Both the position numbers and the translations under genes were made by a program. A stretch of 36,896 nucleotides of DNA from a virus, in IMG/VR virus record IMGVR_UViG_3300023257_000063, positions 1 through 36,896 of that record. The stretch is one strand, 5' to 3'. Below, one piece after another: positions 1-36,896 of this stretch. Position 1 is the stretch's first letter; each line of letters begins with the position of its first letter. Under the pieces are notes generated by a model, which was not told where the DNA came from, did not search any database, and was given only the letters and a program-made list of their open reading frames with translations.

Positions 1-1
1 A

Positions 2-787
2 TCATCTGCATATTCTGGTGGAACAACTTATTGAACAACTTATGATCCAGCTTATGCGACATATAATCAATACGTATCAACTCTTCTTCCAGAAAATACA
101 TCATCATTTGCTTTACCATCCGGAAGTACAAATAATATTACAATAATTAATTTTAAGCGTGAAAGAACTAAAGAAGGAATTAATCCTGGAACCTGGTGTC
201 TTTGCCTTAGTGGGAGTTCGGGTATAACGCTTGTTGATAATAGTAAAGATACATCACCTACACTACCAACGACAAATTTTGGTATAGGAACTTCTTATTA
301 TGTTTATAGCGGATCTTTCACAAACAATGTTGCAACAGCGAGTGCTTATCAATATGGCATTGTCTATAATGATATGGGAATAATTGTTTTAGATAATAAT
401 GCGCTCTATACAAGCGCGTCAATAGATGCTGGTGGACTTGGTTCTCCACATTATTCACAAAGTAATCATGAAGTATTTCGTGCAATTTCAGCTTCTATAT
501 CCGAAGCAACCTATTCTGTAATAAGAAATCAAGAAGAGGTATCATCTACACATTATTTCGTTAGAGCTAAAAATAAGAGATATAATTTCTCGAATAATCC
601 TACTTGACAAACTGGCTCTTATGGTGTTCTTAAATATTCAGAAATGTATAATGATCCTAAGACATATATCACTTCAGTTGGTCTTTATGATGATAGTAAT
701 AATTTACTTGCTATTGCAAAATTAAATAGACCTGTATTGAAGTCATTTGAAAGAGAAGTATTAATTAAGGTGAAAATAGATTATTAA
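2..787 (+). CDS. Virion structural protein, tail or baseplate type (5' partial)
   Basis: The frame is open from the first bases of the window to TAA at 785, so the N-terminus is missing (261 residues visible). It needs TGA=Trp at 32 and 605. The protein is rich in Ser, Thr, Gly and Tyr and low in charge, as in phage surface proteins. Its C-terminus (tyITSVGLYdd, LLAIAKLnrP, then alternating hydrophobics to the end) matches the C-terminus of the gene at 1159, so the two are paralogues. I recall this ending from structural proteins of marine T4-like phages, but the exact virion position is not known to me. A small tagged gene (804) separates the two. Confidence 0.7.
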
Positions 788-803
788 AGGAAAATAAAGA
801 ATT

Positions 804-1148
804 ATGAAAAAATCAGAATTAAGAAAAATAATTAGAGAAGTATTCGACGAAGCAACAAGCGATTCTGAAGGATCTAATATCCGAGACGCAGGTCGTAGTG
901 CAAAAGGTAAGAAAAAGAAAACAAGTAAAAAGAAGCTAAAAGAAGAGGAGAGCGAAAGTATTTTTATTGTTTGGCGAAAAGTTGTAAAAAATACCGGAAT
1001 CAAAGCAATTGATGCAGCAAAAAAAGATTGAGTAATTTCACAGTACTATTATGACGAAGATGAAGCAAAAGACTATATTAAAAAACAAAAATCAAAACCA
1101 TTAGGTAGTAGATCTCAATACAAAATTGAAGAGCAGCCAGGTAAATAA
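804..1148 (+). CDS. Small basic protein with MKKSELRKIIREV N-terminal tag
   Basis: 114 residues, with TGA=Trp at 1029. Residues 1-13 are MKKSELRKIIREV, the module repeated at the start of many genes in this window. It predicts a short amphipathic helix ending in I-R-E. After the tag comes an acidic stretch, then a very Lys-rich segment (residues 32-50), then a short C-terminal domain (IFIVWRKVVKNTG..., YYYDEDEAKDYIKK). The Lys-rich body would suit DNA binding. The start has an upstream AAAGGA leader. The body is not recognised. By analogy with T4 internal proteins I infer a head-packaged protein whose tag could be removed after the I-R-E by prohead protease; this is unproven. Confidence 0.75.
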
Positions 1149-1158
1149 AAAACACTAA

Positions 1159-2064
1159 ATGCAAATTTTCAAAGATATTTCTCCAGATGATTATAATATC
1201 ACTCCATTTATAACGAATAAGGAGTGAACATTTGATTCAAGTAGCTATACTGACTATGTTAGTGGAAGCTGAGGAATACAAGTATCTGAGGGTATAAAAG
1301 ATTCAATAGGTATTAACGCAGATAGTGCTAGTAAAAATAGTATTTACAACTTAGTTAATACATTATATTATAGATATGAAAACGGTGACTATAATAACTA
1401 CTCAGCTTATGATACATTAACAAGTTTAAACCTAGCTAATAGTTTATGATTATTTAGTATTCCTCAACAAATTATTGGAGATAGAATAGAGCCTAGATCT
1501 GTTGAACTAACGTCTGGTAGCTCTTGAGATATTCATGATGACGGCCATGGTAATCTATATGATTATGAAAATATCGATGAAGGGATAATTGGAAATGTTT
1601 TTTATGAGCAAGGTAATATTATTTTAACTCATACAGCATCTTATTGTGGAACTAATTTTAATTCAGGAAGTAATTGAGAATTGAAACTAAGAGGTTCACA
1701 TATAATATATGAACATGAAGCTATATGCAATATTAAAGAAAATGAATTTTGTATGACTACAAATCGTACTGCATATACAAGTTCAGTGTCTACGTCATCA
1801 AGAGTATCAATGATTGTAATACCAGCATTGTCATTAATAACATTTGGTGATTTAGAATTTACAGTTGCTGCAGAAGAGACACTTGAAAATATATTTTCTC
1901 TTCCAGATAATAAAGTATTATATGATGAAAATTGAGATCCATATATTACAACAATTGGGTTATACAATAATGACTATGAATTGCTAGCAATAGGGAAATT
2001 AGCATCACCAATACAGAATAAGAAAAATGAAGAGCTTACATTTATAATACAATGGGATCTATAA
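1159..2064 (+). CDS. Virion structural protein, paralogue of the gene at 2-787
   Basis: 301 residues when TGA is read as Trp (several positions, for example 1675 and 1933). Without recoding it breaks into short pieces. It starts MQIFKDISPDDYN and ends with the same fold-like C-terminus as its upstream neighbour: dpYITTIGLYnndyeLLAIGKLasP, then hydrophobic strands. Ser/Thr/Asn-rich and acidic, with no membrane segment. Most likely a tail, baseplate or fibre-base structural protein. It is the last gene before a strong terminator at 2087-2121, so it probably ends a late structural operon. Confidence 0.72.
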
Positions 2065-2086
2065 TTTAAACAAGCTTAAACAAATT

Positions 2087-2121
2087 AAGTAGCAATTATA
2101 AAAAATTGTTACTTTTTTTTT
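2087..2121 (+). terminator. Rho-independent terminator
   Basis: An 11-bp stem (2087-2097 aagtagcaatt with 2104-2114 aattgttactt, one G-U pair), a 6-base loop, and a run of T to 2121. It lies 23 bases after the stop at 2064 and before the promoter-like module of the next unit, so it separates the structural genes from the replication genes. Confidence 0.8.
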
Positions 2122-2128
2122 GTTTTTA

Positions 2129-2145
2129 CTTATATTATAATTATA
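2129..2145 (+). promoter_or_regulatory. Promoter-like module (copy 1)
   Basis: cttatattataatt (2129-2142) contains TATAAT and recurs exactly at 3194-3207. Both copies follow a GTTACT plus T-run element and precede a GGAGG ribosome site and a gene start by about 30-40 bases. This fits a sigma70-type -10 box for early or middle genes. A -35 box is not clear. Inference from repetition and position only. Confidence 0.45.
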
Positions 2146-2173
2146 AGAATTAATTAATGGAGGTTAATTAAAA

Positions 2174-2857
2174 ATGAATGTTATAGGATTTGCTAACAAA
2201 TATTACACCCTTTGGGCTGCAGCAAATGTAGAGGGTAGATGCAACTACGTCTACATTCAAAATTTAAGTATGAGTCTTGAAGAGGCAAAGAAGAAGATTT
2301 CCGGTGAGTTTACAGTTGATCTAAGTGTACGAGGATCAACTTCATTTAGTAGAATCACAGAAGAGATAGTAGTTGCAGAAGACGAATTTTCTTTTGGACT
2401 TTTGAAAGGAACTAAAATAAGAGAGTCAGTTGATGAATGGCAACTTACTCGTGCAATGAAACAAGAAGTAACGCCAGAAAGAAAAGGAATGGCATTTGAT
2501 AGACTTCGAGAATTAGGAGTTAGTATTCATGAATACAATGGTGAGTTTTTAACCGACAGAGAATTTTCTTACAGAGTAAAAAAAACACATATTGAAAAGC
2601 TCGAATCAGGACATCATTATAAAAGCGGCGAAAAGGTTAACTTGGAATTAAAAGAAATTGAAAGATTCAATTTTGAAACTCAATATGGACTTACTTATTG
2701 TGTCACCTATGAAAGTAAAGATGAAAAGCTATTTAAGTATATTGGCAGCTCGCCAAAGGATGAGTTTAAAGAATGGACAAATATTTTAACTACTATAAAG
2801 CATTCGTATTATGACGGTAAGAAAGAAACTCATTTATTAAGGATAAAGGTAAAGTAA
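2174..2857 (+). CDS. Conserved phage protein of unknown function
   Basis: 227 residues, starting after a strong GGAGG site (2159-2163). It opens MNVIGFANKYYTLWAA, followed by a YVYIQNLSmsLEEAKKK segment. This opening is one I recall from uncharacterised proteins of many large phages. The remainder is mixed alpha/beta and charged, with no membrane segment or metal-binding cluster. All three Trp codons are TGG and there is no TGA, unlike most genes here. It heads the unit containing primase and the recombination nuclease, so a role early in infection is plausible, but no function can be assigned. Confidence 0.75.
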   Translation: MNVIGFANKYYTLWAAANVEGRCNYVYIQNLSMSLEEAKKKISGEFTVDLSVRGSTSFSRITEEIVVAEDEFSFGLLKGTKIRESVDEWQLTRAMKQEVTPERKGMAFDRLRELGVSIHEYNGEFLTDREFSYRVKKTHIEKLESGHHYKSGEKVNLELKEIERFNFETQYGLTYCVTYESKDEKLFKYIGSSPKDEFKEWTNILTTIKHSYYDGKKETHLLRIKVK

Positions 2858-2858
2858 A

Positions 2859-3164
2859 GTGTTTAAAGAAAAAAGAAACGCAATAAAAATAATGGAACTT
2901 GCTCTAAATATAAAACTAACTGATGATGAAAAAGAAGTGACGTATTATCATTTTATATCAAGTAGTAATAAACACGATGAAGCAATGGCTGAAATCACGC
3001 TAGAGAAATATACTCTTCGTTATTTAAAAAAGAACGATACATTAAACCTTATAAGGACATCTTATAATGGAGATTTTGGTAGAGATAACGTAACAATATT
3101 TAATATAACAAAAGTATTAATAGCCTGTAGAAAGATTATAGAAAATATAGATTGCGAAATATAA
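2859..3164 (+). CDS. Small hypothetical protein (GTG start)
   Basis: 101 residues starting with GTG one base after the stop of the previous gene, which suggests translational coupling. Charged, no Trp, with predicted helix at both ends (KRNAIKIMELALNI..., ITKVLIACRKIIENI). I do not recognise a family. The next gene has its own copy of the promoter-like module, so transcription may be boosted after this gene. Confidence 0.65.
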   Translation: MFKEKRNAIKIMELALNIKLTDDEKEVTYYHFISSSNKHDEAMAEITLEKYTLRYLKKNDTLNLIRTSYNGDFGRDNVTIFNITKVLIACRKIIENIDCEI

Positions 3165-3171
3165 ACTTATA

Positions 3172-3210
3172 AGTTACTATTTTTTGTAATTTTCTTATAT
3201 TATAATTGTA
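3172..3210 (+). promoter_or_regulatory. Promoter-like module (copy 2)
   Basis: The second copy of the element at about 2107-2145: GTTACT, a T-rich run with GT, then cttatattataatt (3194-3207) containing TATAAT. It sits between the stop at 3164 and the GGAGG site just before 3244. Repetition of the whole module ahead of two neighbouring genes supports a regulatory role. The AACTTATAAGTT palindrome at its left edge might also attenuate transcription. Confidence 0.45.
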
Positions 3211-3243
3211 GATTTAAAAAGAATAACTTGGAGGTTATTAAAA

Positions 3244-3669
3244 ATGAAGAAGATAGAAAGTTTTAACGGACAAGAATGCGACACAATAAGAAGAGAAATG
3301 GAAATGGCATTAGGCAGAATAGAGTCAAAATTTGGTATTAAATTTGGCATTAATAAAATGCGCTACAATAATGATGAAGTTAAAGTAAGCATTGATATAC
3401 ACACAATTAAAGATGAAAATATCAAAGATAACGGTAAAATAGCTCCCATTGAAGAAATTAATTTTTTTAATAAATGCGAATCTTATGGACTAAAGAGAAG
3501 TGACTTTGGTAAGTATTTTGTCTCACAGGGAAGTACTTATAAAATTATGGGACTTTTACCTAATCGGAGAAAGTATCCAATACTTGTAGAAAATGTAAAT
3601 AAGGGAAAACAAGTACTTATGACAGCATCAGGTGTTAAGACAGCGTTAGATACGCAAAACAATGGATAA
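3244..3669 (+). CDS. Conserved phage protein of unknown function
   Basis: 141 residues after a strong GGAGG leader. It begins MKKIESFNGQECDTIRREM, which resembles the tagged genes only in MKK and has no I-x-E ending. The C-terminal half (sYGLKRSDFGKYF, sTYKIMGLLPNRRKYPILV) is a pattern I recall from uncharacterised proteins of many large phages. No Trp codons. It overlaps the primase start by 8 bases, so the two are probably co-translated and may work in replication. The function is unknown. Confidence 0.75.
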   Translation: MKKIESFNGQECDTIRREMEMALGRIESKFGIKFGINKMRYNNDEVKVSIDIHTIKDENIKDNGKIAPIEEINFFNKCESYGLKRSDFGKYFVSQGSTYKIMGLLPNRRKYPILVENVNKGKQVLMTASGVKTALDTQNNG

Positions 3670-4588
3670 GATAAAGCAACTAAACAACTTATTAATTAAA
3701 ATTTTTGGAAAAAGCACTTCACCTAATCGACAAGATGAAGTGTCTTTTCACTGTCCTTTTTGCGATCATCATAAAAAGAAACTGGCAATTAATTTGATAT
3801 CTCACAAATGGCATTGTTGAATATGTGACGCAAAAGGTAGTGACATGTACCAATTATTTAAAAAAGTAAGGGTAACTAATAAAGCATATTATGATGAACT
3901 AAAAACAATTACTCCGGACAAAAATAAAAACACTACGAATAAAGATTTTGGTATGATCGAAGTTGTAGAGCTTCCCAAAGAATTTAAATCATTACAATTT
4001 TCATCTCCTCAACCTGAGTATAAGAGGGCAATGAAATATTTAAATAGTAGAAACATTTCAATAGATGATGTTATTAAATTTAACATTGGATATTGCGAAG
4101 ATGGACCTTTTAGAGAACGAATAATAATACCATCATATGACAACAAACATACACTAAATTATTTTGTTGGTCGCTCGGCAAATGAAAATCCATTCAAATA
4201 TAAGAACCCTACGATAAGTAAAAACATTGTTGGTTTTGATTCTTATATAGATTGAAAAAACCCAATAATATTAGTAGAAGGTGTATTTGACGCAATTGCA
4301 ATTAAGCATAATGTAATACCTTTATTTGGAAAGTCACTTCCTAAATTATTAAGAGAAAGAATATCCGAATATAGACCAGATCATATATATGTTTGTTTGG
4401 ACTCGGATGCTCTAAACGATGCAATTAAAATCGCTTGGCATTTTATAAAAAATGGGATAGAGAATGTCTATATTATTGAGATGTCTGTAGGAGACGATCC
4501 TAGTAGTATAGGATATCATAAAATGTGAGAAACAATTAAACAAGCTCGGCCAATTAATCAGTTTACATTAATGGCAATGAGTATATAA
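3662..4588 (+). CDS. DNA primase with zinc finger and Toprim domain (T4 gp61-like)
   Basis: 308 residues. It makes RNA primers for lagging-strand synthesis with the replicative helicase. A zinc ribbon with C31, C34, C52 and C55 (HCPFC ... HCWIC) is followed by the catalytic Toprim domain: ILVEGVFDAIA with E206 and D210, then VCLDSDA with D247 and D249. The Trp inside the second zinc knuckle (W53) is encoded by TGA, as are W198 and later ones, so the enzyme exists only if UGA is read through as an amino acid. The start at 3662 is chosen because it keeps the zinc finger and overlaps the preceding stop. The replicative helicase is not in this window. Confidence 0.88.
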
Positions 4589-4610
4589 AAAAAAAGAAAG
4601 GAAAAAGTTT

Positions 4611-7600
4611 ATGATCAAAAATATCGTTCATTTAGCTGATATTCATATTCGCCTATTACAAAGACATAAAGAATACAAAGAAGTGTTTGAGAAGCTATAT
4701 ACACAGCTAAAAGAAGATACAACGTTACATCCTGATGATTCAATTATATTACTAGCTGGAGATATATTACATTCCAAAACAGACTTGTCTCCAGAAGCTG
4801 TTAGTTTAGCTTCTGATCTTCTAGTTAACTTATGTAATATTCTACCAGTAGTGCTAATTGCAGGAAATCATGATGGAAACTTATCAAACAATTCTCGATT
4901 AGATGCTCTTACTCCAATTGTTAATGCTCTTAATTTAGATAATCTTTATTACTTTAAGGACACAGGAGTATATGACTTCAATGATAACATTCAATTTGGA
5001 TTAGCTAGTGTATTTGATAAGGTAATTCCTGATATTAAAACACTTGATAAGAATAAAGTTAAGATTGCATTATATCATGGAGTAGTTTCAGGTGCTAAGA
5101 CAGAAGCTAAGTATACTTTAACCGGTAGATTTAACGTTGAGTCTTTTAAAGGATATGATCTCGTATTGCTAGGTGATATTCATACTCCGCATCAATTTTT
5201 AAATAAAGAAAAGACAGTGGGCTATCCAGGATCATTAATAGCTCAAAACTATGGCGAAACAGAACTTAATAGAGGTTATTTTATTTGAAATCTTGAAACT
5301 CTAACAGCAAAAGAAATATATGTACCTAATGACTACGCATATCTAAACTTATATATAAATGACGGAGAACTAGAAACCTCAAAGCTTCCTAATCACTTTC
5401 CAAAAAGTTCTCGAGTTAGAATTCATATTAAAGATACGACTCATACTAAAGCAGGTCAGCTTATTGAAGAGCTAAGAGAAAAATATGGACTTTCAGAAGT
5501 AGTTTTAAATTGAAATAATATTTCGAATAGCAATACAGCAAATAAGCTAATTGATAATAATTTTTTAGAGAATATTAAATCAATAGATTATCAAAACTTA
5601 TTACTTAATCAATTCTTTGAAAAATTAAATGATGATCCGGATGTGGAACATATTAGTGAAGAAGATATCAAAGAAGTGTTAAAACTAAACGAAGAGGTTA
5701 ATACTGATGCATTAGAAATCTCCGTTAATAGTCAGTCGCATAATTGAAAACTAAAAAAATTAGAATTTAGTAATATGTTCTCTTATGGAGAAGATAACGT
5801 AATTGAGTTTTTTGACTTTAAAGATGTTATTGGTATATTTGGTAAAAATCATAGTGGGAAGTCAGCATTACTAGATATCTTATTATTTACTCTATTTGAT
5901 AAGAGTCATAGAGCAAACAAAGGTGCAGATATTCTTAACAATAAGAAAGAAACCTTTCATAGTAAAGTTAACTTTGAGATAAATGGAGTTGATTATTATA
6001 TTGAAAAGAAAGGCTCTAAGAGATCTGAGACTAATGATATTGTTAAAGTTGATATTGATTTTTGAAAGGAAGAAAGTGGTGTAATAGAATTACTTAATGA
6101 AGCTCAAAGAAAACAAACTGCTAAAAGGATAAGAGGTTTAATTGGTGAACTTGAAGATTTTGTATTAACATCTACTTCTCTTCAAAACTCTGGAGCTGGT
6201 TTCATTGATATGAAACAAAGTGAAAGAAAAGAATTTCTTTCTCAATTGCTAAAGATGGATATATATGAACAATTACATAGTTATACTGCAGATAAAGTTA
6301 AAGCAATTAAAGCAGAAATAAAAGTCTATAGCTATGAGAATGCTGAAGATAAGTTATATGAAGCAAACAATAATCTTAAAGAGTATACAGAAAAGTTACG
6401 TGATGAAGAAGAGGAACTTAAGAAATTTAAAACTGAATATGATGAATTTAATACAGAAGTTATTAAGCAAACAAAAAGTATAAAAGCAAATTCTGGCATA
6501 GAAAGTAATGTTGCTACAGAAATCGATAATTATAAAGAAAAAATAAAAGCCTACCATTCAACAGAAAATACTCAACATGATACAAAAAAAAGTTTAATGA
6601 ATTCTGTTATATCACTTGAAAAGGAAATTGTCGAAACAGAAGCTAAGATCGCTTTATTAGAAAAATTTTTGTCCGAAAACGAACATGATGTAGCACATAA
6701 GAAAACTACTGTTGAGCTTTTAATGGATAAGTATAATGTTTCAAGATTAGATGCAGAAGTATTTACTAAAAAATTAGACTTAAAACTTGAAAAGGTTAAG
6801 AAGTTAAAAGACTTAGAATATGATCCAAACTGTGGTTTTTGCATGAATAATATATTTGTAAAAGATGCAATAGAAACTAAGAATCAAATTGAAGAAGATA
6901 AAAAAACACTTAAGATTCTACAAAGCAAAGAATCTGATTATAAAGAAGAGCTACTAAGCATTAAAGAATATGCGAATGAAATAAATGAATATGAAGGTAA
7001 AAAAGAGAAGCTTAAGAAATTAGATAAACAATTAAGCCATCTTAAGATTAGTAGATATGCAGAAAAAGAGAAGCTCGAAATAAAAGAAACGTATATTAAC
7101 GGACTTGAGAAAATAGTCACAACATATAGTGAGAATCAGGAGAGTATTAATTGGAATATAATTGTTGAAAATAAGATATTAAATCTTAAAATAGATATTG
7201 ATAGAGTTAAAAAATTAATTAATATTTCTCAAAGTAATATAAAATCTTATAGTTCAAATATTTCTGTCTTTGAACATGATAAAAAGAGATATGAAGAGCA
7301 AATTATAAATGCTAATAAAATAAAAGAAGAATTAAAACTACTTCAATATTATAGTTTAGCAATTTCTAAAAATGGAATTCCTTATATGTTAATAACTCAA
7401 GTAATTCCTATACTAGAAGAAGAAGCTAATAATATCTTATCATTGATGACAGACTTTTCTATTGTATTTGAATTAGATGGAAAGAATATTAATTTAAAAA
7501 TTGCATATGCAACTGATTCATTTTGAGCAATTGAACTATCATCTGGATTTGAAAAGTTTATTTCATCATTAGCAATAAGAATAGCATTAACTAAAATATC

Positions 7601-7826
7601 TAATCTTGCTAAACCAAACTTCATTGCAATTGATGAAGGTTTTGGGAGCTTTGATACTGAAAATATATCAAACGTTGGCGTTATATTAGAGTACTTAAAG
7701 ACCCAATTTGACTTTATTATCATTATATCTCATTTAGATACGCTAAAAAGCTCGGTAGATTACTCCATAGAAATAGAGCAACATGATGGATTTAGTAAGA
7801 TTGATAATACAGGACTTAAAAAATAG
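4611..7826 (+). CDS. Mre11-Rad50 fusion (T4 gp47-gp46, SbcD-SbcC) recombination nuclease
   Basis: A single frame of 1071 residues with TGA=Trp at 5286, 5511, 5745, 6063 and 7524. Residues 1-385 are an Mre11/SbcD nuclease: aDIH (10-12), GDILHS (50-55), GNHD (85-88), then LLGDIHTPH. Residues 386-1071 are Rad50/SbcC: Walker A GKNHSGKS (411-418), long coiled coil, zinc hook CGFC (741-744), signature ELSSGFEK (975-982) and Walker B FIAIDEG (from 1004). In T4 these are two separate genes that form a complex processing DNA ends for recombination-dependent replication. Here no TAA or TAG and no new start separates them, so a fused polypeptide is expected unless it is cleaved. It probably shares a unit with primase. 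Confidence 0.9.
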
Positions 7827-7850
7827 TTTAATTATTTACGCTTACTTGCA

Positions 7851-7863
7851 ATATTTATTAATA
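7851..7863 (+). promoter_or_regulatory. Candidate late promoter element ATATTTATTAATA
   Basis: This 13-mer occurs exactly here and at 25850-25862, both times in short non-coding gaps about 37-50 bases before a long virion gene. A shorter match is at 14194-14203. T4 late promoters use TATAAATA; TATTTAT is its reverse-complement sense, so equivalence is uncertain. In such AT-rich DNA a chance match is possible. Confidence 0.4.
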
Positions 7864-7899
7864 CAATAATAAGGAGTAGATTATTAAAAAAAAATAACT

Positions 7900-10212
7900 A
7901 TGGCATTTGATATACCAAGAAGATATATAGATATAAACGATAATTACAAAAACGCTAGTGTATACATTAATGATTCAAATACTGAAGAGTATTTTGTAGT
8001 TAGAGACCTTGAAGAGACTATTACCTTAGGTAAAAGTAGCTTCATAATTGATATATCCAATCCAGAACTATTCGTTGTAGGCTCAAACATTTCAATTGAA
8101 ATTAGCAACGATATTGGAGACACGCTCTATACCGATATTCCCAACTATGTTGAGGATGGTAGACGACGTGTCTCTATTTCTGTATATCCAGAAAACGATA
8201 ACGGTAATTATACTATAGCAATATTGGGTAGATTAAAGAACGTCCCTAAAGAGTGAAAAGATAGGCCTAATATACTTTTAACCAAACAAATAATAGTAGA
8301 CAAGAGTAAGTCAAATAATCAAACTATAAGGTTTTATAATATTCCGAGTGTCACAATAACAGAAAATCAAAGTAAGAAGCAAGGAGTAATATCATATAAA
8401 GATAATGCATCTAAAATAATTACTACTTCTGGAAGCGGCAACTTTTCAGGATATTACGGTGACGATTCCAAATACTATCTTACGTTTAATAATGACTCTA
8501 TGATTAGAGAAATGAAAAATGCTTCAATTATAATTAGCTCAAGCATTAGTGGTGCTATTAATAGAGATTATATAATTAGTAGAGTTTTGAGTAATAGTAC
8601 TGCTCAACTTAATCAACCATATTATACTAAAACAAATAATAAAATAAAGATTAGTGGATTTCAAAGTAGTGGTGACATTTCTTATACAATGTCTTATGCA
8701 TCATCTGTTTCACAATCTGCAGCAACTGGAAGTAGTCAATCTTTTGCAAACATTGAATTAACAAACATAGGCATATTTTCAGGACAAATATCTAGAATAA
8801 AGACATATATTAAAAACAGTCAAGTATCTGACGAAATTGAATATGAGCTAATTAATGACACCGCAATAAAAAGTAAAGATCTCTTAATCGATAGCGAATC
8901 TATTTATAACAATCATATTGGTTACTTCTATAATAAAGAATGATTTGAGTCTTGATGAGCAACATCTTCTGCAGAAACAAATTGATCCTATGAAATGTCA
9001 TCTAACTATCATATCGATTCTATACACATTTCATGTAGTGAAAATCCAATATCGCTAAGTAATGAAATAAAAATAATTAATGAAAGCAAATCTTTAAGTT
9101 ATACATATAATGAAAGCGAAGTTAATATTTATAGTCTTGAATTTTCAGGATACTCTATTCAAAAAAATAAAGAATATTTTGATGGAGAAAAGATTAATGA
9201 ATTAAATAGAGCTAAATTAAAAATATATTTAAGTGGTAGTGCATTTGGTAATTCTGATGGTCATAGTCTTGGTAAATGTATATGAGAAAATAAAAATGGT
9301 AATATTGGAACTACTGACTATGATAACTATTTAATTCCATTTGAAGCAGATAATACCGGTCAAGGTCAAGTTGTGTTGCTAATTGAAAGTGGTGAATGAT
9401 ACATTTCAAACTTACAAATAAACTTTAATCAAATTAAAGGATTCTCGCCAACATCATATAGATATATGACTCCTATACCTGAATGAATTAATCAAGCAAA
9501 TTGTAATTTTAAATTTGAATTTTATAATAACTCAAATGTTATTGCACCGTTCGAACTTTATAAATATAATGTTGATATTGAAGGACCAGCAATCGGTAGT
9601 GGTATATTATCAACAGCAAATTTAGTTCAAGCAACCTTACCAACAGCGTCAATAACTACATCAATAGTCGGTTATGACATAAAAGTTGATTTAACAATTC
9701 CTGCTGCAGATGAAGAGAATGTAATATATTATGAACTTTGAAATAGACAAACTGAAACTGACGATTGATATTTATTGAACAAAATTCAAAATAATAGTAG
9801 TATCTCTGGCGGTGTTGAGTTATCGTATTACGATTCAAATTTTGAAAAGATTAACGAATCATCTTCATATTACATTAGATCGATAGGAGTAATTGATTAT
9901 GTTGATAGTGCTACATCGTCAATACTAACAGCAATTACTTTACCAGATATTACATTTGTGAGTGAACCAAAGCAAATATATAAGGGATATGAATTAATAT
10001 TTGAAGTTCCAGAGAATAGATTAATTGGAAGCGTTGATATTAGAAAATGCAGTAGTAGTGTTGATACAGGTACAGCTTTTGATTACGTTAGCAGCTCATT
10101 AGTAGATAATGCTAGTATATCAATAGGAAGTGTCAACACATATAATTATTTAGTTGAAGATACAGATTTAAGCCTGTATCATAAATTTTGAATAGATAGT
10201 ATAGGGAGATAA
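7900..10212 (+). CDS. Large virion structural protein
   Basis: 770 residues with many TGA=Trp codons (for example 8254, 8941, 9397, 9739, 10189); read by the standard code it breaks into five or more fragments. The N-terminus (MAFDIPRRYIDINDNYKNASVYINDS) and the strand-rich first 120 residues resemble structural proteins I recall from marine T4-like phages. The rest is Ser/Asn-rich, with repeated beta-sandwich-like segments and a C-terminal fibronectin-like look (VIYYELWNRQTE..., yYIRSIGVIDYV). It starts a new unit behind a candidate late promoter. Probably a tail, neck or whisker-associated component; the exact role is not assigned. Confidence 0.75.
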
Positions 10213-10216
10213 AAAA

Positions 10217-10570
10217 ATGATGATGACTACAGCAGGATGTGATTTTGAAGGCGTAAGTATACACGATGCAGGCGAAAAAACAATGATAAGAAATTATGAA
10301 GGTATGATTCCTGATTACCTAATAGTAGATGAAAAATCCTATCTATTAGCAGACAAACTATTTAGAGCTTCAAAATCAGCAGAATTTCCTTTTAGTTATA
10401 AATGCAAAATTACTGATTCTGTTTTTATAGAATTTGAAGATATGAAAGAATGCTTAAAGATAGTAAAGTATTGTACTAACGAAAATATACATATGATGAG
10501 AGTTCAAATTAGTGATAAATTAATTTGGTTAAAAAATAAAGAAGAATATGATTTTAAAATAGAGGAGTAG
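10217..10570 (+). CDS. Hypothetical protein
   Basis: 117 residues, ending in TAG, 4 bases after the large structural gene. It is acidic, with a CDFEGVSIHDAGEKTMIRNYEG opening and a mixed alpha/beta remainder. Its one Trp is TGG. No recognised family and no membrane segment. The first ATGs (10217, 10220, 10223) are adjacent, so the exact start is uncertain by two residues. Confidence 0.6.
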   Translation: MMMTTAGCDFEGVSIHDAGEKTMIRNYEGMIPDYLIVDEKSYLLADKLFRASKSAEFPFSYKCKITDSVFIEFEDMKECLKIVKYCTNENIHMMRVQISDKLIWLKNKEEYDFKIEE

Positions 10571-10591
10571 AAAATAGAGAGTAGAAAATAG

Positions 10592-10870
10592 ATGATAAAA
10601 TTAATGAATTTAATTAAAGAAGAGAAAGACGAAGACATTTCAACCATTGAAATAAAAACAAGAGACGTAGATGGAAATTTAATAAAACTAATTTCATACA
10701 TTACTGAAAATGGAAATGGAGGGCATTCATTTGAAATAATAGTTGATCCTGAAACATCAGAATATAAAAAAGAGTTCTGCTTTGATGGTGATGGTCCAGA
10801 TTATATAAAAGAAATTACAAAAGATGGTAAAAAAGTTACTTGAGCAGACTACGATAAGGATAATAAATAA
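10592..10870 (+). CDS. Small acidic protein with tag-like N-terminus
   Basis: 92 residues with TGA=Trp at 10841. It begins MIKLMNLIKEEKDED, a shortened variant of the recurrent N-terminal module that still ends in L-I-K-E. The rest is beta-rich and acidic (STIEIKTRDVDGN, HSFEIIVDPETSEYKKEFCFDGDGPDYI), so it may be a small globular domain. It lies just before the endolysin gene. The function is unknown; a head-packaged protein is inferred only from the tag resemblance. Confidence 0.65.
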
Positions 10871-10877
10871 ACTAAAT

Positions 10878-11468
10878 ATGACAAGAAACTTTGAAGAAGC
10901 ATATAATAAAACAGCACAAATAGAAGGGTATTACGCAAACAATCCAGACGATAAAGGCGGAGAAACATATTGTGGAATAGCAAGAAAATTTCATCAAGAT
11001 TGAAAAGGCTGGAAACATATTGACTGGTGGAAAACAAGATTTGGAACACCAAAATGAAATCAGAGATTTGCTAAATTAGATGATGAAGTAAAACTATTTT
11101 ACTACAACGCGTTTTGAAATAATCTTAGACTTAATGAAATTCCATTAGATTTGGCAAAAATGATTTATGATGTTGCTGTTAATATGGGAATTTATAAAGC
11201 AATTGAATTTACTCAAAGAGCATTAAATGTAGCAAATATTAAAGAGAAGCTATGAGAAGACTTAAAAGTTGATGGGATAATTGGAAGTAAGACAATTAGG
11301 ATTACACAAACTGTTAATAGTAATTATTCTAATAAATGACATGAAATTAAAATTTGATACATTTGTATGAAAGGCTATCGTTATATTGATATAATGGAAA
11401 AAAATGAGACACAAGAAATATTTGCATCAAGTTGAGTTAGTAGAGTAAAATTTGAGGAAAAAGGATAA
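10878..11468 (+). CDS. Endolysin, glycoside hydrolase family 108 with peptidoglycan-binding C-terminus
   Basis: 196 residues with many TGA=Trp codons. The N-terminal domain fits GH108 muramidases: QIEGYYANNPDDKGGETYCGIA with E16 as the expected catalytic acid, then LFYYNAFWNNLRLNEIPLDLAKMIYDVAVNMG, a family hallmark in which the W is TGA. The C-terminal part (KLWEDLKVDGIIGSKTIRI...) resembles the matching peptidoglycan-binding domain. It cleaves the glycan backbone of peptidoglycan at lysis. No signal peptide is seen, so release would depend on a holin; the best candidate is at 18419. A peptidoglycan-cutting enzyme argues that the host has a wall, and so against a wall-less Mollicute host. 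Confidence 0.88.
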
Positions 11469-11477
11469 AAATAGATT

Positions 11478-11558
11478 ATGAAAACATTAGATTTAACAAA
11501 CGTATCAAAATTAATGGGTATTGAAGTAGCAAATATATCTAAAGTAAATGGGAAATAA
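11478..11558 (+). CDS. Very short ORF, possible remnant of a virion gene
   Basis: 26 residues: MKTLDLTNVSKLMG followed by IEVANISKVNGK. The ISKVNG pattern is one I recall as a short repeat near the start of phage tail or fibre proteins, so this may be the surviving 5' end of a gene cut off by the adhesin block that follows. It also contains M-G-I-E, which loosely resembles the tag endings. It could be a real peptide or debris. Confidence 0.35.
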   Translation: MKTLDLTNVSKLMGIEVANISKVNGK

Positions 11559-11567
11559 AAATTATAA

Positions 11568-12119
11568 ATGGCGAATATCAATCCATACGAAAAGAATTGA
11601 AAACTACTCGAAAATGAAACAGCAATTCTAAACAAAGAAGTTGTAAGCAATGAAGTAATTGAAGTTGAATCAATCGTTCAACATAATTATCCAGTTTCAA
11701 GTAGTCAAGGTAAAATGATGATTAGTGGTAAATTTAATATTGCTAATCAATGGTTATTTAAAGATGGTTCTCCTACTTATGATTCTACTGGAAGTGTGAT
11801 TGATTATAGTGGTAATGGGAATAATGCTTTGTTGGCGAATAGTAATTGTCTATATGGTAACGCAGCCAATCAAGCATATTCGGTGAATGCCATTTATGGA
11901 TATATTGTTGGGGTTGATGAATATACAATCGAGTTTGATGCAGTTTTGTCGGGAAGTTCGAATGATGGAATATTTTCGATTGGAGATTCAAGATATTATA
12001 TTGGTGGAATAGGGATATGGTTTACTGCCGCGGGAACTACAATAAGGGCAAGTGCTGGTGGGACAAGGACACTTGGTTATGGGGCAAATATATCCGCATA
12101 CTGTGACGGAGAAGGATAA
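11568..12119 (+). CDS. Truncated adhesin-like protein, paralogue of the next gene
   Basis: 183 residues. The first 45 or so residues (NPYEKNWKLLENET...) use TGA for Trp and closely resemble residues about 551-595 of the next protein (TPYEKNWKLIESES). From about 11700 on, KMMISGKFNIANQWLFKDGS is nearly repeated near residue 41 of the next protein, and the two Trp codons are TGG. The C-terminus stops abruptly after a beta-rich stretch of LamG-like character (YTIEFDAVLSGSSNDGIFSIGDSRYYIGG). It is probably a shortened copy left by duplication. Receptor binding is inferred from the domain type only. Confidence 0.6.
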
Positions 12120-13790
12120 GATAAATGTCAGTAACATTAAATAATAACGAAAAACTAATTCTAAACAAAAAGGTTGTAGCAGACCAAGACATTACCGCTT
12201 TATCTAAATTACAACATAATTATTTTATTGGTAGTAATCAGGCTAAAATGATGATCACTGGGCAGTTTAATATTGCTCAACAGTGGCTTTTTAAGGCTGG
12301 GTCTGCCGCTTATAATGGCGATGGGGAATTGATCGATTATTCAGGGGAAGGCAATGATGCTGCCCTAACAACTTTAGACATACCCTATTTTGATTTTGAG
12401 GTAGGGCAGTATTACGATGCAGGGTATAATTTAGGAACTGCTTCTAAATATGACTTATCCGAAAATTTCAGTGTAGTTTTTTATATTAATCGTCAAGATT
12501 TAGCCCACACATATCAAATGTTTTTTTCTCTTAGTGGGGCGGGCTTGACATCATATAAAGATAAGCTTACCGTTTATCTTAACGCTGGAAGAATAGCATT
12601 AATGTTCGATTACGGGCAAAGGCAGGGATGGATTACAGCAAAAACGCTTGCTTTTGATACTTGGTATAAAGTTGCGATAGTGATAGAAGGAACAACCACA
12701 AAGATTTATTTTGATGATGTCCTTTATGATACATATACAACGATTGCAATTCCATATTCAGCACAGACAACCAGTGCTTATCTGGGTAGATGGCATAATA
12801 ATTCATGGAAAGATAATTTTGGAGGATATATTGCCTGTATGGCTGGATTTAATAAAGTTCTTACATTAGATGAAATAAAATCTTTTGGAATGACTAAACC
12901 AAGTGATATGGATAGTCTTGCCTTTTATTTATATCCTTATCCTGACAGTAATCAACTTATAGATTTAAAGGATAATACCAAATTATCTCCTGTATCAAGA
13001 GTTACCGTTGAAAGCGGAGAGGTATTTGATAATTATCATTATAATTTGATAAATGGATTTACTGATTATGCAGGGAAGCATTACCCTTATCTGGCAAATG
13101 GGAACCCATCACAAGCAAGCGGAGTAAACCACCCTGCCGGAAACTGGCATAATGGAGCAGAAACAAAAATAATATTACAAGGTTACGTAGCAAAAACCTA
13201 TGACGAATTGAAAGCACTGGCAATCACTGACAACCGATTTGAACTCGTAGAAGATGAAGATGGCAATATATCAGAATTGAAAGTAACTAAATTAACCGAA
13301 ACCGACACAGAGCATTATACAGCAGACAATAATAATCAGCAAACGTTAATGGAATCAGGTAATCTCACTTCACTGATTGATCAGACTGTAAAGCTATTAA
13401 TTCAAGGTGGGGATAATGACAATATAGCAGCGGCTAAGACAATAACCTTACCATCTGGTGGTGAAATAACAATCACGGCAGCGACTTCCGGTGAAGATGG
13501 TAATAATATCCAGATTGTATTTGTAGTGGGTGGAACACGAGGGATAACGGTTGTAGAGGGTAGCACAATTATAATTACATTAACTTATGAAGCAGGTGAT
13601 GATCTCAGCGATTGCACAGATGAACTTGATTCAGTGGCTACTCTGGTAACTTATAGTATTGATACTGATGGTGCTTTGAGTGATGACAGTGGAAGTTTGG
13701 AGGGTGGATTTACACCAGCAATTACATTAACTGAATACACAGTTAATGGAGATGGACCGATTAATGTTCCTGTAATAACTCCATATGAAA
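11700..13790 (+). mobile_element. Probable horizontally acquired block (UGG-only, higher GC)
   Basis: Not an insertion sequence, but a segment whose base and codon use differ from both flanks: eight Trp codons, all TGG, against predominantly TGA on either side. The flanks are homologous to each other (11580-11690 and 13780-13890 both encode PYEKNWKL followed by similar residues), as expected if recombination between related sequences brought the block in. The edges are estimated by eye. Confidence 0.5.
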
Positions 13791-14173
13791 AAAATTGAAA
13801 ATTAATTGAAAGTGAATCATTTGTAATTAATAAAGATGTTGTTACAAATGAAAATATAGAATTTGAAATTTTATGTTCTCATAATTATTCTGGAAGCTTT
13901 GAGTTGCCGTATGTCTATTGCTCTGGCTCTGGATTTACTTCATTTGTGGTTAGTGGAAGTACTTCAAACGATTGACAAACTATAACAACCTCAAGCTTTC
14001 AATCTCCATCTGACCAAACTATAAAATTATATATTTACGGTGGAGAAAATGAAATTAGTGAAAGCTATATTCCAACATTAACTGTGCGTAAGGTAACTTT
14101 TCAAGGCAATCAAATAAAATATCCAGTAATAAGTAAAAAATATGGTAATAAGTTAATAGGAACATTTACTTAA
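12125..14173 (+). CDS. LamG/concanavalin-like adhesin, putative receptor-binding protein
   Basis: 682 residues. Residues 1-40 are a linker, then a LamG-type beta-sandwich (about 95-260: YDLSENFSVVFYINRQDL, TWYKVAIVIEGTTTKIYFDDVLYDT, aYLGRWHNNSWKDNFGGYIACMAGFNKVLTLDEI). A middle region contains a repeated GGxxTITAATSGEDGNN-like strand domain. The final 125 residues (TPYEKNWKLIESES onward) resemble the start of the upstream gene. Up to about 13790 all six Trp are TGG and base composition is visibly richer in G+C. After that Trp is again TGA. This fits a host-binding module imported from a standard-code genome and spliced onto a native tail. Confidence 0.7.
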
Positions 14174-14193
14174 AAATTAACTGCTATTGAACT

Positions 14194-14203
14194 ATATTTA
14201 TTA
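14194..14203 (+). promoter_or_regulatory. Weak match to the candidate late promoter element
   Basis: atatttatta, the first ten bases of the 13-mer at 7851 and 25850, lies in the gap between 14173 and 14231 and is followed by GAAGGGG. Position and sequence are consistent with a promoter for the cluster of small genes, but the match is short. Confidence 0.3.
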
Positions 14204-14230
14204 TAGAAGGGGAATTAAAAAAAAATTAAG

Positions 14231-14509
14231 ATGAAAAAAGTAAAACTAAAAGAATTAATCAAAGAAATAATAATTGAAGAAAGCGGAGTATTTTCAAATG
14301 ATGCTATAGAAGAAGTAATGTGAAACAGTAGAGATATGCATAATGATGTGAAAGCAGCAATTAAAGCTATTGATAAATTTGTTTCAAAACTCGTAATGTA
14401 TGCTTCTAGTGACAAAGGAAAGGATGCTAAAAGTAAGATAAATAAAGCTACAACAAAGGAATTTTTAAAGAAAATAATTGATAGAACGGTTAATAGAAGT
14501 GCATTATAA
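14231..14509 (+). CDS. Small protein with MKKVKLKELIKEI N-terminal tag
   Basis: 92 residues with TGA=Trp at 14320. Residues 1-13, MKKVKLKELIKEI, are a variant of the recurrent module with L-I-K-E. The body is helical and Lys-rich (DVKAAIKAIDKFVSKLVMYASSDKGKDAKSK), ending near a basic RTVNRSAL. No known family. Leader AAGGGG lies about 20 bases upstream, a long spacing that recurs in this genome. Inferred as a candidate packaged internal protein. Confidence 0.7.
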
Positions 14510-14849
14510 GACTTTATTTCTAATTGTCATTATTGTCACAATTATTCTATTTCCCTCAGCAATGATAGCATCTACAAATGGTTGAGGAATTGAAGGAGAT
14601 AAGGGAGCGCACTTTACATTATATGCAAGTAGCTATATCCTTACAGATCTCATTATTAACGAATGACTTGAATTAGACTTGCAAGTATATGGAGTAAACA
14701 TTGCACCATATTTACCGGCTATAGTTATATTTCCAATAGCAGCAACATCAGAAAAATGAGGATATGGAGTGTATAATCCTAAAGATACTACTGCAAATTA
14801 TTATGGATTAGGATTTGGAATTAGTATTAGATTACTTAATAAATTATAA
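14499..14849 (+). CDS. Small membrane-associated protein (GTG start)
   Basis: 116 residues from GTG at 14499, overlapping the previous gene by 11 bases; TGA=Trp at three sites. Residues 4-25 (KTLFLIVIIVTIILFPSAMIAST) are a signal peptide or membrane anchor, followed by GWGIEGDKGAHFTLYASSYILTD, a second hydrophobic stretch (IAPYLPAIVIFPIAATS), and a glycine-rich YYGLGFGISIRLL end. The DKGAHF...TD pattern resembles small bacterial and phage envelope proteins. It may act in lysis or in the host envelope. An alternative ATG at 14562 would remove the anchor, so the GTG is preferred. Confidence 0.55.
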
Positions 14850-14871
14850 AAAAGGAAAAATAGAAAAAAAC

Positions 14872-15297
14872 ATGAGTAAAATAAGCTTAATGCAACTTAT
14901 AAGAGGATGCGGTATTGTTATAAATAACTCTACTATAGCAGAAAAAAAAGCTGATGATTACAGCGACAAAATCTGAAACAAATTATTAAAACAATATAGC
15001 GACTTTTATAAGAAATTTCAAAGTAAGAGTTATAAGAGCTATGATAAAAGAGCAGCTATGTCGGATAGAGCAATTACTAAAGTATCCAATGATTTTAAAA
15101 ATTATAATGGTGAAATTTCAGATATGGCAGTAAGCGCACTATTCTATGGTAAAGAGTTAACTAGAGATAGCATACGAAAATTAGAAAAATATGTAGATGA
15201 TTTACATGGAAAAAAAGCAAATAAATTATATACTGCACTTAAAAAAATGTATGATTCGGCTGTAAAAAATTCTAATGTCTATGGTAACTGAGACTAA
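14872..15297 (+). CDS. Hypothetical basic helical protein
   Basis: 141 residues with TGA=Trp at two sites. The N-terminus MSKISLMQLIRGCGIV is amphipathic and tag-like but lacks the I-x-E ending. The rest is Lys/Tyr/Ser-rich and helical (YSDKIWNKLLKQYSDFYKKF, ISDMAVSALFYGKELTRDSIRKLEKYVDDLHGKK). No recognised family. It lies in the run of small genes between the adhesin and a fibre-like gene. A packaged or host-directed role is possible but unsupported. Confidence 0.6.
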
Positions 15298-15300
15298 TTT

Positions 15301-15552
15301 ATGAAACTATTAGAAATAATTAATAAACGTATCTTATTGAAAGAATATCATGGTGAAAATTTTATGAAGCCGTTAATTGATGCAATTGAAAATATGTATC
15401 AAATTCAAAATGATATTCAAAAAAAAATATATGATAATGAGTTTGGCAAAACTACAGTTGACAGAGATTTTAAATATGTAGAAAAATATCTTAAAGAAGC
15501 ATTAAAATATGCTAAGCTTGGGAGTAAAGCTATAGATCAAATAACTAGCTAA
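15301..15552 (+). CDS. Small helical protein with tag-like N-terminus
   Basis: 83 residues, starting 4 bases after the previous stop. MKLLEIINKRILLKEYHGE resembles the recurrent tag, with L-L-K-E in place of I-R-E. The remainder is predicted helical with alternating charges (NMYQIQNDIQKKIYDNEFG, FKYVEKYLKEALKYAKLGSK). No Trp. No recognised family. Confidence 0.6.
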   Translation: MKLLEIINKRILLKEYHGENFMKPLIDAIENMYQIQNDIQKKIYDNEFGKTTVDRDFKYVEKYLKEALKYAKLGSKAIDQITS

Positions 15553-15556
15553 AGTC

Positions 15557-16465
15557 ATGTCAGTAACGCATACAAATCCACTTAAACCTTTTTATCAAGT
15601 CAAGTCATTAGACCCTGAAGATTTTCATTTTACATCTTCAACTGCTGAGATCACTTTATCTGCTCAAAGTGGTGGTCTTATTTCTCTTGGTTCAATTGTA
15701 AATGATCTATCAACGTTTAATGGAATGTATTTTAGTGGCTCTGGTGATTTTTCTATTGGTGATAGTACTAAGGAATATATTTATTTTTTAGAAGGTACAT
15801 CTTCAATAGAAACTCAGAATTTTAAAATATCCGGACAGGATGTAGAAATAAATAGCGCAAGTATAAATTATTCAACTAGCTCTAATGCTCGTATTATAAC
15901 TTCAACCGGTTCAAGTTTTATGCATTCAGGTGGCAGCTCCGGCGGATGAACAGTTACTGAAGACGCATTTTATATTCCAGGTATGTACTTTTCGAGTAAC
16001 GAATCATTAATTGCTAAACTTGGATATATAGCATTTGGAAAAACAACAAATACTGATATAGATGACTTTGCTGGTATGTTTATTTCTTCATCTGGTGATA
16101 TTGCAATAGGTAGCTCATCAGGAGAATACTTTACTTATAGCTCTTCATCAGAATATGTAAAATATAATACAGCTAATCTTATAGTTGACTCTTCTGAAAA
16201 TCAAGTTGTAATTAGATCAACAGCTAATTCAATATCTCCATTAGTTGTTAGTGGATCTGAAGAATATAATGCACCACTGCAAATTTGATGTAGTGGATCT
16301 GGTATTCCAGTAATGGAGATAAATAGACAGGGAGTATTGAAATTAATGACACCCTCATCTGAAACAACCAGTCTTTCAAAAGCAAACGGAATGATATGAA
16401 TGCAAGATGATGGTTTGCATTGTTATTTTAATGGAACTGAAATTTCTATGTCAACAAGCACTTAA
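15557..16465 (+). CDS. Tail-fibre-like structural protein
   Basis: 302 residues with TGA=Trp at 15947, 16288 and 16397. Very rich in Ser, Thr and Gly, with two imperfect internal repeats in which an FNGMYFSGSGDFSIGDSTKEYIYF segment is echoed by FAGMFISSSGDIAIGSSSGEYFTY. It ends with a motif common in fibre C-terminal regions (NGMIWMQDDGLHCYFNGTE). These features fit a beta-structured fibre or spike that binds the host surface or displays on the virion. There is no visible chaperone domain. It begins 4 bases after the previous gene. Confidence 0.65.
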
Positions 16466-16477
16466 AATAAACTATAT

Positions 16478-16822
16478 ATGCTAAATAATATTATTAATAA
16501 TATTGAAAAATTAAATACAGCGCCTAAAGAAGTAATAATAAGAAATCATGAAAAACATGCAAGAACAAATGGAAGATATATAACATGAAGAAGAGCAGTT
16601 TATAAACGAGACAACTATACGTGTAAAGTATGTAGAAGAAGAAACGTTAGACTTAATGCACATCATATTAGAGGATTTAGTAGATTTAAAACATTAAGAT
16701 ATAAACTTGAAAATGGAATAACCTTATGTTCATCTTGTCATTGAAAGTTTCATAGGAAGTATGGGAAAAGTAATTTCCCAAGCATTAAAATCCTAATCAA
16801 CGAAGGAAAATTAGAATTATAA
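16478..16822 (+). CDS. Free-standing HNH homing endonuclease
   Basis: 114 residues. A classic HNH core: WRRAVYKRDNYTCKVC, then RLNAHHIRGFSRF, then GITLCSSCHWKFH, with two CxxC pairs for structural zinc and the HH/N/H catalytic elements. Trp in ITWRR and CHWKF are TGA codons, so the gene is adapted to this code. It lies between a fibre-like gene and an unknown 397-residue gene with only a few bases on each side. Probably a selfish endonuclease gene promoting spread of its own locus. Confidence 0.85.
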
Positions 16823-16823
16823 A

Positions 16824-18017
16824 TTGAAAACGAATAAAAAATTATTATTAAGAGAAAATCCGGATGAAATTAGAACCGGAGAAGATCGTATGCGCTGGAA
16901 TTATGATGATGCGTATCCGTTTGGTTGAGATAATTTTTCTGATAATAAATGCTATATCGGTAATGCTAAAAGAACGCATGAGGAAATAAGATATGCTTAT
17001 AACAATAATAATGAGGTTCCACAAGGTAGGCAGGAATTTAAATTTTCTGGAAGACTTTGAACAAGAAATAAAATAATTACTTTTTGAAAATATCCACCAA
17101 AGAATAAGATGGCACAAAGAATTAAAGAATTAAATAAAGAAGCAAAAGAAAGAAAACTAGATATAAAGATAGATTTTAATAAATGAAAAATAGAAATAGT
17201 AGTAGATAAAAACGGAAAATATTTAGAAAAATTTCAAAGTGGTTATTGAGATAGTCCTAAATATGAAGGGAAATCTGTAATAATACCACTAGGAAACTAT
17301 GCTGGTAGTGCTAAAAGAACAAAAAAAGACACTGGTGTATCTCACATGCTATCTCCTGTAGATAAACAGATTAATAAAATAATTTCAAAAGGTAAAGATA
17401 TGACGGATAAAGAAAAGAAAGATGCTATGGATTATTATAAATACAAAGATATGAAAAATCATCCAGATTTATATGCTCATTTTCTTTCTACAATTGATGT
17501 TTCAAAATTAATTAATGAAATTACAAAAGGCGATACTGCCGGTTTAGATGTAGATGATGGACCTTCAACTTATTATAAAAAGTTTGATCACTACAAGAAA
17601 AATACTCTAAACAAATTTTTAATGCATGGTTGAAAAATAATGGATTATATTATTGGAAATGGAATAGAAAATAATATTGATGGTGGCCATACAATTGGTG
17701 TAACATATTTTCCCGCTGGTGTAGTAGGACAAAGAACACCTACAAATTATAAAGATTTAAAAGGAAAAGCAGCAACAAGTGCTTGACTTAAAGATATCAA
17801 AAAAACAGCATTACAGCTAGGTTGAGAATTTCTAGATTGAAAAGATAATATTGAAGCACTTAAGCAAGCAGAGAAATCATCTGGTGAAGATTTTAAGCAA
17901 GAGAAAGATACCGAAAAAAAAATGAAAGTTGCTCTTTCTGTTTATAAAATTAAAGAATCATTGATTCCTAAATTAATCAGTGGAGCATTAGATTTTATAA
18001 AGGAAAAGGAAAAATAA
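16824..18017 (+). CDS. Unknown 397-residue protein (TTG start)
   Basis: TGA=Trp at nine or more sites. The TTG start is chosen because a GGAAAATTAGAATTATAA leader precedes it and the resulting start, (M)KTNKKLLLREN, resembles the recurrent tag ending in L-R-E; the first in-frame ATG is at 16890. Regions: an aromatic N-terminal part (RMRWNYDDAYPFGWDNFSDNKCYIG), FSGRLWTRNKIITFWKYPP, an IDFNKWKIEIVVDKNGKYLE domain, a Lys-rich helical middle, and a C-terminal helical segment. FKFSGRLWT...ITFW is faintly familiar from other large phages. No enzyme motif is recognised. It is the largest possibly tagged protein here, so a candidate for a packaged effector. Confidence 0.6.
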
Positions 18018-18022
18018 ATTAA

Positions 18023-18409
18023 ATGAGTACAACAAATATGCCACTATTCTGTCCAGAGTGTGGTAATTTAATGAATAAAAAATTAGACAAAAAAATGTGA
18101 AACTTTCACAATAAATGTCTTGATTGTGTAACCAGAGAGCATTCACTAAAAGTTGAGAATGGAGAATGAAAAGAATATTCAAAAGAAATAATAGAAAAGA
18201 ATATTGTTTCATATTTGAATTCACAAAAAAAGTATCTAAAAGAATACTTATTGGTACTAGATAAAATAGAATTTGTACAAAATTCCAGCGGTGATATTGA
18301 AAAATGAGATATTAATCCTGAGAAAATTAAGCAAATTAAAAAACAGTATGAAGGTAATTTAGAAGAAGTAGAGGAGTATTTAAATAAAATAAAAAAAGAA
18401 GGAAAATAA
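18023..18409 (+). CDS. Zinc-ribbon protein of unknown function
   Basis: 128 residues with TGA=Trp at three sites. The N-terminus holds a zinc ribbon, FCPECGNLM ... NKCLDC (C10, C13, C32, C35), and the rest is a charged helical region (YSKEIIEKNIVSYLNSQKKYLKEYLL; EKIKQIKKQYEGNLEEVEEYLNKIKKEG) that could form a coiled coil. Could bind nucleic acid or assist assembly. Family not recognised. Confidence 0.65.
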
Positions 18410-18418
18410 AAAAAAATT

Positions 18419-18601
18419 ATGAAATTTTCAGAAGTAAATTGGTTAAGTAGAAAATTGATTGGAAGTGTTGTATTGTTCGCAGCAATTACTACATTCCTAT
18501 TAATCGGAAAAGCAGACGTAGCTCAGTGAATGGATTTTAATAAATGGATATTTTTAATTTATGGAGCAGGAAACGCAATAAGTAAATTTTCAAGTAAGTA
18601 A
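18419..18601 (+). CDS. Small two-helix membrane protein, candidate holin
   Basis: 60 residues with one TGA=Trp and two TGG. Two hydrophobic segments, about residues 12-29 (LIGSVVLFAAITTFLLIG) and 41-52 (WIFLIYGAGNAI), are separated by a short charged loop, with a basic C-terminus. Size and topology fit a small class II-type holin, and the endolysin at 10878 lacks a signal peptide and needs one. There is no sequence-level family match I can name, so holin is an inference. Confidence 0.5.
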
Positions 18602-18608
18602 TAACTAA

Positions 18609-19055
18609 ATGAAAATAGACGTTAGTATCGGCGATGTAATATTTACCGGTAAATGAAAAAATAAAAAAGAAGTCATCAAAAAATTTGGTACAGATGATCA
18701 TGGTCAACCAACTGTAAATGGAAGAAAAATTCTTTCATTTAGAATGGAAAAATTTATGGAAACAAAAAAGGAAAATTATAAAACAATGAAAAGAACAGAA
18801 TTAAGAAAGATTATTGTAGAAGTAGTAAAAGAAATACAAGTAATTAACGAAAAAGACAACAAAACACTTACATTATCAGAACTACTTAAATTAGTTATTA
18901 AAGGTGATTCTAATTTTGTACAGGGAAAGAAAGTTGACAAAACTATAGCACAAAAAATGTTAAGTCTCTATAAATTAATGGGTAGCGAAGGAAAACGTAA
19001 CTTTGACAAAAGTACTATGGCAAGAATGTTGAAATCATTTGCAGAGTGATTATAG
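18609..19055 (+). CDS. Fused ORF: small conserved phage domain plus tagged protein
   Basis: 148 residues in one frame, with TGA=Trp at 18654 and 19047. Residues 1-50 (GDVIFTGKWKNKKEVIKKFG, QPTVNGRKILSFRMEKFM) look like a complete small phage protein I recall as stand-alone. At residue 60 (ATG 18786) the recurrent tag MKRTELRKIIVEV appears internally, followed by a helical body. No stop separates them. Either the two were joined when the first lost its stop, or an internal start at 18786 makes a separate tagged protein of 89 residues. The second is favoured because the tag is N-terminal everywhere else. Confidence 0.6.
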
Positions 19056-19060
19056 AATAA

Positions 19061-19324
19061 ATGAAAAAAAGTGAACTAAAAAAAATAATTAGAGAAGAAT
19101 TAGGTGCTGTGATAACTACAAAGCCTTTGAAGGAGGCTCCATTTGGACAAGAAAGGTTTAGAGACAATCCAAAGGTAAATATGGCACTAAATAAGATGGA
19201 TGGTGGATACTTAATGCTTAGAAAGCTATTTTCTGCTAGTGGAAGTAAAGAGGGTATAAAGATATTTAAAGCAATGTCAGATAAATATTTTGATGAGATA
19301 AGAGATCTTATTGATAACGAATAA
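19061..19324 (+). CDS. Small protein with MKKSELKKIIREE N-terminal tag
   Basis: 87 residues. Its tag-coding DNA (19061-19099) is almost identical to that of the gene at 21448 although the bodies are unrelated. The body begins LGAVITTKPLKEAPFGQERF, containing a second L-K-E followed by A, another site of prohead-protease type. It continues with a helical domain (VNMALNKMDGGYLMLRKLFSASGSKEGIKIFKAMSDKYFDEIRDLI). No known family. Candidate packaged protein by the tag argument. Confidence 0.7.
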   Translation: MKKSELKKIIREELGAVITTKPLKEAPFGQERFRDNPKVNMALNKMDGGYLMLRKLFSASGSKEGIKIFKAMSDKYFDEIRDLIDNE

Positions 19325-19979
19325 AAAAGGAATAAAGCATTCTCAAGAAAGAATAGAAAATATGAAAGCTTCTCTAAAAGGAAGAGTAGTATGAAATAAA
19401 GGAATTCCAAGAGCAGAAGAAACTAAAAGAAAAATTTCAGAAGCAAATAGAGGTAATGTGCCTTGAGATAAAGGCATAAAAAGAGAACCATTCTCAGAAG
19501 AAACTAAAAGAAAAATGAGCAACTCTCATAAAGGAAAAACGCTTTCAGAGGAAACTAAGAAAAAAATTAGCAAATCTAGATTAGAGTTCCATAGAAAAAA
19601 TCCAAATTTTGCAAAAAAGATAACATATGTAAGAACAGAAGAAATTAAAAAAAGAAGTAGAGTTGCTCGCATTGCAGAAATAAAAAGAAAAAAAGGAATA
19701 TGCATTCCGAACTACAATTCTAAAGCATGTATTTTATTTGAGCAGATAAATAAAGAAAATAATTGAAATCTACAACATGCAGAAAATGGTGGCGAATATC
19801 AAATTAAAGAACTCGGATATTTTGTTGACGCAATTGATTTTAAAAATAAAATAATTATTGAATATGATGAAAAGCATCATTTTAAAAACGGTAAATTAAA
19901 AAAGGAAGATATAGTTAGACAAAAAGAAATTGAAAAATTATATCCAAATTTTGAATTTATTAGAGTTAGAGGTAAGTAA
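19311..19979 (+). CDS. NUMOD3 homing endonuclease, complete copy
   Basis: 222 residues from TTG 19311 (overlapping the previous gene); ATG 19362 is the alternative. The N-terminal half is three to four NUMOD3 DNA-binding repeats (SEETKRKMSNSHKGKTLSEE, and similar). The C-terminal nuclease domain has LQHAENGGEYQIKELGYFVDAIDFKNKIIIEYDEKHHF, then DIVRQKEIEKLYPNFEFIRVRGK; the D...EYDEKxH arrangement recalls the Vsr-like/PD-(D/E)XK homing nucleases of T4-type phages. TGA=Trp occurs in several places. It resembles the truncated copy at 35861. A selfish gene inserted between a tagged gene and a nuclease gene. Confidence 0.8.
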
Positions 19980-20537
19980 ATGGCACGAAAAAAGTTTATA
20001 TATAATGACACTAAGTTTGATTCCGCAGAAGAAATAACGTTTACTTATTGATTGGAAGAAGCAAAGGAATTAGGTTATGTTGAAAAATGAAAGTATCAAC
20101 CTAATTCCTTTGAGCTGTTTGATAAGGTAACAGTTATTAAAGAAGTTCAACTAAAAACTAAAGTAAAGCATGTTGAAGAAACGGTACTACGACCTCATAT
20201 CTACACTGCAGATTATAAAATTTGATTTACAGATAAAATTAGAGAATTTAACACTAAACTAAAAAATATTGAACTACTTAATAATCTAATAGTTTATATT
20301 GATATTAAAGGCGGATTTGGCTCATTTGGATCTCATGCAAATTTTTCTGTTGAAGCAAAATGAACTTGAACTATATATAATATTCTCGTTGAGAAACTTA
20401 TTTGTGATAAATTTTTTAAGCAAACTTGAGTACCAGAAAAATGTAGATTGAGTCCGGTTATGAAGCAACCAAGAAAGAAGTATATTAATAAAGGATATAA
20501 AACATATGAAGAAGTTAGAACTAAGAAAAATAATTAG
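19980..20537 (+). CDS. PD-(D/E)XK nuclease, DUF1064-like
   Basis: 185 residues with many TGA=Trp codons, starting directly after the previous stop and ending inside the next gene. FDSAEEITFTYWLEEAKELGYVEKWKYQP is followed by hIYTADYKIWF and IVYIDIKGGFG. The glutamates near the start, the D in TADY and the D-x-K in IDIKG make up a PD-(D/E)XK active site in the order seen in DUF1064 phage nucleases. It could resolve branched DNA or trim ends during replication or packaging. Exact substrate unknown. Confidence 0.65.
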
Positions 20538-20709
20538 AGAAGTAATATCTCGAAATGAAATGTACGAGCTTGAAGACAAGTATCCAAAAGCCAAAGATCT
20601 AAAGACAAAGGTTATAACCTTAACCAGAAAAGAAGTAAGAAAAATGAGTGATGATGAAGTATATGCTTTTAGTCAAATCATGGAGCAGTGGTACGGGAGC
20701 TTAGTATAG
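20506..20709 (+). CDS. Small protein with MKKLELRKIIREV N-terminal tag
   Basis: 67 residues, ending in TAG, starting within the 3' end of the nuclease gene in another frame. Tag MKKLELRKIIREV with I-R-E. The body (SRNEMYELEDKYPKAKDLKTKVITLTRKEVRKMSDDEVYAFSQIMEQWYGSLV, written here only as the extent of residues 14-67) is charged, with one TGG Trp. No family recognised. Candidate packaged protein. Confidence 0.65.
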   Translation: MKKLELRKIIREVISRNEMYELEDKYPKAKDLKTKVITLTRKEVRKMSDDEVYAFSQIMEQWYGSLV

Positions 20710-20714
20710 AAAAG

Positions 20715-21008
20715 ATGAAAAAAATATTTAAGTTTATATGAATAATAATTACAGCAGTTTTGGCAGCGCTTGCATTTATTTTTGTCCCAAGAAAGTCAAA
20801 AGAAAAAAAAGTAGATAAAATAATTGATGAAATTGAAGAAATAGAAAATAACATCAAAGAATTAGAAAAAAGCAAAGGTGAACTTGATGCAGATATTGAG
20901 GGAACTAATATGAAAATAGATGAACTCAATAGGAAAAAAAATATGAAAGTTGCTGAAGTAACCGAAATTGATAAAGCAATTGAATATCTTAAAGGAATAG
21001 GGAAATAA
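20715..21008 (+). CDS. Membrane-anchored coiled-coil protein, candidate inner-membrane spanin
   Basis: 97 residues with TGA=Trp at 20739. One N-terminal membrane segment (residues 5-25, FKFIWIIITAVLAALAFIFVP) followed by RKSKEKK and a long coiled coil (KIIDEIEEIENNIKELEKSKG ... ELNRKKNMKVAEVTEIDKAI). A membrane anchor with a soluble coiled coil is the layout of i-spanins (Rz type), which help break the outer envelope at lysis. Nothing more specific is seen, and many phage membrane proteins share this layout. Confidence 0.55.
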
Positions 21009-21048
21009 AAAATGATAACTGAAGAAAAGAAAAAGCGTTTAAAACAAG

Positions 21049-21441
21049 ATGAAAAACAAGATGAAGAAATCAATACTTAGACAACTGATACGAGAAGAAA
21101 TTAATGACGCTAATCGAATGGAAATTCGTAAAAAACTAATTGACTTCTTTACTACAGTTCTTAATCCTAATGATGATCAAATACATAATCTCGCTAAGAA
21201 AATGAATATTGACACTCATAAACTAGAAACAGAAATATACGCAATTATGTCAGATTTATTTTCACAAGGTGCATATAATTCTAGTGGACCACAACATATA
21301 AATAAAGAAGAGTTGAAAGCAGGTATTAAGATAGAAATGGAACATACAAGTTGTCCGCTACTAGCTAAAAGAATTGCATTAGATCATTTAGCAGAGATTC
21401 CTGATTATTATACAAGATTAATTAAAATGGAAAAGGAATAA
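21049..21441 (+). CDS. Tagged protein with DUF5661-like domain
   Basis: 130 residues from ATG 21049; the second ATG at 21061 begins exactly at the tag MKKSILRQLIREE and is the likelier start (126 residues). The C-terminal part (ELKAGIKIEMEHTSCPLLAKRIALDHLAEIPDYYTRLIKME) matches my recollection of DUF5661, a small domain in many phage genomes that is often attached to other modules. A helical middle region (FFTTVLNPNDDQIHNLAKKMN) precedes it. Tag plus conserved domain supports the idea that the tag is a movable N-terminal address. Function unknown. Confidence 0.72.
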   Translation: MKNKMKKSILRQLIREEINDANRMEIRKKLIDFFTTVLNPNDDQIHNLAKKMNIDTHKLETEIYAIMSDLFSQGAYNSSGPQHINKEELKAGIKIEMEHTSCPLLAKRIALDHLAEIPDYYTRLIKMEKE

Positions 21442-21447
21442 AGTAAG

Positions 21448-21771
21448 ATGAAAAAAAGTGAACTAAAGAAAATAATTAGAGAAGAAATACAAAAACTAAA
21501 AGAATCATTTCCTCATGCAAATAAAAAAGCTGCATTTGAAGTAAGAACATTTAAGGAATTTTTAGCATCTCAGAAAGGAGAAACTCCACAATATCCAGAT
21601 TATTTTTTAATAAATAAAAAGACAAAAAAAATAGAAGCTGGATATGGCTCGTATAATGTTCCAAATTATACCAAATATTCCGGAAACAACGACACAAACT
21701 ATACAATTGTCTCAAAATCAGCATTAAAAAAGATAACCAATTATACAAAAAAACAAAATTGAAGCAACTAA
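21448..21771 (+). CDS. Small protein with MKKSELKKIIREE N-terminal tag
   Basis: 107 residues with TGA=Trp at 21760. The tag is identical in protein to that at 19061 and nearly identical in DNA. After IQKLKESFPHANKKAAFEVR comes a small domain with TPQYPDYFLINKKTKKIEAGYG and a basic C-terminus. The K-L-K-E within the linker is another L-x-E site. No family recognised. The stop overlaps the next start (TAATG). Confidence 0.7.
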
Positions 21772-22145
21772 TGAAAAAGCTAATTACAATATTAATCCTA
21801 TTATCATTCTTATTCTTAATCGCTGACCCTATATATTATCCATTCACAGAAGAAGAAATACTAAACATTACAAATCATATTAAACAACTAGAATATTCAG
21901 ATTCGTTGAACATAGAGATAATTAAGCAATATGAAGCTCAATCGATTTATTATAAACAAGTAGTAATAATAGATTCGCTAGAGCTAAATTATAAAGATAA
22001 AGAAATAGCATTATATAAAACAGCACTTGAAAATAAAAAAGAACCAAAAACTTGATGAGAGAAAATGGACCAAGACGTCTATTTTATCTTAGGTTTTAGT
22101 ATGGCAATTGGCAGTTCTTGAGTAGTTAAGAATGTAATTGAATAA
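21771..22145 (+). CDS. Membrane protein with N- and C-terminal hydrophobic segments
   Basis: 124 residues from ATG 21771, overlapping the previous stop; a TTG at 21759 is possible. N-terminal signal or anchor (KLITILILLSFLFLIADPIYY), a charged helical middle with coiled-coil character (ITNHIKQLEYSDSLNIEIIKQYEAQSIYYK), and a C-terminal membrane segment (VYFILGFSMAIGSSWVVKNV); three Trp are TGA. The layout recalls u-spanins, but there is no lipobox cysteine near the N-terminus. Candidate lysis or envelope protein, and with 20715 a possible spanin partner. Confidence 0.55.
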
Positions 22146-22162
22146 AAAGGAAATAAAGTAAG

Positions 22163-22457
22163 ATGAAAAAAAGAGAATTACGAGAAATTATTAGAGAAGA
22201 ATTACTTAAAGAAGAGTATATAATGCAACTGTTTAATACAACAGAAAAAGAATTTGTTCATAGCATGGTAAGCAATTTATCAACACTACTTAAAATTTCA
22301 AAAAAAAGTTAGTGAAAGTTCATTTAAGAAATACGCAAAAAAAGTCTTTGAAAGTAACGACGAAGCTGCTGTTAAAAAATACTATAGTGATGTTAATGAT
22401 AACGTAAAAATCATAATGAAACTTGAAGCGGAATTGAATAAAATAAATAATAGTTAA
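22163..22457 (+). pseudogene. Tagged small gene split by a frame change in a run of eight A
   Basis: The first frame (22163-22312) gives 49 residues starting MKKRELREIIREELLKEE and ends in TAG just after the A run 22300-22307. The downstream frame stays open (VSESSFKKYAKKVFESNDEAA... to TAA 22455), and skipping one A joins both into a coherent protein of about 97 residues. The continuation has the same Lys/Ser-rich helical style. It may be a one-base insertion in the run, a sequencing or assembly error, or programmed +1/-2 frameshifting. Confidence 0.6.
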
Positions 22458-22465
22458 ATAAAAAG

Positions 22466-22684
22466 ATGAAAAAACTAATACAAATAATCAAAGAAGAGCT
22501 CATAACTGAAAAAGTCAAAAGGAAACCAATAGGTGATGAGAACGATACTGTTATTAAAGTAAGCGATCAACATCCTGAATATTTTAATATTGTGCAGAAA
22601 AGCGATGATGGAAATATGAATTCAATAGTATTTAATATGGCAGATATTCCAAAATTAATTAATGTATTAAAAAGAATTAAATAA
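22466..22684 (+). CDS. Small protein with tag-like N-terminus MKKLIQIIKEE
   Basis: 72 residues. MKKLIQIIKEELITEK is a two-residue-shorter form of the tag keeping I-I-K-E. The body (TVIKVSDQHPEYFNIVQKSD, MNSIVFNMADIPKLINVLKRI) reads like a small alpha/beta domain. Last gene of the small-gene cluster before terminase, 14 bases upstream of it. No family recognised. Confidence 0.65.
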   Translation: MKKLIQIIKEELITEKVKRKPIGDENDTVIKVSDQHPEYFNIVQKSDDGNMNSIVFNMADIPKLINVLKRIK

Positions 22685-22698
22685 AAAATAAAAGAGTC

Positions 22699-23283
22699 AT
22701 GAACGAACAAATAGATTATAAAGAAATAATTAAACTTGAAAAGCGAAAGTGTGCAGAAGATCCTGTATACTTCATGAAGAATTACTGTCTTATCCAGCAT
22801 CCTCTTCGTGGAAAAATAAAGTTTGATTTATATGATTTTCAAGCAAAGACACTTACTGATTTACAAAAATTTGATTATAATATTATTCTTAAATCAAGGC
22901 AGTTAGGTATATCAACTTTAACTGCTGGCTATGCTTTATGGTTAATGATATTTCAAGAAGACAAAAATGTTCTTATAATTGCAATTAAGCAAGAGGTTGC
23001 AAAGAATATAGTAACTAAAGTTAAAGTTATGTATGATAACTTACCATCATGATTAAGAGTAAGGACAGTAGAAAATAATGTATTGAGCTTAAGATTTGTA
23101 AACGGCTCACAAATTAAAGCAATTGCTACATCGCCAGAAGCTGGACGTTCAGAAGCACTAAGTCTTTTAATTCTTGATGAGTGCTGTGATAGCTCTACAA
23201 AGATAAAGATTAGAAATAAAAAGACTGGTGTAGTAGAAAAAATAAATATTGAAAAGCTACATAGAAGTGATATTTATAAGTAA
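22699..23283 (+). CDS. Large terminase, N-terminal part fused to N-intein (T4 gp17-like)
   Basis: 194 residues with TGA=Trp at 23050. Residues 1-161 are the ATPase N-terminal part: the adenine and Walker region NIILKSRQLGISTLTAGYALW (an SRQLG motif like that of T4 gp17), the alternate-motif region NVLSLRFVNGSQIKAIA, and Walker B LLILDE ending at E161. Residues 162-194 are a 33-residue N-intein starting CCDSSTKI. TAA at 23281 ends the chain. The remaining terminase is encoded at 24368. Trans-splicing would join ...LLILDE to CAFLPH..., restoring the LDECAF sequence found in gp17-type terminases. Alone this fragment lacks motif III and the nuclease and cannot package DNA. Confidence 0.92.
23182..23280 (+). 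other. N-terminal half of split terminase intein (33 residues)
   Basis: Starts with the nucleophile Cys1 and block A CCDSSTKIKI (T at position 6 as usual), then a short strand (KTGVVEKINIEKLHRSDIYK). It ends well before where canonical split inteins (about 100 residues) break. This atypical short N-half resembles the AceL-TerL split intein class, known to me from the same terminase insertion type. The first of the two adjacent Cys is taken as Cys1 because splicing then restores DECAF. Confidence 0.88.
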
Positions 23284-23295
23284 GGAGTAAAAAAT

Positions 23296-24375
23296 ATGAA
23301 CTATAAAGATATCACTAAAATAATCTTCAAAAATAATAAACTAATACATTGAGCATGTAACAAAAATTGATATACTAAAAACAATACTGTAGACGTATAT
23401 GATGCAATACTTGAAGGAACAAGCTTTTTAAATAGCTATAATGTATCGTTTAGAGAAAGAATATTTTATATTCAAAATGACTGAGATAAAGCGCAGCTAT
23501 GTCCATTTTGTAAAAAAAATAAATTAAATTATTTATCTAATGAAGTGAGACTATCAAAAAAATGTAAGAGCAAGGAGTGTATTAGTCAATTTTCTTCTAT
23601 TAATGGAATAAAAGTCAATAATGCACTATCTGAAAGCGTTAAAATTAGAAAAATAGAAAAGTGTCGGCAAGCACAAAAAGCACATTGAGCAAACTATAGT
23701 GATGAGAAAAAACAAAAAATCATTGAAAAGATACGATTAAAAAACACAGGAAGAAAGCAAACTCAAAAAGAGATAGATAATAGAATTAAGTCTAGACAGA
23801 ATAATGGTAGACCGTGACACAGTGAGGAGACTAAGTTAAAAATATCAAAAAGCAATAGTATTACTCACTTAAGTAGCGCTTTTAAAGAAAAATATAAAGA
23901 CGTTTATAAAAATTCTCATAAAAAGATCTCTGCCACTATGAAAAGAAAAATAGCAAACGGTGAATTTACACCGTGTATAACTAATAGCTGAACTCATTGA
24001 GATAACGTTATTGTTCTAGAAAATAAAACAAAAAAAAATTTTAGAAGTAGTTGAGAAACTGTTTTTTGATTATTAAACAGAAATTTAAATTATGAAAATA
24101 TTCGTATTCCATATCAATATAACGGTGAGATGCATAGCTATATAGTTGATTTTGAAGATTCAAAAAATAGAGTACTGTATGAGGTTAAACCTAATAGCAA
24201 TATCGATAATGAGAAAAATAAATTAAAGTTTGTAGCTGCAAAGTCCTGATGTATAAAAAATAATTATCAGTTTCAATTAATAACTAATAATTGATTTAAA
24301 GACAACGCTTATAAAATTGACTATAGCTACTTTCAAAGTTTAAAAAGTCCTATGAAACAATTTTTAAATGATTAA
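23296..24375 (+). CDS. Homing endonuclease between the terminase intein halves
   Basis: 359 residues with its own AAGGAGT ribosome site and many TGA=Trp codons. Zinc finger C69/C72/C90/C95 (CPFC ... CKSKEC), then a NUMOD3-like segment (about 150-185, NGRPWHSEETKLKISKSNS), then a nuclease domain (about 245-330: FRSSWETVFWLLNRNL, HSYIVDFEDS, VLYEVKPNSN) with the E...D...ExK order of PD-(D/E)XK enzymes. Free-standing endonucleases between split-intein halves were described as 'fractured genes' (Dassa et al. 2009, from memory), with a Vsr-like nuclease family. It probably cuts intein-less terminase genes and so spreads the whole arrangement. It ends 8 bases inside the next gene. Confidence 0.85.
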
Positions 24376-24718
24376 AGATAAGCTAGGTGATATAGAATTT
24401 TCAATTAAAAACATCTCAGATTATGAAATTTGAAACGGCGAAGAGTGATGTGATTTTTCAGGCATCATGGAAAAAAATATTGAAGGTGTAGTTACATTAA
24501 AATTTAGCGATGATAGTAGCATACAAGGCTCTTTGAATCATAAAATACAAGTAAGTAGTGAGTTTAAATATATTAAAGATATTAATATTGGCGATATAAT
24601 AAACAAACTAACTGTTACTAATAAAACTATCAATACTAAATCTAAGAACAAACTATACGATATCTTAGGTGTTGAAAAAGGAAACAAATACTTAACAAAT
24701 AGTATTATCAGTCACAAC
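24368..24718 (+). other. C-terminal half of split terminase intein (117 residues)
   Basis: Begins with its own ATG (MIKDKLGDIEFSIKN). It contains the block B-like GSLNHKI (S55, H58), the DINIGDII strand, LYDILGV (block F-like) and ends NSIISHN with penultimate His and terminal Asn, followed by Cys+1. All residues needed for splicing are present. Total intein size with the N-half is 150 residues and there is no inserted nuclease domain; the nuclease is the separate gene upstream. Confidence 0.9.
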
Positions 24719-25843
24719 TGTGCATTCCTTCCCCATGTAGACGAAATTTGGACGTCAACACAACAAACGTTAGCTACCGGAGGAAGATGTATTGCACTAT
24801 CTACTCCTAATGGTGTTGGAAATTGATTTCATAAAACATGATCAGATGCTGAAGCTGGTATAAATAATTTTAATTTCATTAGACTTCCTTGAACTGTTCA
24901 TCCAGAAAGAGATCAGAAATGAAGAGATGCACAAACTGTTGCTCTTGGAGAAAAGATGGCTGCTCAGGAGTGTGATGCTGATTTTATATCTTCTGGTAAT
25001 ACAGTTATTGATATGAAAACATTGAAGATTATCGAAGATTATTTTGTAATAGATCCAATTGAAAAGCGCTATAGTGAAAGATTATGAATATGAGAATATC
25101 CAGATCCGAATAAAAGATATTTAGTTGCTGCAGATGTTGCTAGAGGTGATGGGTCAGATTATTCTGCATGTCATGTTTTAGACATTGCAACACTTGAGCA
25201 AGTAGCAGAATTTAAAGGTCTCATGGGAACCACCGATTATGGAAATTTACTAGTTAGTCTAGGTCATGAATATAATGGTGCCATGTTAGTAGTAGAGAAT
25301 GCTAGTATTGGTTGAGCAGTAATTCAAGTAATTATTGATAGAGAATATCCAAGCATTTATTATACAGCAAAGGATTTTAAGGTTGTTGATAAGACTAAAG
25401 ATTTTAAAGAAGCATATGAAATTGAAGGTAAGGGAAAAAAGAAATCTATAGTACCTGGCTTTACAACATCATCTAGAACAAGACCTTTGATAATAGAAAA
25501 GCTTACTAGAGTTTGTGAAGATAAGAATGAAGTTATCAGAATTCATTCAAAACGCTTAATTGATGAATTAACAGTTTTCGTATGAAAAACCTCAGGAAAA
25601 GCTGAAGCACGTAGTGGATATAATGATGATTTAGTTATGTCTTTTGCTATTGGATTATGAGTAAGAGACACAGCAATTAAACTTGTTGAAGAAGGAATAT
25701 CTGTAACTAAATATTCACTAAATGCAACCAATAAAACAGACATATTTTCAGGAACAAATACTGGTGGAGATACAAAAGATAATCCATGAATACAGCAGAC
25801 TGGCTATACTGGTGTGGAAATTGATTTGAAAGAATTTTTATAG
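24368..25843 (+). CDS. C-intein fused to large terminase C-terminal part (T4 gp17-like)
   Basis: 491 residues. Residues 1-117 are the C-intein; residues 118-491 (from Cys at 24719) are terminase: CAFLPHVDEIWTSTQQTLAT, motif III CIALSTPNGVGNW, then the RNase H-like nuclease with LVAADVARGDGSDYS, VVENASIGWAVI and RSGYNDDLVMSFAIGLW supplying the acidic metal ligands. Many Trp are TGA, for example in NGVGNWFHKTW. Spliced with the 161-residue N-part it gives 535 residues, a plausible size for the family. The start overlaps the endonuclease end. The protein powers and terminates DNA packaging at the portal encoded next. Confidence 0.92.
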
Positions 25844-25849
25844 TTAGCT

Positions 25850-25862
25850 ATATTTATTAATA
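25850..25862 (+). promoter_or_regulatory. Candidate late promoter element ATATTTATTAATA
   Basis: Exact 13-base copy of the element at 7851-7863, in the 68-base gap between terminase and portal, about 50 bases before the portal start. See the entry at 7851 for the limits of this inference. Confidence 0.4.
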
Positions 25863-25911
25863 AGATAAATAAAATACAAATTTAAAAAAACATAGATTAA
25901 GGAAGCAATAA

Positions 25912-28900
25912 ATGGCAGAAAAAGTGAGAGGTGATAAGGCTTTTGTACGAGGATTAAAGAGATTATTTTCTTCAGATGCAATAGTTAGACACGTTAATGA
26001 TGGTAAAGGTCTTAAAGTAATAGATACCGATGGAAAAAGATTCCAGCAGGCTTTAAAAAAGGATAATTACAAAAGATTTTATCAAAGATATTTAATTGAT
26101 CAAACTCAAGGTGGATTATTCCAGTTTCAAAGAAAGGAATTATTTAAAGATTATGAGGCTATGGAAAAAGATCCAATCTTGAATAGTGCTTTGGATATTT
26201 ATGCAGATGAATGTCTAGGTGGAGAAACTATAATTCCTTTGTTAGATGGTAGTAAAAAAACAATTAAAGAGTTACATGATGAGAATTATACTAATTTTTG
26301 AATTTATGGATTAGATTCTAATAAAAAAAGCTTTATACCAGTACAGTGTGAGCGAGTTGCAAATAATGGCTTAAAGCAAATGTACTTATTAACATTAGAC
26401 GATGGAACAAAAATTAAAGCAACTGATAAACATATTTGAGTTACAGCTGAAGGAAATCTAATTAAAACATCTGATTTGGAAATTGGAGAAAAACTTAAAG
26501 TATTGCCAACGAGAATTTCTAATACTAAAGGACCCTTAAATGGATATAAACAAATTAAAAATAATAATAAATTTGAATTTGTTCATAGAATAGTAGCAAG
26601 AAATAATGATGAATTAATACAACAAAGAGAAGCAATAGAACATAATAAATGTGCAGTTCATCATGCATCATTTAATAAATTAAATAATTCTCCGGAGCAT
26701 CTAACTTGATTAGAAAATGATGAGCACTTATTATTACATCATAATTTTAATCAACAACTATGAGCTAATCCTAAAGAAGCTGCACGAATGAAGAAAATAA
26801 TAAGCAGGAAAGTAAAAGAAAGCTGAAAGAATTTGTCAAAAGAAGAGTATGATAAAAGATGTCTTAGAAGATCAAAAACAATGAAAGATATTAGATCCTC
26901 TCTTACAAATGAAGAGCTGCGAAAAATATATAGTCATCCAGGAAGTGAAAATGGTATGTATAAAAACGGGCATAAAGTTGCAGGTGACAAAAACGGAAGG
27001 TGAATATCTGATAAAAATAGAATAGAAGATGTTGATATTAATCAATACATATCTGATGTTAAAAGCGGTATGAGATGTGAGGAGTTAGAAAAAAAATATA
27101 ATATTTTAACTGAAACATTACATAAGATTAATAAAATAATTAGAAATAAGTTTAATATTAACAGCCTACGATGCTGAAACCATATTAATATTGAAGACAA
27201 CCTAAAAAAGAGTAGTTTAACATTGCCTATTATTAGAAAAGAGATAAATAATTTAATTGCTAATAATAAAAATCCAAAAAGAAACTTAACTAAAATTGCA
27301 AATAGTCTATGTGTTACTGCTAAAGATATTAACTATTTAATTAATAAGAATGGTTATAGAACGTTTTCAGAGTTTGCCAATTCGAATAATCATCAATTAG
27401 TATCGATTGAAAGAGTTGATATTGAAGATGCATATGATTTAGTAAATGCAGGAAAAACTCATATTTATGCTATTGAAACAAATGATGGAGGAAAACTATA
27501 CACTCATAATTCCACTACAGAAAACGAGACTGGAGATCTTCTAGTCATCAAAAGTGATAATAACGACATTAAAGAAATATTAAATAATCTTTTCTATGAT
27601 ATTTTAAACATAGAGTTTAACCTTTGATCTTGAATAAGAAATATGTGTAAGTATGGAGACACCTTCTTACAATTAGATATACAAGATGAATATGGTGTAG
27701 TTAACGTTATACCAGTTTCTGTATATGATATTCAGAGAGTTGAAGGTGAAGATCCTCTCAATCCTAAAGATTATTATTTTACATTATTAGGTAATACTCG
27801 TGATAAATTAATGAATTTCCAAGTTGCTCATTTTAGAATGTTTACTGATTCAAATTATTTTCCATATGGACGAAGTATGATTGAAGGAGCTAGAAAACCT
27901 TGGAAGCAATTAAGTCTTATGGAAGACGCAATGATGGTTCATAGAATTATGAGAGCACCTGAAAAGAGAGTCTTCAAAATCGACATTGGTAATATACCTC
28001 CAAAAGATATTGATACATATATGAATGAAGTTATTAATAAGATGAAGAAGGCACCATATATCGATCCAACAACTGGTGAATATAATTTGAAATTTAATCT
28101 TCAAAATATGCTTGAAGATTTCTTTTTACCAGTTAGAGGCGGTGATACCGGAACCTCAATTGAAACTTTAAATGGAACTACATTTGATACAATTGATGAT
28201 ATTGAATATATTAGGAATAAGATGATGGCTGGATTAAAGATACCAAAAGCATTTTTAAACTATGAAGAAGATATTGAAGGTAAAGCAACTCTTGCAGCGA
28301 TGGACTTAAGATTTGCTCGTACAATTGAGAGAATACAAAAAATTACTATCTCGGAATTATATAAAATAGCTACTATTCATCTATACTGTCAGGGGTATAC
28401 AGATGATGCACTTGTTGACTTTGATTTAGAATTAACTAGCCCGTCACTTGTATATGAAGAAGAAAAGATTGAAATATGAGATAGAAGAGCTAGTTTAGTA
28501 GCATCTCTTAAAGATATTGATATGCTTTGTGAAGATTATATATATGAAAAAATATTAGGACTTTCAGAAGATGAAGTTAAAGAGAATCGCAAGAAACTCG
28601 TTATGGATAAGAAAAGAAAATATAGATTATATACAATTGAAAATGACGGAGAAGATCCTGTAAAAGAGGAAGTTGGAGATGAAGATGAATTTGGAGCTTA
28701 TCCAAGTCAACATCAAGATAATAATGACTCAAATGAGGATCAAGACAATGACAAGGATGAAAATAAAAATCCTGCTGACTATTTGAAAAAGAAAGATTCA
28801 ATAGCAGATGAGCTATTTAGTAAAGATGAAAGAATGGGACTTAATACAGCAGCGACTAGACATAAATATAAAGGAAATAGTCCACTTTCTTTAGAAAAAA

Positions 28901-28950
28901 TAGACTTATTCTTTATCAATAAGACAAATAATAAACAAATAATTTATTAA
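25912..28950 (+). CDS. Portal protein (T4 gp20-like) with in-frame intein
   Basis: 1012 residues in one frame with TGA=Trp throughout. Residues 1-100 and 534-1012 are portal; residues 101-533 are an intein. The N-extein ends KDPILNSALDIYADE and the C-extein begins STTENETGDLLVIKS, which together give the conserved gp20 segment. Later portal landmarks: WSWIRNMCKYGDTFLQLDI, FPYGRSMIEGARKPWKQLSLMEDAMMVHRI (a hallmark), KAPYIDPTTGEYNLKFN, DIEYIRNKMMAGLKIPKAFLNYEEDIEGKATLA, and an acidic tail (NNDSNEDQDNDKDENKN). The spliced product is 579 residues. The portal ring sits at the head vertex, docks terminase and starts prohead assembly. Upstream GGAAG site. Confidence 0.92.
26212..27510 (+). other. 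Cis-splicing intein with HNH endonuclease in the portal gene (433 residues)
   Basis: Block A CLGGETII with Cys1, TLDDGTKIKATDKHIW as block B (T71, H74), an HNH endonuclease region (about 110-185: GYKQIKNNNKFEFVHRIVAR, NKCAVHHASFNKLNNSPEHLTWL), then NUMOD-like and helix-turn-helix DNA-binding segments (NGMYKNGHKVAGDKNGRW; TKIANSLCVTAKDINYLI), and HIYAIETNDGGKLYTHN as blocks F/G with terminal His-Asn. The +1 residue is Ser. TGA=Trp occurs several times inside, so it is adapted to this code. HNH-type nucleases in inteins are less common than LAGLIDADG. Confidence 0.9.
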
Positions 28951-28959
28951 AAAAATTAG

Positions 28960-28976
28960 TATTTATATATATAATA
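28960..28976 (+). promoter_or_regulatory. AT-rich promoter-like site before the core genes
   Basis: tatttatatatataata lies in the 50-base gap between portal and the gene at 29001. It shares TATTTAT with the elements at 7851 and 25850 but diverges after that. Weak evidence. Confidence 0.25.
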
Positions 28977-29000
28977 CATAACAATATAAGAGAGAGAAAA

Positions 29001-29912
29001 ATGAAAAAAATTAAACATTCTAAGTTTAAAAATACAGGGTTAATTTGTGAGCTTCTAACAAGACAAATAACTATGGATGTAATGCAAAATCAAAAGTCTG
29101 CAGCGCTGTCGATATTTAAGAAATATTTTGCGAAAAATTCAATACTAAGTGAAGAGCTTCAATTGTATAACCTAATACTTAAAGGTGGAGATGACCTAGC
29201 AAAGAAAACAGAAAATCAAATAAATTATTATATTGATGAAGTGCTAGGTAACAGGAGTAAGCTTAATGAACGTATTCTCAAAAAAAGCAAGTATTCTTTA
29301 ATAAACGAAATTAAAAAACGCTTTGATATTGATCAGTTTTTTAAAATGCCAATCGATAGCTATAAAGTTTTAGCATCAACATATAAACTATTTGAAGGAA
29401 CTGTAAAGCAGGAAATTAATGAGTCCATAAGTTATAGTCCGATAGATATGGTGCAATCTCGATACAATATTATTGAATTTATTATGAATGATAATGTAAA
29501 GAAAAGCTCTCTTATTAATAAGATGAAGAATGATAATAAAATATTAGAGAAATACAAGAAACAGGATAAAGACATTCAATTGTTAACGTATAAGCTATTG
29601 ATAGAAAAATTTAATAGTAAGTATGGTGATATGAACTATGCTCAAAAAAGTTTATTAAAAATTTATATCAATAATTTTTCTAATGTAGATGTATTAAGAG
29701 AATATGTTAATAAAGAAGTAACTAGAATAAATAAAAAAATTAAGGGTATAGTCTCTTCTTCTAAAATAGATGACGAAGTAACCAAAATAAAACTTTCTGA
29801 ATTAAATAGACAACTAAGTAGCTTAAAGAAAGGTCGCGTCGTAAAAGATAAACAATTCACCGCTCTGCTATATCTATATGAGCTAGTTGACAAACTGGAA
29901 AATATTAAATAA
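29001..29912 (+). CDS. Conserved head-cluster protein of unknown function
   Basis: 303 residues, almost entirely helical and Lys-rich, no Trp. It begins MKKIKHSKFKNTGLICELLTRQITMDV, a start I recall from uncharacterised proteins next to portal in marine T4-like phages. C-terminal coiled-coil-like helices (INKKIKGIVSSSKIDDEVTK, IKLSELNRQLSSLKKGRVV). It does not carry the I-R-E tag. The location between gp20 and gp21 homologues is where T4 has small core proteins gp67 and gp68, so an assembly or scaffold role is plausible. Leader GAGAGAGAAAA. Confidence 0.65.
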   Translation: MKKIKHSKFKNTGLICELLTRQITMDVMQNQKSAALSIFKKYFAKNSILSEELQLYNLILKGGDDLAKKTENQINYYIDEVLGNRSKLNERILKKSKYSLINEIKKRFDIDQFFKMPIDSYKVLASTYKLFEGTVKQEINESISYSPIDMVQSRYNIIEFIMNDNVKKSSLINKMKNDNKILEKYKKQDKDIQLLTYKLLIEKFNSKYGDMNYAQKSLLKIYINNFSNVDVLREYVNKEVTRINKKIKGIVSSSKIDDEVTKIKLSELNRQLSSLKKGRVVKDKQFTALLYLYELVDKLENIK

Positions 29913-29916
29913 TTTT

Positions 29917-30213
29917 ATGACAAGAAAAGAATTAAAAGATATCATTAAAGACGCAATATTACAAATCGAGATAACTACTACAGGTACCGCTGCAGGTAGT
30001 GAAGAGTTTAATACTCCTGGAGCATTTAAAAAGAAAAATCCCGTGTTGAGAAAAGACATGAAAAAAAAGAAAAAAGAAAAAAGATATTATGATCCGTTGC
30101 TTGTTAAGGAAGAAATTAATGAGCAGGATTGAGCTAAGTTGAAAAAAATTATACGTATGGAGATAGCTTCAATATACTTTGATCTTTATAAAAAAAGAAC
30201 TACATGGATGTAA
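29917..30213 (+). CDS. Putative prohead core protein with tag-like N-terminus
   Basis: 98 residues with TGA=Trp at 30130. The start MTRKELKDIIKDAILQIE is a variant of the recurrent tag (D replaces the final E). The middle is basic (KKKNPVLRKDMKKKKKEKRYY); the C-terminal half (LLVKEEINEQDWAKLKKIIRM, EIASIYFDLYKKRTTWM) is a helical motif I recall in proteins encoded near portal in related phages. Its position between portal and protease parallels T4 gp67/gp68. Start at ATG 29917 rather than upstream, because the tag begins there. Confidence 0.6.
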
Positions 30214-30225
30214 AGAAAAAATTAA

Positions 30226-30609
30226 ATGAAAATTAAAAAAAGTACAATTAGAAAAATAATTAGAGAAGCAAAAGAAGAATATCAAACATTCTTTAAAACT
30301 GCATGTAAGAAATTTGGTATTGATATTGAAAATATTGAAAACATCAGCGATGAAAAAAAGAAAAAGCTATTTTCATATATAGATAAGAATTGAAATTCAA
30401 ACTCAGAGAGTGGAAAAGATGGAAAGATAAATGAAGAAGTCCAGTTTGATTTTTATAAAACTATGCAAGTGATTCGTGGTGATACTTTTCTAGACTATAT
30501 ATTCGGTTCATCTAAAGGAAAGAATGATAAAGTTAAAGCTGAAAAAATATTTAATGATCATATACTTGGCGACGCTAAATTAGAAAAGAAGTATACTAAA
30601 GCTAAGTAA
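30226..30609 (+). CDS. Small protein with MKIKKSTIRKIIREA N-terminal tag
   Basis: 127 residues with TGA=Trp at 30391. The tag MKIKKSTIRKIIREA ends I-R-E followed by A, the closest match in the window to a T4-type cleavage site (as in the T4 internal-protein leader, I-A-E then A). The body is Lys-rich and mostly helical (FKTACKKFGIDIENI, DEKKKKLFSYIDKNW, FDFYKTMQVIRGDTFLDYIFG). Its place beside the prohead protease gene favours a head-related role. No family recognised. Confidence 0.68.
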
Positions 30610-30624
30610 AAAAATTAAACTATA

Positions 30625-30903
30625 ATGAAAAGAACTGAACTAAAGAAATTAATTAGGGAAGAAATTCATCTTCTAAAAGAGCTCGGCATAAGCGAAAAGA
30701 ATGTATGTACTGGAAGTAAGATATGCTATGGCTGAGGTAGAGCAATAGTAGGAAGTTTAAAACTAAAATATGATAAAGTAAAATATGTTCTTAGAAATCA
30801 TATTATGACTCAAAGTGGTGCTTCTTTGTATTTATCAGACGGAAGCTTTGTTGGAAAAGAAAATATGATTCATAGACATCTTGATTGATGTATAGTAAAA
30901 TAG
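30625..30903 (+). CDS. Small protein with MKRTELKKLIREE N-terminal tag
   Basis: 92 residues ending in TAG, with TGA=Trp at two sites. Tag MKRTELKKLIREE, then IHLLKELG with a second L-K-E. The body has CTGSKICYGWGRAIVGSLKLKYDKVKYVLRNHI and SLYLSDGSFVGKENMIHRHLDW; the regular beta pattern suggests a small folded domain. No family recognised. It directly precedes the prohead protease gene. Confidence 0.65.
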
Positions 30904-30920
30904 AAAGAGAAACAATTATA

Positions 30921-31526
30921 ATGGAAAATAAAAAATTATTAATAGATACTATCCCCTTCGACATTGCACCAGAACAAATTAATGAATCGCTAGAAAAAAA
31001 TAGTGGTAGACTAATCGTTAAAGGCAAAGTTCAAGAAGCTGATACTGAAAATCAAAATGGAAGAAAATACCCGAAAGACGTTCTCTTAAGAGAAGTAGAC
31101 AAGTATAAAGGAACTTTCATTAAAGAGAGAAGAGCTTTAGGTGAACTTGATCATCCAGATACATCAGTTGTTGAATTGAAAAATACTTCACATCAAATAC
31201 TTGACTTGTGGTGAGATAATAATGAAGTATGAGCTAAGATTGAAGTATTAAGTACTCCAGCAGGTAACATATTAAAAGAGCTTTTCAAAAGTAATATAAG
31301 ATTAGGTATATCTTCAAGAGGTTTAGGTTCTGTTAAAGAATCTGCAGGCTCAGTTGAAGTGCAAGATGATTTTGAAATCATTTGCTGAGACTTTGTAAGC
31401 AATCCTTCAACTTATGGTGCATTTATGGATGAAAAAGTTAATGAAGGTGTTGATCATTCAAATGCTAATGATGACAAGTTAAAAGAAATAAACAATACTA
31501 TAGTTAATATATTAAAATTAATATAA
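30921..31526 (+). CDS. Prohead core protein protease (T4 gp21-like)
   Basis: 201 residues. The fold is recognised by GRKYPKDVLLREVDKYK, GELDHPD (H78), LFKSNIRLGISSRGLGSV (S131 or S132 as nucleophile) and DFEIICWDFVSNPST (D157). T4 gp21 is a serine protease that matures the prohead by cutting scaffold, capsid and internal proteins after I/L-x-E. Trp97-Trp98 are encoded TGG-TGA side by side, and Trp in EVWAKIEV and ICWDFV are TGA, so half the protein depends on recoding. The start at ATG 30921 is preferred over an upstream start within the previous gene. The major capsid gene is not in this window. Confidence 0.92.
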
Positions 31527-31554
31527 AAATAAGGAAATTTAAAAGAAATAAACC

Positions 31555-32223
31555 ATGCAAATGATTAGTAGCATACCAGAATTAATAACAAATTTAATAT
31601 TTGATAAAAATACTTGATACCTAATTGGTACACTTGGCACATTTCTAATTGCAGCTATAAGCTTATGACTAAAATATAGTTCAGGAAGTAAAAAGATTAT
31701 TGACAAGATAGATGATCTTGATAAGCGTAATAATGCAGCACATGCGACTCTATTAACAAAAGTTGACGAAAATAGTGCAATAACAAAAGAATATTCATCA
31801 AGAAGAGATTATTATAATATACTTGATAATATTAAAAATGAAGCTGTAAATTGATCACCAAATAATTTCAATGACTTTATAACAATAAAAGCTAAAGCAA
31901 TGAGAGATTTTTTTGTTGGAATTGAAAAAATTGGATTTAATAATACTTCAATTGAGACTATTGACTCAGAGCTTAAAATTTCGATTAATACATTTAAACG
32001 TGAAGCTAACGAAAATGGATATTCTGAATTTGTAAAGTTTTTCTTTAAGAAAAGTCATACTAAATATACATCAGAATATTTAAGAGACTTAAAGGATTAT
32101 AAAGGTGGTAGAATTAATAATTTAAACGAAGCATTCTTATCAAGATCTGTTGTTTTCTATAGACATTCTTTAGAAAATGCAATTAATGTTTGAAGTGAAT
32201 GAATACAAAACGGAGAAAAATAA
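31555..32223 (+). CDS. Membrane-anchored helical protein of unknown function
   Basis: 222 residues with TGA=Trp at six sites. One membrane segment near the N-terminus (residues 21-38, WYLIGTLGTFLIAAISLW), followed by coiled coil (SSGSKKIIDKIDDLDKRNNAA) and a helical domain (FITIKAKAMRDFFVGIEKIG, YSEFVKFFFKKSHTKYTSEY). No known family. Placed after the prohead protease, but the anchor suggests an envelope role, for example superinfection exclusion or lysis control; neither is shown. Confidence 0.6.
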
Positions 32224-32242
32224 ACAAGGAAAATTAAAAACA

Positions 32243-32497
32243 ATGAAATTAGGTAAAATAGTAAAAAAAATAATTGCAGAAATAATAAACTGAGGGGAAG
32301 AAAATCCTTCAAAATTTACTAATCAGTTAAAAAAAATTACCGGTGATAATACATTATCATTTGATGATTATGACGATAATGGATATCCACTTTATATTTC
32401 TAAAAAAAATGAAGAAGTAGAGTATTGAATTGATGAAAAAGGAATAGTGTTTAAAGGAGATGGTAGATCTGATAGTAAGGTAGGAAAAGTTAAATAA
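32243..32497 (+). CDS. Small protein with MKLGKIVKKIIAEII N-terminal tag
   Basis: 84 residues with TGA=Trp at two sites. MKLGKIVKKIIAEI retains the tag pattern with I-A-E, the same triplet as the T4 internal-protein leader MKTYQEFIAE. The body is acidic with a small beta-rich domain (NGYPLYISKKNEEVEYWIDEKGIVFKG). A GGAAAATTAAAAA leader precedes it. No family recognised. Candidate packaged protein. Confidence 0.65.
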
Positions 32498-32500
32498 ACT

Positions 32501-32821
32501 ATGTCAATAACAAGAATGACCGGAAGAGAAGAGATGAGAACAACAGCGGAAATGCTTAATATGTCAATGAGTTCAAATTGTAGTACAAAATATATTGTTT
32601 CAGGAGACGCTGAAGTGACTGGAAACTATTTTGCAATACAAATAATAAATGATACAATATTCTCAAAACTGATTGATGAAAATAATGAAGAAGGGTCAAG
32701 TCACGACTTGGCTGCTACAGAATTAAGCGGAATTGGAGTACCTGCAGGAATAGTAATATATGGTGATTTTACAAATATTGATTTAACATCTGGTATTATT
32801 TGTGCATTTAAAGTAGATTAA
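32501..32821 (+). CDS. Small virion surface protein, decoration or fibre type
   Basis: 106 residues, no Trp. MSITRMTGREEMRTTAEMLNMSMSS is followed by a beta-sandwich-like pattern: SGDAEVTGNYFAIQIINDTIFSKL ... IGVPAGIVIYGDFTNIDLTSGIICAFKVD. This ending (GxYIYGDFTxIxLxSGxxxAxK) is one I recall from small structural proteins in many phages, often near capsid or fibre genes. It heads a block of small Ser/Gly-rich virion proteins (32501-34999). Confidence 0.6.
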   Translation: MSITRMTGREEMRTTAEMLNMSMSSNCSTKYIVSGDAEVTGNYFAIQIINDTIFSKLIDENNEEGSSHDLAATELSGIGVPAGIVIYGDFTNIDLTSGIICAFKVD

Positions 32822-32850
32822 GAACAAAAAGGAAAATTAAAAAATAAATT

Positions 32851-33420
32851 ATGGCTGAATATACTTCGACACATACTGGTATACAATTAGACGCAACTAT
32901 AACTAAATTACTAGCTACATCAGGTAGTTGAGATGATACTGCTTCTGATTTGACATCAAAATCAGGATCTTGAGAAGATGTAACAAATGATATAACCTCT
33001 AAAACAGGAAGCATAGAATACACTGACAGTTTACTTCCAGACGGAGGTTATTGTGGTACAGTAATTAATAAAGCAGCAGGGGAAACAATAGAGTTTGGAG
33101 ACTTGTGCTATATTGATACAAATGGAAGTGCTTCACTTGCAAATGCATCTAGTTCGTTAAAACTTCCTGCTCTATATTTAGCAGTAGAAAATATTGCTAC
33201 AGATGCAACAGGTAAGTTTTTAAGAAGAGGATATGCAAAAACAGGTAGCTTTAGTTTTACAACTGGAGCTTTCTTATACATAGAATCTAGCTCAGCATCT
33301 GGCTCAATTTCGGGTTCAGCTCCTGGAGCAACTGGAGCAAACGTTCAAATAATTGGAATAGCTACAGATACGGACACAATAGAATTTGAGCCAAATATGA
33401 CACTTGTTGAATTATCATAA
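32851..33420 (+). CDS. Virion protein with GSW repeats and a beta-rich C-terminal domain
   Basis: 189 residues. It begins MAEYTSTHTGIQLDATITKLLA, closely similar to the gene at 33780, then two to three units of SKSGSWxxxxxDLT in which Trp is TGA. The C-terminal 120 residues (GYCGTVINKAAGETIEFGDLCY, LPALYLAVENIA, GAFLYIES, VQIIGIATDTDTIEFEPN) look like a small trimeric surface domain as in head-decoration or fibre proteins. It shares a 51-base exact repeat with 33899-33949. Confidence 0.6.
32919..32969 (+). repeat. 51-base direct repeat, copy 1 (copy 2 at 33899-33949)
   Basis: Both copies read from tcaggtagttgagatgat to catcaaaatcaggatc without a difference and encode GSWDDTASDLTSKSGS in the same frame of two neighbouring genes. 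They mark recent duplication or recombination between the paralogues. Confidence 0.85.
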
Positions 33421-33423
33421 AAA

Positions 33424-33612
33424 ATGGCTTATCAAGAAATAACAGATTCTCAAGAAGTTAAACTATTAAGTAATCTATTATTAAGAATGTCAAATAGCAA
33501 AAGATATCTTGTTGAATGAATACATACTGTATATACTAGCACAAATACGCCTAATAAAATTTCACCGAAGAAGATAGTTAGTGCTGGAACATTTTTAAGG
33601 GAAAATTCTTAA
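33424..33612 (+). CDS. Small hypothetical protein
   Basis: 62 residues with TGA=Trp at 33517. Begins MAYQEITDSQEVKLLSNLLLRMSNSKRYL and ends KKIVSAGTFLRENS. Only three bases separate it from the previous gene. Helical N-terminal half; no membrane segment or known motif. Possibly a small structural or assembly component of the surrounding virion block. Confidence 0.5.
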
Positions 33613-33619
33613 ACTAAAA

Positions 33620-33766
33620 ATGACACTAAGCTTAGGAATCGGATTAATATCATTAAATAAAATGATAATTGAACTTGTACCAGTTGGATACGACACCTTA
33701 TATATGTCTGATTTAGAGAAATGTTTAACAGTTGATAGTGAAGATATTAATGTAGTAGAACCATAG
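33620..33766 (+). CDS. Very small hypothetical protein
   Basis: 48 residues ending in TAG: MTLSLGIGLISLNKMIIELVPVGYDTL followed by an acidic tail. It fills the gap between two clearly real genes with normal spacing, which is the main support. No family recognised. Confidence 0.4.
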   Translation: MTLSLGIGLISLNKMIIELVPVGYDTLYMSDLEKCLTVDSEDINVVEP

Positions 33767-33779
33767 GAATAAAAAATAA

Positions 33780-34427
33780 ATGGCACAATATAAGTCAACC
33801 CATACGGGTACGCAAATAGATAGCATAACAACCAAGGTATTAGCTACATCTCAAAGTTGAGATAATAGTGCTATTAATGCAACAAATTTAATAGGAAAAT
33901 CAGGTAGTTGAGATGATACTGCTTCTGATTTGACATCAAAATCAGGATCATGAACTGATGCAGCGGCAGATTTAACAAGTAAATCAGGCTCCTGGGAATT
34001 AATAATAACAGATGTTAATTCTAAGTCTGGTAGCTGGGAATCAGCTGCAAGCGATTTAACTTCTAAGTCTGGTAGCTGGGAATCAGCTGCAAGCGATTTA
34101 ACTTCTAAGTCTGGTAGTTGAGAGTGAAATAATCAATTTGCCAATACTGAAGTATCTGATACTTATGATTTGTTAACTACAGATTATTATGTTGATGTTG
34201 ATACTTCAGCTAATAGTTGCTCGGTTCAACTATTTGATGCTTCAGATGTACCAGCAGGATGAACTTGTAATGTGGGAGATGTTTCATTTAGTGCATCGTT
34301 ATACAATGTCACAGTCAATGCGTCAGGAAGTCAAAAAGCAAATAACTCTTCATCAATTGTTATTTCTGGTGATGGAGATGCAATAACGCTTAAATCTAAT
34401 GGTGTAGATGAATGATTCATAAGATAA
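33780..34427 (+). CDS. Virion protein with tandem 14-residue GSW repeats
   Basis: 215 residues. MAQYKSTHTGTQIDSITTKVLA is the same start as the gene at 32851. Residues about 39-113 are tandem 14-residue units (SKSGSWxSAASDLT). The C-terminal domain (SDTYDLLTTDYYVDVDTSANS, VQLFDASDVPAGWTCNVGDVS, SIVISGDGDAITLKSNGVDEWFI) is beta-rich, like fibre knobs. Trp in the units is TGA in some and TGG in others. Likely a fibre with a repeat-built shaft whose length varies by unit gain and loss. Confidence 0.65.
33894..34118 (+). repeat. Tandem 42-base coding repeats
   Basis: Five full units start at 33894, 33936, 33978, 34020 and 34062, plus a partial unit from 34104. Units 4 and 5 are identical in DNA; the others differ by substitution only. 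Trp codons in order are TGA, TGA, TGG, TGG, TGG and TGA. Confidence 0.9.
33899..33949 (+). repeat. 51-base direct repeat, copy 2
   Basis: Exact copy of 32919-32969, falling in units 1-2 of the tandem array. See copy 1. Confidence 0.85.
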
Positions 34428-34444
34428 GAAGGAAAAACTAACAA

Positions 34445-34999
34445 ATGACATATATAAGTACAATTAATGGTAAAATAAGTGATACTGAAACTAGAGCGAT
34501 GAGACTCGATAGCAGTACTCATGCAATGGAGACTATTGAATATTACCATCACGAAATTCATGGAGGTTCACATTATTATATAGAAAACTATATTGAACTT
34601 GGTAGTGCTGCAACAATGTCAATGGCACTTACAACACCAGATTCAGAAAAGGAATGTCATCTTTTATATAATATTTCAAGTACTAAAGGTGTTACTATTG
34701 AGTTTTGAGAAAGTGGAAGCGGGATCTCTGGTGGATCAGGTGTTACTCCAATTAATAATAATAGAAATAGTATAAATACAAGTGACTGTACATTACTTAT
34801 GGATCCGCTAATTACAGATAGCGGAAGTTTAATTTCACAAGCAAGTTGAGGAAGTAATAAATTAGGAGGAGGTACAACTAGAGAGAGCGAAATCATTCTT
34901 GCAAGAAATACAACATATATAAGAAGAATGACATCTCTTGCAGCAGATAATTTTATATCATTTCATGCAAGTTGATATGAACATACACCAAAGGGTTAA
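34445..34999 (+). CDS. Virion surface protein (capsid-fibre or tail-fibre type)
   Basis: 184 residues with TGA=Trp at three sites. HHEIHGGSHYYIENYIELGSAATMSMALTTPD, then HLLYNISSTKGVTIEFWESGSG, NNNRNS, TLLMDPLI, and a C-terminal ESEIILARNTTYIRRMTSLAA ... FISFHASWYEHTPKG. This H-I-H-x-G-x-H...(T/S)TPD...SWYEH layout is one I recall from a widespread family of phage structural proteins. It closes the fibre/decoration block. Exact location on the virion unknown. Confidence 0.7.
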
Positions 35000-35015
35000 T
35001 TTTTTAATTTAAAAA

Positions 35016-35396
35016 ATGAATTTATTAAATATTATTAAAAAGAAAGCATTTGCTGAAAATGTAATAAGTAATTTCAAAGAAAAAATTGAAATAAGAATAA
35101 AAATTGATAAAACTCAACACGCTGATGATAGACAAGATAGACATGCTAATATAACAATTACTGATGAAGATATAATTAAGACAGCACAGAAAGCAATTGA
35201 TAAGATAACGAAATATTTAGTTTTTAATAAATTAGATATAGGAGATGATATATTAATTCATGATAAGATAAGTGACTTAAATTTAATCTGTAAGCTTCAA
35301 TCAAAAGAATTTGGGATTGTTGATTTAATTATTATAACAGTTATGGTTAAGAAAAACTTTAAACCAAAAACAGGTACTAGGATGATATATATATAA
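35016..35396 (+). CDS. Conserved small phage protein, unknown function
   Basis: 126 residues, no Trp. MNLLNIIKKKAFAENVIS carries a tag-like start with F-A-E. The remainder (KTQHADDRQDRHANITITDEDIIKTAQKAIDKITKYLVF, KLDIGDDILIHDKISDLNLICKL, IVDLIIITVMVKKNFKPKTGTRMI) matches a small protein I recall in several large phages; the DRxxRH and D-I-G-D segments look conserved. The GTRMIYI end is typical. Function unknown. Confidence 0.65.
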   Translation: MNLLNIIKKKAFAENVISNFKEKIEIRIKIDKTQHADDRQDRHANITITDEDIIKTAQKAIDKITKYLVFNKLDIGDDILIHDKISDLNLICKLQSKEFGIVDLIIITVMVKKNFKPKTGTRMIYI

Positions 35397-35435
35397 AATG
35401 TATGTATACACATAAAGGGAAGAAATTATTAAAAA

Positions 35436-35852
35436 ATGAAAGATAAGAAAATAAGTATAAACGAAATCGTAAGCATATTTGAAGGTGAGATGGAAGATTC
35501 AGCTGCTGAATATCATTCAAAAGAAACCGAAAGACAATCTGGAACTCTAGAAGGTGCTCAAAATATAGCCAAAGCATATAGACATATTGATGAAATGCTT
35601 GAAGGAATATATGAAAAGTTTGGCGATATTGGTGACTTAATGGGCGGAATTTTAAAAGAATCAAAAAATCATATGGTCATGGAAGATGATGATTGGTTTG
35701 ATAAAGTAACAATTAAAAAGAACGAGCAAGAATTACAGAAAAAAGGTGCTGATTTTATTAAAACATATGCTGAAGTTAAGAACTCATCTGTTAGACTTCA
35801 AGCTCTTCATGAGGAAATTGGATTAATACTCAACAGATACTTTCAACTATAA
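35436..35852 (+). CDS. Acidic helical head-cluster protein, possible scaffold component
   Basis: 138 residues with one TGG Trp. Strongly helical and acidic (VSIFEGEMEDSAAEYHSKETE, ASSxMLEGIYEKFGDIGD-like middle), ending FDKVTIKKNEQELQKKGADFIKTYAEVK and LHEEIGLILNRYFQL. I recall similar proteins near the capsid genes of marine myoviruses. T4 places scaffold gp22 and capsid gp23 after gp21, so a core or assembly role is plausible. No catalytic motif. Confidence 0.55.
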   Translation: MKDKKISINEIVSIFEGEMEDSAAEYHSKETERQSGTLEGAQNIAKAYRHIDEMLEGIYEKFGDIGDLMGGILKESKNHMVMEDDDWFDKVTIKKNEQELQKKGADFIKTYAEVKNSSVRLQALHEEIGLILNRYFQL

Positions 35853-35860
35853 CTTTTTTA

Positions 35861-36457
35861 ATGTGAGTTAAAAATTGTCCTGAATGCGATTGTGTTCAAC
35901 ACTACAAGTATAGAGGAGATTTAACTACTGCTAAACGCTTAAATAGTAAGTGTAAATCATGCTCTTATAAGGGTAGAGTCTATTCAAAAGAGCATAACAG
36001 AAAAATAAGTGAATCACGCAAGGGAACAAAATGCTCTGAAGAAACAAAACGGAAACTCAGTAAAGCTAACAAAGGCAGAATATATTCAGAGGAGCATAAC
36101 AAAAAAATATCTCTTGCTAAAACAGGAAAAAAGAGAGCCCCATTTTCAGATGAATGTAGAAAAAGAATGTCTGAATCGCATGTAGGCTTAAAACATACAA
36201 ATAGCACTAAAAAGAAACAAAGATTAACCGCCATTAATAGAATTGAAGAACAAAAAGGTCAAATGATGCCTAACTATAATCCATCAGCTTGCTTAATTTT
36301 TGATCAATTAAATGAAAAAAATAATTGAAAACTACAACATGCAGAAAATGGTGGAGAATATAAAATTCCTGACTTGGGATATTTTGTTGATGCAATTGAC
36401 TTTAAAAATAAAATTATAATTGAATATGATGAAAAGTGAATTAAAGAAACTAATTAA
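35861..36457 (+). CDS. NUMOD3 homing endonuclease, C-terminally truncated
   Basis: 198 residues; codon 2 is TGA, so the start is Met-Trp. A zinc finger (NCPECDCVQHY ... KCKSC) is followed by NUMOD3 repeats (SEETKRKLSKANKGRIYSEE and others), then the nuclease domain up to GYFVDAIDFKNKIIIEYDEK. It then changes to WIKETN and stops, whereas the copy at 19311 continues HHF...DIVRQKEIEKLYPN to RVRGK. The lost part includes the HH after EYDEK and the C-terminal segment, so activity is doubtful. The 3' end overlaps the tagged gene at 36426 in another frame. Confidence 0.78.
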
Positions 36458-36686
36458 AGAAGAGTTACTTAGAGAAGGAACCACTATTAAAGATGCAATT
36501 CTTGAACTTCTAGAACATGCTGAATTAATTGAGGAAAGTATATCATTTGACTTATCACACGGTGAATATGATGAAGGTTTAGAGAGTAATGAAGCAAAAA
36601 ATATTACAGCTGCATTAAATAAAGTAGTATTAATACTTGAAAAAGTAAAATATAAGCAAATTGGTAAAAAGACAATAGACGTTTAA
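36426..36686 (+). CDS. Small protein with MKSELKKLIKEE N-terminal tag
   Basis: 86 residues from ATG 36426; ATG 36429 begins exactly at the tag. It starts inside the truncated homing endonuclease. Tag MKSELKKLIKEE with L-I-K-E. The body is acidic and helical (TTIKDAILELLEHAELIEESISFDLSHGEYDEGL, NITAALNKVVLILEKVKYKQI). No Trp, no known family. Candidate packaged protein. Confidence 0.65.
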   Translation: MMKSELKKLIKEELLREGTTIKDAILELLEHAELIEESISFDLSHGEYDEGLESNEAKNITAALNKVVLILEKVKYKQIGKKTIDV

Positions 36687-36706
36687 ACAAAAAGGAGTTC
36701 ATAAAA

Positions 36707-36896
36707 ATGAACGAAAGAAAGATTACGAGAGAAGATAATTTAACACCAGATGTTAGATTTTCATTAGCAGATAATAGACATTCAAAAGAGGGTGGACTAT
36801 CAGTAGTACAAAAAGAAGAAAATGAGCCAGTAGGTAAAATGCTATGACGCTTTAGAAAAAAGATGTTTAGATTTGGATTTTGAGATGAAATTAAAA
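36707..36896 (+). CDS. Unknown protein (3' partial)
   Basis: Starts after a strong AAAGGAG site (36692-36698) and stays open to the window end (63 residues) with TGA=Trp at 36844 and 36882. MNERKITREDNLTPDVRFSLADN, then KEGGLSVVQKEENEPVGKMLWRFRKKMFRFGFWDEIK. The basic RFRKKMFRFGFW stretch is notable. Too short to classify. Confidence 0.6.

What the first reader, a model, noticed from the sequence alone, without database searches (positions are those of the whole stretch)
22699..25843. Large terminase made from two genes by a split intein with a very short N-half
Seen: the gp17-like ATPase stops after Walker B LLILDE, continues 33 residues as CCDSSTKI..., then TAA. 1.1 kb later a second gene begins with a 117-residue C-intein ending SHN, then CAFLPHVDEIW. 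The break falls exactly at the Walker B glutamate, so neither half can hydrolyse ATP unless spliced. Known: AceL-TerL, a terminase split intein with an N-half of about 25 residues, was found in metagenomic DNA. This is a relative with a 33-residue N-half, in a UGA=Trp genome, with flanking genes visible.
Basis: partly seen in the sequence, partly recalled or inferred. Interest (0 to 1): 0.9.

Follow-up and report, generated by a model that had tools for sequence, protein, structure and literature searches.

The report
Split-intein terminase gene with resident endonuclease
A phage that reads UGA as tryptophan has its DNA-packaging motor cut into two genes by a self-joining protein fragment (a split intein) with a DNA-cutting gene in between; the arrangement is of a known kind, but relatives show the same family of DNA-cutters sitting in split inteins at the same catalytic spot of several unrelated phage ATPases.

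Summary
Observation correct. The large terminase is encoded in two pieces: residues 1-161, ending at Walker B LLILDE, plus a 33-residue intein N-fragment and TAA; then a 117-residue intein C-fragment plus residues 162-535. All 83 scorable relatives are uninterrupted, with no residue gained or lost at E|C. UGA is Trp (833 of 914 aligned cells). A second contig (99.93% identical) has the same break. The intein belongs with the atypically split TerL inteins (AceL, GOS, Cat): profile E 4e-26, fold TM 0.79. The same three-gene anatomy at the same site occurs in cultured T4-like phages (HY03, phiR1-RT), so it is testable at the bench. Beyond the finding: this TnsA-like endonuclease family is mostly found in split inteins directly after the Walker B Asp-Glu of unrelated ATPases (TerL, helicases, clamp loader, PhoH): 35 of 44 distinct genes against 2 of 1600 random positions. 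Verdict: real, new member of a known kind; the Walker-B association is the more interesting part. Splicing and homing are inferred, not shown.

The parts
22699..23181 (+). TerL N-extein, residues 1-161, Walker A KSRQLGIST and Walker B LLILDE
   Evidence: PF03237 and phrog_5989/phrog_2 matches; viral-contig relatives about 59-74% identical over this part
23182..23283 (+). Intein N-fragment (33 aa, Cys1) and TAA stop
   Evidence: Aligned with 13 allelic IntN fragments, invariant C1, T6, T15; profile hits CatN 6dsl_A weakly, E 0.016
23282..23287 (+). AAGGAG, Shine-Dalgarno-like, 8 bases before the endonuclease ATG
   Evidence: read directly from the sequence; not tested functionally
23296..24375 (+). 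Free-standing endonuclease, 359 aa, TnsA-like PD-(D/E)xK domain at the C-end, 11 UGA-Trp codons and no UGG
   Evidence: PF08722 E 7e-7 above cut-off; phrog_15427 endonuclease E 8.5e-30; invariant D285, E296, K298; model best matches TnsA 1t0f, weakly; codons
24368..24718 (+). Intein C-fragment, 117 aa, ends S-H-N; start codon overlaps the endonuclease stop (ATGATTAA)
24719..25843 (+). TerL C-extein, residues 162-535 (+1 Cys, CAFLPHVDEIW...), coupling-motif region LSTPNG and nuclease domain
   Evidence: tblastn to 2362 phage records, best 52.8% Microcystis phage Mel-JY01 TerL

Best explanation
The locus is a fractured terL gene: a homing element made of an atypically split intein and a free-standing endonuclease, inserted between the Walker B Glu and the following Cys of TerL. 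The two TerL-intein fusions are made as separate polypeptides from one operon (endonuclease start right behind an AAGGAG at the first stop; second-half start overlapping the endonuclease stop). The 33-residue IntN docks into the nearly complete Hint fold of the 117-residue IntC; Cys1 and Cys+1 carry out the acyl shifts, Asn117 of IntC cyclises, and E161 is joined to C162, giving a 535-residue terminase with an intact ATPase core. The endonuclease cuts intein-free terL alleles in co-infecting phages at the joined site so that repair copies the whole element. Shown by sequence: the split, the splice residues, the seamless extein, the Cat-type fold, the endonuclease family, its association with split inteins. 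Inferred: trans-splicing, dependence of packaging on it, cutting of the empty site, homing.
For: Seamless extein in 83 of 83 scorable uninterrupted loci. Splice residues Cys1, block-B His58, His116-Asn117, Cys+1 conserved in 13-15 allelic inteins. Cat membership: P0005 alone E 0.0017, profile 4e-26, Foldseek rank 1, TM 0.79, rmsd 1.8 A on a pLDDT 90 model. Same anatomy at the same E|C site: HY03 (L092), phiR1-RT (L091), and contigs L100, L101, L137, L138, L144. Intermediates: contiguous mini-intein (L102), split without endonuclease (L099, L106), split with a different endonuclease (L104), endonuclease fused to the N-half (phiS L088). Endonuclease relatives lie in split inteins: 35 of 44 against 2 of 1600 control positions. 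No RNA intron at gathering thresholds or at relaxed E.
Against: No splicing or cleavage has been measured. The intein is on a long branch (2.49 changes per site) and only 23-36% identical to its alleles, so decay of activity cannot be excluded. Third codon positions of the D-E-C site vary freely across hosts (GAT 24/GAC 15, GAG 20/GAA 19), so a single shared DNA target is not demonstrated. The endonuclease-TnsA structural match is weak (E 0.04).
Confidence: 0.9

Rival explanations
1. The terminase works as two separate polypeptides that associate without splicing, like genes-in-pieces enzymes broken by an endonuclease insertion.
For: Genes-in-pieces created by homing endonuclease insertion are known for NrdA (work cited in PMC3322345).
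Against: Both halves carry complete, conserved intein fragments with the splice residues kept across 13-15 divergent alleles and the extein is residue-perfect at the junction; an unspliced pair would not need this.
Confidence: 0.05
2. The insert is an RNA intron with an endonuclease gene (as in ICP1 terL), spliced at the transcript level.
For: terL RNA introns exist in phage ICP1 (PMC10448857).
Against: No Rfam intron match over the window or at relaxed thresholds over 22950-24950; the insert's ends code for conserved intein fragments in frame.
Confidence: 0.02
3. The break is an assembly or sequencing artefact of one contiguous intein-containing gene.
For: A contiguous mini-intein at the same site exists in another contig (L102).
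Against: A second contig has the same frames at 99.93% identity, and several independent relatives, including sequenced isolates, have IntN fragments of 32-43 aa ending in a stop followed by a separate gene.
Confidence: 0.02
4. The intein is a decayed relic and the phage is defective or complemented.
For: Long branch of the window's intein; splicing has not been measured.
Against: Open frames, all splice residues intact, extein intact and conserved; TerL is essential in tailed phages (general knowledge).
Confidence: 0.03

Closest known systems
AceL-TerL, GOS-TerL and the engineered consensus Cat intein (PDB 6dsl)
   Same: TerL host, short IntN (25, 37, 30 residues) with IntC of 104-115, Cys+1, homologous IntC fold
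   Different: 33/117 residues; the phage reads UGA as Trp; flanking genes and resident endonuclease are visible. The insertion sites of AceL and GOS could not be compared here.
Fractured genes (Dassa et al. 2009, NAR 37:2560; not held, described from memory and from citations)
   Same: Enzyme gene broken by a split intein with a free-standing endonuclease between the halves
   Different: The endonuclease here is TnsA-like PD-(D/E)xK with E..D..ExK, not the Vsr-like EDxHD family that paper named; whether it was among the other loci of that paper could not be checked.
terL of Escherichia phage HY03 and Yersinia phage phiR1-RT (cultured T4-like phages)
   Same: TerL-N with IntN / endonuclease / IntC with TerL-C, same DE|C site, overlapping genes
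   Different: Standard code; IntN 41 residues, IntC 107; intein about 30% identical. Annotated as terminase pieces and endonuclease, with no intein named in the records read.
Campylobacter phage vB_CcoM-IBB_35 and Salmonella phage Mooltan
   Same: Reports of inteins in TerL of T4-like phages, and of a PhoH intein (PMC3322345, PMC6486243)
   Different: HNH/MobE-type or GIY-YIG endonucleases are named there; the Walker-B pattern is not described in the passages read.
I-Bth0305I (Vsr-like EDxHD homing endonuclease, 3r3p)
   Same: Phage homing endonuclease with a distantly related nuclease fold (Foldseek rank 6)
   Different: No invariant His in the catalytic part of the present family; ExK pair instead.

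Membership tests
Split intein (protein trans-splicing) | Cys/Ser at position 1 directly after the N-extein | tested here: met
   C1 invariant in 14 IntN fragments; extein joins without gap
Split intein (protein trans-splicing) | Block-B His, penultimate His, C-terminal Asn, Cys/Ser/Thr +1 | tested here: met
   H58, H116, N117 of IntC and C+1
Split intein (protein trans-splicing) | The two halves ligate in trans | not testable with these tools
   needs co-expression
Atypically split TerL inteins (AceL/GOS/Cat) | IntN of about 25-40 and IntC of about 100-120 residues in TerL | tested here: met
   33 and 117 against 25/104, 37/115, 30/104 (PMC11766414)
Atypically split TerL inteins (AceL/GOS/Cat) | Homology to the Cat consensus | tested here: met
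   CatC E 0.0017 single, 4e-26 profile; fold TM 0.79; CatN only E 0.016
Atypically split TerL inteins (AceL/GOS/Cat) | Same insertion site as AceL-/GOS-TerL | not tested
   native AceL/GOS exteins not available in the held sources
Fractured gene (Dassa 2009) | Conserved enzyme gene broken by a split intein, free-standing endonuclease gene in between | tested here: met
Fractured gene (Dassa 2009) | Endonuclease cuts the uninterrupted allele (homing) | not testable with these tools
   needs a cleavage assay
Vsr-like EDxHD homing endonucleases | Catalytic E-D-x-H-D set (motif from memory) | tested here: not met
   25-row alignment has invariant D285, E296, K298 and no invariant His in the catalytic part
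TnsA-like PD-(D/E)xK nucleases | PF08722 match and ExK catalytic pair | tested here: met
   PF08722 30.1 bits over the 26.5 cut-off; Foldseek top hit TnsA but E 0.04
RNA intron (group I/II) in terL | Intron RNA fold in the insert | tested here: not met
   no Rfam match
Phage using UGA=Trp (code 4) | In-frame TGA aligned to Trp in relatives | tested here: met
   833 of 914 cells W; no tRNA gene found in the window or the second contig

The most novel reading that the evidence does not exclude
A single family of TnsA-like homing endonucleases has specialised on the DNA encoding the Walker B Asp-Glu followed by a Cys, and with split inteins jumps between unrelated phage ATPases (TerL, UvsW-type helicases, a second helicase family, the clamp loader, PhoH), lodging at one of two different break points of the intein fold (after about 33 residues in TerL, after about 100 in the others). 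The catalytic DEC triplet would serve both as target site and as source of the +1 nucleophile.
Probability: 0.45. Interest if true: 0.75.

Novelty: new member of a known kind. Interest (0 to 1): 0.55.

Why it matters
It places the rare short-IntN TerL inteins, used as protein-labelling tools, in a visible genomic setting: a mobile element with its own endonuclease, with forms ranging from contiguous to split, and with close counterparts in cultured coliphages where splicing, dependence of DNA packaging on it, and homing can be tested directly. The wider pattern (one endonuclease family, one catalytic motif, several unrelated ATPases) gives a concrete, testable account of how split inteins move between different genes.

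Tried and rejected
RNA intron: no Rfam match at gathering or relaxed thresholds. Assembly artefact: second contig and independent relatives have the break. UGA as stop: rejected. Suppressor tRNA carried by the phage: no tRNA in the window or in the second contig, but both are fragments. Endonuclease as EDxHD/Vsr type: motif does not fit; a Vsr-like gene is present elsewhere in the second contig (L198:2859-3728). One shared DNA target: third codon positions vary, so left as a hypothesis. Several independent gains of the DE|C split intein among the non-T4 TerLs: five changes on the tree but a single clade not rejected (p-AU 0.36), so independent gains are not shown. Relatives of the endonuclease in 84,980 prokaryote genomes: none confirmed, but with only one narrow pattern. 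Dassa 2009 and Bachmann 2015 are not held. phmmer with the 33-residue IntN alone gave nothing.

Full report
What is there. Under UGA=Trp the window holds TerL-N (22699-23283), an endonuclease (23296-24375) and TerL-C (24368-25843) in one direction and nearly without gaps. TerL-N has 161 extein residues to Walker B LLILDE, then the 33-residue IntN and TAA. TerL-C has a 117-residue IntC ending SHN, then CAFLPHVDEIW. The first stop overlaps AAGGAG ahead of the endonuclease start; the start of TerL-C overlaps the endonuclease stop (ATGATTAA).

Is it a real interruption? I scored 84 TerL loci (80 viral contigs, 4 phage records). In all 83 where both halves are present the gene is uninterrupted and the distance between the equivalents of window residues 161 and 162 is exactly zero. 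The joined 535-residue protein aligns in one stretch in 84 loci. The insert is 1537 bp. A second IMG/VR contig carries the same locus at 99.93% DNA identity over 12-13 kb.

Genetic code. At the 11 TGA codons of the TerL exteins the relatives have Trp in 833 of 914 cells; the other cells are mostly Phe or Tyr. Only one in-frame TGA was seen among the relatives, so the recoding is not general in this TerL group. The endonuclease has 11 TGA and no TGG, so its codon use follows that of this genome. No tRNA gene was found in the window or in the second contig; the host and the tRNA source are unknown.

The intein. IntN and IntC align with fragments at the same DE|C site in viral contigs (L098-L104, L106, L137, L138, L144) and in the phages HY03, phiR1-RT and phiS. 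C1, T6, T15 of IntN and H58, N117 of IntC are invariant; H116 nearly so. The IntC profile finds CatC of PDB 6dsl at 4e-26; the window IntC alone finds it at 0.0017. The AlphaFold2 model (pLDDT 90) has 6dsl chain B as best structural match, TM 0.79, 1.8 A. IntN lengths of AceL, Cat and GOS are 25, 30 and 37 (PMC11766414), so the short N-half is typical of this group, not new.

The endonuclease. It matches PF08722 (TnsA-like) above cut-off and phrog_15427 'endonuclease'. In 25 relatives R250, S251, W253, D285, F286, E296, K298 and P299 are invariant, the pattern of a PD-(D/E)xK site. The model (pLDDT 82 overall, 95-98 in most of the catalytic part) has TnsA as top fold match, but with weak statistics (E 0.04, probability 1.00).

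Forms at the same site. Contiguous 137-residue mini-intein (L102); split with endonuclease (window, L100, L101, L137, L138, L144, HY03, phiR1-RT); endonuclease fused behind IntN (phiS, TB34); split with a different endonuclease (L104); split without any (L099, L106). On a TerL tree the split alleles need five changes of state, but one clade of the six non-T4 split rows is not rejected (p-AU 0.36), so vertical loss and horizontal gain cannot be told apart here.

The wider pattern. Of 68 endonuclease loci, 44 are distinct at 90% identity; 35 of these have an intein N-start directly after D/E-E with Cys1 within 1.4 kb upstream, against 2 of 1600 random positions scored the same way in other viral loci. 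The nine others include two truncated at a contig end whose downstream halves start at |CH (L186, L187), one PhoH gene with DE|C by eye (L164; compare L093), one TerL with the break five residues further on (L175), one unclear (L145) and four distant or unflanked relatives. Interrupted genes identified by profile: TerL, UvsW-type DEAD helicase (PF00270/PF00271, phrog_16/9690), a second helicase (phrog_2488), clamp loader (phrog_168), PhoH (PF02562). In TerL the intein is split after 32-43 residues, in the other genes after about 95-125. On the endonuclease tree the target gene changes at least four times, and TerL carriers fall in at least two groups separated by well supported branches. So the family tends to stay with one gene but has moved between genes. 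An intein in the Walker B motif of TerL is known (TerL1-e in mycobacteriophages, PMC5050341), and the general liking of inteins for ATPases is established there; the link of one endonuclease family to DE|C in several ATPases I did not find in the held literature, which is not proof that it is unpublished.

Mechanism and limits. Trans-splicing by the canonical Cys1/Cys+1/Asn route is the best explanation (0.9). That unspliced halves are inactive is likely, because the N-half ends in the middle of the ATPase core and the coupling and nuclease parts are on the other half, but it is inference; the catalytic Glu itself stays on the N-half. Cutting and homing are inferred from family and position. 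The third positions of the Asp, Glu and Cys codons vary freely, so an enzyme reading this site would have to tolerate them or read further out.

Verdict. Observation confirmed, interpretation supported and extended; new member of a known kind. Interest 0.55 for the locus with its cultured counterparts and the Walker-B pattern.

Noticed in passing
window 25912-28950, intein 26212-27510: The neighbouring portal gene (gp20-like) carries a contiguous 433-residue intein with an HNH_3 match, inserted at YADE|S; 76 of 76 relatives spanning the site are uninterrupted and ungapped there. It too follows an Asp-Glu pair.
   Followed up: partly
L198:2859-3728 (second contig, beyond the window end): A free-standing Vsr-like gene with C2H2 zinc finger (EIDGDYWH...RD), probably an EDxHD homing endonuclease, next to a tail-sheath-like gene.
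   Followed up: no
window 16478-16822, 19311-19979, 35861-36457: Three more free-standing endonuclease-like genes (HNH; two NUMOD3 genes with very similar C-ends), so the genome is rich in homing genes.
   Followed up: no
window 4611-7826: One 1071-residue protein joins an SbcD-like phosphoesterase and an SbcC-like ATPase (gp47 and gp46 of T4 are separate proteins).
   Followed up: no
L096:2691-6348 (Proteus phage PM2): uvsW is broken into three pieces: a split intein with this endonuclease family at DE|CH, and a second homing endonuclease near the end.
   Followed up: partly
L105, L109, L111, L113-L129, L131, L133: Atypically split C-inteins of similar length sit at other TerL sites too: before |CLIIDE, at |CDEFAF, at |CLFADE and in the P-loop |CGKS; L102 has an intein C-part in the P-loop and a contiguous intein at DE|C.
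   Followed up: partly
L104:612-1990: A different 460-residue endonuclease-like gene with repeated 'ERYGV..P.Q' motifs occupies the same slot in a TerL split intein.
   Followed up: no
phage records HY03, pSe_SNUABM_01, SG1, JEP6, PD112, BYEP01, CE1, SP21535, phiR1-RT: Cultured T4-like phages with fractured terL are annotated as two terminase genes plus endonuclease or hypothetical protein; no intein is named in the records read.
   Followed up: partly
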